In this document: piece by piece, positions 1 through 47,051 of the stretch
Layout of the letters: each line of letters begins with the position of its first letter
How positions within the stretch are numbered: the stretch's first letter is position 1
From: Myxococcales bacterium
GTDB lineage: Bacteria > Myxococcota_A > Polyangia > Fen-1088
Reading direction: 5' to 3'
Assembly: GCA_003158455.1 (NCBI GenBank)
Contig: PMJO01000124.1
Location: 1 to 47,051 of the forward strand
Length of the DNA: 47,051 bases
The notes under the pieces: model-generated
Database searches by the model: none
Told to the model about the DNA's origin: nothing
Seen by the model: the letters and a program-made list of their open reading frames with translations, nothing else
Position numbers and translations under genes: made by a program

Positions 1-273
1 AGCTCGAAAAAGCTGGATCATTCCCATCACTTACGAAATGGCCCGAAAAATAAATGGAAAGCGGCTAACGGGTCGCTGGCTAGAGGGGACAATCTAACGA
101 CAGTTTGATGGTGTAGGTGGATGTAGTTTGCGTAGTCTTCGTTATCGGCGCATCGGCCCCTTGATCTTTCGTCGCACCGGTCACGTCAACCCGCCCCCAA
201 CAGTTGAAAGTCCAACGCGCCGAGGTTCGCGCCGCCGCCGACGATGGTTGAGCAGCGGCGCGTTCGATCCTGG
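1..273. other. stretch without a supported gene
   Basis: No open frame with a start codon and family resemblance was found. On the minus strand a start-less frame ending at the stop at 80-82 reads like a protein C-terminus (WTFNCWGRV, then TYTIKLSLDCPL). It has no initiation codon in a sensible place and runs antiparallel into the DUF2934 gene, so it may be a remnant of a deleted gene. Confidence 0.4.
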
Positions 274-528
274 CTACCTGGCGAGGCTCAGGCCGGCGAG
301 ATGACTGTGCCCCTGTTCCTTGGCACTCAGTTCACGGCTTGCTGCTGCCCAATCCTCCTTGTCAAAGCCATCGGCACAGCCGCGAGCTTCGTATTTCGCG
401 AAGGCCAGCTTGGCGATATCCGAATCGGAGGCACCCTTCCCACCTGCGTGTTGCACAGAGGGGAACGTGGACGGAGTGTTGTTTGAGCGTTGGACTTGCT
501 TGGAAGAATAGGACTCATGATGGGACAT
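274..528 (-). CDS. DUF2934 family small protein
   Basis: An 84-residue protein. Residues about 36-72 carry the DUF2934 pattern: an IAKLAFAKYEARGC helix, then a DKEDWAAASREL helix. DUF2934 proteins are short, soluble and of unknown function, often encoded on accessory DNA. The N-terminal third is Ser/Gln-rich and probably disordered. The ATG at 528 is preceded by a strong AAGGAG ribosome-binding site 6-7 bases away, which fixes the start. Base composition here is less GC-rich than in the housekeeping genes further right. The family call is from motif resemblance only; function is unknown. Confidence 0.7.
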   Translation of the reverse strand: MSHHESYSSKQVQRSNNTPSTFPSVQHAGGKGASDSDIAKLAFAKYEARGCADGFDKEDWAAASRELSAKEQGHSHLAGLSLAR

Positions 529-788
529 GTGGAACTCCTTGAAAATGGTTAGATGCTTTGCTCGCCGTCACGCCTACCCGCTGCAGCTTTCACGCCACCA
601 TTCAAACCCCTGCAAAGTCGTGCGTTTGCTTTGTCCCCGTTCCAAGGGGCGGCTCGGCTCCATCATAATGAAGCGAACCTTCTATCATCTTGGTCGAACC
701 AGCCCGCTCTTCAGGAACCTTCTGTGCGGCAAATCCCCGAATTGGCTTGCGCCTTATCGCTGGCCCGGAAACTGCTGATGCTGCAGAT

Positions 789-1370
789 ATGAATCAAGAA
801 TCCTCACTGGCACCTTCACGTCATCCAATCCTTGCTGTGCTCTTCACCTTGGTTGTGGCGGCAGGCTTGTCCGCTGCCCCAAGTCGGGCTCGAGCCACCG
901 AGGTCGGTTCCACGCGCAACTTCGGTCTTGGCTTCCAGATTGGCGACCCCACCGCTATTACCGCCAAAGCATTCGTCGGGCGCAGGCATGCCTTTGACTT
1001 CGGGCTTGGGTTCGGTGGCTTGGGTTATGGTTGGTGCACGGACGCGAACAACCACACCTATCGTTGCGACGCCATCAATCACAATGTCAGCTTGCATGCA
1101 GACTACCTGTACCAAGAGAACATTCTCAACCGGATGAACCGCCTGGATTGGTACGCGGGTCTGGGTGGCCGGGTGATCATGTCCGCCTATGGGTCCAACA
1201 ACCTCGGCCGCGACGCGGTCCTCCTCGCCCGGGTTCCCCTCGGTCTCGCCGTCACTTTCCAACGCCCCAGCTTTCTCGAAGTCTACCTCGAAATTGCTCC
1301 CGCCGTCGTGATCTTCCCACCCGTGGACTTCGCCATCGATGTGGGGCTGGGCGTGCGCGCCTATTTCTAG
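789..1370 (+). CDS. predicted secreted outer-membrane beta-barrel protein
   Basis: A 193-residue protein with an N-terminal signal peptide (residues about 1-37, hydrophobic stretch ILAVLFTLVVAAGLSAA, cleavage near ARA-TE). The mature part consists of alternating hydrophobic/polar strands and ends in a C-terminal aromatic residue (GVRAYF), typical of small outer-membrane barrels. Two cysteines (WCTD and YRCD) could form a loop disulfide. The frame is open 33 codons upstream, but the ATG at 789 puts the signal peptide at the N-terminus and is preferred. No specific family is recognised; the structural call is inference from the signal peptide and strand pattern. Confidence 0.65.
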   Translation: MNQESSLAPSRHPILAVLFTLVVAAGLSAAPSRARATEVGSTRNFGLGFQIGDPTAITAKAFVGRRHAFDFGLGFGGLGYGWCTDANNHTYRCDAINHNVSLHADYLYQENILNRMNRLDWYAGLGGRVIMSAYGSNNLGRDAVLLARVPLGLAVTFQRPSFLEVYLEIAPAVVIFPPVDFAIDVGLGVRAYF

Positions 1371-1431
1371 CTACAAATTCATAGATCCATTGTCCAGCCT
1401 GAGACAGAGTGGTCAGAAGGATTCAATCCGC

Positions 1432-2214
1432 ATGCGAAAGTTGCGAATCGTAACCATCAACATTCACAAGGGTTTTTCCTGGGGAAATCGACGGTTCATC
1501 TTGCACCGCCTTCGTGAGGCGATCCGCTCGGTAGACGCTGATATCGTCTTTCTGCAGGAGGTAGTTGGCAAGAATTCAACCCGGGCACAAGAGCATCCCA
1601 ATTGGCCTGCTCAAGCACAACACGAATTTCTTGCCGATTCAGTGTGGAAGTATTCTTCCTATGGCAAGAATGCCTTCTACCCCGACGGCCATCACGGCAA
1701 TGCCATCCTGTCGAAATTTCCAATCCTCCATTCCGAACAAATCGACATCTCGACCAATAGATTCGAGCAACGTGGCTTCCTTTACTGCGCCGTGGGTATC
1801 CCCGGGCGCGCGAAGCCGCTGCATTGCCTTTGTATCCACCTTGGGCTATTTGCGGCCTCGCGCCGCAAGCAGCTTCGCATGCAGGCCGATTATATCAACT
1901 TGTGCATTCCGCGCGAGGCGCCGATCATCATGGCAGGCGATTTCAATGACTGGCGCGGTCGGGGTGTCGACGATTTCGCCCAGCTTGTCGGTATGAAGAA
2001 CTCCTCGATTGAGGCAACCGGAAGGCTGGCGCGCACATTTCCCGCGCGTATTCCCGTTTTGCCCCTAGATCGAATCTATCTTAGGGGGGTTACAACGAAG
2101 AGCTCGAAGATCCACAACGAAGGCGTCTGGAAGAAGCTCTCAGATCATGCGGCCTTGTTTGTAGAAGGCGAGCTACCGAAGGAGAGCATCTTGCTCCAAG
2201 CGTCTCGGGCTTGA
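1432..2214 (+). CDS. endonuclease/exonuclease/phosphatase (EEP) family hydrolase
   Basis: A 260-residue single-domain EEP-fold metal-dependent phosphodiesterase. Motifs appear in family order: TINIHKGF at the N-terminus (Asn metal-site region), DIVFLQEV (catalytic Glu), GNAILSKFPI, HLGLF (His), AGDFNDW (Asp/Asn pair), LDRIYLRG and LSDHAAL (terminal Asp-His). Members include exonuclease III-like nucleases, lipid phosphatases and YbhP-type proteins. The substrate cannot be told from sequence. No signal peptide is seen when starting at the ATG at 1432. The frame is open upstream to 1339 inside the preceding gene, but the family N-terminus begins right at 1432, so that start is chosen. Confidence 0.85.
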   Translation: MRKLRIVTINIHKGFSWGNRRFILHRLREAIRSVDADIVFLQEVVGKNSTRAQEHPNWPAQAQHEFLADSVWKYSSYGKNAFYPDGHHGNAILSKFPILHSEQIDISTNRFEQRGFLYCAVGIPGRAKPLHCLCIHLGLFAASRRKQLRMQADYINLCIPREAPIIMAGDFNDWRGRGVDDFAQLVGMKNSSIEATGRLARTFPARIPVLPLDRIYLRGVTTKSSKIHNEGVWKKLSDHAALFVEGELPKESILLQASRA

Positions 2215-2451
2215 GCGTGGCACCTCAGTATTTGTCCGGCTGCAGGCGCGACGTCGGAACCTCGCCGGAATGCGAATACCCTCTCCTTCGGATTGAGAGG
2301 CAAGGTGCTTCATCTTGAATGAGTCGATCCGCTCCAAGGAGCGTTGGTGGTGCAAGTTGCCGCTTTCATTGCCAACTGGTTCACGGCCCGAACTGCGGCA
2401 GCGTGCGACCGTTCGTCAGGGTGGGATTCTCTGCCGCGTCGATCAGCCAAA

Positions 2452-3222
2452 CTACTCGGTAACCTTGATGGTGCCCTCCATCTGGTCGTGCCCGCTGCCG
2501 CAGAACACGTCGCAGTGGAAGGGGAACTCGCCCACCTTGTCAGGCGTGAATTTCACCTGCGTGACCTTGCCGGGATTGATCTCGGCCTGCAGTTTGAGCG
2601 CCGGGCAGTTGAAGCCGTGTTGCCGATCGAGCGAGGTCAGTTGCAGAACCGCAGGGACGCCCCGCTTGAGCGTGATCACGCTGGGCGAATAGGCAAACTT
2701 CTTCGCCGTCACCTTCACCAATTGCTCCTTCGCAGGCTGATCGCTGGCTTCCACGACGGGGAATTCGGTGAGCGCCAGTTCCGCCCGGCCGCCGCGTGCC
2801 TCGGCCTGCCGGTATCCCAGCCCCTGGTAGGGATGCGTCGGATCCCAGGGAATCTGCGCCTTCTTTGGCACCGAATGCGGCGCCGGCAGCTGATACATCA
2901 GGCCTTTTGCGGCGTGGTGGCCAATATGTCCACTCTGGTAGTGGTTCTCCTGGTGGATGTGCCCGTACAGCACAGTGACATTTTGGTAGGACGTGAGCAG
3001 CTCGACCGCTTTGCCTCCGTCGGGTGTGGCCCAGTCCCAGTCTGGAGCCAGGTCGAAGAGCGGCCGGTGGGTGAGCACGACGATGCGGGCCGCGTGGTTC
3101 TGCTTCTTGAGGTCGGCTTGCAGCCAGCGTAGTTGCTCGTCGCCCAGGTGGGCCGCCGGATCCGACACGTTGTCGAGCGCGATGAAGTGCACGCCCTTGT
3201 GATCGAAGGTGGCAGGGTTCTC
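2452..3222 (-). pseudogene. 5'-truncated metallophosphoesterase fused to a CuA-type cupredoxin domain
   Basis: The readable part begins mid-domain. Residues about 1-145 (counted from a GTG at 3192) are the C-terminal half of a calcineurin-like metallophosphoesterase, with THRP (His42) and GHIH (His78/His80) metal-site motifs. Residues about 157-246 form a cupredoxin domain with a complete CuA pattern: His192, then Cys227-x3-Cys231-x3-His235-x2-Met238, as in cytochrome oxidase subunit II and nitrous-oxide reductase. Homologous-looking residues continue ten codons upstream of the GTG (ENPATFDHKG) until an in-frame TGA at 3223-3225. Beyond it nothing resembles the missing first half with its DxH, GD and GNH motifs. 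The gene has therefore lost its 5' half, and the FG-GAP gene starts just past the break. Confidence 0.75.
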
Positions 3223-3269
3223 TCACCAGGCAAGACCTGCTTCGATTCGCTTGCGCACTTTTCACGCGT

Positions 3270-4405
3270 GTGATTTCGGTTTGGCTCTTCCTCTTGCTTC
3301 CGTCCTGCGGCGGTCGCACGGGGCTCGACGCGGCGACGCGGCCCATTCCCGGCGGCAACGACGCGTCGACAGGCCACGCGGATGCGTCGTCCGCACGCGC
3401 CGATGTGGCCGGGAGTTCGACGTGCCGGTGGGCAGGCTATGCCCCGAGGGTGGCGATACCCATTGCCCACGATCTCGCAGTCTGGGGAGCGGGCGACTTC
3501 AACGCCGACGGGGCGGTGGACCTCGTCGCCATAGGGACCAATCCGAACGACGACATCCAGTCGCTGGGCATCCTATTCAATGAGGGCGGGGGCACCTCCT
3601 TCCGACAGTCCGAGCTCCATTTTGCGGGATACAACACCACGCCTTCTCCAGGGGACTTCAACGGCGACAGGAGGCCTCGCAGCGTCTCGCGTCGGCGGAC
3701 CTGGACGGCGACGGGGCCCTTGACGCCGTGGCCCCTGACTACTGTTTTGGGAGATTCAGTGTTCTTCTCAATCGAGGAGACGGAACATTCGCGCCCTCGG
3801 TATCCGGTGCGACAGGCCTGGCCGATGCGGACGATGTCGCCATCGCCGACTTCGACGGTGATGGGCATATGGATCTGGCCTTCGTTTCATTCACGGATGG
3901 CGAGGTGGCCATTCTTTCGAACAATGGCCGCGGGACCTTCGCGAGGGAGCTGACTCGATTTGCGACCCAGAAGCACCCGCGTCGCCTCGCAGCGCCGGAC
4001 GTCAACGGCGACGGTCGCCCCGATATCGTCGTGGTGGCCGTAGATTCCTCCGTGATGGAGGTGTTCGTCAACCGCGCGGATGGTACCTTCGCGGCGGCGG
4101 CCGACTATTCGTTTGGAGCCGGAAATTGGGCCGACGACGTGACCGCGGCGGATCTCGACGGCGACGGACATCCCGACATCGTATTTCTCACCTGGGACCC
4201 GACGCAGCCGTTTCCTGGGTCGCCCACTCGGCTGGCGATGTTCATGAACGCCGGCGATGGGACGTTCCATCCGGAGCAAGCCTTCGACATCGGTCGCTCG
4301 GCGGCTCCGACCGTGGCCGATTTCAACGGAGACGGGCTGCTCGACATCGCCGTCCGCGATTTCGACACGGATACGGTCAGCCTCTACTTCGCCAATTGCC
4401 GGTAA
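3270..4405 (+). pseudogene. FG-GAP/VCBS-repeat lipoprotein, broken by a frameshift
   Basis: Two overlapping frames together encode one surface protein. The first (from GTG 3270) has a lipoprotein signal (LFLLLPSCGG, lipid-anchored Cys about 13) and a short linker. Both frames then carry Asp-rich calcium-binding loops of FG-GAP/VCBS propeller repeats: DFNADGAVD, DFNGD, DLDGDGALD, DFDGDGHMD, DVNGDGRPD, DLDGDGHPD and DFNGDGLLD. Between the second and third loops (about 3666-3690) the reading frame changes. The spacing between loops also collapses to about nine residues, against forty or more elsewhere, which points to a small deletion with frameshift. The second frame runs to the stop at 4405. 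An undamaged copy would be a roughly 375-400-residue extracellular beta-propeller lipoprotein, probably for adhesion or binding. Confidence 0.75.
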
Positions 4406-4506
4406 GTAGGGCGTTCAGCGAGGCCGCTGCCACCCGCGCGGCCGAAATGTCCCCGTTCGCAGCAGTGGTGGCTGTAGCGGACGCGCGCCATGCTCTGCTC
4501 TGCTCC

Positions 4507-6129
4507 CTACTCGCGTAATCCAGGGGCTTCGTGGCCGCTGCGGGCTACGTATTCCAGGTAGCCGCCGCTGTAGGGGATCACGCCCTCGGGCACCAGCTCC
4601 AGCACGCGGTTGGACAGGCCGGCGAGAAAGCGTCGGTCGTGCGAAACGAACAGCATGGTGCCCTCGAAGTCGCGCAAAGCCGTGAGCAGCATCTCTTTGG
4701 TCGCCATGTCCAGGTGGTTGGTGGGCTCGTCCAGCACCAGCAGGTTGGGGCGATCGTAAAGCAGCCGCGCCATCACCAGGCGCGCCTTCTCGCCACCCGA
4801 GAGCACGCGACAGATCTTGTCGATGTCGCTGCCGGAAAAGCCGAAACAGCCGCCCAGCGACTTGAGGGTTCCCACTGAAGCCAGCGGGAACGCCTCTTCC
4901 AAGGTTTCGTACACGGTCTTGTCCGCGTCGAGCAGTTCCATGGCGTGCTGGGCGAAGTAGCCCAGACGCACGCCCGCGCCCAGGGTCACCTTGCCAGCGT
5001 CGGGCTCAATCTCGCCCGCCACCAGCTTGAGCAAAGTTGACTTGCCCGCGCCGTTCACCCCCATCACGCTCCAGCGCTCTTTGCGCCGGATCATCAGATC
5101 GAGACCGTCGTAGATGATCTTGGATCCGTACTGCTTGTGCAGGCCCTCGATTCTAATTACGTCCTCGCCCGAGCGCGGCGCCTCGGGAAATGCGAAGCTG
5201 AGGGTGCGGCGCCGCCGCGGCGGCTCTAGCTTTTCGATCTTGTCCAGCTTCTTCACCCGCGACTGCACCTGCGCCGCGTGGCTGGCCTGGGCCTTGAATC
5301 GCTCGATGAATCGGATCTCCTTGGCCAACATGGCCTGCTGGCGCGCGTACGCCGCCTCAGCCTGCGTCTCGGAGAGGGCGCGCTGCTTTTCGTAGAAATC
5401 GTAGTTGCCCGAATAGGTGGTGAGTACGCCGCCGTCGATCTCGATGATCTTGCTGACCACGCGGTTCATGAACTCGCGATCGTGGGTGGTCATTAGCAGA
5501 GCGCCGTCATAATTCTTGAGGAATCCCTCAAGCCAGATTATCGATTCGATGTCCAAGTGGTTGGACGGCTCGTCGAGCAGCATTACGTTGGGTCGCATCA
5601 GCAGAATGCGCGCCAGGGCCACGCGCATCTTCCACCCGCCCGAAAGATTGCCCACATCGCCATCCATCATCTCTTGCGAAAAGCCCAGGCCGGCCATGAT
5701 CTCGCGCGCCCGCGCCTCCAGCGCGTAGCCGCCCAGTTCGTCGAAGCGCGCCTGCACGTGGCCGAAGCGGTCGACCAGGGCGTCCAATTCGTGCGCGCGC
5801 GCCGGATCCGCCATGGCGTGTTCCAACTCGCGCATCTCGGTGGCCAGGGCGGAGACCGAGCCCGCGCCGTCCATGGTCGCGCCAATAGCGGAGACACCCT
5901 TCATCTCGCCCACGTCCTGGCTGAAGTGCCCGACAGTCAGGTTGCGATCGATCGAGATCTGACCCTCGTCGGGTGACTCCTCGCCCATGATCAGGCGGAA
6001 CACGGTAGACTTGCCCGCGCCGTTGGGCCCCACTAGGCCGATCTTCTCGCCGCGCAAAATGGCCGCGCTGGCCTCGATGAACAGGATCTGCGGGCCGTGC
6101 TGCTTGCTGATGTTGTCGAGGCGAATCAC
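4507..6129 (-). CDS. ABC-F family ATPase (translation-associated)
   Basis: A 540-residue soluble protein with two ABC ATPase domains and no membrane segments, the hallmark of ABC-F. The first Walker A is GPNGAGKST (about residues 34-42), with signature LSGGW and Walker B LLDEPSNHLD. The linker about 240-310 is charged and helical (P-site tRNA interaction motif region). The second domain has GVNGAGKST, LSGGEKARL and LVLDEPTNHLD, then SHDRRFL. ABC-F proteins bind the ribosomal E site and modulate elongation or confer ribosome protection. Which subfamily (EttA, YbiT, Uup or other) is uncertain; the length and DEPSNHLD motif are YbiT/Uup-like. It starts with GTG at 6129 and is divergent from the helicase gene. 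Confidence 0.9.
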   Translation of the reverse strand: MIRLDNISKQHGPQILFIEASAAILRGEKIGLVGPNGAGKSTVFRLIMGEESPDEGQISIDRNLTVGHFSQDVGEMKGVSAIGATMDGAGSVSALATEMRELEHAMADPARAHELDALVDRFGHVQARFDELGGYALEARAREIMAGLGFSQEMMDGDVGNLSGGWKMRVALARILLMRPNVMLLDEPSNHLDIESIIWLEGFLKNYDGALLMTTHDREFMNRVVSKIIEIDGGVLTTYSGNYDFYEKQRALSETQAEAAYARQQAMLAKEIRFIERFKAQASHAAQVQSRVKKLDKIEKLEPPRRRRTLSFAFPEAPRSGEDVIRIEGLHKQYGSKIIYDGLDLMIRRKERWSVMGVNGAGKSTLLKLVAGEIEPDAGKVTLGAGVRLGYFAQHAMELLDADKTVYETLEEAFPLASVGTLKSLGGCFGFSGSDIDKICRVLSGGEKARLVMARLLYDRPNLLVLDEPTNHLDMATKEMLLTALRDFEGTMLFVSHDRRFLAGLSNRVLELVPEGVIPYSGGYLEYVARSGHEAPGLRE

Positions 6130-6245
6130 GAGAGCGAGGGGTCTACCCCGCCTGTCGTCACGGTTCCAGCAGGGAGGCAGGCTTTCTGGTCGCCCCGGCA
6201 GATGGCGCGGTAGCAGGGCGGGCGCTCCCCAAGAACGGATCCATT

Positions 6246-8168
6246 ATGGTCGAATCAGGGCGCAATTGGAAGCTTGTTCTTTGGCCCGGAATGCGGCGCA
6301 ATGGCGCAGGGACCATGGCAGACATGCTCGATTTTCGTCTGCAAAGAGCAATCTCGGACCAGCTGCGCTTGGCGCAACTGGCGCGGTCGCTCTCGCCCAA
6401 TGCGGCAGTGCCGTATTTCGCCCACATGCGGCTGCAGACGGACGATCGGGTTCGCGACGTGTTGCTGGGTCCGGACACGCGAACCGGCGGCGGCGTAGCC
6501 ATCATCGACTGGCGAAATGCGCCTCTGGCCGAAGTGTTTTTTTCCTGCGCCGAGGGTGACGACTATGAGATCGACGCTGGCGAGCGCACCCTGACCGGCA
6601 CGCTGGTCGAGCGCAATCTGGTCAGTTTTGCCCAGGGAGAGCTATGCGAGATCGAGACTGCTGCGGGCCGGGTCAGGCTGCAAGATGGTGCGTGGCACCT
6701 ACAAACCGGGCCCCAGCCCGGGCTGACCCTGCGGCCGGAGGCGGCGCGCCTGCGCTCCAGCTCTCCCGCCGACGTAATTCTGGACGCGGCGCAACGGCGC
6801 ATGGTTGAGCTGCCGGCGGGCAGGGCGGTGCTGTTGCTAGGCGAGGCTGGCTTCGGCAAGACCACGGTGGCGCTGCATCGGCTGGCGCGCCTGCGCGAGC
6901 GAGCCGGGCCCGGGCTGCGCGCCGCCGTCATCGTTCCCACCGAGGGCCTGCGCCGTCTTTCGGCCGCGCTGCTGGAACGGATGGGGGTAGGAGGCGTCGA
7001 GGTTTGCCTCTATGACCGCTGGGCTGGGGTACAGGCCCGGCGCGTTTTTCGCAAGCTGCCCGAGCGCGAGAGCCAGGACGCCGGCGCCGGGGTCATTCGC
7101 ATCAAGCGGGATCCGGCGCTGCGAGGTGTGTTGGCCGAGTTGGCGACGCGACCGTCAGCGCGGCGGACGCGGCGTCGGGATCTGTTGCACGTCTTTGGCG
7201 ATCGCATGCTGATGGAAAAGCTGGCCACCGCCTCGCAGCAGGGCATTGGCGTGGGCATGGTGGCCGAGGTGCTGGAGCACACGCATGTGCAGTTCAGCAC
7301 AACTGCCGAGGAGGAATTCGCGCATGTCGACGCCGAGCGTTTGCTGACCCTGGACGGCCGGAGCATAGACGACGGCACGCCGACCCAGGACGCGGGCACG
7401 CTCGACACCGAGGACTACGCCGTGCTCTTCGAGTTGGATCGGCTGCGGGCCGAGCGTGCCGGCGAGCGGCCTGTGCAGCCACACCAATATGACTGTTTGG
7501 TGCTGGATGAGGCGCAGGAGTTTGCTCCGCTGGAGTTGGCGCTGCTGGGCCGCGCGCTGGCGCCGGGTGGCAGTCTGATCGTCGCCGGCGATGCGGCCCA
7601 GCAGGTGGATCCCGCGGCGTGCTTTTCCGGTTGGGCTGGCAGCATGGACGAGCTGGGGTGCGCCGACTACGAAACCGCAGTGCTGGAAATCAGCTACCGC
7701 TGCCCACCTGACGTGACCGAGTTGGCCCGGCGAGTTCTCGACGGTGGCAAGCTGCCTTGGCCCCCCGGGCCGTCCACGGTGTGCGTGGAATTAGGCAACG
7801 AATGCCACCACGCCGACTGGCTGACGCGCGAGTTGCGCACCCTGCAGACCGGCGATCCGCGTGGGTCGGCGGCCCTCATCTGCCGCACGCCCGAGGCAGC
7901 CCGGCGCCTGGCCCAGCACCTGCGCCGCGGTCTCGGCTTGCGCCTGGCGCTGGACGGCGACTATCAGTTCGTGGGCGGCATCAACGTCACCTGCGTGCAG
8001 CAAGCCAAGGGACTGGAATTCGACTACGTGATCGTCCCCGACGCCTCGGCGGCGGTATATCCCACCACCCCGGCCGGCCGCCGTGCCCTGTACGTCGCGG
8101 TTACCCGCGCCTCGCACCAGCTGGTCCTGTCGACGGTTGGGCGGTGGACGGAAATCTTGCGCCGGTAG
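6246..8168 (+). CDS. HelD/UvrD-like superfamily 1 helicase
   Basis: 640 residues. Residues about 30-100 match the HelD N-terminal layout: a helical start, then PYFAHMRL...VAIIDWRNAP, the beta domain that contacts RNA polymerase in HelD proteins. SF1 motifs follow: Walker A GEAGFGKTT (199-207), Walker B LVLDEAQEF, motif III VAGDAAQQ, YRCP (motif IV), QAKGLEFDYVIV (motif V) and LYVAVTRA (motif VI). HelD proteins recycle stalled or stored RNA polymerase; other SF1 enzymes of this build act in repair. The start is uncertain. ATG 6246 gives the longest frame, but ATG 6291 or 6315 (preceded by CAGGGA) would begin closer to the conserved region. Function is inferred from domain order. Confidence 0.85.
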   Translation: MVESGRNWKLVLWPGMRRNGAGTMADMLDFRLQRAISDQLRLAQLARSLSPNAAVPYFAHMRLQTDDRVRDVLLGPDTRTGGGVAIIDWRNAPLAEVFFSCAEGDDYEIDAGERTLTGTLVERNLVSFAQGELCEIETAAGRVRLQDGAWHLQTGPQPGLTLRPEAARLRSSSPADVILDAAQRRMVELPAGRAVLLLGEAGFGKTTVALHRLARLRERAGPGLRAAVIVPTEGLRRLSAALLERMGVGGVEVCLYDRWAGVQARRVFRKLPERESQDAGAGVIRIKRDPALRGVLAELATRPSARRTRRRDLLHVFGDRMLMEKLATASQQGIGVGMVAEVLEHTHVQFSTTAEEEFAHVDAERLLTLDGRSIDDGTPTQDAGTLDTEDYAVLFELDRLRAERAGERPVQPHQYDCLVLDEAQEFAPLELALLGRALAPGGSLIVAGDAAQQVDPAACFSGWAGSMDELGCADYETAVLEISYRCPPDVTELARRVLDGGKLPWPPGPSTVCVELGNECHHADWLTRELRTLQTGDPRGSAALICRTPEAARRLAQHLRRGLGLRLALDGDYQFVGGINVTCVQQAKGLEFDYVIVPDASAAVYPTTPAGRRALYVAVTRASHQLVLSTVGRWTEILRR

Positions 8169-8231
8169 GTCAAGGTTAGTCATCTCCGCTCGCGCACGGG
8201 CGCCATTTCCCTGCTACGCTACCCTGTTCCC

Positions 8232-9851
8232 ATGGACGAGCAGTTGAACCGTTTGCAGGCCGAGGTCGCAGCCCGGCGCACCTTTGCCATTATTTCGCAC
8301 CCCGATGCGGGCAAGACCACGCTGACGGAAAAACTGTTGCTCTACGGGGGCGCGTTGCATGTGGCGGGCTCGGTGCGCAGCCGGGGCGAGGGCCGGCAAA
8401 CCACCAGTGACTGGATGGAAATCGAGCGGCAGCGCGGGATCTCGGTGTCGACCAGCGTGCTGCAGTTCGAGTACGCCGGACGGCACATGAACCTGTTGGA
8501 CACGCCCGGCCACAACGATTTTTCCGAAGACACCTACCGCACCCTGGCGGCCGCAGACACCGCCATCATGCTCATCGATTGCGTCAAGGGGGTGGAGCCG
8601 CAAACCATCAAGCTGTTTCAGGTCTGCCGGATGCGCGGCATTCCTATCGTAACTTTCGTCAACAAGCTGGACCGGGATGGCAAGGACCCGTTCGAGCTGC
8701 TCGACGAGATCGAGCGCGTGCTCGGCATTCCGTGCAGTCCAGCCAACTGGCCCATGGGCGTGGGCCGCTCTTTTGTGGGGCTTTTCGATCGCTGGGCGCA
8801 GTCGCTGCAGGTTTTCCACGGGGCCGGCGGCAGCCACCGGGGCGAGATGCGCCGGGCGAGCTGGGACGACGCCGAGCTGCTGGAGATTCTGGGGAAAGGC
8901 CAGTTGCAGCGCTTGCGCGACGAGGTGGCCCTGCTGGAGACGGCGGGCACGCCCTTTGACCGCGAGCGATTTCTCGCCGGTCAGATCACGCCCGTGTTCT
9001 TTGGCAGTGCCATGACCAACTGCGGGCTGGAACCTATGCTGGATCACTTCGTGGACTTGGCACCGGCGCCGCGCGTGCGCATGACCTCGGCCGGGCCGCT
9101 GGACCCGGCCGAGCCCGCGTTCTCGGGCTTCGTTTTCAAGATCCAGGCGAACATGGATCCGCAACACCGCGATCGCATCGCGTTTGTGCGCATCTGCAGT
9201 GGCCGTTTCGTGCGCGGCATGGACGCGCGTCACGTGCGCACCGGCAAGACCCTGTCACTCAGCCGCTCGGTGCAGTTCATGGCACAGACCCGTACCGTGG
9301 TCGATGAGGCCTATTCCGGCGACATCGTGGGTCTGTGGGATCCGGGGGTCCTGCGCATCGGCGACAGCCTGTGCCAGGGGCAACTGGTGGAATTCGAGGG
9401 CATCCCGCGCTTCTCGCCCGAGCACTTCGTGCGCGTGCGCCTCAACGATCCGCTGAAGCGCAAACAGCTAAAGAAGGGACTGGAACAGCTCTCTGAGGAA
9501 GGAGCGGTGCAAGTGTTCTTCGATCGGCAGCGCATGGAACGCGACCCGATCCTGGGCGCAGTGGGCGTGCTGCAATTCGAGGTCATCGCGCACCGTCTGC
9601 GCGGCGAGTACGGCGTGCGCATCGGATTCGATCGCTTGCCCTACCGGTATGCGCGCTGGATCGAAGGCGACAGTTTGGACCTCAATGGGTTCGAGCTGCC
9701 CGGCCGGCAAAGCTGCGTTGTCGACGTGGAGGGCCGACCGCTGGTGCTGTTCGAAACCGACTATTTGCTAGCGCGGGCGCAAGAGAGAAACAAGGGCGTG
9801 ACCTTCATCTCCGCCGTGCAGCCCGGCCGCAGCCACCGGGCCGCAGCCTAG
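8232..9851 (+). CDS. prfC: peptide chain release factor 3
   Basis: A 539-residue translational GTPase, normal for RF3 (about 520-540). G1 is SHPDAGKTT (about 22-30), the switch region is GRQTTSDWMEIERQRGIS, G3 is DTPGHNDF (about 90-97) and G4 is NKLDR (144-148). The middle domain is elongation-factor-like, and the C-terminal part has the RF3-specific VGVLQFEVIAHRL segment. It stimulates dissociation of RF1/RF2 after peptide release. The ATG at 8232 lies 63 bases after the helicase stop, so co-transcription is possible. No anomalies were seen. Confidence 0.97.
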   Translation: MDEQLNRLQAEVAARRTFAIISHPDAGKTTLTEKLLLYGGALHVAGSVRSRGEGRQTTSDWMEIERQRGISVSTSVLQFEYAGRHMNLLDTPGHNDFSEDTYRTLAAADTAIMLIDCVKGVEPQTIKLFQVCRMRGIPIVTFVNKLDRDGKDPFELLDEIERVLGIPCSPANWPMGVGRSFVGLFDRWAQSLQVFHGAGGSHRGEMRRASWDDAELLEILGKGQLQRLRDEVALLETAGTPFDRERFLAGQITPVFFGSAMTNCGLEPMLDHFVDLAPAPRVRMTSAGPLDPAEPAFSGFVFKIQANMDPQHRDRIAFVRICSGRFVRGMDARHVRTGKTLSLSRSVQFMAQTRTVVDEAYSGDIVGLWDPGVLRIGDSLCQGQLVEFEGIPRFSPEHFVRVRLNDPLKRKQLKKGLEQLSEEGAVQVFFDRQRMERDPILGAVGVLQFEVIAHRLRGEYGVRIGFDRLPYRYARWIEGDSLDLNGFELPGRQSCVVDVEGRPLVLFETDYLLARAQERNKGVTFISAVQPGRSHRAAA

Positions 9852-10030
9852 GTGAAGCGCGCCGGCACGGGACGTGGCGGCCCGAAGATGACGCCCAAAC
9901 CGTGACATCGGGATCCGGAGTGCGTGCGGAGAGCTGGTACGTGCTGGCCGGCCCGCGAGGGAGAACGTAGGGTTTGTGGGTTGGCCCATTCGTTGCATAA
10001 TGGCAAGTCACTGGCAGGAGACAAAACCAG

Positions 10031-11104
10031 ATGACCACCATTGATCTCAAGTTCGGCGCGTGCCACTTGATTGCCATTTGCTTTGTGCTGGCTAGTTGCG
10101 AGGGCACCTCTTCACGACCGACTGGTAGCGGCGGGGCCACCGCGGGCATGTCGACGGGCGGCGCACCTGCCAGCAGTGGTGGGTTCGCCAGGGGAGGGGC
10201 GGGAGGGGGCGCCGGCGGTGGGACTGGAACAGGGGCGGGCGGTGGAGATGGCAGCGTCGCAGACGGAAGCCCGCCCAACCCGTTCGATGCAGGCATCTCG
10301 GCGCGCGACGGGGCACCCGCAGATGGAATGGTGGTCGATGTCGGTGCCGCCGATGTGCGGGCTGATGCGAGCTGGACTCCGGAAGCCAGTGCGGCGGCAG
10401 ACGATGTCGGCAGCCCCGGCGAGGATGTCGGCGCGGCCGGGCGCGATGGAGCCGGACGCGAGTCCAGCCCAGCGGTGGACTCGGTTGCTGACACGGTCGA
10501 TGGCCCTGCAACCGTTCCCGATGCGGGCGTGGTTTGCACACCAGAGCAGGAAGCCCAGCGAAGTGCCAACCCGGCCCCTATGCCCTTTGCCAGCCTTCCC
10601 TCGTCAGTGCAGGACTTCTTGCTCTCGTTTCTGTCCCGCAGCTACATCGATGAACATTTCCGGTTCTACCCGCTGCAAGCCAGCGCTTCGAACCTGTCCT
10701 ACTTTGACTTCGTCTACGGTTGCCTCACTGCGCGGAACGGCTTTGTTGAGTGGGGCGTCCCCATGTGCAACGGCAAGACTCGCTTTGTTGGACCGGCCAA
10801 GGAGTATCGGCTGCTGGTTGATGAGGCCCAGGCTACACAAATCAGCCAAGCCGACGGATGTGATTGGACCGATGTGACGCTGGGATGGGATCCGATGGCC
10901 CCAGCCTCCATTCCCGCACCGAGGCCCGACACCTGCGATGGATTCGTATCCTATCCAGCGTGGCACACCGGTGGCCAAACCCTTCCCGCCGACCCGGGAT
11001 TGCCTGCGGGCAGCTTCTGTCAGGCCCCCCGTTGCACCATCAATGCCGAGACTGGGGCCGCATCAGTCACGCCGAGGATGTGCGCGAGTCCGGGCGGGGG
11101 ATAG
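10031..11104 (+). CDS. secreted lipoprotein with Gly/Ala-rich linker and unknown C-terminal domain
   Basis: A 357-residue lipoprotein. The signal peptide ends in lipobox LASC (Cys about 24). A low-complexity linker (about 25-170) is rich first in Gly/Ser/Thr and then in Ala/Asp. A globular domain follows (about 180-350), containing several cysteines and aromatic clusters (RFYPLQ, YFDFVYGC, CDWTDVTLGW). I do not recognise this domain. A clear CAGGAG ribosome-binding site lies ahead of ATG 10031. The architecture of lipobox, long linker and folded domain is typical of surface proteins in Myxococcota. It is followed in the same reading frame, after one stop codon and 18 bases, by the remnant of an SGNH esterase. 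The end of this gene may be a rearrangement point. Confidence 0.7.
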   Translation: MTTIDLKFGACHLIAICFVLASCEGTSSRPTGSGGATAGMSTGGAPASSGGFARGGAGGGAGGGTGTGAGGGDGSVADGSPPNPFDAGISARDGAPADGMVVDVGAADVRADASWTPEASAAADDVGSPGEDVGAAGRDGAGRESSPAVDSVADTVDGPATVPDAGVVCTPEQEAQRSANPAPMPFASLPSSVQDFLLSFLSRSYIDEHFRFYPLQASASNLSYFDFVYGCLTARNGFVEWGVPMCNGKTRFVGPAKEYRLLVDEAQATQISQADGCDWTDVTLGWDPMAPASIPAPRPDTCDGFVSYPAWHTGGQTLPADPGLPAGSFCQAPRCTINAETGAASVTPRMCASPGGG

Positions 11105-11122
11105 GACCTCGACCCAACCGCG

Positions 11123-11467
11123 ATGCGGAGGCCTTCTCAAAGCCACACCGCCACGCAGATGACGAGCGACCTGAAGGGACTCCTCGACAAGATCATCACC
11201 AACGCACCCGATGCCTTGTTAGTGGTCGCCCAGATCATCCCATTGGGGTACGGCACCAACGACGTCATCAAGGCCTACAACCAGGCAATCCCTGGCGTCA
11301 TGCAACAACTCACCACCACGGGCAAGCACGTCGCTCTCGTGGATATGTACACTGGCTTTAACACATCGACGATGCTTGGTTCGGATAGCATTCACCCGAA
11401 CAGTACCGGCTACAAGTTCATGGCCGACCACTGGTACTCCGTCATCGGGTCGCTGCTGCCCAAGTAA
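11123..11467 (+). pseudogene. C-terminal remnant of an SGNH/GDSL-type esterase
   Basis: About 114 codons, of which the last 100 clearly resemble the C-terminal half of secreted SGNH hydrolases. There is a TSDLKGLLDKII helix, the DALLVVAQIIPL strand, HVALVDMYTGF and the catalytic Asp-x-x-His block DSIHPNSTGY. The N-terminal half, with the GDS nucleophile Ser and the Gly and Asn oxyanion motifs, is absent. The preceding lipoprotein does not supply it even if the TAG at 11102-11104 were read through. It cannot be a working esterase as it stands. A truncated product could be made but is probably decaying. Confidence 0.7.
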
Positions 11468-11473
11468 CCTGCG

Positions 11474-12523
11474 TCACTGCAAGCTCGCGGTTTCTGCCAA
11501 GACCCCTTCCAGCGGTTTGGCAAAAATCATCCATTGTGCGGCCTGCGGGGCCAGCGCGCCCGCGCGCTCCAGGTGCGGCAGCACATCGTGTGCCACTACC
11601 GCCGAGCACGAAACGTAGCGACCCGAGAACACCACCGCGTCCACCCCGCCCAAGGCTGCCGCGGCCGCGCCCGAGGCCAGCAGCATGCGATAGAGCAGCA
11701 CCTCGCGCGCACGCACACAGTCGTTGCGGGTGCTGGTGAGCACGTCGTCCAAGCGTACGCGGCGACCCACCAGGCCCGACAGACCGCTCTCGCCAACCAG
11801 AAGCGCGTTGGCACCCTCGGGCCCCAAACCGGCCTCGCCCGCCAGGGCCAGCGCAACTGCGGGGTCAATCTCGCCGCTGTTGGTCTCGCCGGGCAGGCCT
11901 TCCAAAGGCGTGGCACCGCTGGTCACGGTTATGGGCCGACAGCCCAGCACCGCGGCAATCTCGGGCTGTGCATCGAGACAGATGGACAGAATGCGGGGTG
12001 GGCAATCCAGGCCGCGCTTGCGCAAGCGGCGGGCGGCTTCCCGCGCAGCGGATTCGTGGAACAGGCCGTGGTAGCCCCAGCGCCGCAGCGCCAGCTTGTG
12101 TGACAAATCCGGCGACACCGCGTAGGTGCGCTCGCGTAGCGGCAGATCGACGAAAAACGAAGTCTCGAAGGCCAGGCGAGCCGGCGCTCCGGGGAAGACC
12201 TGCTCGACGGCGAGCGCAGTCTCGATCAAGCTGGCCACATGCAAAGGTGACTGACGCGCGACGCGCTCTAGGCGGAGAAGAGCGTCCTTCCCGAGTGAAA
12301 CGGGAGCAGGGAATTCCTCGCCGCCAAAAAGCCCGTGCACAACCACACTGGGAGCGTCATCCAGCAGACCCATGGCCTGCACAATAGTGCGAACCTCGTC
12401 CAGCGCCGCGCGCGGCCCTTGCCAGCGAAAACCGCGGATGGTGCCGGTGCAGGTCTCGCCGCTGTCCACGAAGCCCGCGTAGCGCAGGCTCCTGCGACCG
12501 GGAATCAGAACCACGGTGTTCAC
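11474..12523 (-). CDS. acetate-kinase-like protein lacking catalytic residues (pseudoenzyme candidate)
   Basis: A 349-residue paralogue of the acetate kinase encoded immediately upstream. It aligns along its length: PGRRSLRY with the CGSSSLKY segment, GYHGLFH with GFHGTSH, and TPLEGLPGETNSGEIDP with SPLQGLVMSTRSGDLDP. Against the six key acetate-kinase residues (numbered as in the Methanosarcina enzyme), Asn7 is replaced by Ile, Arg91 by His, Asp148 by Glu, Arg241 by Asn and Glu384 by Ser. Only His180 is kept. The phosphate-binding GSGG loop is also lost (SICLDAQPE). Acetate kinase activity is therefore unlikely; a regulatory or scaffolding role with AckA is inference. The GTG start at 12523 overlaps the ackA stop (GTGA), implying translational coupling. 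Confidence 0.75.
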   Translation of the reverse strand: MNTVVLIPGRRSLRYAGFVDSGETCTGTIRGFRWQGPRAALDEVRTIVQAMGLLDDAPSVVVHGLFGGEEFPAPVSLGKDALLRLERVARQSPLHVASLIETALAVEQVFPGAPARLAFETSFFVDLPLRERTYAVSPDLSHKLALRRWGYHGLFHESAAREAARRLRKRGLDCPPRILSICLDAQPEIAAVLGCRPITVTSGATPLEGLPGETNSGEIDPAVALALAGEAGLGPEGANALLVGESGLSGLVGRRVRLDDVLTSTRNDCVRAREVLLYRMLLASGAAAAALGGVDAVVFSGRYVSCSAVVAHDVLPHLERAGALAPQAAQWMIFAKPLEGVLAETASLQ

Positions 12524-13746
12524 AGCGCAATCCTTTCCGCCTGCGTGTGTGACAGCAGGTCATGGCTGAAGCGAGCAATGGCCATCTCCTCGTTGGTGGC
12601 AACCGCCAGAATGCGTACCCGACTTGCAGGCGTGGAAAGATCGGCGGGCAGGCCACCCGCGACGTCGTTCTTTTGCGGATCGATGTCCAGGCCGAAGCAT
12701 TGCAGGCCCGCAGTCACCGCCCAACGCACGTAGGGAACTTTCTCGCCGATGGTGTCGGTAAAGATCACGCAATGGGCGCGTCCCACCAGGGTCAAATACG
12801 CGCCCAGGTACTTGCGGATACGCCAAAGGTAGACCTGCGATGCCACTGTCAGTTGGTCGATATCCGCGGCCTGACCGTCGGCCGCGCGCGCTACCACATC
12901 GCGAATGTCGGCCGACATCCCCGACAGGCCCAGCACGCCGCTTCCGCGGTTGAGCATAGCTTCGACCGCTGCGCCGTTGCCCGCCGCGCGCACCAACAGG
13001 GTCAGCGCCACCGCGGGATCCAGATCGCCCGAACGGGTGCTCATTACCAGGCCTTGCAGGGGCGAGTAGCCCATGGTGTTGTCGATCGAGCGGCCATTCA
13101 CAATGGCGCACAAGCTGGCGCCGCCACTGCCCAGGTGGCAACTGACAGCGTTGAAGTGGGCAAAGGGCACGCCCAGTAGTTTGGCCGCCTCCTGCGCCAC
13201 GTATTGGTGACTGGTGCCATGAAAGCCATATTTGCGAAAGCCAAACTTGGCCACCAGCGCGGCGGGCAGGGCGTAGCTGCGTGCCACTTCCGGGATGGTG
13301 GCGTGAAAAACCGTGTCGAAGACCACTGTCTCCGGCAGTTTGGGATAGAGGCGCCGGCACGCGGCCACCAGGCGCACCGCGGGCGGGTTGTGAATAGGCG
13401 CCAGCTCCTGGATGCGCTCCAGCTCGGCCATGACCGCGTCGTCGAGGATCACATGCTGTTTGAAGTTGGGCCCGCCGTGCGCCATGCGGTGCCCGATGGC
13501 CTCCGGCACCAGCTCGGGATCGCGTTCGAGCAGCTTCATGACTTCCGCAAACGCGGTGGCGTGGTCGGGCATCTCGACCACGATGGTCTCTTTCCTGCCC
13601 GACACTTGGTGGTGAATGCGCGCTGGCTCGGCGGTTTTCGGGCCCACCCGTTCGGCTTCCCCACCCGCCAGCTGGTTTTCCCCCGGCATCTCGATCAGCC
13701 GGTACTTGAGCGACGAGCTTCCACAGTTGAATACGATGATGCGCAT
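12520..13746 (-). CDS. ackA: acetate kinase
   Basis: A 408-residue ASKHA-fold kinase of normal family length, converting acetyl phosphate + ADP to acetate + ATP or the reverse. Catalytic residues are visible: Asn in VFNCGSSS (residue 7), Arg in GHRMAHGG, Asp in VFDTVFH, His in GFHGTSH, Arg in MSTRSGD, and Glu in the terminal TIGEKVPYVR. The usual FTGGIGEN segment is changed to FTDTIGEK. Start ATG 13746 has a GCGGAGG ribosome-binding site. It lies 20 bases downstream of the M20 hydrolase gene, so the two are probably one operon. No phosphotransacetylase or phosphoketolase gene is nearby. Propionate or butyrate as alternative substrate cannot be excluded. Confidence 0.92.
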   Translation of the reverse strand: MRIIVFNCGSSSLKYRLIEMPGENQLAGGEAERVGPKTAEPARIHHQVSGRKETIVVEMPDHATAFAEVMKLLERDPELVPEAIGHRMAHGGPNFKQHVILDDAVMAELERIQELAPIHNPPAVRLVAACRRLYPKLPETVVFDTVFHATIPEVARSYALPAALVAKFGFRKYGFHGTSHQYVAQEAAKLLGVPFAHFNAVSCHLGSGGASLCAIVNGRSIDNTMGYSPLQGLVMSTRSGDLDPAVALTLLVRAAGNGAAVEAMLNRGSGVLGLSGMSADIRDVVARAADGQAADIDQLTVASQVYLWRIRKYLGAYLTLVGRAHCVIFTDTIGEKVPYVRWAVTAGLQCFGLDIDPQKNDVAGGLPADLSTPASRVRILAVATNEEMAIARFSHDLLSHTQAERIAL

Positions 13747-13766
13747 GGCCTCCGCTTTCCTCACGG

Positions 13767-14984
13767 TCAAATCTCGTCGGGAATCCAGCCGAAAACCGGG
13801 ATCCCTACCAGGCCATGGGCCATGGCCGCGGTTCCGTAGGTGCACTCCACAATCTTGGCGACTTCCACTGACTCGTCCTGGCTGTGCGCTTCTTCCTCGC
13901 GACCTGGGCCGTAGCCAATCGTCGGAATGTGGAACTCGTTGGACAGCACGCTACCGGATGTGCCCATGCCCAGACGGGACAGTCTCCATTTGCCCGGCCG
14001 GACTACGCACCCGGCGGCAGCCAGGGACTGGCGGGCGCGCGAAAGCAAGGGGCTGAAGGGATCGGTACTCCACGCGTGGGTGACCCGCTTGACCTTCATG
14101 ACCATGCCCGAGGCCAAGGTTTCCGAGTGCTCGCGCACGGACACCTCGACCTCAACTGCACCGGCCAGCTGTGCCAATCGCTCTGCCTCGCGGCGCATGC
14201 GGCCCACCATGCCGTCGACTGCTTCCTCGGGGCCCAGGCGGTGCTCCACCCCGATGGTGGCGCAACGGAGTCCGTGGCGATCCTCAAACTGCGGCTTGCC
14301 CATCAGCATGGCCTGCACCGCGGACAGCGGATCGGTGTCACCCATGCCGTTCGCCACGAGATCAGCCGCGTCGGCCAGGTGGAACGGGTTGTTGCTGCGC
14401 AGGCGGATGTCCAGCTCGGCGCGACCGTCGTGGCCGTAGTAGAGGCCCAAGTCGGTCGGTTCGCCCAGGATGGCGTATTCGGGCCGCAACCCCATCTCCT
14501 TCAAAGTGAACTCGATCAAACCGCGCATGCCGATGGATATTCCGTTTTCTTCAGCCACGGTGGCGGCCACGATCAGATTTCCACGCAGGGGCAAAAGGCT
14601 GCGCTTGAGCAGCCCGGCGGCAAAGACCTGCGCCGCCAGTCCGCCCTTGCAGTCAGCCGCGCCCAGGCCGTACAACTTGCCGTTTTCGACGCGGCCGCTC
14701 CACGGGGTGCCAGGCCAGCCCGACTCGTCCGCGGGTGCGACGGTGTCCATGTGGCTGGCCAGCAGCAGATTGGGGCCGTCCTCCACCCCGTGCAACACGC
14801 CCACCACGTTGCCAAGCTTGTCGGTGGTGACGGTGTCGAAGTCGAGCGCGCGCAGTTGCTTCTCCACCAGCGCCGCGGCACTCGACTCGTCCCGGCTCAG
14901 GCTGTGCGTGCGCAAGAGGGCCTGCGCGAAGGACATCAGTTCGGACTGCAAACCTTCCAACTTGCCCTTCAATAGATCGTACAT
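13767..14984 (-). CDS. M20 family metallohydrolase (ArgE/DapE/YgeY-like deacylase)
   Basis: A 405-residue cytoplasmic zinc hydrolase. Metal ligands and catalytic residues appear in order: His in SHMDTV (His78), Asp in GAADCKGG (Asp111, bridging), general base Glu in AEENG, Glu in LGEPTD and His in EEEAHSQDE. A dimerisation domain lies between them. The family removes acyl groups from N-acyl amino acids (often releasing acetate) or cleaves dipeptides. Sequence style resembles the YgeY-type subgroup. First gene of the leftward operon, it has a GAGGAG ribosome-binding site and a sigma-54-type promoter about 60 bases upstream. Coupling to acetate kinase suggests that the acyl group released or handled may be acetate; this is inference. 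Confidence 0.85.
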   Translation of the reverse strand: MYDLLKGKLEGLQSELMSFAQALLRTHSLSRDESSAAALVEKQLRALDFDTVTTDKLGNVVGVLHGVEDGPNLLLASHMDTVAPADESGWPGTPWSGRVENGKLYGLGAADCKGGLAAQVFAAGLLKRSLLPLRGNLIVAATVAEENGISIGMRGLIEFTLKEMGLRPEYAILGEPTDLGLYYGHDGRAELDIRLRSNNPFHLADAADLVANGMGDTDPLSAVQAMLMGKPQFEDRHGLRCATIGVEHRLGPEEAVDGMVGRMRREAERLAQLAGAVEVEVSVREHSETLASGMVMKVKRVTHAWSTDPFSPLLSRARQSLAAAGCVVRPGKWRLSRLGMGTSGSVLSNEFHIPTIGYGPGREEEAHSQDESVEVAKIVECTYGTAAMAHGLVGIPVFGWIPDEI

Positions 14985-15041
14985 GGTGTGTCTCCTCTGC
15001 TTGATTCGTTACTCATGGTTGATGGTTCTGCCGCTTCATAG

Positions 15042-15057
15042 AGCAAGCCGCGTGCCG
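15042..15057 (-). promoter_or_regulatory. sigma-54 (-24/-12) promoter for the M20 hydrolase-ackA operon
   Basis: On the minus strand the sequence reads CGGCACG-CGGC-TTGCT. This matches the sigma-54 consensus (TGGCACG-N4-TTGCW) at all invariant GG and GC positions with the exact 4-base spacer. The predicted start of transcription is near 15030, leaving a leader of about 45 bases before ATG 14984. The divergent gene encodes a sigma-54-dependent activator, which makes the match biologically consistent. Confidence 0.8.
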
Positions 15058-15099
15058 GGGCGGGAGGGCGGCTTTGCTCGTTTTGCTGCGCGACCGCTG

Positions 15100-15133
15100 T
15101 TTCAACTTGCAAAATTGTCGTTTCAGATTGAAA
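15100..15133. promoter_or_regulatory. paired dyads, candidate upstream activating sites
   Basis: Two short inverted repeats lie between the -24/-12 promoter and the activator start. One is a CAAcTTG dyad centred at 15106 inside TTTCAACTTGCAAA. The other is a TTTCA-gat-TGAAA dyad centred at 15127. Their centres are 21 bases apart, two helical turns, as expected for adjacent enhancer-binding dimers. They sit about 50-85 bases upstream of the -24 element and directly ahead of the activator gene, so autoregulation is also possible. Binding by the neighbouring regulator is inference. Confidence 0.5.
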
Positions 15134-15146
15134 TGGCGGGTGCATC

Positions 15147-16763
15147 ATGCGAGTCGAAGATCTCAAGCTGGACGAACTGCTGGAATTTCGCGACGGCGTC
15201 ATCGATTTCCAGGGCCGCCGCCTGGTCCTGCACAGCACGGACGCCTTCGCCCAGTTTCGCAAGGATCTCTTCGAGATGGTCGGGCCCGCGCAGACCCGGC
15301 GTATCCTGACCCGCTTCGCGTATTTCTGGGGCCAAGCCGATGCCGCGGCCATGCGCCGCGTGTTCAAGTGGGAAAATGTGGCCGATCTGGTCAAGGCCGG
15401 GCCACGCCTGCACGCCATGCAGGGTGTGGCGCGCTGGGTGACCAAGAAGTTGGAGATGGACCAGGTTTCCGGCCGATTCGCGATGGATGTGGCCTGGCAC
15501 AATTCGGCGGAGGCCGAGGAGCATGTGGCGGTGTTTGGTCGTGCGGCGCACCCGGCGTGCTGGATGCTCTCCGGCTACGCCAGCGGCTTCATGTCGTTTG
15601 CCCTAGGGCACGACGTGTATTTCGTCGAACAGAGTTGTCGCGCGATGGGCGAGCGCGTGTGCACGGCAATGGGCAAGGACCGCGCGTCGTGGGGGGCCGC
15701 AATCAACCCTCACCTGCCCTTCTTTCACGCCACTGACATCAAAGGGAAGATTCAGAGTCTGACCGCGGAGCTGCATCGGGTGACCCGGGAATTGCAGCGC
15801 AGCACCGAGCGGCTGACCACGCTGGAGCGGCCGCCGTTGGTCGAGGTGCGGAGCAAGGCCTTCGCCGCGGTTCTGGATCTAGCCACGCGGATTGCGCCCT
15901 TTGATTCTTCGGTGCTGATTACCGGCGAGAGCGGGGTGGGCAAGGAAGTGGTGGCGCGCTTGCTGCACGCGCGCTCGCAACGCAGCCGAGGGCCGTTTCT
16001 GGGCATCAACTGCGGGGCGCTGCCGGAAACCCTGCTTGATTCAGAGCTGTTCGGCCACAAGGCGGGCGCCTTCACCGGCGCCACCTCCGACCACGCCGGG
16101 CTGTTCGAAGATGCGGCAGGAGGAACGCTTTTTCTCGACGAGATCGGCGAGATCTCGCACGGCTTGCAAGTCAAGTTGCTGCGGGTATTGCAGGAACGTG
16201 AGATCCGGCGCGTGGGCGAGAGCCGGACGCGCAAGATCGACGTGCGTATTCTGGCCGCGACCAACCGCGATCTGGCCGAGGCCATGCGCCGGGGCGCGTT
16301 CCGCGAGGACCTCTACTATCGGCTGCGGGTGATCGAGATCGCGATTCCGCCGCTGCGCGAGCGGAAAGAGGACATCCTGCCGCTCGCGCGCTTCTTCGTG
16401 GAGCGACTGCGGGCGAAGTTGAAGCTGCCCAACCTGCGCCTGGCCGCCACCACCATCGACCCGCTTTCGGCCTATTCCTGGCCCGGGAATGTACGCGAGT
16501 TGGAAAACGCCATCGAGCACGCCGCTGTGCTCACGCGCAATGGTCAAATCACCCCCGAGCTTCTGCCTTCCAACGTCGTGTTGGGCGCAGGGGCGCGTCC
16601 CGGGCAGGGGAAGAGCCCGCACTCGCTTCACCAAGTCGAGAGTGAGCATATTCGCGCCGCACTGGCGGAAGCTGGCGGCAACCGCACGCGTGCCGCCGCC
16701 GTGCTGGGCATCAGCCCCACCACGCTGTGGCGCAGGCTCAAGACCATAAAGGGGCAGAGCTAG
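15147..16763 (+). CDS. XylR/DmpR-type sigma-54-dependent transcriptional activator
   Basis: A 538-residue activator with domain order as in XylR/DmpR. It has an XylR_N ligand-sensing domain (about 8-105), a V4R domain (about 115-180; EQSCRAMGERVC resembles its cysteine cluster) and a helical linker (about 200-230). The AAA+ sigma-54 interaction domain (about 234-470) has Walker A GESGVGKE, GAFTGA (307-312, the sigma-54 contact), Walker B LFLDEIGE and arginine-finger region FREDLYYRL. A Fis-type helix-turn-helix (about 500-535) contains GGNRTRAAAVLGISPTTLWRRL. Ligand binding to the N-terminal domains normally relieves repression of the ATPase. It is divergent from the M20 hydrolase-ackA operon, its likely target. 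The effector molecule is unknown. Confidence 0.92.
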   Translation: MRVEDLKLDELLEFRDGVIDFQGRRLVLHSTDAFAQFRKDLFEMVGPAQTRRILTRFAYFWGQADAAAMRRVFKWENVADLVKAGPRLHAMQGVARWVTKKLEMDQVSGRFAMDVAWHNSAEAEEHVAVFGRAAHPACWMLSGYASGFMSFALGHDVYFVEQSCRAMGERVCTAMGKDRASWGAAINPHLPFFHATDIKGKIQSLTAELHRVTRELQRSTERLTTLERPPLVEVRSKAFAAVLDLATRIAPFDSSVLITGESGVGKEVVARLLHARSQRSRGPFLGINCGALPETLLDSELFGHKAGAFTGATSDHAGLFEDAAGGTLFLDEIGEISHGLQVKLLRVLQEREIRRVGESRTRKIDVRILAATNRDLAEAMRRGAFREDLYYRLRVIEIAIPPLRERKEDILPLARFFVERLRAKLKLPNLRLAATTIDPLSAYSWPGNVRELENAIEHAAVLTRNGQITPELLPSNVVLGAGARPGQGKSPHSLHQVESEHIRAALAEAGGNRTRAAAVLGISPTTLWRRLKTIKGQS

Positions 16764-16770
16764 CGAACTC

Positions 16771-17949
16771 ATGCGAGGCAACATTCCGCGAATCTATGGG
16801 TTTCGCTTCCTTCGCGATTTCCTGCTCATCATGCCGGCCATGGTGCCGCTGTATCGCTCGTGCGGGCTCGATGCGACGCGGATCCTGTTGGTGCAGGCCA
16901 TCTTTTCGGCAGCCAGCCTGTTGTTCGAGGTGCCATCCGGCTATCTGGCCGACGTTCTCGGTCGTCGCCGCGCTCTGCTGATAGGCGCGGTCAGCATGGC
17001 CGCGGGTATGGCGGGGTACGGACTGGCCAACCGTTTCTGGCTGTTCGCTGGCGCCGAGGTCGTCCTCGCTTTCGGCTACAGCCTTTTCTCGGGCACCGAG
17101 TCCGCGCTGATCTTCGACACGCTCAAGGCCGAAAGCCGAGAGACAGAGTACACGCGCATCGAGGGCAAAGCCGAGGCTTGGACCCGGGTGGGCACGGCGA
17201 TTGCCGCGGTGGCTGGCGGACTGCTCGCCGCGATCTGGTTGCGCCTGCCGTTCTTCGCCAATGCGGGTACCGCTGCCGTCATGATCGTCATCGCGTTCAC
17301 CTTGGTCGAGCCGCCGCGACCCACGCTCACGTCGCGCGCGTCCTTGCGGCAGATCATGCACATCTCGCGCGAGTCCCTTGCCGACGCGCGTCTGTTGCCG
17401 GTAATGGTGTTGTCCGCCGGCATCTTCGCAGTCGGCATTGTCGGCATCTGGGGCTATTTCCTCCGAGTCACCAATCACGGCATCACCGTCACCTCCTACG
17501 GCATTTACTTCGCCGTCTTTCAGTGCGCCACGGCTGCGGGCGCGGCGGGTTCAAGCAAGTTGGCGCGCGCTCTCGGTATACGCGGCAGCTACGCACTCTG
17601 CGCCATCATTCCCGCCGTACTGCTGGTTTTGGCCGGTACAGCCGCGCCCTGGCCGGTGTTGCTCACGCCTCTGGCTGCCGCGACCTGGGGCTTCTCCACT
17701 CCCCTGTTGCTCAATGCCCTCAATCGCCACATCCCATCTGATCGCCGCGCCACCGTGCTCTCGGTTTCCGCCATGCTCGGCCGCGTACTCTTTGTTGTGG
17801 TTTCGCCGATCTTCGGTTTGCTGTCGGATCACGTTTCCGACCAGGCAGGGTTCGGCTTTCTGGCAGGCGTCTTCGCGGTGCTGGCGGGTGCGGCTTGGTG
17901 GTTGAAGCGGAGGACGATGGCTATCCCCGGCGGCGGGAATACTGGCTAG
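16771..17949 (+). CDS. MFS transporter
   Basis: A 392-residue inner-membrane protein with about 12 predicted transmembrane helices. The conserved MFS loop 2-3 motif is present as GYLADVLGRRRALLIG (about 46-61), and a similar GLLSDHV follows later. The overall pattern resembles drug/metabolite efflux MFS proteins. The gene begins 7 bases after the sigma-54 activator stop, so it is probably co-transcribed with it. It may export or import the compound handled by the divergent operon; this is inference. The substrate cannot be told from sequence. Confidence 0.85.
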   Translation: MRGNIPRIYGFRFLRDFLLIMPAMVPLYRSCGLDATRILLVQAIFSAASLLFEVPSGYLADVLGRRRALLIGAVSMAAGMAGYGLANRFWLFAGAEVVLAFGYSLFSGTESALIFDTLKAESRETEYTRIEGKAEAWTRVGTAIAAVAGGLLAAIWLRLPFFANAGTAAVMIVIAFTLVEPPRPTLTSRASLRQIMHISRESLADARLLPVMVLSAGIFAVGIVGIWGYFLRVTNHGITVTSYGIYFAVFQCATAAGAAGSSKLARALGIRGSYALCAIIPAVLLVLAGTAAPWPVLLTPLAAATWGFSTPLLLNALNRHIPSDRRATVLSVSAMLGRVLFVVVSPIFGLLSDHVSDQAGFGFLAGVFAVLAGAAWWLKRRTMAIPGGGNTG

Positions 17950-17961
17950 AATGCTGCCGTC

Positions 17962-18930
17962 ATGATGAAGCGGGTTTTCAAGATAGTCGCAGGTCCCTTG
18001 GTCGCTTTGGCTGTGGGCCTGGCTTTGTTGGGCCTGGCCAAGCCTGATCACGCCGGGATTCCAGCCGGCGTCGCTGGCCAGGTGCTGAGCATCGACGGCG
18101 TGCAGATCCGGTACGTGCAAAAGGGCGAGGGGCGCGATCTGCTGCTGATTCACGGCACGCCTTCGTCACTGGAGGAATGGGCGCCAGTTTTTGATCGCTG
18201 GGCCGGCAAGTACCGTGTCACGGCCTATGATCGCCCAGGCCATGGATACAGCGGCCCGCCCGCCGGTGAAACCGGCATCGACTACAACGCGCAGGTGGCC
18301 CGGCGGTTGATGGAAGAGTTGCACCTGCACGACGTCCTGGTGGTGGGACACTCATACGGCGGCGCAGTCGCGCTCAAACTGGCGGCGGACGACAACTCGC
18401 CGGCCACGGCGTTTCTGATCGTGGCCAGCACCGTGTATCCAAGCGGCGGATTTCACGGGGCCCTCGGGACTCTGCTCCGCCTGCCCTTGCTCGGCCGTGG
18501 TGTGGCGGTCGTGCTGGAGGAACTCGGCGGAGGCATGGTGCGAAAGAGTATGGAGCAGGCTTTCCATCCCGATGAGCGCCTCATCCCGCCCGGCTACATC
18601 GAACGAAAAAAGGAGATTCTGCTGCAGCCCAAGGTGACCCTCACCCTGGCACAGGAAATGAAAGCCCACCCCAGTCAGTTGGGCGCTTTGGTGACCCGTT
18701 ACCCGAGCATCAAGCGGCCGGTATCAATCGTCGTGGGCAGCGACGACGCGCCACACCGGGTGGAAGGTGGCCAGCGTCTGGCGCGCGAGATCCCGAGCGC
18801 GCACCTCACGGTGCTCGAACACGCCGGCCACATGCTGCAATTCACACGCCCAGATGAACTGACGGGCCTGGTCGCTGCGGCACTCGCGACGCCTGCCAAC
18901 CCCGCTAAATCACGAGCGCCCGCAGATTGA
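17962..18930 (+). CDS. alpha/beta hydrolase, membrane-anchored or secreted
   Basis: 322 residues. A hydrophobic N-terminal segment (about 7-26) is a signal peptide or anchor. The alpha/beta hydrolase core follows, with HGTP oxyanion motif (about 61-64), nucleophile elbow GHSYGG, acid in GSDD and catalytic His in HAGHM near the C-terminus. It resembles small esterases, haloperoxidase-like and epoxide-hydrolase-like enzymes; the substrate is unknown. It starts 12 bases after the MFS gene and is probably in the same transcript. Confidence 0.85.
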   Translation: MMKRVFKIVAGPLVALAVGLALLGLAKPDHAGIPAGVAGQVLSIDGVQIRYVQKGEGRDLLLIHGTPSSLEEWAPVFDRWAGKYRVTAYDRPGHGYSGPPAGETGIDYNAQVARRLMEELHLHDVLVVGHSYGGAVALKLAADDNSPATAFLIVASTVYPSGGFHGALGTLLRLPLLGRGVAVVLEELGGGMVRKSMEQAFHPDERLIPPGYIERKKEILLQPKVTLTLAQEMKAHPSQLGALVTRYPSIKRPVSIVVGSDDAPHRVEGGQRLAREIPSAHLTVLEHAGHMLQFTRPDELTGLVAAALATPANPAKSRAPAD

Positions 18931-19012
18931 TCTTGGCCGCCAAGGCATGCGAATATCGAAAAAGTATTGAATACCTTTCGGGGGATAATAGTAGACGGCT
19001 TCGGGAGAACAC

Positions 19013-19924
19013 ATGGCTCAGAATGATCAAGATTTCATCAACACCGTCTTGACCGCTTGCCACGCTGATATCAGCGGACCGGAACCATCCGAACCGTCCA
19101 GACTCTTCCACCTCACGGACACTGATGGAATCCTCGGCATCTTAGACAGCAAGAAGCTTTGGGCGTCGCTGGCAACCTCGCTGAACGATTGTCGTGAAAT
19201 TCGCTACGCGCTTGACCTCGCCGAGGAAATCATTGGGGCCTGCATCGAAGCAAGACCATCCGAATACTACTCATCACTGTTGACCTATCTTCGGGATCCG
19301 TCCTCCGCACCTCCCGAGGTCAAAGCCGAAGTATCGGCTTTCGTTGTTGCGTTCTGCGACAAATGCGATCGAAGCGGACAGTGGCTTCATTACGGGCGCA
19401 ATGGTCGAGGGATAGCTGTCGGTTTCTCGTCGAACATTGCCAAAGCGATGAGGCGCGATTTGGTCAAAGTCGATTGTGACGTTGAGTCGCAGAAGAAGAG
19501 GTTGAGCTCGTTGATAGACGTAGGCCGCGCAATCGTGGACAAATTTCCGTCCGACATGGCGGACAAGTTGCGTATAAGCCAGGCCCGACTCACCGGCCAT
19601 ATCGTATCTCTGTACGTTCCAATGCTCGCAGCTACGATGAAGCACCCGTCTTTCTCCGAGGAGCGTGAATGGCGCCTGGTAGGACATCAGATCGTTCTCA
19701 ACGGAAAGATTCAAGGCAAGTCCGGAAGGGATGAGATCAAGTATCGTCGCTCAAACGAACGACTGGTTCCATACGAGGAACTTTCATTCGCCGACGTGCC
19801 GAATGCAATCAGCGAGGTAGTCGTTGGCTACTCGGCGGCATCCACGCTCGATGCTATCCGCGTGCTCCTTCAGGACAAGGGGTTCGACGTTCCTGTGCGC
19901 CGCTCGGAGGTGCCAGTGCGCTGA
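19013..19924 (+). CDS. DUF2971 family protein
   Basis: A 303-residue soluble protein. The N-terminal part (LFHLTDTDGILGILDSKKLWAS, then SLNDCREIRYAL) and the central FCDKCDRSGQWLHYGRNGRGIAVGF are the usual DUF2971 blocks. The late REWRLVG segment also fits. The biochemical role of DUF2971 is not established; members are common on mobile and accessory DNA. The start is supported by CGGGAGA about 6 bases ahead of ATG 19013. Base composition is clearly lower in GC and the codon choice less extreme than in flanking genes, suggesting acquisition. The stop codon is followed within 6 bases by an attC-like structure, as for integron gene cassettes. Confidence 0.75.
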   Translation: MAQNDQDFINTVLTACHADISGPEPSEPSRLFHLTDTDGILGILDSKKLWASLATSLNDCREIRYALDLAEEIIGACIEARPSEYYSSLLTYLRDPSSAPPEVKAEVSAFVVAFCDKCDRSGQWLHYGRNGRGIAVGFSSNIAKAMRRDLVKVDCDVESQKKRLSSLIDVGRAIVDKFPSDMADKLRISQARLTGHIVSLYVPMLAATMKHPSFSEEREWRLVGHQIVLNGKIQGKSGRDEIKYRRSNERLVPYEELSFADVPNAISEVVVGYSAASTLDAIRVLLQDKGFDVPVRRSEVPVR

Positions 19925-19929
19925 GCGCC

Positions 19930-19980
19930 ATCTAACCCGGCGTTGAACCCGACAAGCGCCTGCGCACTTGCGGGTTAGCG
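19930..19980 (+). repeat. attC-like recombination site (candidate, shortened 3' half)
   Basis: It begins with ATCTAAC, which fits the attC inverse-core consensus RYYYAAC, and ends with GTTAGCG, close to GTTRRRY. CTAACCCG and CGGGTTAG can pair as an 8-bp outer stem. An inner CAAG..CGC / GCGCaCTTG stem has an unpaired base. The stretch CGTTGAACCCGAC after the 5' core resembles the corresponding part of class 1 cassette attC sites. The site lies right after the DUF2971 stop and 10 bases before the GNAT start, the expected cassette position. The 3' half is shorter than in a classical attC, and no integrase gene is in the window. Confidence 0.5.
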
Positions 19981-19990
19981 CCATATCGCT

Positions 19991-20416
19991 ATGCAGATCC
20001 GACCCATGAAGAATGTTGTCACGACAGGGTTCCGAAGAGTTAAACCTGCTGATATCCAGCACGCGCAGTTGCGCGAACGGGCGAATCCGGAAATGCAGGC
20101 TGCACACACAGAGCTGTTCGTGGCGACCAAGGGTTCGGAGCAGGTCGGACTGCTCTCTCTTGATTTCCCGCCGTTGCCCCAGCCGCTGGAACTCTACGAG
20201 GTATTTGTGGTCTCCGAGCGTCGCTGCCAGGGCATCGGGGCATTTCTTCTCGAACAAGCCGAAATGGTCGGACGACGCCGGGGCTATCGCTCGATCCAAT
20301 TGAAGCCCCATCCGCTCGACCCGGAACAGCGGCAAGAGCACCTGGTTGAATGGTATAGTCGCCATGGGTATTCACGGAGTTCCTCGGCGCCGGACTTCAT
20401 GAGTAAGATTCTGTGA
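19991..20416 (+). CDS. GNAT family N-acetyltransferase
   Basis: A 141-residue single-domain GNAT fold. The acetyl-CoA binding motif A is visible as VSERRCQGIGAFLLEQAE (about 76-93), after the LYEVFV strand and before RGYRSIQLK. The late WYSRHGYSR segment is the usual C-terminal part. It transfers an acetyl group from acetyl-CoA to an unknown amine; such small GNATs are frequent on cassettes. There is no convincing ribosome-binding site before ATG 19991. ATG 20006 is an alternative start. It sits immediately after the attC-like site. Confidence 0.8.
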   Translation: MQIRPMKNVVTTGFRRVKPADIQHAQLRERANPEMQAAHTELFVATKGSEQVGLLSLDFPPLPQPLELYEVFVVSERRCQGIGAFLLEQAEMVGRRRGYRSIQLKPHPLDPEQRQEHLVEWYSRHGYSRSSSAPDFMSKIL

Positions 20417-20440
20417 CGAAGGGACCCCATAATGCCCTTG

Positions 20441-20477
20441 AAGCTGACGGACGGCCTCGGACGGCCGTCCGCAGCTT
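20441..20477. other. 15-bp hairpin with a single bulged base
   Basis: AAGCTG-a-CGGACGGCC, loop TCGGAC, then GGCCGTCCG-CAGCTT. The stem is perfect except for one unpaired A at 20447 on the 5' arm. No T-tract follows, so it is not a standard intrinsic terminator. A long stem with a lone extrahelical base downstream of a cassette-like gene recalls folded attC sites, but the RYYYAAC and GTTRRRY cores are missing. The function is unknown. Confidence 0.5.
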
Positions 20478-20513
20478 GACGGCAAGGTGTTGACGGACTA
20501 GCAGGAGGCATTT

Positions 20514-20969
20514 GTGGCAGCCAAAGGACGAGCGACCAGAGGACCCGACGACGGTAAGCGCGGCGACTTCGGTCTGGCGATCTCCATCGTCAGGCACCCC
20601 AAAGGGAGGGCGCATCTGGTTTTCGACGACGTCCAGAGGGTCGGTACGGGACGCCCGGCGCAATGGTCGACGAATTCGTTCTTCACTAGCGTCGATTTCA
20701 AACTGACTGACCTGATCAAAGTCCAGCTTGATGACCAGGACTTCGTCACGATAGGTCTCGCGGTCGTTGCGAGGTTGGCTGCGCAGTACAAGGCGCGAAA
20801 GCTGTCGAACTCCACGGAGCAGTACCTGTCGGCGCGAGCTAAGCGCGGCAGCCGGAAGCGTTTCATGGCTGCCCTTTCGAGAGTGCCAAACCGTGAGCCA
20901 GGAACCGATGATCATCTTCCATCGCCCATAAGGCCGTTGCAGCGGACAGCGCTTGCGGGCCGCCGCTGA
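20514..20969 (+). CDS. hypothetical protein in accessory island
   Basis: 151 residues, not recognised. The GTG at 20514 has an AGGAGG ribosome-binding site 5 bases upstream, which supports translation. The sequence reads like a soluble alpha/beta protein (GDFGLAISIVRHPKGRAHLVF, then VQLDDQDFVTIGLAVVARLAAQY) with a basic, probably disordered C-terminus. It contains no Cys, no membrane segment and no signal peptide. It lies between a GNAT gene and a broken ORF in the lower-GC island. No function is proposed. Confidence 0.6.
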   Translation: MAAKGRATRGPDDGKRGDFGLAISIVRHPKGRAHLVFDDVQRVGTGRPAQWSTNSFFTSVDFKLTDLIKVQLDDQDFVTIGLAVVARLAAQYKARKLSNSTEQYLSARAKRGSRKRFMAALSRVPNREPGTDDHLPSPIRPLQRTALAGRR

Positions 20970-20995
20970 ATGGCAGCTGACGGACGAGACATGAC

Positions 20996-21412
20996 ATGAG
21001 ACCAGACCTCACAAAATCACAGCGGCGTCGTCTCCGGGAACTTGCGGGGATTGCCTACGAAAGAGAACTCTCCAGAGAACTGACGGCGCTGGAACGAGAG
21101 TTTGCGCGATGGCGCGGTGGCAGCATCGACACCCACGGTCTCGGCGATCGAATCCACCAGTTTCACCAGGGACCGAACCACCGCCTCTTCATGATCTACA
21201 CTTCCCGCGGTTTCAGAACGGGAACATCGCCCATGGTGTCTACGCGACCTTCACTGTCTGCGTGCCGACAAACTCACCCTCGAGTTTTGGCGCACCATCC
21301 TCAAGCAGCATGGCGATCACCTCTTCGAGGTTCTGGCGGAGCTCGTCGAGAGTGGCACCCTGCGAGTGCGCGCCCGGCCAGCCGGGGACGTAGCCCACGA
21401 ACAGTCCGGTAG
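20996..21412 (+). pseudogene. small unknown helical protein, 3' end disrupted
   Basis: Residues 1-70 look like a genuine helical protein (LTKSQRRRLRELAGIAYERE, then ELTALEREFARWRGG and IHQFHQGPNHRLFMIY). This style recurs among bacterial hypothetical proteins of about 110 residues. After about 21209 the plausible continuation (PRFQNGNIAHGVYA) is found in another frame. That frame in turn loses coding character at about 21238, exactly where the antisense HicB-like gene ends (stop at 21240). The annotated frame runs on to 21412 through sequence antisense to HicB. Best read as a gene truncated by recombination, with an additional frameshift. Confidence 0.5.
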
Positions 21413-21449
21413 ATTCATCTCGCTCGATGACTGCCGTGAAGCTCTGCAT
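21240..21449 (-). CDS. HicB-family antitoxin-like protein, orphan
   Basis: A 69-residue HicB fold. The N-terminus MQSFTAVIERDESTGLFVGY, the PGWPGAHSQGATLDEL segment and the helix RQNLEEVIAMLLEDG are the standard HicB blocks. HicB partly mimics an RNase H fold and neutralises the HicA ribonuclease toxin. Short HicB proteins without a separate DNA-binding domain are common. No HicA-like gene (about 60 residues with a double-stranded-RNA-binding fold and catalytic His) is visible on either side, so this copy is an orphan. The frame is open to 21527, but the family start is the ATG at 21449. Confidence 0.8.
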   Translation of the reverse strand: MQSFTAVIERDESTGLFVGYVPGWPGAHSQGATLDELRQNLEEVIAMLLEDGAPKLEGEFVGTQTVKVA

Positions 21450-21512
21450 GTAGGCAATGATACCGTGTGAAGGACCGCCCAACAAGTAGCGGTTGACGGA
21501 CGCTGCGCTGGA

Positions 21513-21533
21513 CGATGTTGTGAACATCGTTCA
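21513..21533. promoter_or_regulatory. palindromic candidate operator upstream of AbrB-like gene
   Basis: CGATGTT-gtg-AACATCG (21513-21529) is a perfect 7-3-7 dyad. It overlaps a second perfect dyad, TGAAC-atc-GTTCA (21521-21533). Together they end 10 bases before the AbrB/MazE-type gene start. Swapped-hairpin AbrB antitoxins usually autoregulate through such palindromes, so this is a likely operator; the inference is positional. It also lies about 65-85 bases upstream of the divergent HicB-like start. Confidence 0.55.
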
Positions 21534-21543
21534 TACTTAAGGC

Positions 21544-21774
21544 ATGACGAAGCGCTTGCAGGCCATCGGAAACAGTTCAGGGATCATCATCGACCGGCCT
21601 ATCCTCGACTTGCTCGGGATAACGCAGGATACCGACCTGGACCTCAAGACCGACGGGAAGCGTCTGATCATCACCCCGCTGGAGGGCGAGCGCTCGCAAC
21701 GAGCGAGGCTGGCAAAAGTGCAGGCGCGCGCGCTGCGGCGGCATGCGGGGACATTCCGAAAGCTCGCGAAGTGA
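21544..21774 (+). CDS. AbrB/MazE (SpoVT-type) antitoxin-like DNA-binding protein, orphan
   Basis: 76 residues. The first half is the swapped-hairpin AbrB/MazE fold: KRLQAIGNSSGIIIDRPILDLLGI, then DTDLDLKTDGKRLIITP. The C-terminal helix ending in HAGTFRKLAK is of the kind that wraps a toxin partner (often a Fic/Doc protein). No toxin gene follows; the next 230 bases are non-coding and then an outer-membrane protein starts. It is probably an orphan antitoxin or transcription factor binding the palindrome just upstream. Confidence 0.8.
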   Translation: MTKRLQAIGNSSGIIIDRPILDLLGITQDTDLDLKTDGKRLIITPLEGERSQRARLAKVQARALRRHAGTFRKLAK

Positions 21775-22004
21775 AGGACGATTCAGCAGCGATTCCCCCA
21801 ATCGTATCGATTCTAGTTAGCGCAGCGCAAGACAAACCAGACGCTCCTGAACCCCTCCCCAGGTTGATTTTCCGTCGCAGAAGCGACCCCAAGATTGGTC
21901 ACTTTGGATGCGTTGCGGTGTCATGGTGGGAGCCCTGACCACTTCAGGGCTTGGAGCGCGCGCCCAAGCGTGCAAATATGGCGTCCGCGCTGGAGGAACC
22001 CACG

Positions 22005-22685
22005 ATGCGAAAGACATTCGGCCTTTGCTTTCTTGCCCTCACCCTGACCGCCGCGACGGCGCATGCACAGGGTCTCTTCCTCGAAAAAGGGCAGCCCGGC
22101 GTGAGTGCCGTGGTCGGCGGAGCTGTGATCGGGACAGGGTGGAGCGCGTCCGTCGTGCCCAGCTACACCTACCGGGGCGTCTTCGACGTGGGCCTCGAGC
22201 TTACCCGCTATGCCTACAGCACCGGGGACGCAAACCATCTCGCAGCCATTGGCGTGATGCCGTTCGCCACCGTCTATTTTGCCCGCGCCGAGGATGGTTT
22301 GCTGCCGGTGTCGGTTTCGGGCACGTTCGCGTTCCAGAGGCGGATCTTCACTGGCAACAATGAAGCGCCCGAACCTGACGGATGGGGTTTGCTGGTCGGC
22401 GCCTCCGCCTTTCGTCGCATCGACTTCACCAGTGGATTCGCCGGCATTCCCGAGCTGTTTGTTGCCTACGACCTGCAGTCCATCACTTGGCACAGCACGG
22501 TAGTACCTCCCGCTGCCGGCGCCGGGGCTAGCCCGGGCGAGACGACAAACTACGACCACAAGCCGCGCATACTACTTCGCGCCAACATGGCTTTCATAGG
22601 CGACAAGACCACATACACGCTGGTCCCCTACGTGGGCTACCAGGCCGGCTTTGCCGTCGGCGCCAACCTTGGCGCGATTTTCTAG
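22005..22685 (+). CDS. predicted secreted outer-membrane beta-barrel protein
   Basis: 226 residues. A clear signal peptide (RKTFGLCFLALTLTAATAHAQ, cleavage after AHA) precedes a mature part with regular amphipathic strands and Gly/aromatic-rich turns (VVPSYTYRGVFDVGLELTRY, LVPYVGYQAGFAVGANLG), ending in AIF. A GGAGGAA ribosome-binding site precedes ATG 22005, which is preferred over upstream in-frame codons from 21951. The build is an OmpW/OmpA-like small barrel, with no family certain. Confidence 0.65.
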   Translation: MRKTFGLCFLALTLTAATAHAQGLFLEKGQPGVSAVVGGAVIGTGWSASVVPSYTYRGVFDVGLELTRYAYSTGDANHLAAIGVMPFATVYFARAEDGLLPVSVSGTFAFQRRIFTGNNEAPEPDGWGLLVGASAFRRIDFTSGFAGIPELFVAYDLQSITWHSTVVPPAAGAGASPGETTNYDHKPRILLRANMAFIGDKTTYTLVPYVGYQAGFAVGANLGAIF

Positions 22686-22774
22686 CCGCGGCACCGGTTT
22701 AGGCCACTCGGGCAGACGAACCGTTCGCAGGAAAGAAGAAAACGCCTAGCTCATACGTCCAAAACACGAGTCCC

Positions 22775-24436
22775 GTGAGTACTCCCGCCCGCTTAGAAGA
22801 CAATATTGGCTTTGCCTGCACCGACCTGCAGTGCCGGTTGGGACGCGAGTCCGCCGTGGCACTACGCTGGCTGGGCTCGGATGGCGAGCGGACTGAGTTC
22901 ACGTTCGCCCAGCTCGCCTCGGATAGCTCACGTTTTGCGGCGGTACTGACCAGGCTGGGCGTGCTGCCGGGCGCGCGCGTGTTCATCATGCTGCCCAAGC
23001 TGCCCGAGGTTTTCATCGCAGCGCTAGGTTGCCTGAAAGCGCGCGCGGTGGTGGGACCTCTGTTCGCCAACTTCGGCGATGAAGCGATCTTGGATCGGCT
23101 GGGCGATTCCCGCGCTTGCGTTCTTCTTACCAAGCACAGCTTGCTCAAGAAGGTTCACCGCATCCGCGACCGGCTGCCCGAGCTGCGCCACATCCTGCTG
23201 GTGGACGCGGAGGACCACCTGGCCGCCGACATCCTCAGCTATCGCCGCCTCATGCGCGAGGCCCCGTCCGATTTCGTGGTGGCGCCCACTTCCCCGGAAA
23301 CGCCGTCAATCCTGCACTACACCTCAGGATCGACGGGCAAGCCCAAGGGTGTGCTGCACGTGCACGGGGCTTTGCCCAGTATCGTGGGGACGACACGCGA
23401 TGTTCTGCAGGTGGGGCCGGGTGACGTGTTCTGGTGCACGGCTGACCCGGGCTGGGTGACCGGGACGTCGTACGGGATCATCGGGCCCTGGGCCGTCGGC
23501 GCAACCCAGATCCACTACGGCGGCAGCTTCGACGCCGGCGCGTGGATGACCATCCTCGAGCAGGAAAAGATCAACGTCTGGTACACGGCACCCACCGCCC
23601 TGCGCATGCTGATGCGGGAAGAGGCTTCGCTCTATGCGGGCCGGCGCCTCGCGGCCCTGCGCTGCGTGGCCAGCGTGGGCGAACCGCTCAACCCTGAGAT
23701 TACCTTCTGGGCTCGCCGTACCCTGGGCAAAGAGATCTACGACACCTGGTTCCAGACCGAGACCGGCGCGATCATGATCGCCAACCGGCCCGGGCTGGCG
23801 GTGCGCCCCGGTTCCATGGGCAAGCTGGTTGACGGCGTCGAGGCCGTCATCCTGGACAACGCGGGCCATTCCCTGCCGGCCGGGCAGCAGGGTCGGCTGT
23901 GCCTGCGTCGGGGCTGGCCCTCCATGTTCACGCAATACCTCAACCGCCCCGAGGTCTACGCAAGTCGGTTCAACGGCGCATACTACGACTCGGGCGACAT
24001 GGCGGTGCGGGACGCGGACGGCTACTTCTGGTTTGTCGGCCGCACCGATGACGTCATCAATACCTCCGGGCATCTGGTGGGCCCATTCGAGATCGAAAGT
24101 GTCTTGCTGGAACTGCCCGAGGTGGCCGAAGCAGCCGCGGTGAGCGCACCCGACCCCATCCGCTTCGAGAAGGTCGTGGTCTTCGTCTGTTTGCGCTCGG
24201 GGCACTCCGCTTCGCGCGAGTTGGAAAGTCGCATCCGTCTGCACGTGGCGAACCGCGTGTCATCTGTCGCCAGCCCCCAGGAGGTGGTGTTCGTGGCCAG
24301 TTTGCCCAGAAACCGCAGTGGCAAGATCATGCGGCGGGTGCTGCGCGCGCGTTTCCTCGGCCAGAACGAGGGCGACCTTTCCAGCATGGAAACCTGGCGC
24401 CCTGGGGAGATCGGCGACCGGCGCGAGCGGGTCTGA
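22775..24436 (+). CDS. acetyl-CoA synthetase-like AMP-forming acyl-CoA ligase
   Basis: 553 residues, ANL superfamily. Visible motifs are the P-loop YTSGSTGKPKGVLH (about 186-199), WCTADPGWVTGTSYG (acetyl-CoA-synthetase style), DTWFQTETG (A5), YYDSGDMAVRD (A7), GRTDDVINTSGHLVGP (A8 hinge) and the catalytic Lys in NRSGKIMRR. The length is nearer to Bacillus AcsA-like enzymes than to the 650-residue Acs. It activates acetate or another short-chain acid to the CoA thioester with ATP to AMP + PPi. Start is GTG at 22775. The SGKIMRR Lys is a known target of reversible acetylation in the family. Confidence 0.85.
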   Translation: MSTPARLEDNIGFACTDLQCRLGRESAVALRWLGSDGERTEFTFAQLASDSSRFAAVLTRLGVLPGARVFIMLPKLPEVFIAALGCLKARAVVGPLFANFGDEAILDRLGDSRACVLLTKHSLLKKVHRIRDRLPELRHILLVDAEDHLAADILSYRRLMREAPSDFVVAPTSPETPSILHYTSGSTGKPKGVLHVHGALPSIVGTTRDVLQVGPGDVFWCTADPGWVTGTSYGIIGPWAVGATQIHYGGSFDAGAWMTILEQEKINVWYTAPTALRMLMREEASLYAGRRLAALRCVASVGEPLNPEITFWARRTLGKEIYDTWFQTETGAIMIANRPGLAVRPGSMGKLVDGVEAVILDNAGHSLPAGQQGRLCLRRGWPSMFTQYLNRPEVYASRFNGAYYDSGDMAVRDADGYFWFVGRTDDVINTSGHLVGPFEIESVLLELPEVAEAAAVSAPDPIRFEKVVVFVCLRSGHSASRELESRIRLHVANRVSSVASPQEVVFVASLPRNRSGKIMRRVLRARFLGQNEGDLSSMETWRPGEIGDRRERV

Positions 24437-24531
24437 GCTTTCGGGGTTGGTGCCAGCGTTTTAGGTTGGCTTGTGCGCCCTGACACGCTATTACTAGGGA
24501 CGGAAACAGGACGGGCGGAGGCTTCTTTCGC

Positions 24532-25467
24532 ATGCATCGAAAAAAGATCGCACTCATCGGCGCGGGGAACATTGGTGGCGAGCTCGCCGCCCAGGCGGCC
24601 CGACTCGAGTTGGGCGACGTCTATCTGTTCGACATCCCGGACAAGCTGGGCATCGCCCAGGGCAAAGCCCTGGACCTTGAACAGAACGGTTCGATCCTGG
24701 GCTACGACGTGCGCATCGTGGGCACGTCCAACTGGGACGACCTGGCGAGCAGCGACGTGGCCATCGTGACCGCGGGCATACCCCGCAAGCCCGGCATGTC
24801 ACGCAACGATCTGCTGGGGGTAAACCTGCGCATCATTCGCAGCGTGGCCGAGAATCTCAAGGTGCAGGCCCCCGATTGCTTCGTCATCGTGATCTCCAAT
24901 CCGCTCGACGCCATGGTGCACGAGATGAAGCGGGCCACCGGGTTCGCCCCCGAGCATGTTGTGGGCATGGCCGGCCAGCTTGATTCGGCACGCTTTCAGC
25001 TTTTTCTGGCCCGCGAGGCAGGCGTGGCGGTCAAGGATGTTCGCGCCATGGTGCTGGGCGGTCACGGCGACACCATGGTCCCCGTGCTCAGCTACTGCAC
25101 CATCAACGGTATTCCGGTGCGCCAGCTCATCCCGCAGAATCGGCTGGACGCCATCATTCAGCGCACGCGCGACAGCGGGGCCGAGGTGGTCAAGCTCATG
25201 GGTTCGAGCGCCTACTACGCTCCCGCTTCGGCGGCGGTTCAGATGGCACGCTCCTACCTCTACGACGAGAAACGCCTGCTTCCCTGCGCGGTGTACCTGC
25301 GGGGCGAGTATGGCGTGCACGACGTCTACATGGGGGTTCCCGCGGTCATCGGCGGCCGCGGGGTGGAGAAGGTGGTAGTCATCGAACTCGACGCCACCGA
25401 GCGCCAGATGCTGGATAGTTCAGTTCAGGGAGTGCGCGAAATCATCGCCGCGGCCGAGAGTTTGTAG
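24532..25467 (+). CDS. mdh: malate dehydrogenase (LDH-like type)
   Basis: 311 residues, normal for the LDH-like bacterial MDH group. The NAD-binding GAGNIGG lies at about 10-16, and Asp in YLFDIP selects NAD. The malate-specific substrate loop is PRKPGMSR, with two Arg instead of the Gln of lactate dehydrogenase. Asn is in ISNPLD, the catalytic Asp/Arg helix at QLDSAR, and the catalytic His in GGHGDTMV. It interconverts malate and oxaloacetate in the TCA cycle. Its stop is only 7 bases from the stop of the convergent glycosyltransferase gene. Confidence 0.95.
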   Translation: MHRKKIALIGAGNIGGELAAQAARLELGDVYLFDIPDKLGIAQGKALDLEQNGSILGYDVRIVGTSNWDDLASSDVAIVTAGIPRKPGMSRNDLLGVNLRIIRSVAENLKVQAPDCFVIVISNPLDAMVHEMKRATGFAPEHVVGMAGQLDSARFQLFLAREAGVAVKDVRAMVLGGHGDTMVPVLSYCTINGIPVRQLIPQNRLDAIIQRTRDSGAEVVKLMGSSAYYAPASAAVQMARSYLYDEKRLLPCAVYLRGEYGVHDVYMGVPAVIGGRGVEKVVVIELDATERQMLDSSVQGVREIIAAAESL

Positions 25468-25474
25468 AGTGGTA

Positions 25475-27523
25475 CTAGATATCCGCCTGGCCGAGTGAGA
25501 ACTTGTTGTTCTTCTCGTAGAGGACTTGGAAGGAATCGCGTGACTCTGGGGGCAGAAGCCGCTTCACTTTCTCCAGGCGGCCACGTTCGAAGAGCACGAA
25601 CACGCGGCGGCCACGGTGGTTCTTCACCCATTCCTCCATCTTCTCGTCGGCGTTGTCGGTGTCGAAGACCGTGCGTTCCTCCTGCGGGCCTTCGTAGATC
25701 TCGTTCTTGGTGTAGAAGGTCTCGCCCCGCCAGTACATGGAGTAGGCGATGAGCCGCTCGTCGGGCGAGCGGCGGTGCCGGTAGTATTCGGCCACGGTTT
25801 CCTTCTGCGACCAGAACGGCGCCACCTCGCGCATGAAAACGTCCAGCAGGAACCAGGTGAAAAGTACTGCCACTCCGCACAACCCAACCACGGCGGCGCG
25901 CAGCGACTTGCGCCAGGCCAGCGCCAACAAGGTCACGCCGAACAACACGGCAAAGACAATGAGCGGGGTGCGGAAGTCCAGCTCCGCCGGCCAGGGCCGC
26001 CCAGTCGGACTGTGCACGTAGTCGTATGAGAACAGCCACAGGAAGCGCTCGCTGGCATTTTTGGCGTTCACCAGATCTGCCATCACCAAGAGCAGGAGCG
26101 GTATCCCTGGCAGAACCGCCAGCAACCCTCGTCGCGCATCCCGCCGGGTAAGCAGATCATCGAGGAAACACCCGATGACGATGCCGAGACCGGGAATGGC
26201 GGGCATGACGTAGTGGTGGAATTTGGTCATGGACATCGACACCACGGCGTAGCCCGCGACAAACCAAATGGCGCCCAGCCAGTACGCCGATTGCCGGCGC
26301 ACATCGTCCGCCTTGCGCATGACCATGGTCGCCATGGCCGCCGGGGCCAGGGCCACCCAGGGCAAGGTGCCGTAGCCCAGCTCGCGCAGAAAGTATTCGA
26401 ACGAGCCCCGATCGCCGTGCCGGCCCAACATCATGCGCCGCCAGTGGTTGTCGCCGAAGAGTTCGTTCCAGAAGGCCCACCCGTGGCGCGCAATCATGGC
26501 GTGGTGCCAGGGCGCCGCCACCACGGCGACAACGACGATCGACAACAACACCGCGGGCAGAAGCTGCGCGCGCCGCAGCCGTTTCCAGTTCCAGGTGAAC
26601 AGAAGATAGGCAAGGAAGATGATTACCGGGAGGCCCAGGCCGGCAAAGCCTTTGGCCAGCACCGCCAGGCCGCACAGCATGGCCGCGATGTAGAGATAGA
26701 GGGGGGCGCGGTAGCGCGCGCGTGCGGCAAAGAACAGGAAGAGGGCCGAGCCGAGGTAGTAGGGAATCATCAAGACCGCGCCGTACATCAGAACTTCGCC
26801 CCCGCCCCACGCCACCTTGACCTTGAGCTGGAGCGAATCGACGATCAATTGCGGCAAGACGATGAGCAGGAACACGCCGATGGTGGTGTAGAAGATCGGG
26901 TCATGGGGCCAGCTTCGCCAGCCGCGGCCCCGCCGTACCAGTACCTGATCGCGGTCATCGAGCAGAGCGAGCGTCCCTAGCGCCAAGGCCATGGTCATGG
27001 GCCCCACGAAGGCCATGTCGGTCATGGCCTGACGAGCAATCAAACTGAACATCGGGCAGGTGCCCGTCACCAACGCCGCCAGAAACCCGGCCCGCCGGTT
27101 CACCAAACGCGACACCACCAAGTAGACGCCCCACAGCGCCAGCACCCCGAACAGGCAGAAGGGCACGCGCACTGCCCACTCGGTGCGGGAAAGCAGAGCC
27201 ATCTCGCCCGGGTCGTTCCCAGGCAACCCGATGCGCGCGATGTGCATGCCGATGCTCATCAACCAGAAGGTCAGCACCGGCTTGGACCAGAACACGTCAG
27301 CGTCGCGCGGGGATCCTGGCCACCACAAGCTGATGAAGTCGCCTCGCTTGGTCATCTGGCGCGCGACTTCCGAGTAGTGCGTCTCCCACGGATCCCACAG
27401 GCCATAGGTACCCGCGAACGGGATATAGAGCAGCAGGCCGACCGCAATCACGAGCAGAGTCATCTGTCGCTCGCTCAGGCGGTCGAACCAATTCAGGGTC
27501 GGTTGCTTTTCTGGCGTGGTCAC
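25475..27523 (-). CDS. ArnT/PMT-like membrane glycosyltransferase (GT-C fold)
   Basis: About 682 residues. Starts upstream at TTG codons (to 27616) are possible. GTG 27523 is preferred because the extra N-terminal residues are charged and unlike the family. About 11-13 transmembrane helices occur in the N-terminal two thirds. The first periplasmic loop has the acidic GLWDPWETHYSEVARQM motif that holds the catalytic Asp/Glu of GT-C enzymes, followed by SKPVLTFW. The C-terminus is a soluble periplasmic domain. Such enzymes transfer sugars from polyprenyl phosphate carriers to lipid A, proteins or other envelope acceptors. The donor and acceptor here are unknown. Confidence 0.85.
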   Translation of the reverse strand: MTTPEKQPTLNWFDRLSERQMTLLVIAVGLLLYIPFAGTYGLWDPWETHYSEVARQMTKRGDFISLWWPGSPRDADVFWSKPVLTFWLMSIGMHIARIGLPGNDPGEMALLSRTEWAVRVPFCLFGVLALWGVYLVVSRLVNRRAGFLAALVTGTCPMFSLIARQAMTDMAFVGPMTMALALGTLALLDDRDQVLVRRGRGWRSWPHDPIFYTTIGVFLLIVLPQLIVDSLQLKVKVAWGGGEVLMYGAVLMIPYYLGSALFLFFAARARYRAPLYLYIAAMLCGLAVLAKGFAGLGLPVIIFLAYLLFTWNWKRLRRAQLLPAVLLSIVVVAVVAAPWHHAMIARHGWAFWNELFGDNHWRRMMLGRHGDRGSFEYFLRELGYGTLPWVALAPAAMATMVMRKADDVRRQSAYWLGAIWFVAGYAVVSMSMTKFHHYVMPAIPGLGIVIGCFLDDLLTRRDARRGLLAVLPGIPLLLLVMADLVNAKNASERFLWLFSYDYVHSPTGRPWPAELDFRTPLIVFAVLFGVTLLALAWRKSLRAAVVGLCGVAVLFTWFLLDVFMREVAPFWSQKETVAEYYRHRRSPDERLIAYSMYWRGETFYTKNEIYEGPQEERTVFDTDNADEKMEEWVKNHRGRRVFVLFERGRLEKVKRLLPPESRDSFQVLYEKNNKFSLGQADI

Positions 27524-27970
27524 GTGGCGTCCTGCAAGCCTACATCTATCACAGGGCAGCCTCACGGCCGAAACCAAAGGGGCGGGTTTATTCGTCTCGT
27601 CATGCACCGGGGACAAGACCGATCCGGCGGAGCCGCAGGTGCCTACCTGATCCCTACCCCTGCGGGCTGCGACACCGCCGGACCCCCCACCTCGTTTGCG
27701 GATCCCCGGAAATCCCTTCTCACCATCCCAATCTCCGTCGTGACGTCCCCGAAGTTCACCACCTGGCGAACGCCCGCGCCCACTCCGCCTTTACCGCTGA
27801 CCGATCCCTATCCGCGACAACACACCATCGGCAGACCGCAGCGCTGCTTGAGGGGCCGGGATTTGCGTGTGCTTTCCATCCGTTGCAAGGTTAGCACTAC
27901 TGCTTCAACTCCACCTTCGCCCGTCGGTGAATCGAAGAATTGAACCAGTACTGCCAAGAACTCACCCCTG
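27524..27970. other. intergenic region, no supported gene
   Basis: It lies between the divergent glycosyltransferase and RlmI-like genes. Open frames crossing it have atypical, low-complexity translations with no family resemblance. I see no tRNA, clear terminator or repeat. Promoters for the two divergent genes presumably lie here, but no convincing -35/-10 pair was identified. Confidence 0.5.
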
Positions 27971-29119
27971 ATGCCCGCCTATCCCAAGGTCACCTTGCGC
28001 AAGAACCTGGGGCGTGCCCTGCGCCAGGGACACCCTTGGATTTTTCGTGATGCGCTGGCCGAATCGTCCGCCGTGCCAAGCGGAACCGTGGTCGCGGTGG
28101 CTGGGCGAGAGGGCAGGCCGTTGGCGCATGGCTACTGGGATTGTACCGGGCCGATCGCGGTGCGCGTGCTTGACCTGCAGCCGGTCGGCGAGCTGCGGGC
28201 GCTGGTCTGCGCTCGCCTGCGCCTGGCTTTGGCCAAGCGGCTGGCGCACCTCGACCGCAAGCAGACCAACGCCTTTCGCTGGGTCCACGGCGAAGCTGAC
28301 CGCCTGCCGGGAATCCACGTCGACCTGTATGACTGCGTGGCCGTGGTGCGCTTCGACGGCGCGGGCGCGCGGGCGTTCTACCGAGATCTCGATGGCATGC
28401 TGGCCGAGTGCTCAGCCCCGCTTTTCCTGTCACAAGTCGTTGATCGTGAGCAGCGGGGTGGCAACCTGGGCGAGATCGAGGTGCGCGAAAACCGCATTGG
28501 TTTCATGGTTGACCTGGGCCACGGGCAGAAGGGTGGGCTGTTTCTCGACCAGCGCGAGAATCGGCAGGCGGTTGCGGGTCGCGCCGCCGGCAGGTCGGTG
28601 CTGAATCTCTACGGCTACACGGGCGGCTTTTCCCTCTACGCCGCAGCAGCGGGTGCAAGCCATACCGACACCGTGGACATAGCCCGTCCGGCGTTGGCGA
28701 CCGCGCGCCGCAATTTTCAGCTCAATGGCCTGGCGTTGAAAGATGCCGGATTTCACGCCGCGGATGCCCTGACGTTCCTTGAGCAAGCGGCTCGTCGCAC
28801 CCGGCATTGGGACATCGTCATCGCAGACCCGCCCAGTTTTGCGCCGTCCCGGCGCGCATTGCCTGGCGCCCGGCGCGCCTACTTTCGCTTGCATCGTCTG
28901 GCCGCTGCCGTTGTCGCGCCCGGCGGCCTGCTCTGCGCGGCCTCCTGTTCCAGCCATTTTTCGCGCGACGAATTTCTGGCTAGCGTGGAGCGAGGTGCGG
29001 CCGCCGCTGGCCGCAGGTTCCGGCTGGAATCAATGACCGGTGCCGGCTTCGACCACCCCGTCTTGCCGGCCTTCCCCGAGGGCGACTATCTGAAGTTTGC
29101 GATTGGACGGGTGGACTGA
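27971..29119 (+). CDS. RlmI-like 23S rRNA cytosine-C5 methyltransferase
   Basis: 382 residues. An N-terminal PUA-like RNA-binding domain (about 1-75; [20 protein letters not shown]) is followed by a middle EEHEE-type domain (about 80-180). The Rossmann methyltransferase domain follows (about 190-380), with motif [17 protein letters not shown], motif II Asp in VDIARPAL, the catalytic-site IADPPSFA and motif VI-like [10 protein letters not shown]. The layout is that of RlmI/YccW, which makes m5C in 23S rRNA. The exact target base in this organism is inferred. The ndk gene follows 52 bases later. Confidence 0.85.
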
Positions 29120-29171
29120 TGTATTGCAGTTACCCGCGCCAGCGCCTAGTCTCTTGCGCCTAGGAGTCTCC

Positions 29172-29597
29172 ATGGCCATTGAACGCACCTTCGCTATCAT
29201 CAAACCCGACGCGGTGGCAAAGAACGCCATCGGCGCCATCATCGCCGCTATCGAACAAGCCGGCCTGCGGGTTATCGGCCTGCGCTACCTGCGCATGAGC
29301 CAGGCCCAGGCCGAGGGTTTCTACGCGGTTCACCGGCAACGCCCCTTCTTTCGCGACCTAGTCACGTTCATGACCTCAGGTCCTGTGGTGATCATGGCCT
29401 TGGAGGGTGACAACGCCATCCCGCGCTGGCGCGAGCTCATGGGCCCGACCGATGTTACCAAGGCGCCGGCCGGCACCATCCGCGCCCGCTTCGGAACCAA
29501 CATCGAACGCAACGCCGTGCACGGCAGCGACGGCCCGGACACGGCTCGCTTCGAGCTTGGTTGGTTCTTCGCCGGCGCGGACCTCGGGCTGCCCTAG
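29172..29597 (+). CDS. ndk: nucleoside diphosphate kinase
   Basis: A 141-residue protein of standard length. It has [13 protein letters not shown] at the N-terminus, Arg and Thr nucleotide-binding segments ([18 protein letters not shown]) and the active-site His in NAVHGSD, ending in ELGWFF. It transfers gamma-phosphate between nucleoside triphosphates and diphosphates through phospho-His. The ATG at 29172 matches the family start; the open frame begins upstream at 29097 inside the rlmI-like gene but is not used. No anomalies. Confidence 0.97.
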
Positions 29598-29688
29598 CGG
29601 TCCTGGTCACTCGCGACGCGAGCGTGGACAGAATCCCAGTCGTTTTCACGTCCGTGCGGAGTATTTGCGGCTCACAACTATTCGCAAC

Positions 29689-29916
29689 TCACGCACACCC
29701 GCCAGCGGGGCACGGATTGCAGTTGACGACGATCCCGTCCGCAGCCGTGCCGCTCACCGTGCACACTCCCGTGCACGATTGCAGGCAGTCGCACGAGATT
29801 GGACCGGTGCCACAGGTCTTGGCGTTCGAGCTACAGCCGCTGCCTAGTATCGCAAGAGAGAGCCCAAAGGCTCCGACGATGTACAGCCTGGAACGATTTG
29901 GTCGGTAGGTACTCAT
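29689..29916 (-). CDS. small Cys-rich lipoprotein
   Basis: 75 residues. The signal peptide ends in lipobox ILGSGC (Cys about 29). The mature peptide of about 47 residues contains nine further cysteines (KTCGTGPISCDCLQSCTGVC, then NCNPCPAGGC) and is probably a compact disulfide-bonded module on the cell surface. No family is recognised. The ATG at 29916 overlaps the stop of an upstream 39-codon leader ORF (ATGA), so it may be translationally coupled to it. Confidence 0.6.
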   Translation of the reverse strand: MSTYRPNRSRLYIVGAFGLSLAILGSGCSSNAKTCGTGPISCDCLQSCTGVCTVSGTAADGIVVNCNPCPAGGCA

Positions 29917-30032
29917 GATGCTCCACTCTGCGAGGTCTTGCCGCAAGCCCCAGCCCATCCCACGAACAGGCAGGCTGCCCAGGCAGCGAAGCCCCATGAA
30001 GCACGCAGCCGAAAGGCGTTGCTTGCGCTCAT
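29913..30032 (-). pseudogene. truncated lipoprotein leader (39 codons), copy of the leader at 35.6 kb
   Basis: It reads MSASNAFRLRASWGFAAW and continues through VGWAGAC, a lipoprotein signal peptide with its lipobox Cys. It then stops 9 codons later, at the TGA that overlaps the ATG of the next small lipoprotein. The same leader heads the intact lipoprotein gene at 35287-35667 at about 90% DNA identity. This copy has lost its mature part. It is either a remnant or a leader peptide now coupled to the small Cys-rich gene. Confidence 0.65.
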
Positions 30033-30074
30033 CCTGTCTTGCCGTGGTATTTGCCTACGATACAACAACATGCG
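29924..30074. repeat. 151-bp duplicated lipoprotein-leader module, copy A
   Basis: Ungapped alignment with 35559-35709 shows about 15 differences in 151 bases (about 90% identity). It covers the upstream 40 bases, the signal peptide codons and the lipobox, and ends abruptly on both sides. Both copies have the same orientation. Confidence 0.85.
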
Positions 30075-30223
30075 CGTTCCATGCGTTGCCCTCCAATTGC
30101 GTCTAATGAATGGCTACACCGGCGAGTACGTCGTGGGCCATGACCGGCGCCGGTTCCGCCGGTTGTCCAGGGTCGGATTTCTTATTGCATCCCCGGACCT
30201 CTTGATGTCTCCCCTACATCGCC

Positions 30224-31786
30224 CTAGTAGATGATCTGGTAGCAGCTACACCCCTGCTGTCCGGGCGCGCAGAGCTGGGCGGTGAATCCGGGAGCGCCGC
30301 ACGGGACGTTGCCGCAGCAAGGGACCGTCGCAGAACAACTCTGGCCCGCAAAGGCGCAGATTCCGGGAGGTTGTGGGGCGTCGGTCGAAGCATCTCCGGT
30401 GGGGGAAATGCCGCCGTCGCCAGCCGGCGGCTGGACCGGCGGACTTCCGCACAAGCCGGTCGGCTGCCCAGGCGTGATGTTGCAGGTCAGGCCCGCGCAG
30501 CAGTCACTCGTGGACGTGCAAACCCCAGCAGAAGAAACGCACACTACCGCGCCTCCGTCCGGCCGGTTCATGCAGCGAAGCTTTCCGTCCGCGCCGGGCA
30601 CGCAAGGCACGCCGCCGCAGCACTCTGCGGAGAAGGTGCAGACCTCGCCCCCGTGAACACAGCAGGGCTCCTGGCCGGTGTAGCCGGTTGGGCAGTCGGT
30701 GGTCGAGCCACCATAGCAGCGCGGAACGCCGATCCAATCGGGCTTGCAGCATTGCCACTTAGGCGGCTGGCAGTCGCAACAGTCCTCGCGGGCGTTGGTG
30801 CACGCCGGCCCCGTGCTGTTCTTCAGACCGCAGATGCCACCCTGGGGATTGCAGCCCAGCGGGTTGCGGCACACGCCCAGCGCCGGCGACACGTTGTCGG
30901 CAAGCTGGCAGGTGACATTCCCCGCGCCGGGCAGACCACTCGTCGGATCGCCGCCGCAGCAATCCTTGTCCATGCTGCATAGGTTGTTGGTCACACGGCA
31001 ACCGCTGGCGGGTTGGCAGATTTTCACGCCGGTGCGAGCGAAGGGCAGGCAAAGGGCGCTACAGCAATTGGTGCAGTCGTCACAAACCGTGCCGTCCTTG
31101 GCGCAGCTACCGGCACCGGTAGTGGACAGTTCCTCACATACGCCCGCGGCTCCCGTGCTGCTCGTGTGACACAAACCTGAGCAGCAGTCGGCGCTGCGGT
31201 AACAAACATCGCCGGTCTGGGTGCAGTACGAGGCCGACAGCGAACAGCTTCCGTTGTGGCACAAGTGCGAACAGCAGTCCGTGCCGCCAGCGCAGGGGTT
31301 GCCGGCAGTCTTGCACGCGACATTGAGGGGAACGCACACGCCCGCGGTGCAGGTACCGCTGCAACAGGTTGCGGACGAGGTGCAGGCTGCGTTGTCCGCC
31401 ACGCAGGTCGACACGCTGGGCGCGCAGAAACCACTCACGCAGGAAAGGTTGCAGCAATCGGTAGCATATTGGCACGGGGAACCGGGATCTGAGCACAGCG
31501 CGACCGACGAGCCGCACGTGCCCGTGCTCGTGTCACATGTCCCAGAACAACAGACTTGACCACTCGTGCACGAAAGCCCGGGCCCCAGACACCCTGCCGG
31601 CGCGGCATCGTCGCCGCCGTCCCGTCCGCCGTTTCGGCCCCCACCGGCACCCCCCGCCAGAGCGCCACCCGCTGGAACGCCGCCGTACGGGGCCCCGGAC
31701 AAATCCGAGCTGCAACCAAGAATCATGATGGTGGCGCATCCTGCGGCGACAAGGGCGCTTCTGCTGCTCTGCTGTGAACGGGTCAT
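30224..31786 (-). CDS. lipoprotein with about ten knottin-like Cys repeats
   Basis: A 520-residue lipoprotein. Lipobox ILGC (Cys25) precedes a Gly-rich linker (to about 63) and then serial repeats with the spacing C-x6-C-x5-CC-x3-C-x4..10-C. Clear copies start at Cys66, 98, 128, 158 and 188, and the middle ones lie at an exact 30-residue period. Longer or irregular copies start at about 228, 263, 376, 416 and 477, and 312-345 is a variant. The C-C-CC-C-C order and spacing match inhibitor-cystine-knot peptides such as O-superfamily conotoxins. A disulfide-rich, protease-resistant surface filament or binder is likely; the function is unknown. It is divergent from the ECF sigma operon. Confidence 0.75.
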   Translation of the reverse strand: MTRSQQSSRSALVAAGCATIMILGCSSDLSGAPYGGVPAGGALAGGAGGGRNGGRDGGDDAAPAGCLGPGLSCTSGQVCCSGTCDTSTGTCGSSVALCSDPGSPCQYATDCCNLSCVSGFCAPSVSTCVADNAACTSSATCCSGTCTAGVCVPLNVACKTAGNPCAGGTDCCSHLCHNGSCSLSASYCTQTGDVCYRSADCCSGLCHTSSTGAAGVCEELSTTGAGSCAKDGTVCDDCTNCCSALCLPFARTGVKICQPASGCRVTNNLCSMDKDCCGGDPTSGLPGAGNVTCQLADNVSPALGVCRNPLGCNPQGGICGLKNSTGPACTNAREDCCDCQPPKWQCCKPDWIGVPRCYGGSTTDCPTGYTGQEPCCVHGGEVCTFSAECCGGVPCVPGADGKLRCMNRPDGGAVVCVSSAGVCTSTSDCCAGLTCNITPGQPTGLCGSPPVQPPAGDGGISPTGDASTDAPQPPGICAFAGQSCSATVPCCGNVPCGAPGFTAQLCAPGQQGCSCYQIIY

Positions 31787-31919
31787 GGATTCCTCCAGGA
31801 CGCCAAGCGGGCGTCGCCCATACTACGAGCGAGCCGAAGAAGGGATGCACGAGTGGCGAAAGAGGGTTTATGCTCAAGGGGTGCATCCTGGGCGCGGCCA
31901 AGGTCGTACTATCTCCGAC

Positions 31920-32549
31920 ATGACAGGAGACGCCAGCGTGGCCCTGCCGATCGAGGGTGCGACTCTTCACTCGGACGCGACCTGTCCGGACGAGGAGCAG
32001 GTGCTAATCAATCGCTGTCTGGCCGGAGAGCCGGAGGCCTTCCGGCCCCTGGTGCAGCGCTACCAGCGAGTGACCTTCGCGGTGGCTTTGCGCATGCTAG
32101 GCAGCAGGGCCGATGCCGAGGATGTGGCTCAGCAAGCGTTCGCCGATGCCTACGCCGCACTCGATCGCTTCCACGGCGAGGGGCGCAGGCGGGCCTTCTA
32201 TACCTGGTTGCTTCGCATCGCAATCAATCGCGCCAAGGACTTGCTGAAGTCGAAAAAGCGGACCGAGGAGCCGCTTTCCGCCGAGGCCGAGGGAGGCCAT
32301 GCCATGTTCGCGCATGATCCGGGCAGTCCCGAGGCCCACGCCGGGCAGGCCGAGGAGCGACGCCGGCTGCAGGCAGCCCTGCTGACCCTGCCGCCCAAGT
32401 ATCGCGAGGTGCTGGTGCTAAAGGACGTGGAAGGGCTGGCCTACGAGGAGATCGGCCCTATCCTCCGCCTGCCTATCACCACGTTGAAGATCCGCGTGCT
32501 GCGCGCGCGAACCCGTATGCGTGTCGCGCTGGGGGAGGCGCACCGATGA
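31920..32549 (+). CDS. ECF-type RNA polymerase sigma factor
   Basis: 209 residues. Region sigma-2 spans about 25-95 (EEQVLINRCLAGEPEAFRPLVQRYQ, then ALRMLGSRADAEDVAQQAF and FYTWLLRIAINRAKDLL). Region sigma-4 spans about 145-205 (LLTLPPKYREVLVLKDVEGL, then YEEIGPILRLPITTLKIRVLRARTRMR). There is no sigma-1 or sigma-3, as expected for ECF factors. ATG 31920 fits the family; the open frame upstream from 31566 is antisense to the lipoprotein gene. It overlaps the next gene, a membrane protein and likely anti-sigma factor, by 4 bases (ATGA). The promoter it recognises was not identified. Confidence 0.9.
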   Translation: MTGDASVALPIEGATLHSDATCPDEEQVLINRCLAGEPEAFRPLVQRYQRVTFAVALRMLGSRADAEDVAQQAFADAYAALDRFHGEGRRRAFYTWLLRIAINRAKDLLKSKKRTEEPLSAEAEGGHAMFAHDPGSPEAHAGQAEERRRLQAALLTLPPKYREVLVLKDVEGLAYEEIGPILRLPITTLKIRVLRARTRMRVALGEAHR

Positions 32550-33109
32550 GCGAGCGCGATCAGCAGGCCGGGCAGGACGACGAACTGGTCGCCCGCCTGG
32601 CGACGCTACGCGAGGTCACGCCGCCGCCTTCCCTGGTGCCGGGAGTGATGCAACGGATCGCCGAGCCTGCGCCAGCAACACTGTGGACCTGGCTGCGCCG
32701 GCCGCGTCGCTTCGAACTGCGCTTGTCGCCCCTGGCGCTGGGCGGGCTGGCCTTGGCTGGGTTGGGGTTGGCCGCGCTGCTGGCACGCGATCTGCGTCCT
32801 GGTCCGCTGGCCTCGGGCCGGGCGACCGCAGCGGCTACGCATGAGGCCGAGGTCGTGTTGGTGCGCTTCGTACTGGCAACCCCGGGTGCGCACCAGGTGG
32901 CGCTGGCCGGCGATTTCAACGGCTGGGATCCGGGCCGCACTTCGCTCGAGAACGCCGATGGCCGCGGCACCTTCGCAACTAATCTGTGGCTGCCGCGCGG
33001 TACGCACGAATATATGTTCGTGGTCGATGGGCAGTGGGTGCCTGACCCGTCCGCGCCGGCCCACATTCCAGACGGTTTCGGGCGTACCAACTCCCTGCTG
33101 TCGCTGTAG
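32546..33109 (+). CDS. membrane protein with CBM48 domain, likely anti-sigma factor
   Basis: 187 residues. A short cytoplasmic N-terminus (about 1-60; DDELVARLATLREVTPPPSLVPGVMQRI) is followed by one transmembrane helix (about 62-81). A periplasmic CBM48/isoamylase N-terminal-like domain follows (about 103-185), with GDFNGWD and GTHEYMFVVDGQWVPDP, the motifs that bind glycogen-like glucans in AMPK beta and branching enzymes. Its position directly after and overlapping an ECF sigma gene, plus the one-pass topology, suggest an anti-sigma factor that senses a carbohydrate outside. The cytoplasmic part lacks an obvious zinc HxxxCxxC anti-sigma motif. The anti-sigma role is inference. Confidence 0.75.
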   Translation: MSERDQQAGQDDELVARLATLREVTPPPSLVPGVMQRIAEPAPATLWTWLRRPRRFELRLSPLALGGLALAGLGLAALLARDLRPGPLASGRATAAATHEAEVVLVRFVLATPGAHQVALAGDFNGWDPGRTSLENADGRGTFATNLWLPRGTHEYMFVVDGQWVPDPSAPAHIPDGFGRTNSLLSL

Positions 33110-33121
33110 ACTGGCGCGGCG

Positions 33122-34366
33122 TTGCAGCCGCCGCGGTCCCTTCTGATTCTCGCAGCCGCCGTACCCTGGCTGGCCGGGGCATCGGCGTACGCGCAGCCCA
33201 CCGCCATCGGGTCGGCCGAGGTGCTGACAGGTGCCGGCCACGACAGCAACATGTTCCTGCAGATTACGCCCGACTTGGTCAATGCCGAGCCGCTGATCTC
33301 GGGCTGGTTCGGCCGCGTGGCACCAGCGCTGAGCGGAGCGCTGGCCTGGCCGGAGTGGCGCCTGGGACTGTCCTATAGGCTCGACTACCGCGGCTCGCAG
33401 GCGGCCGGCTCGATGTTGCAACATGAAGGCGAGCTGTCCCTGGCGGTGCCCGCGCTGGGACGGCTGCGTCCCTGGCTCGGCGTGAGCGTCGGTCGCTTCG
33501 ACGCATATCGCTTTCCCGAGGAGGGTTTTTGGCTGGCGGGCGGCAACCTGGGACTGCGGTTCGAGCTCACCAGCGCTCTGCGCCTGTTCCTGGCCTATCG
33601 CCTCGACCGGCGCGGTGCCACCGATGGCGCCGGCAGCTCGATGTCCACAGCGTGGCTGCAGCAGGCCGATGGCCGTTTGGCCTATCGGCCCAGCGCTCTT
33701 TTCGCGCTGGACCTCGCATCGAGCTACCTGCGCATGGACTCGTCGTCAGCTGGCGGTGGCGGCGCCTTCTCCATGCTTCGGACCGGGCCCGATGCGGAGC
33801 TTCAGTGGGGGCGGCTGGAAGCTCGGCTCGGAGTGTGGGGTGGTCTTCTCGACGATTCGGCGGCGGGCGTACGTGATGCGCAGGCCGGTGTCTCGGCCGG
33901 GTTGCTGGCGCGGCTCACGGGCAACCTGGATGGGCTTGCCACTTTCGACTGGGCCGCAAGCGTGACGTCGGCGGGCCTGACCACGGACCGCTACGCGCGC
34001 CGCGTGTTCTTGGCCGGGGTGGTCGGCCACATCACCGGGAAGCTCACCCTGGCTTCATCGGCTGGGGCCGACCTGCTACCCCTGTTCCAGGCAGGGCGGG
34101 TGCGGTTGCGGACGCGCGTCGAGCATGCAGGTGAGGTGAGCGTGATCGGCTCGTGGGACGGCTGGGCAAGATCCACGCCCTCGCACACCACGGGGCAGCC
34201 TGGCTTGTGGGAGGTGTGGCTAGATCTACGCCCGGGCACCCATCGCTACCGTTTCCTGGTCGATGGCCGGGCGGTCGCGCCATACGACGGCGTACGCACC
34301 CTGCCCGACGACTTCGGAGGACGGGATGCCGTGATAGACGTGAGCGAAGGGCAAGGGACGCCATGA
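33122..34366 (+). CDS. outer-membrane beta-barrel protein with C-terminal CBM48 domain
   Basis: 414 residues. A signal peptide (about 1-24, ending AYAQ; TTG start at 33122) precedes a long array of amphipathic strands (about 30-320) typical of an outer-membrane barrel. A CBM48-like domain follows at about 325-410: VRLRTRVEHAGEVSVIGSW, DGWARS and PGTHRYRFLVDGR. A carbohydrate-binding-like domain on the end of a barrel is unusual. Together with the CBM48 on the preceding gene product it suggests a matched pair on the two membranes. It lies 12 bases after that gene. A DGWARSTPSHT loop may be the ligand site, by analogy only. Confidence 0.7.
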   Translation: MQPPRSLLILAAAVPWLAGASAYAQPTAIGSAEVLTGAGHDSNMFLQITPDLVNAEPLISGWFGRVAPALSGALAWPEWRLGLSYRLDYRGSQAAGSMLQHEGELSLAVPALGRLRPWLGVSVGRFDAYRFPEEGFWLAGGNLGLRFELTSALRLFLAYRLDRRGATDGAGSSMSTAWLQQADGRLAYRPSALFALDLASSYLRMDSSSAGGGGAFSMLRTGPDAELQWGRLEARLGVWGGLLDDSAAGVRDAQAGVSAGLLARLTGNLDGLATFDWAASVTSAGLTTDRYARRVFLAGVVGHITGKLTLASSAGADLLPLFQAGRVRLRTRVEHAGEVSVIGSWDGWARSTPSHTTGQPGLWEVWLDLRPGTHRYRFLVDGRAVAPYDGVRTLPDDFGGRDAVIDVSEGQGTP

Positions 34367-34437
34367 ATCAGACTATTTACCTGGCTGGCCGTGCATCCAA
34401 CGGGCAGGCTGCTCGTATTCTTGGGAGAGGGCATTCG

Positions 34438-35199
34438 ATGTTGCGCCAGATTGTCTTGCTGCTGATGCTGTCCAGCCCTGCCCTGGCGGCGTCCGGCGCG
34501 GTCAGTCTGCCCGAGGATGCGCGCTTGGTGCCGGTGCGGGCCGAGCTGCAGCGGCGCATTGATTCGGCTGCGGCCGCCGGATTGCCTGCGGATGCCCTGG
34601 TCAGTAAGGCGCGCGAGGGTCTGGCCAAGGGTGTGGACGCCCAGAGGATCGCCTCCGCGGTCATGCGACTTGCCGACGATCTCGAGGCTGCCCAGCGTTT
34701 TGTGACCGCGCGGCGGCCGGGTCCTGTGGCCCTCGGACTGGTGCGGGCCCTGGCCGAGGCCAGGATGGCGGGGCTCGACCTGGCGACGCTGCCGTCGCTG
34801 GTGGCCGGCGACCGGCCCCCGCAGCCAGCCCAGCGCGCGGTCGAGGTTCTGACCGAGCTGTCCCTGCGCGGCTATCCGGTCCAACGTACGCTGGCCGTGG
34901 TCGAGCGCATCGAAGTGCGGGAGCCGGCCGCGCTCGACCGCGTGCCCGCGCTGCTCGACACTATCCGGCGCGATCAGGCGCTGAGCCCGGCCGAGGCCGT
35001 CGACGCCCTGGCGCGCGGGCTGGCCACGGCGGATTCCCTGCAGGGCGCCTATCGCCGCGCGGTCGAGGACGAGCGGCGTAAGGACAACGGCAAAGCCTCG
35101 TCCAGTGCCGGCACCACAGTCGACGGTCCGGGCAACAGCGAAAATGCCCCAGGTCGGTTGCCCAAGGTCAAGCCGCCGCCGGGACAGGCGAAGAAATAG
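34438..35199 (+). CDS. secreted helical protein of the ECF/CBM48 operon
   Basis: 253 residues from ATG 34438, which has GGGAGAGG about 7 bases upstream and gives an N-terminal signal peptide (MLRQIVLLLMLSSPALAASG). An alternative ATG at 34363 overlaps the preceding stop (ATGA) but would bury the signal peptide. The mature part is almost entirely helical and rich in Ala, Arg and Glu (LRAELQRRIDS-type heptads, AVDALARGLATADSLQGAYR). The C-terminal tail is disordered and Pro/Lys-rich (KVKPPPGQAKK). No family is recognised. It is the last gene of the operon and probably a periplasmic partner. Confidence 0.65.
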   Translation: MLRQIVLLLMLSSPALAASGAVSLPEDARLVPVRAELQRRIDSAAAAGLPADALVSKAREGLAKGVDAQRIASAVMRLADDLEAAQRFVTARRPGPVALGLVRALAEARMAGLDLATLPSLVAGDRPPQPAQRAVEVLTELSLRGYPVQRTLAVVERIEVREPAALDRVPALLDTIRRDQALSPAEAVDALARGLATADSLQGAYRRAVEDERRKDNGKASSSAGTTVDGPGNSENAPGRLPKVKPPPGQAKK

Positions 35200-35286
35200 C
35201 GTTCACTCGGCGTTTGCTTGTTACGGTCTGCTCTGGGTGGATTGGGCTCAAGCCTCACGGGTAGGAACACGCCACGTACACGGAAG

Positions 35287-35667
35287 TTACGCTGCAATTG
35301 CCGCCCCGGTAAGGATCGTGCAGTCCGAATCCTGCGTGCACTGGCGTGCCGCAGCCGCAAGGCCGACCCCTCCATCGTCGGTGCACGCGATACCCGAGCC
35401 CGCGTCGCTCGCCATGCCTCCGGTTCCTATGGCTCCACCTGTGCCCGTACCGGCGTCAGTTCCCATGCCGCCAGTTCCCAACACTCCACCCGTGCCCGTA
35501 CCGGCGGCAGTGTTCACACCGCCAGCGCCTCCCGCAGAACCGTCGACCAGTTTCCCAGCACTCCGCGAGGTCTTGCCGCAGGCCCCAGCCCATCCCACGA
35601 ACAGGCAGACTGCCCAGGCAGCAAAGCCCAATGAAGCACGCAGCCGAGAAGTGTTTCTCGCGCTCAT
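35287..35667 (-). CDS. lipoprotein with Gly/Thr-rich linker, possibly 3'-frameshifted
   Basis: 126 residues. The signal peptide ends in lipobox AGAC (Cys about 30), then comes a Gly/Thr/Ala linker with repeated TGTGG units, and a short tail containing CTQDSDC. The CxxDxDC motif usually opens a Cys-rich domain, but here the frame ends 10 residues later at TAA 35287. In the next frame the sequence continues with further Cys (LHDPYRGGNCSV, then YVACSYP) to a TGA. A one-base frameshift may therefore have truncated the protein. ATG 35667 lies inside the 151-bp repeat shared with 29.9 kb. Confidence 0.55.
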   Translation of the reverse strand: MSARNTSRLRASLGFAAWAVCLFVGWAGACGKTSRSAGKLVDGSAGGAGGVNTAAGTGTGGVLGTGGMGTDAGTGTGGAIGTGGMASDAGSGIACTDDGGVGLAAAARQCTQDSDCTILTGAAIAA

Positions 35668-35709
35668 CCTGTCTTTCCGTGGCATTTGCCCACGAAACAG
35701 CAACATGCG
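35559..35709. repeat. 151-bp duplicated lipoprotein-leader module, copy B
   Basis: Partner of 29924-30074, in the same orientation, without gaps and about 90% identical. This copy is followed by a longer lipoprotein reading frame. Confidence 0.85.
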
Positions 35710-35904
35710 TGCCACCTGCTGTCGTGGCTCGCCCGCGGATGCAGGCGCCAGGATGGTCGAGCGTGCGTGCACCGGTCGCGACAGATCAATCTGCATACCC
35801 TCAGAATTCTGATGGATCGCAGCCATGGTCTGGCTTGCTCGGCGGACCTGGCGCACGCTGGAACTCGGCCCCAAACTTGCAAATGACTCGCCACGGAGGC
35901 AGCC

Positions 35905-36825
35905 ATGACTCGCTCGATATCAGCCGAACCCGCTTGTGTTCTCACCGCCCTTGTCTTCACCGCGCTTGCCGGGTGTGGTGGCTCGGGCAGGACAGGAGTC
36001 TCCTGGTTGCACCCCTGCAACCAGGACGCGGATTGCACTGATGGATTCACTTGTCTCTGCGGCACGTGTGCTCGATCTTGTGCGGCAGATGGTTGCGACA
36101 GTCTCGGCGCGAGCGCGACGTGCGTGACCCCGGAGCGTTCCGCCCTCGCGGCACACTGCGACGGAACGTATCCCAACAGCGGAGTCTGCACGACCACCTG
36201 CACGAGCGACTCGGACTGCGCGGCTTGGGGTTCGGCGCTCCATTGCCTGGGCGGTGCCTGCCTGGCCGGCACGCCCTTGTGCCACTCCCCTTCGGATTGT
36301 CCCCGGCCAGGGCCGTCAAACGTGTGGTGGACTTGCCTCGATGCCTACGCCAACTACCGCGCGAGGTGTGGCCCCATCCCACCCGGAGGAGAGCCTTGTA
36401 CCGAGGACCGCGATTGCGGCGGAGGAGCAATCTGCGATGGAAACCCTGGCGTGGCGCGCGGAGTGAGCGATGCTGGAGGCCCAGTGTGTGTCCAGGCGAC
36501 GGCTTGTACCCAGGATGCGGAGTGTACCGAGGGACGGGTGTGTCGCAGCTCCGATTCCTTCCAATCGTCTCTTGAGCAAGCTCAGAACGATGTCGTGTGC
36601 AGGGCGCCTTGTACGACCGATCCTGACTGCGCGCCGACGGACAGGTGCGACAGCGGAGGCCATTGTCAGCCGCTGACGTGCGCCGAGTGCCCTTCTTACT
36701 TCTCTTGCGCGACTGGGACTTGTGTCACCCCGAGCTGTTCGACGGACAAAGACTGCCCCGGCGGCTATTGTGTCAACGGAGTTTGTGCCGCCTCGCTCGG
36801 CATCTGCCGATTGGCATGTTTCTAG
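35905..36825 (+). CDS. Cys-rich lipoprotein with CxxDxDC repeats
   Basis: A 306-residue lipoprotein. Lipobox ALAGC (Cys about 24) is followed by several Cys-rich segments opening with CxxDxDC or close variants (CNQDADC, CTSDSDC, CTEDRDC, CTQDAECT, CTTDPDC, CSTDKDC). Each is followed by G-x-x-C and G-x-C groups. The pattern is frequent in secreted Myxococcota proteins of unknown role and suggests serial small disulfide-bonded modules. No catalytic motif is visible. The ATG at 35905 places the signal peptide at the N-terminus. Confidence 0.7.
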   Translation: MTRSISAEPACVLTALVFTALAGCGGSGRTGVSWLHPCNQDADCTDGFTCLCGTCARSCAADGCDSLGASATCVTPERSALAAHCDGTYPNSGVCTTTCTSDSDCAAWGSALHCLGGACLAGTPLCHSPSDCPRPGPSNVWWTCLDAYANYRARCGPIPPGGEPCTEDRDCGGGAICDGNPGVARGVSDAGGPVCVQATACTQDAECTEGRVCRSSDSFQSSLEQAQNDVVCRAPCTTDPDCAPTDRCDSGGHCQPLTCAECPSYFSCATGTCVTPSCSTDKDCPGGYCVNGVCAASLGICRLACF

Positions 36826-36945
36826 GGTCTTTGCCAGAACGGATGCGCGGAGATGGCGCGAGCTTTTGTCTATTCGCGCCACGTGGGATCTCCAGCTTGG
36901 CGTTAGGGCCGGCGTTGCGCTGATCCGCGGCTATACTCCCGGCCG

Positions 36946-38046
36946 TTGGACCTACGATCGTTCACCATCGAGGAGCTGCGCGAGCGCGTGGCGCGCCAGG
37001 GTGAACCCCCATTTCGCGCCGAGCAGGTCTTCCGTTGGCTGCACGGCCCTGGGCCGGGCGGCATAGGCAGCGTGCGCGCACTCGATGCTGCTTGCAACAT
37101 TCCCCGCTCCCTACGCGACGCCCTGCTGGCCGAGGCACCCCTGCACCCCATCAGCCTGGACGGCGTGGTGGTCGCGGCCGATGGCACCCGCAAGTTCCGT
37201 TTCCGCACCCACGACGGCTGCGCCATCGAGTCAGTGCTGATCCCCGACGACAAACCCGAGCGGGCCAAGCTGACCCTTTGCCTGTCATGCCAAGCCGGGT
37301 GTGCCTGGGGCTGCGCGTTCTGCGCCACCGCCACCCTCGGCTTTCACCGGCACCTGTCGGCCGGCGAGATGGTCGAACAACTCTACTGGGGCATGGAGTC
37401 GGCGGGGTGCAGGCCGAGCAACGTGGTCTTCATGGGCATGGGCGAGCCGTTGCACAATCTGGATTCGGTGCAGCGGGCGCTCAGGATCTTCGAGCATCCT
37501 TGGGGTGCGGGGCTGTCGCCCCGACGCCTCACGGTTTCCACCGCCGGGGTTGTGCCCGGGATCGATGCCCTGGGCAAGCTGCGGCCGGCGCCCAATCTGG
37601 CCATCTCGCTCAACGCCACGACCGACGAAGTGCGCGACCGGCTCATGCCGATAAACCGACACTGGAACCTGGCCGCCCTGCTGGCTGCCGCTCGCCGCTT
37701 CCCGCTCGCCCACCACCGCAGCATCACCTTCGAATACGTCCTGCTCGCCGGTGTCAATGACAGTGACATGGATGCGGCTCGCCTGCCCCGCCTGCTGCGT
37801 GGTATTCCGAGCAAGGTGAACATCATCCCGTACAACCCCGTGCCCGGCCTGCCCTTCGAGCGCCCCAGCGCGGAGCGGGCCCTGGCCTTCCAGAACGCGG
37901 TTCGGCTGGCCGACATTCCAGTCTACATACGCACCTCGCGCGGCTCGGACGCCGCAGCGGCGTGCGGGCAACTGGCGGCGCGCGCAGATGAACCCCTGCT
38001 CCCGTGCGAACTGGCCGCGCCGGCCAGGACAGGACGCGCCTCATGA
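36946..38046 (+). CDS. rlmN: dual-specificity RNA methyltransferase RlmN
   Basis: 366 residues. The N-terminal helical domain (FTIEELRERVARQGEPPFRAEQVFRWLH) is followed by the radical-SAM core with cluster cysteines Cys119-x3-Cys123-x2-Cys126 (GCAWGCAFC). FMGMGEP, the SAM-binding region STAGVVPGI and the C-terminal RTSRGSDAAAACGQL follow; the last holds the second catalytic Cys. It methylates C2 of A2503 in 23S rRNA and A37 in tRNAs. Start is TTG 36946, chosen because the family N-terminus begins there. Its stop overlaps the polyprenyl synthase start (ATGA), so this housekeeping gene heads the menaquinone operon. Confidence 0.95.
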   Translation: MDLRSFTIEELRERVARQGEPPFRAEQVFRWLHGPGPGGIGSVRALDAACNIPRSLRDALLAEAPLHPISLDGVVVAADGTRKFRFRTHDGCAIESVLIPDDKPERAKLTLCLSCQAGCAWGCAFCATATLGFHRHLSAGEMVEQLYWGMESAGCRPSNVVFMGMGEPLHNLDSVQRALRIFEHPWGAGLSPRRLTVSTAGVVPGIDALGKLRPAPNLAISLNATTDEVRDRLMPINRHWNLAALLAAARRFPLAHHRSITFEYVLLAGVNDSDMDAARLPRLLRGIPSKVNIIPYNPVPGLPFERPSAERALAFQNAVRLADIPVYIRTSRGSDAAAACGQLAARADEPLLPCELAAPARTGRAS

Positions 38047-39059
38047 GGGGGGCGGCGCTGCGCCGGCGGGATAGCCGTGCCCCGGGCGCGACGCGGCTCT
38101 CGGCTGCGGAGGTGCTGGCCTTGGTCAGCGATCCCATGCAGGCGGTTGAGGCACGGCTGCTGGCTCAGATGGACAGCCCCATGGGGCGCATCCCCGAGGT
38201 GAGTGGCCATTTGCTCGGCGCGGGCGGCAAGCGCTTGCGGCCGCTTCTGGCGGTGCTTGCTTGCCGGGCAACCGACGCGCCCTTGAACGTGGCTATCGCG
38301 GTCGGTTGCGCCGCCGAGCTCATCCACACCGCCACGCTCTTTCACGATGACGTGGTCGACGGTGGGGCGGTTCGGCGGGGACGGCCCGCCGCGCGCATGG
38401 TGTATGGCAACGGCATCGCCGTGCTGGTGGGCGATTTCTGCTTGGCGCGCGGGCTGGGAACCGTCTCGGCCACCGGGTCGCTGGTCGCGGTCGAGTCCCT
38501 GGCCGCAGCGGTGACCGAAATGGCCGAGGGCGAAGTGGCACAACTGGAGGGCGCGGGCGATCCCGAGACCACTGCCGACAGTTACTTCGACGTCATCGAT
38601 CGCAAAACCGGATCGCTGATGGCCTGGTGTGCGCGGGTGGGCGGGGTGCTGCCCGCGCCACTCGACGCGGCCTTGGCCCGCTACGGTCGCTTGCTCGGGC
38701 GCGCGTTCCAGATCACCGACGACGTGCTCGACTGTGCGGGCGACGAGACCGCAAGTGGCAAGTCCCCCGGGCGCGATCTGTGCGATGGTAAACTGACCCT
38801 GCCGGTGTTGCTGGCCTGCCAGGCTTGCCCGGCCTTGCGTGATGAGATCCGTTCTGCCATGGGCGAATCGGGCGTATCGATGGAAGACGCTGCCCGCATC
38901 GTGCGGGCGACGCGCGCCGCGGGCGGCCTCGACCGCGCCCGCGCCGAGGCCATGGCCTTGGCTGACAACGCGATTGCCGAGCTGCACGCCGTGCCCCCCT
39001 CGTCCTACCGGGATGCGCTGGCTTCGCTGGCGCGCCTGTCGGTCGAACGAGTGGCGTGA
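38043..39059 (+). CDS. all-trans polyprenyl diphosphate synthase (probable menaquinone side chain)
   Basis: 338 residues. The first aspartate-rich motif is HDDVVDGG and the second is FQITDDVLD. There are also GGKRLRPLL (substrate-binding Lys/Arg), RRGRPAARM and the GKSPGRDLCDGKLTLPVL segment of trans-isoprenyl synthases. It elongates farnesyl/geranylgeranyl diphosphate with isopentenyl diphosphate; chain length cannot be set from sequence. The operon position next to ubiE and mqn genes says that the product is probably the menaquinone prenyl tail. ATG 38043 overlaps the rlmN stop, and its own stop overlaps the ubiE start. Confidence 0.9.
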   Translation: MRGAALRRRDSRAPGATRLSAAEVLALVSDPMQAVEARLLAQMDSPMGRIPEVSGHLLGAGGKRLRPLLAVLACRATDAPLNVAIAVGCAAELIHTATLFHDDVVDGGAVRRGRPAARMVYGNGIAVLVGDFCLARGLGTVSATGSLVAVESLAAAVTEMAEGEVAQLEGAGDPETTADSYFDVIDRKTGSLMAWCARVGGVLPAPLDAALARYGRLLGRAFQITDDVLDCAGDETASGKSPGRDLCDGKLTLPVLLACQACPALRDEIRSAMGESGVSMEDAARIVRATRAAGGLDRARAEAMALADNAIAELHAVPPSSYRDALASLARLSVERVA

Positions 39060-39748
39060 TGGCCCCGGCGGCAACCGACGTACGCGCCATGTTCGACCGC
39101 ATCGCCGGCCGGTACGACACCGCCAATCGGGTCATGTCGGTCGGCCTCGATGTGCTCTGGCGGCGTCGGGCCATGCGTTGCTTGCTCGACGGACTCGAAC
39201 CGTCGCCCTGGGTGCTGGATCTGGGCGCGGGCACCCTCGGCGGCGCGGTCGAAATTATGCGCCAGCGGCCGGACGCGCATGTAGTGGCCGCGGACTTCGC
39301 CCGCACTATGCTGGCCGCGGGTCGGCGCAAGCCGGGCGCGGTCGCAGTGGCCCTGCACGCGGCCGACGTCCACCGGCTGCCCTACCGGGATGGCGCCTTT
39401 GCCGCGGCCTTTTCGGGTTTCTGTGTGCGCAACCTGCGCGACCTGGCGCTGGCCTTGGCCGAACTGCGCCGGGTGGTGCGCCCCGGGGGCCGCTTGGCGG
39501 TTCTGGAATTCTTTCGGCCGCTACGACCGCGTCCTTTTTGGGACGGGCTTTGGACAACACGCATGTTGCCCCTGCTGGGATGGGCGACAAGTGGCGATCG
39601 CGCGGCCTATCGTTACCTGCCCGAATCGATTCAGGGTTTCGTTACCCGGGCGGAATTCGAAGTCCAGCTCCGGGCTGTCGGGTTCGCCGAGGTGCGCGGC
39701 CAGAACTTCTTTCCCGGCGGCATCGCCTCGCTGGTGGAGGCGCGATGA
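39056..39748 (+). CDS. ubiE: UbiE/MenG-type quinone C-methyltransferase
   Basis: A 230-residue class I methyltransferase. N-terminal FDRIAGRYDTANRVMSVGLDVLWRR is the UbiE signature, motif I is VLDLGAGTLGG (slightly unusual, the family usually has CGTGD), and PYRDGAFAAAFSGFCVRNLRD is the diagnostic central block. The C-terminal YLPESIQGF and FFPGGIASLVEA match too. It methylates demethylmenaquinone to menaquinone. The start is GTG 39056 (overlapping the previous stop, GTGA) or ATG 39059. The next gene starts within its stop codon (ATGA). Confidence 0.93.
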   Translation: MMAPAATDVRAMFDRIAGRYDTANRVMSVGLDVLWRRRAMRCLLDGLEPSPWVLDLGAGTLGGAVEIMRQRPDAHVVAADFARTMLAAGRRKPGAVAVALHAADVHRLPYRDGAFAAAFSGFCVRNLRDLALALAELRRVVRPGGRLAVLEFFRPLRPRPFWDGLWTTRMLPLLGWATSGDRAAYRYLPESIQGFVTRAEFEVQLRAVGFAEVRGQNFFPGGIASLVEAR

Positions 39749-40461
39749 ACGCGGCGGACACCGGCGGCGCGGCGGCGGGTCAATACCCTGACCTCTTCAG
39801 CCTCGGCCGCACTGCCCAGGCTGCGGCGCGGGCTGCGACGGATGGCCGCGGCTTCTTTGCCTGCTGGCGCCGCCTGCTTGCCACGGGACTCTCGCAGGGG
39901 CCCGCATCTGCGGCATCAGCCTTTGTGGAGGAGGCTGATTGTGCCGGTCAATATGCTGCTGCGGTCGCGGCCGGTGCCAACACCTTCATCGCGACTTCGC
40001 TTCCCGCGCTGATTGAGGCCACCCGCCACGGGCTGCGCGGCTTGCTCCGGCTTCCCCTGCCGGCCGAGGAACCCGTGCCGCAACAGGAACGACGCTTGTC
40101 CCAGCTTGCGGACCAGGTTCGCGCGGGTCTGGTTCTCGACGGCGTCGTGCCCACGCCCGCGCAAGACTGCCTGGGCCTGGCAACCTTGCTCTTTGTCGCC
40201 CGCTGCCGGCTGGGGCTGGCCGGGGTGCCGCATGTGCTTGTCGATTTGGATCGGCTGGGCCCCAAGTTGGGCCAGCTTGCCTTGGGCTTCGGCGCCGACG
40301 AGCTTTGCGGGCCTATCGTAGTAGAGCGGGCGCTGCGCCTGGGTGACAACGTCGGCAGCCACGCCATCACGCGCGCCGAGGCGGCACAACTCCTGCGTGG
40401 GGCTGGGCTGCGCGCTTGCGAGCGCGTGGCAGGAGGCGGGCTGGAGGAGTTCGCGCCGTGA
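39745..40461 (+). CDS. MqnC/MqnE C-terminal-like protein without radical-SAM core
   Basis: 238 residues. Residues about 140-228 align with the last quarter of MqnC/MqnE/CofH proteins. GLATLLFVARCRLGL corresponds to LALARLYLDN, then come LGPKLGQLALGFGADELCGP (compare MqnC GPAVGQVALRFGGNDFGS) and ITRAEAAQLLRGAGLRACER. No CxxxCxxC cluster motif exists anywhere. The N-terminal 135 residues (Ala-rich, helical, WRRLLATGLSQGP) are not recognised. It overlaps ubiE and mqnE by 4 bases on each side. It may be an accessory or regulatory subunit of MqnE or MqnC, or a degenerate duplicate; the role is unknown. Confidence 0.7.
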   Translation: MNAADTGGAAAGQYPDLFSLGRTAQAAARAATDGRGFFACWRRLLATGLSQGPASAASAFVEEADCAGQYAAAVAAGANTFIATSLPALIEATRHGLRGLLRLPLPAEEPVPQQERRLSQLADQVRAGLVLDGVVPTPAQDCLGLATLLFVARCRLGLAGVPHVLVDLDRLGPKLGQLALGFGADELCGPIVVERALRLGDNVGSHAITRAEAAQLLRGAGLRACERVAGGGLEEFAP

Positions 40462-41585
40462 CCCTCGCCTCGATTTGCGAAAGGTTGAACGCCGGGGTTC
40501 CGCTCTCTTTCGAGGATGGGGTTGCGCTTTTTCGCGAACCCGATCTGCTGAAGTTGGGTGAGTTGGCCAACCAGGCACGCGAGCGGCGTCACGGCGATCG
40601 CACCACCTTCAATCGCAATCTGCACGTCAACCCGACCAACCTGTGCATAGCCGGCTGCAAGCTGTGCTCGTTCTCGCGCCGCAGCCCAGAGCAGCCGGGG
40701 GCCTACACCCTGAGCCTGGCGCAGGTGTGGGACAAACTGAAGTCACGCCTGCAGGCGGGCCGCTTGACCGAAGTGCACCTGGTCGGTGGCCTCAGTGAAA
40801 GCCTGCCTTTCGACTACTACCTCGAACTTGTAGCAGGCTGCAGACAGCTGCAGCCCACCCTTCATATCAAGGCCTTCAGCGCGGTCGAGATCTTCCACTT
40901 TCACAGGGTTTTCCAACTAGAGGTGCGCGAGGTATTGCAGCGTTTGCGCGCGGCCGGGCTCGGCTCGCTGCCCGGGGGTGGCGCCGAGATCTTCGCCCCC
41001 CGCGTACGCCAGCGCATCTGTCCCAACAAGTGCAACGCGGAGGAATGGTTGGACGTGCACCGCACCGCCCACCAGATGGGTTTGCGATCCAATTGCACCA
41101 TGCTCTACGGCACCATCGAGACAATTGAGGAGCGGGTCGAGCACCTACTGCGCTTGCGGGCGCTGCAGGATGAAACCGGCGGGTTTCAGGCATTCGTCCC
41201 GCTTGCCTTTCACCCCGAGAACAACTCGCTTGCCCATATTCCGGCGCCCTCGGCCGTCGAAGATCTGCGGGTCTGTGCGGCGGCGCGGCTGCTGCTGCAC
41301 AATATCCCGCACATCAAGGCCTACTGGGTTTCGCTGGGGCTCAAGACCGCGCAGACCGCACTGTGGTTCGGCGCCGACGATCTGGACGGCACCGTACAAG
41401 AGGAAAAGATCTATCACCTGGCGGGCTCGGATGCGCCGCAGGCCCTGACCCCGGCAGAGATCGTGCGCCTCATCCGCGCTGCCGGCCGCACGCCGGTGGA
41501 ACGCGACACGCTCTACCACGTGGTCGCCCAGGGCGAGGCGCTGCTGGCCGACGCTCACGAGATGCCCGTGGGAGGGTTGAGATGA
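40458..41585 (+). CDS. mqnE: aminofutalosine synthase
   Basis: A 375-residue radical-SAM enzyme. The cluster motif is Cys63-x3-Cys67-x2-Cys70 (NLCIAGCKLCSF), after the HVNPTNLC lead-in. GGLSESLPFDYY, HIKAFSAVEI, LPGGGAEIF and RQRICPNKCNAEEWL follow, then the C-terminal WFGADDLDGTVQEEKIYH, all typical of MqnE. It adds the adenosyl radical to 3-[(1-carboxyvinyl)oxy]benzoate (the MqnA product) to form aminofutalosine. GTG 40458 overlaps the preceding stop, and its stop overlaps the start of the mqnA/mqnC fusion. Confidence 0.95.
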   Translation: MTLASICERLNAGVPLSFEDGVALFREPDLLKLGELANQARERRHGDRTTFNRNLHVNPTNLCIAGCKLCSFSRRSPEQPGAYTLSLAQVWDKLKSRLQAGRLTEVHLVGGLSESLPFDYYLELVAGCRQLQPTLHIKAFSAVEIFHFHRVFQLEVREVLQRLRAAGLGSLPGGGAEIFAPRVRQRICPNKCNAEEWLDVHRTAHQMGLRSNCTMLYGTIETIEERVEHLLRLRALQDETGGFQAFVPLAFHPENNSLAHIPAPSAVEDLRVCAAARLLLHNIPHIKAYWVSLGLKTAQTALWFGADDLDGTVQEEKIYHLAGSDAPQALTPAEIVRLIRAAGRTPVERDTLYHVVAQGEALLADAHEMPVGGLR

Positions 41586-43561
41586 GCCAGCGGTTGCGCC
41601 TGGCCGCGGTGTCCTTCCTCAACGCGCGGCCCATCACCTACGGCATCGAGCAGGGACTGGTGGGCTCTCAGCGCTTCGACCTGCGTTTTGCCGAGCCCTC
41701 GCGCTGCGCGGCCGCGGTAGCCGCGGGCGAGGCAGATCTGGGCCTCATACCCATCGCTGCCTACGCGGCCTCGAACGAGGAACTGCGCGTGGTGCCCGGC
41801 ATCGCAGTGGCCAGCCGCGGCCCGGTGCGCACGGTGGTGCTGGTAGGCCAGGTACCCTGGGAAGAGATGACCGTGATCGCGCTCGACGGGGCTTCGCGCA
41901 CCTCGCAGATGTTGGCGCGCCTTCTCAGCAAGGAGCGCGGCCTTCATCCCGATTTCGTCGAAGTGCCGCATGATCAGATCGCGGACGTGGCAAGCGGCAC
42001 GCGTGGCGCGCTCATCATCGGCGATCTCGGCTTGCAGATCGACGGACGCTTTCGCCATGTCTACGACCTGGGTGAAAAATGGCACGCCCTGGTGGGGCTT
42101 CCCTTCGTCTACGCTGTGTGGGCCGGACGGCCGGGCGTGGTCGGCAGCGAAGACGTGGCGCTGTTGCAAGAAAGCCTGCGGCTGGGGGTGGAACGCCGAA
42201 AGGAAATCGGACGGGCCTGGGCCCTTCACAATGGCGCCGATCCTGGGGTGGGCGAAGACTACTTGCTGAACAACATTTGCCATCGCCTCGGTTCCGACGA
42301 ATTGTCCGGCGCTACGTCTTTCCTGGCGCGCAGCCATGCGGCCGGGCTTCTGGCCAAACCCGCACGGGTACGCCTTTTCGACGCCCCGGCGCCGCCGGAA
42401 CCGCAGTCACGCCCGGCGCGGTCGCTGGACGGCCTGCTCCACGACGCGGCCGCGGGCGCGCGGATGACCCTCGCTGAAGGAGTGCGCCTGTACTCGGAGG
42501 CGGACTTGTTTGACTTGGGCCAGGCCGCTGACCTTCGTCGGCAGTCGTTGCATCCCGACGGCGTGGTGACCTACATCATCGACCGCAACATCAACTACAC
42601 GAATGTTTGCACCACTTGCTGTTCCTTCTGCAATTTCCACCGGCCCCCAGGCCACAGGCAGGCCTACACGCTTTCACGGGAAGAACTGGCCCAAAAACTG
42701 CGCGAGACCATCGAGTTGGGCGGCGTGCAGGTGTTGCTCCAGGGCGGCATCAACCCGGATCTGTCGCTCGCCTACTACGAAGATCTGTTCCGCTTCATGA
42801 AGGCGAACTTTCCTTTGGCCATTCACGGGCTTTCGCCCGAGGAGATTCGCTATTTGGCAGAACGCGAGAAGCTGCCGGTGGGGGCCGTGCTCGAACGCTT
42901 GCTGGTCGCGGGCCTGGACTCGGTGCCAGGCGGCGCGGCCGAGATCCTGGACGACGAAGTCCGCCGGCGCATCTCACCGAAGAAATGTTCTGCCGACACC
43001 TGGATCGATGTCATGCGCGCGGCGCATGGGCTGGGGCTGCGTACTAGCGCCACCATGGTCTTCGGTTTCGGCGAGTCGCCCCGCCAACTGGTCGGGCACC
43101 TCGACCGCCTGCGCCGCCTGCAGGACCAAACCGCGGGCTTCACCGCCTTCATCTGCTGGAGCTTCCAGGCCGAGGGCACGCGCCTGCCTCTGCACGACGA
43201 CACCGGAAGCCTCCGCTACCTGCGCGTCCTGGCCCTGGCGCGCCTGTACCTCGACAACTTTCCCAACCTGCAGGTCTCCTGGGTCACCATGGGACCGGCG
43301 GTGGGACAGGTTGCCCTGCGCTTCGGGGGCAACGACTTTGGCTCGGCCATGATCGAAGAGAATGTGGTCGCCACTGCGGGCACGGTGTTCAAGATTTCCG
43401 CGGACGATATCGAACGCACCGTGCGCGGCGCGGGTTTCATTCCTTGCCGTCGCAACATGCGCTACGAGTTGCAGGGGCGTCCGTCGCGAAGCCCTGAAGC
43501 GGGTGGTGACCGTGATCACTTGGCCACGACCTCCTGCGACTATCGTGGGATCTTGGTGTAG
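41582..43561 (+). CDS. mqnA/mqnC: bifunctional chorismate dehydratase (MqnA) - cyclic dehypoxanthinyl futalosine synthase (MqnC) fusion
   Basis: 659 residues in a single uninterrupted frame. Residues about 5-266 are MqnA: VSFLNARPITYGIEQGL, ADLGLIPIAAYA, GASRTSQMLARLL and GVGEDYLLNN. A Pro-rich linker (about 267-283) leads to MqnC (about 284-645): cluster Cys343-x3-Cys347-x2-Cys350 with an extra Cys346, LLQGGINPDL, VPGGAAEIL, RISPKKCSADTW and the C-terminal FGGNDFGSAMIEENVV. MqnA dehydrates chorismate; MqnC cyclises dehypoxanthine futalosine, two non-adjacent steps. In most genomes these are separate genes. ATG 41582 overlaps the mqnE stop (ATGA). MqnB, MqnD and prenyl-transferase genes are not in the window. 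Confidence 0.93.
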   Translation: MSQRLRLAAVSFLNARPITYGIEQGLVGSQRFDLRFAEPSRCAAAVAAGEADLGLIPIAAYAASNEELRVVPGIAVASRGPVRTVVLVGQVPWEEMTVIALDGASRTSQMLARLLSKERGLHPDFVEVPHDQIADVASGTRGALIIGDLGLQIDGRFRHVYDLGEKWHALVGLPFVYAVWAGRPGVVGSEDVALLQESLRLGVERRKEIGRAWALHNGADPGVGEDYLLNNICHRLGSDELSGATSFLARSHAAGLLAKPARVRLFDAPAPPEPQSRPARSLDGLLHDAAAGARMTLAEGVRLYSEADLFDLGQAADLRRQSLHPDGVVTYIIDRNINYTNVCTTCCSFCNFHRPPGHRQAYTLSREELAQKLRETIELGGVQVLLQGGINPDLSLAYYEDLFRFMKANFPLAIHGLSPEEIRYLAEREKLPVGAVLERLLVAGLDSVPGGAAEILDDEVRRRISPKKCSADTWIDVMRAAHGLGLRTSATMVFGFGESPRQLVGHLDRLRRLQDQTAGFTAFICWSFQAEGTRLPLHDDTGSLRYLRVLALARLYLDNFPNLQVSWVTMGPAVGQVALRFGGNDFGSAMIEENVVATAGTVFKISADDIERTVRGAGFIPCRRNMRYELQGRPSRSPEAGGDRDHLATTSCDYRGILV

Positions 43562-43758
43562 GGTCAACCCTGTGCCCGAGGCTCGCAAACCGGTACAATG
43601 TGCCTCCTTTCCTCCGGCGGCGAATACCTGAGCGATGAAGGCAAGACACGGCATGAAGAAGAGCGACCTTTACCTTCCTTGGTTCTTTCACGAAACCCAT
43701 CGGGTGGTCAGAGCCGCCCTGCGGGAAAGTTCTGCGCATCGGACGCACGAGGCCGGGT

Positions 43759-45726
43759 TTGACAACTAGGCTGGACGGCGAAGTGGTGAAAGAAACCAGG
43801 GTCGCGGATCGCGAACTCGGCGCACTGGCGCGGCCGATGGGGGGCATGGCTTTGATTGGGGCGTCGGTGGGCCTGGCCATCGGACAGATCGCCAACACGG
43901 CGCTGCCACGGTTCGCCGCCGAGAACTTGGCGTCGGTGCGCGGGCGGCAAGTGCTTCTGCGGGACCTCGGCGTGGGTGCGGTGGTTGGTCTGCTATGCGC
44001 CGTTCTCCTTGTCTTCCGAGGGGGAGCGACACTTGACCGCCTGACGCGAACCGCGCGTCTCTTGGCTCCGCTGGTACTCGCCGGGCTGGTGCCCGCGCTG
44101 CTCGGGCTTAACGGGTGGTCAGACACCCTGATGGTCTGCCTCTTGCTCACGGCGTTCATTGTCGGCATCGAGCCGCTTTGGCGTCTGCACTTCAGCGTCT
44201 ACGACACCATGCCTGCTCTGCGCGCCGGCCTTCCCAGCGGGCGGCGGTTCCCGGTGTTCTGGGCGCGCATCGCGCCCGCGCTACGCAGGCGCGGGCCGGC
44301 CGTGATCGTGGCCGCCGTGGCGGTTGGCTACGCCGTGTTCATGGGGTTCTTGACCTTGCGTAGCCACGCCAAGTTCAACACCTACAACTGGGATCTCGCG
44401 CAACTCGATAACCAGTTCTACAACGCCCTCCACGGTCATCCCTTCCGTTGCACCGTGCTGATTCGCGAGGGGAATTGGAGTGAACTGCGCAACCACGCTG
44501 AGTTCTCAGTCTTCGCGCTGTTGCCGTTCTACGCGCTTCATCCTTCCGCCAGTACCCTGCTCGTGCTGCAGGCGCTTCTGCTCGGGTCCGCGGCCATCCC
44601 GCTATACCGGATTGCCGCCCGACGGCTGTCGCCTTGGCTTTCGATCATTGTCGTCCTCGCCTACCTCCTGTACCCACCGCTGCATGGTGCGCAGCTTTTC
44701 GACTTTCATTTCCAGCCGGTGGCGGCGGCGTTCTTGCTTTGGGCCTTCGATTGCTTTGATGCCCGCCGAATGTGGCTGTTTGCGCTGTTCTTCCTGTTCG
44801 CAATCGGATGCCGCGAAGACGTCTCCCCCGGGACAGCGGTGTTCGGGATCTTTCTGATCCTGTGTGGCCAGCGTGTGCGCGCGGGGATCGTCGTCACCGT
44901 GGTCTCGCTCGTCTATTTCATCGCCATGCGCTTCTTCATCATGCCGGCGGTGGGGACCTGGGGCTTCGCGGATACCTACCGGGAGCTGTTTCCGACGGGG
45001 GCGCGTAATTTCACCGGGATCATCCAAACTATCGTGACCAATCCGCTGTTCACCATGCGCACGCTCTGCACCCCCGAAAAGCTGCGCTATGCGCTCCAGA
45101 TCTTGGCTCCGGTCGCGTTCATTCCCCTGCGGCGGCCGCTGCTTGCACTCAGCGTGCTACCGGGAACGCTATTCACCCTGCTGACCACTGGGTACGGGCC
45201 GACCCTCGACATCGGCTTCCAGTACGGAGCCGACTTCGTCCCCTATATCTTTCCGGCCGCGGCCTTGACCCTTGCGGGGATGGGCCGCGTGCGGCGGCGG
45301 GCCGCCGTCGCGACTTTGGTGTGTGCGACGGCCATCGCCACTTTCCACTGGGGGGCGATTCCGACGCGCGCGACGTACAAGTCCTGCTACGGTTGGAAGA
45401 CATTCGAACCGCCCACCGCAATTGAGCGCCGCAGGTTCGCCGCCATGACTGAACTTGCCGCGCTGGTGCCGCCGGATGTGATTCTGGCTGCCACCGATCG
45501 CGAAATCGCGCACGTTTCGAACCGTCTCGAATGCTGGAACCTCTCGGTAGGATGGGAGGGGTCCGACTACATCCTTTACCAGACGCTGGACCCCACCGAG
45601 CTGGAGCTGCAACAGGTCGCTGGAGCCAAGCGCGCCGGATACGTCGTGGTGGGGGAGCGTCCCGAGATGGTTTTGCTCAAGCGGCCAGGTGCACGCGGGC
45701 CGCTCCCGAGTCGACGGAGTCCGTAG
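43759..45726 (+). CDS. DUF2079 family polytopic membrane protein
   Basis: 655 residues from TTG 43759; GTG codons at 43783 or 43786 are alternative starts. About 12 hydrophobic segments are spread over residues 25-530, with a C-terminal soluble domain (about 545-640). The family signature is visible as YNWDLAQLDNQFYNALHG, then FSVFALLPFYALHP, QLFDFHFQPVAAAFLLWA and FAIGCREDVSPG. DUF2079 proteins resemble GT-C membrane glycosyltransferases; the acidic DLAQ and REDVS loops would be the catalytic side. The actual substrate is unknown. The 197 bases between the mqn operon and this gene hold only a 44-codon open frame at 43635 that I could not support. Confidence 0.8.
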   Translation: MTTRLDGEVVKETRVADRELGALARPMGGMALIGASVGLAIGQIANTALPRFAAENLASVRGRQVLLRDLGVGAVVGLLCAVLLVFRGGATLDRLTRTARLLAPLVLAGLVPALLGLNGWSDTLMVCLLLTAFIVGIEPLWRLHFSVYDTMPALRAGLPSGRRFPVFWARIAPALRRRGPAVIVAAVAVGYAVFMGFLTLRSHAKFNTYNWDLAQLDNQFYNALHGHPFRCTVLIREGNWSELRNHAEFSVFALLPFYALHPSASTLLVLQALLLGSAAIPLYRIAARRLSPWLSIIVVLAYLLYPPLHGAQLFDFHFQPVAAAFLLWAFDCFDARRMWLFALFFLFAIGCREDVSPGTAVFGIFLILCGQRVRAGIVVTVVSLVYFIAMRFFIMPAVGTWGFADTYRELFPTGARNFTGIIQTIVTNPLFTMRTLCTPEKLRYALQILAPVAFIPLRRPLLALSVLPGTLFTLLTTGYGPTLDIGFQYGADFVPYIFPAAALTLAGMGRVRRRAAVATLVCATAIATFHWGAIPTRATYKSCYGWKTFEPPTAIERRRFAAMTELAALVPPDVILAATDREIAHVSNRLECWNLSVGWEGSDYILYQTLDPTELELQQVAGAKRAGYVVVGERPEMVLLKRPGARGPLPSRRSP

Positions 45727-45868
45727 CCGGCTGCTACGCAGCCTACCCGTGAAGCCAAGCACTCTCCTCGACGTAGAGTCTAGGGGGACGATGGAAACGT
45801 CGGCACCAGTCGAAGTCAGGTCCGGACCATCGTCCCACCCTACAGTCGCAGCTGCGATCTCGCTCGGG

Positions 45869-45900
45869 TAGCCACCGCGCTGGTGGCTATTGGACTTTTT
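45869..45900 (+). terminator. Rho-independent terminator
   Basis: TAGCCACC-gcgct-GGTGGCTA is a perfect 8-bp stem followed after six bases by TTTTT. It ends the rightward transcript of the DUF2079 gene about 140 bases after its stop. It overlaps the stop codon of the convergent lipoprotein gene, for which the A-rich side could make it act in both directions. Confidence 0.7.
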
Positions 45901-46462
45901 CCGAGATGAAGCGGGCGAGGTTGTACACCGTGTTGTTCACACGACCTTCGAAGCCCATGCTCGAATAGCCCATGCCGGCTTTCGAGCTGAGGGAGATCGC
46001 CTCACTGTACAACTCTCGCTGTGACTTTCCGTCGATGAAATGAACTGTGACATCCAGGGTGTCCGACCCAGCCATGGCCCCGAACATCACCTGCGCAGCC
46101 GAGCTGGTCTGTTGGTTGTAGTTCACGTCGGTGAAGATGACGACCATGCCATCCGGCGGGAGCGGCTCGGTCTTCGACCTGCCCACGAAGATGTTCTTGT
46201 TGGTGATGTATTCCTTCAGATACTGCGGCATGCTCTTGAGGTTCATTTCGGAGACGATCTTGAACCACTTGTCCTTGTCCTGCTCGGAGTAGCCATAGGC
46301 CTGGTACTTCTGCTCACCCAGATCCAGCCAGCCCACGGCAATCATGGGATAGGCGCGCAGATTCCCGGCCATCGGGGTCTGACGGATAGTGGAATAGTAG
46401 GAACTGCACCCCACAGAAAGGAACAAGGCAACCGCAGCGAATGGCAATCTGGACTTGAGCAT
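45887..46462 (-). CDS. lipoprotein of unknown function
   Basis: 191 residues. The signal peptide ends in lipobox SVGC (Cys about 19; PFAAVALFLSVGCSS). The mature part is a single alpha/beta domain with strands MVVIFTDVNYNQQ and TLDVTVHFIDGKSQRELY, and helices near KWFKIVSEMNLKSMPQYLKE and the C-terminal NTVYNLARFISEKV. It resembles small periplasmic lipoproteins that assemble with envelope machines, but no family is certain. ATG 46462 has a perfect AGGAGG 5 bases upstream. The frame stays open far upstream only because it runs antisense to a Gly-rich linker. Confidence 0.75.
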   Translation of the reverse strand: MLKSRLPFAAVALFLSVGCSSYYSTIRQTPMAGNLRAYPMIAVGWLDLGEQKYQAYGYSEQDKDKWFKIVSEMNLKSMPQYLKEYITNKNIFVGRSKTEPLPPDGMVVIFTDVNYNQQTSSAAQVMFGAMAGSDTLDVTVHFIDGKSQRELYSEAISLSSKAGMGYSSMGFEGRVNNTVYNLARFISEKVQ

Positions 46463-46703
46463 TGGAACCTCCTGGCGCGGAACATTACTCCTATCCGCCT
46501 CCGCGGCCAATCGAATTTGTTTCCCCGTACCGTCCCGAAAGTCGTCGCCACGGCGCAGGCGGCTTCGCGGATAAACAGCGGCGCCGCTTGCAACTCGATG
46601 AAGGAGGACAACAGCTTCGGCGGGAGAGTACAATCGTGCTCTGATGTGGGAACCCTGAAAGGGTTTCCACCACGCGACTACCGACATTCCGAAAGGCCGC
46701 ACC

Positions 46704-47051
46704 ATGACGAATAGCAAGGCTCTGCTGGGCATCACGATCTTGGGCGTCGCTCTGGTTGGCTGCGCGAATGGCAGCGGGACGCCGGTCGGCAGCGGTGGCA
46801 ACACGTCAGGGGGCACCCCTGCGACGGGGGGCACCTCCAATTCGGGAGGCGGAACCGGAGGACGTTCGGGCAGTGGTGGCAGCGTGACCAGCGGCGGCAG
46901 CCAAGGCAATGGAGGCGCGACAGGCACAGGCGGTACAACCACTTCGGGCGGAACCACCAGCATCGGAGTCGCGTCTGGCGGTGCCACAGCCGGCGCGACC
47001 GGCGGCGGGAGCGGGGGCAGGGGTGGGGCGACGGGCGGCACGACGGCAACC
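46704..47051 (+). CDS. lipoprotein with Gly/Ser/Thr-rich linker, cut by window end
   Basis: At least 116 codons without a stop before the window ends. The signal peptide KALLGITILGVALVGC has a lipid-anchored Cys about 20. A low-complexity stretch of GG-S/T-G units then continues to the end (SGGSQGNGGATGTGGTTTSG). Such linkers precede binding or catalytic domains in Myxococcota surface proteins. The functional domain lies outside the window, so no function can be given. Confidence 0.75.
   Translation, partial: MTNSKALLGITILGVALVGCANGSGTPVGSGGNTSGGTPATGGTSNSGGGTGGRSGSGGSVTSGGSQGNGGATGTGGTTTSGGTTSIGVASGGATAGATGGGSGGRGGATGGTTAT

What the first reader, a model, noticed from the sequence alone, without database searches (positions are those of the whole stretch)
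41582..43561. MqnA and MqnC fused in one polypeptide
One 659-codon frame carries a complete-looking chorismate dehydratase (MqnA) followed by a complete radical-SAM cyclic dehypoxanthine futalosine synthase (MqnC). The two enzymes catalyse the first and a later, non-consecutive step, with MqnE and the nucleosidase acting between. Direct channelling is therefore not the obvious reason for fusion. It may instead fix stoichiometry or organise a larger complex with MqnE and the extra protein encoded upstream. I know of no described case of this fusion but cannot search.
Basis: partly seen in the sequence, partly recalled or inferred. Interest (0 to 1): 0.8.

Follow-up and report, generated by a model that had tools for sequence, protein, structure and literature searches.

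The report
Fused MqnA–MqnC menaquinone-pathway enzyme
In a whole phylum of bacteria (Myxococcota), two enzymes of the vitamin-K2 (menaquinone) pathway that act at non-neighbouring steps are made as one two-headed protein, the result of an old gene fusion that both halves have survived intact; it is real and widespread, but mechanistically it looks like a simple tether, not a new kind of machine.

Summary
Confirmed. Window 41582–43561 (+) encodes 659 aa: an intact MqnA (PF02621, 160 bits; residues 5–251) joined by a ~15-residue variable linker to an intact MqnC (TIGR03699, 450 bits, above its 428 cut-off; residues 294–629). It is not an artefact. The same fusion occurs in same-genus and same-family genomes, in 24 of 24 sampled phylum genomes with an MqnC-grade hit, and in cultured Nannocystis, Enhygromyxa, Plesiocystis and Anaeromyxobacter. 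The fused MqnA and MqnC halves each form one clade, so one ancient fusion explains Myxococcota; one Planctomycetales MAG suggests a second. In unfused outgroups (Acidobacteriota, Gemmatimonadota, Planctomycetota) mqnA and mqnC are adjacent genes in the same order, so stop-codon loss is the likely route. All key residues checked are conserved, both halves are under purifying selection, the linker (8–42 aa) is unconserved, and no internal start is conserved. Best reading: a bifunctional enzyme with two independently working, flexibly tethered domains; channelling is neither shown nor needed. No description was found in the open-access papers searchable here. A side finding may be more novel: the gene upstream (39745–40461) encodes a shrunken, cluster-less MqnE-like protein kept in menaquinone operons of Myxococcota and Acidobacteriota.

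The parts
41582..43561 (+). fused mqnA-mqnC gene, 659 aa; ATG overlaps the mqnE stop (ATGA), suggesting translational coupling
41594..42334 (+). chorismate dehydratase (MqnA) half, residues 5-251; N14 aligns with the Asn replaced by Asp in PDB 7ywc
   Evidence: PF02621 160 bits, SCO4506 structures E 2.4e-25, N14 and S105 invariant in 63 fusions
42377..42424 (+). inter-domain linker, residues ~266-281 (FDAPAPPEPQSRPARS); low model confidence at 269-278; length and sequence vary among relatives
42461..43468 (+). cyclic dehypoxanthine futalosine synthase (MqnC) half, residues 294-629; radical SAM motif C343-x3-C347-x2-C350 present
   Evidence: TIGR03699 450.3 bits vs cut-off 428.1; cysteines invariant in 63 fusions
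40458..41585 (+). mqnE (aminofutalosine synthase), probable GTG start in a GTGA overlap with the upstream gene; TIGR03700 473 bits (cut-off 434.6)
39745..40461 (+). MqnE-like protein without CxxxCxxC ('X', 238 aa): N-terminal and C-terminal MqnE signatures kept, barrel shortened; conserved operon member
   Evidence: no Pfam hit; hhalign to MqnE E 1.7e-30; fold nearest MqnE 6xig; motif absent in 40/40 relatives
39056..39748 (+). menG/ubiE-type demethylmenaquinone methyltransferase (TIGR01934 170 bits, cut-off 158); GTGA and ATGA overlaps with its neighbours
38004..39059 (+). polyprenyl diphosphate synthase (PF00348), probable side-chain supply, first menaquinone-type gene of the cluster

Best explanation
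The ORF encodes a bifunctional enzyme. Its N-terminal domain dehydrates chorismate to 3-[(1-carboxyvinyl)oxy]benzoate (step 1). Its C-terminal radical-SAM domain cyclises dehypoxanthine futalosine (step 4). MqnE (next gene upstream) and a separate nucleosidase act in between, and MqnD, encoded elsewhere in the genome, finishes the naphthoate. It arose once, before the radiation of futalosine-using Myxococcota, by loss of the mqnA stop codon in an existing mqnE-mqnA-mqnC gene order, and has been kept since with a short, flexible, unconserved linker. The two domains fold and work independently; the fusion ensures 1:1 synthesis and co-localisation, with no need for direct channelling. Shown: the fusion, its conservation, single clade, conserved residues, purifying selection, presence of MqnE and an MqnD-like gene. 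Inferred: activities, stop-loss route, functional benefit.
For: Both halves match their families end to end. The genome has no other mqnA or mqnC: the only other PF02621 gene is MqnD-like, and the only other MqnC-like hits are MqnE and X. Fusion intact in the genus, the family and other families; about 41 Myxococcota/delta loci from GTDB contigs incl. isolates; 24 of 237 sampled phylum genomes have an MqnC-grade hit and all carry it in frame with MqnA (G090 read). Fused rows form one clade for MqnC (SH-aLRT 99, 41 rows) and MqnA (97). Unfused outgroups carry mqnA then mqnC as neighbours with a stop between. Catalytic residues invariant; linker 8-42 aa, no conserved internal Met. dN/dS 0.17-0.20 (MqnA) and 0.10-0.11 (MqnC). 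Model: two confident domains, uncertain linker, pTM 0.57.
Against: No biochemistry. MqnB is only tentative: a 58.9-bit TIGR03664 hit against a cut-off of 124.7. A shallow 15-sequence alignment cannot exclude a fixed domain interface. One relative (G275) carries a fused protein whose MqnC half has lost the three cysteines, so the tether can outlive catalysis. Two of the loci have breaks inside the gene (L058 stop, L077 frameshift), probably sequence errors but not verified.
Confidence: 0.87

Rival explanations
1. The fusion is one strand of a metabolon: MqnA-MqnC, MqnE and the cluster-less MqnE-like protein X assemble, so that labile intermediates are passed MqnA to MqnE to nucleosidase to MqnC inside a complex.
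For: menG, X, mqnE and mqnA-C overlap by four bases each, suggesting coupled translation; X-mqnE-mqnA-C order is kept in most Myxococcota, and X-mqnA-mqnC in Acidobacteriota, where mqnE lies elsewhere; X has lost its cluster motif but keeps its fold.
Against: Linker length and sequence are free; Anaeromyxobacter keeps the fusion without a detectable X between menG and mqnE; no interface was predicted or tested.
Confidence: 0.25
2. The fusion is a near-neutral by-product of gene adjacency: stop-codon loss in an ancestor, tolerated and inherited, with no functional gain (a sub-case of the best explanation, differing only on whether there is a benefit).
For: mqnA and mqnC are already adjacent in unfused phyla; linker unconserved; a second fusion may exist in one Planctomycetales MAG (L096).
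Against: No reversion found among 24 sampled genomes with MqnC, and long retention across Polyangia and Anaeromyxobacter.
Confidence: 0.4
3. The reading frame is fused but the working proteins are separate, through internal initiation or proteolysis at the linker.
For: Unstructured linker.
Against: No conserved Met in the linker region: at most 10% at any position; the window's own M295 is Met in 5%.
Confidence: 0.07
4. Assembly or sequencing artefact (missed stop or frameshift).
For: The window is from a draft genome of 368 contigs.
Against: Independent genomes of the same genus, family and other families, including cultured isolates, have the same fusion.
Confidence: 0.01

Closest known systems
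MqnA, chorismate dehydratase (e.g. Streptomyces coelicolor SCO4506, PDB 2nxo/7ahr)
   Same: Fold, full-length domain, Asn in the FLN motif
   Different: Here it is the N-terminal half of a larger protein
MqnC, cyclic dehypoxanthine futalosine synthase (TIGR03699)
   Same: Above the curated cut-off, CxxxCxxC, CofH_C region
   Different: Carries an N-terminal MqnA domain instead of starting the protein
MqnE, aminofutalosine synthase (PDB 6xig/6xi9)
   Same: Same radical-SAM superfamily; closest solved fold to the MqnC half and to protein X
   Different: MqnC half scores 312 bits on the MqnE model, below its 434.6 cut-off; X lacks the cluster motif
CofGH (bifunctional FO synthase, PRK09234)
   Same: A fusion that holds a CofH-type radical-SAM domain of the same superfamily
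   Different: There (general knowledge) both halves are radical-SAM enzymes making one product; here a non-SAM dehydratase is joined to a radical-SAM enzyme three steps later

Membership tests
MqnA (chorismate dehydratase) | Complete VitK2_biosynth domain over cut-off | tested here: met
   PF02621 160.1 bits vs 26, profile 1-250/252
MqnA (chorismate dehydratase) | Closer to MqnA than to MqnD | tested here: met
   Only MqnA-type chains in the PDB hits of this half at E<=0.001; the genome's other PF02621 gene hits MqnD 2czl and AF1704
MqnA (chorismate dehydratase) | Active-site Asn of the FLN motif | tested here: met
   N14 aligns with the Asn that is Asp in the 7ywc variant; N in 63/63 fusions
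MqnA (chorismate dehydratase) | Chorismate dehydration activity | not testable with these tools
   needs an enzyme assay
MqnC (cyclic dehypoxanthine futalosine synthase) | TIGR03699 equivalog cut-off | tested here: met
   450.3 vs 428.1
MqnC (cyclic dehypoxanthine futalosine synthase) | Radical SAM CxxxCxxC | tested here: met
   C343, C347, C350, invariant in 63
MqnC (cyclic dehypoxanthine futalosine synthase) | Cyclisation of dehypoxanthine futalosine | not testable with these tools
   needs an anaerobic assay
MqnE / CofH (considered for the C-terminal half) | TIGR03700 or TIGR03551 cut-off | tested here: not met
   312.3 vs 434.6 and 295.3 vs 374.1
MqnE (considered for protein X, 39745-40461) | Radical SAM CxxxCxxC and family cut-off | tested here: not met
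   33 bits vs 434.6; motif absent in all 40 X-type ORFs, although homologous to MqnE
MqnB futalosine hydrolase (partner at G000:C26) | TIGR03664 cut-off | tested here: inconclusive
   58.9 vs 124.7 bits, but beside the MqnD-like gene

The most novel reading that the evidence does not exclude
The MqnA-MqnC fusion, MqnE and the cluster-less MqnE-like protein X form a defined menaquinone-precursor complex in Myxococcota, with X as a pseudoenzyme scaffold or regulator; X is an undescribed component of the futalosine pathway shared with Acidobacteriota.
Probability: 0.2. Interest if true: 0.65.

Novelty: new variant of a known kind. Interest (0 to 1): 0.4.

Why it matters
A phylum-wide fusion of non-consecutive enzymes is a clean natural test of whether fusions need channelling to persist. 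It is a handy marker of the Myxococcota futalosine pathway, and profile-based pathway surveys that assign one function per protein may miss or mislabel it. The futalosine pathway is a proposed antibacterial target in other bacteria (general knowledge), so new architectures and an unrecognised partner protein bear on how its enzymes cooperate.

Tried and rejected
(1) Artefact: rejected by relatives. (2) C-terminal half as MqnE or CofH, N-terminal half as MqnD: rejected by cut-offs and PDB hits. (3) 'Same-frame, one-stop' mqnA/mqnC pairs in Acidobacteriota as possible readthrough: looked striking, but stops are mixed (TAG, TGA, TAA), MqnC has its own start just after, and the search ranking favours same-frame pairs; not pursued as a signal. 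(4) Fusion common in Planctomycetota: the 'open_frame_aa' column seemed to show seven more fusions; the loci showed real stops between the genes, so only L096 stands, a single MAG. (5) Single origin including L096: AU test rejects (p 4e-7). (6) Literature: terms for mqnA/mqnC fusion, futalosine + fused + mqnE, futalosine + Anaeromyxobacter and Myxococcota quinone surveys gave no description. (8) Promoter/terminator scan at chance level.

Full report
OBSERVATION. Window 41582–43561 (+) is one open frame of 659 codons starting with ATG. Residues 5–251 match Pfam VitK2_biosynth from end to end (160 bits; cut-off 26) and residues 294–629 match the NCBIfam equivalog for MqnC from end to end (450.3 bits; cut-off 428.1), while MqnE (312 bits) and CofH (295 bits) stay below their cut-offs. 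In the PDB the first half finds only MqnA-type chains and the second MqnE, the nearest solved relative; a structure model agrees (TM to target 0.82–0.84 with MqnE, 0.81–0.89 with MqnA). N14 lies where the 7ywc variant of SCO4506 has Asp for Asn, and the three radical-SAM cysteines are C343, C347 and C350.

NOT AN ARTEFACT, NOT UNIQUE. Three same-genus genomes with the whole gene read through the junction at 88–89% identity, and the family at 65–69%. A scan of GTDB contigs gave 45 loci with MqnA and MqnC in one frame, about 41 of them Myxococcota or 'Deltaproteobacteria', including isolates of Nannocystis pusilla, Enhygromyxa salina, Plesiocystis pacifica SIR-1, Anaeromyxobacter oryzisoli and A. 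soli. In a sample of 237 genomes of the phylum, 24 have an MqnC-grade hit (435 bits or more) and all 24 carry it in frame with MqnA; 22 of these show no stop inside the match, or one only where the match overruns the gene's end; G090 was read and is fused; G279 has one TGA in the match that I did not inspect. The other hits score 257 bits or less and look like MqnE or CofH; there is a clear gap between the two groups.

ORIGIN. In trees of each half, fused rows form one clade (MqnC: 41 rows, SH-aLRT 99; MqnA: 97), with MAGs labelled Planctomycetota (L079), Bacteroidetes (L092) and unassigned (L074) inside it on long branches; transfer and mis-binning cannot be told apart here. One Planctomycetales MAG (L096) is fused but sits with the unfused L076; holding all fusions in one clade is rejected (p 4e-7). 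Seven apparent further Planctomycetota fusions turned out to have stops between the genes, so a second fusion rests on one MAG. In Acidobacteriota, Gemmatimonadota and Planctomycetota mqnA and mqnC are neighbours in that order, so loss of the mqnA stop is the simplest route (inference).

HOW IT PROBABLY WORKS. The genome has no second mqnA or mqnC. MqnE is encoded just upstream (473 bits). An MqnD-like gene, and a nucleosidase that is a weak futalosine hydrolase match, lie side by side on contig C26. So the fused protein must supply steps 1 and 4 if the pathway runs. Both halves are under purifying selection (dN/dS 0.17–0.20 and 0.10–0.11; linker 0.15–0.31 on 26 codons). The linker is 8–42 residues (median 16), poorly conserved (mean top-residue frequency 0.31 against 0.57 and 0.73 in the domains), and no Met in it is common enough for a conserved internal start. 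The model has two confident domains and a low-confidence linker with pTM 0.57, from only 15 sequences, so a fixed interface is neither supported nor excluded. I read this as two independent enzymes on a flexible tether. Because MqnE and a nucleosidase act in between, direct channelling from MqnA to MqnC is not possible; a larger assembly is possible but unproved.

OPERON AND PROTEIN X. Polyprenyl synthase, menG, X, mqnE and mqnA–C follow each other with four-base overlaps (GTGA 39056, ATGA 39745, GTGA 40458, ATGA 41582). X (238 aa) has no Pfam hit, yet its family aligns with MqnE over 276 columns (E 1.7e-30), models confidently (pLDDT 90.8) and is nearest to MqnE in the PDB. None of 40 relatives has CxxxCxxC. 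X lies just before mqnE in many Myxococcota and just before mqnA in Acidobacteriota, whose mqnE is elsewhere; Anaeromyxobacter lacks a detectable X. It looks like a pseudoenzyme derived from MqnE. Its function is unknown; scaffold or regulator is a guess.

NOVELTY. No paper in the searchable library describes the fusion. Database entries may exist that list this architecture automatically; I could not check. It is a new domain arrangement of known enzymes: new variant of a known kind, moderate interest.

Noticed in passing
window 39745-40461 (+): Cluster-less, shortened MqnE-like protein X conserved in menaquinone operons of Myxococcota and Acidobacteriota; in L033, L034 and L038 it is shorter still (an internal ~40-residue stretch is missing).
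   Followed up: partly
window 39745-39748 versus L033 3730-4290: In the same-genus relative a UbiX-like flavin prenyltransferase gene sits between menG and X; in the window menG and X overlap directly and flavoprotein (PF02441) genes are on other contigs, C330 and C341.
   Followed up: partly
L116 3302-5452 (G275:C1236): A divergent fused MqnA-MqnC-like protein whose MqnC half has lost all three cluster cysteines (LGRTIVTTDVDVDGFGPW), directly downstream of an MqnE-type gene.
   Followed up: partly
L058 7033-7035: Nannocystis pusilla Na p29 has an in-frame TGA inside the MqnC half shortly after the cluster motif, unlike strain DSM 53165; probably a sequence error, not checked.
   Followed up: no
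window 43478-43558: The last ~27 codons of the fusion have no counterpart in close relatives, whose stop lies near NMRYE(L/F).
   Followed up: partly
L001 1453-2301 (-) and 716-1390 (+): An mqnD-like gene and a futalosine-hydrolase-like nucleosidase lie side by side on another contig; the nucleosidase is well below the family cut-off.
   Followed up: partly
L079, L092: Fusion-clade proteins in MAGs labelled Planctomycetota and Bacteroidetes: transfer or mis-binning.
   Followed up: no
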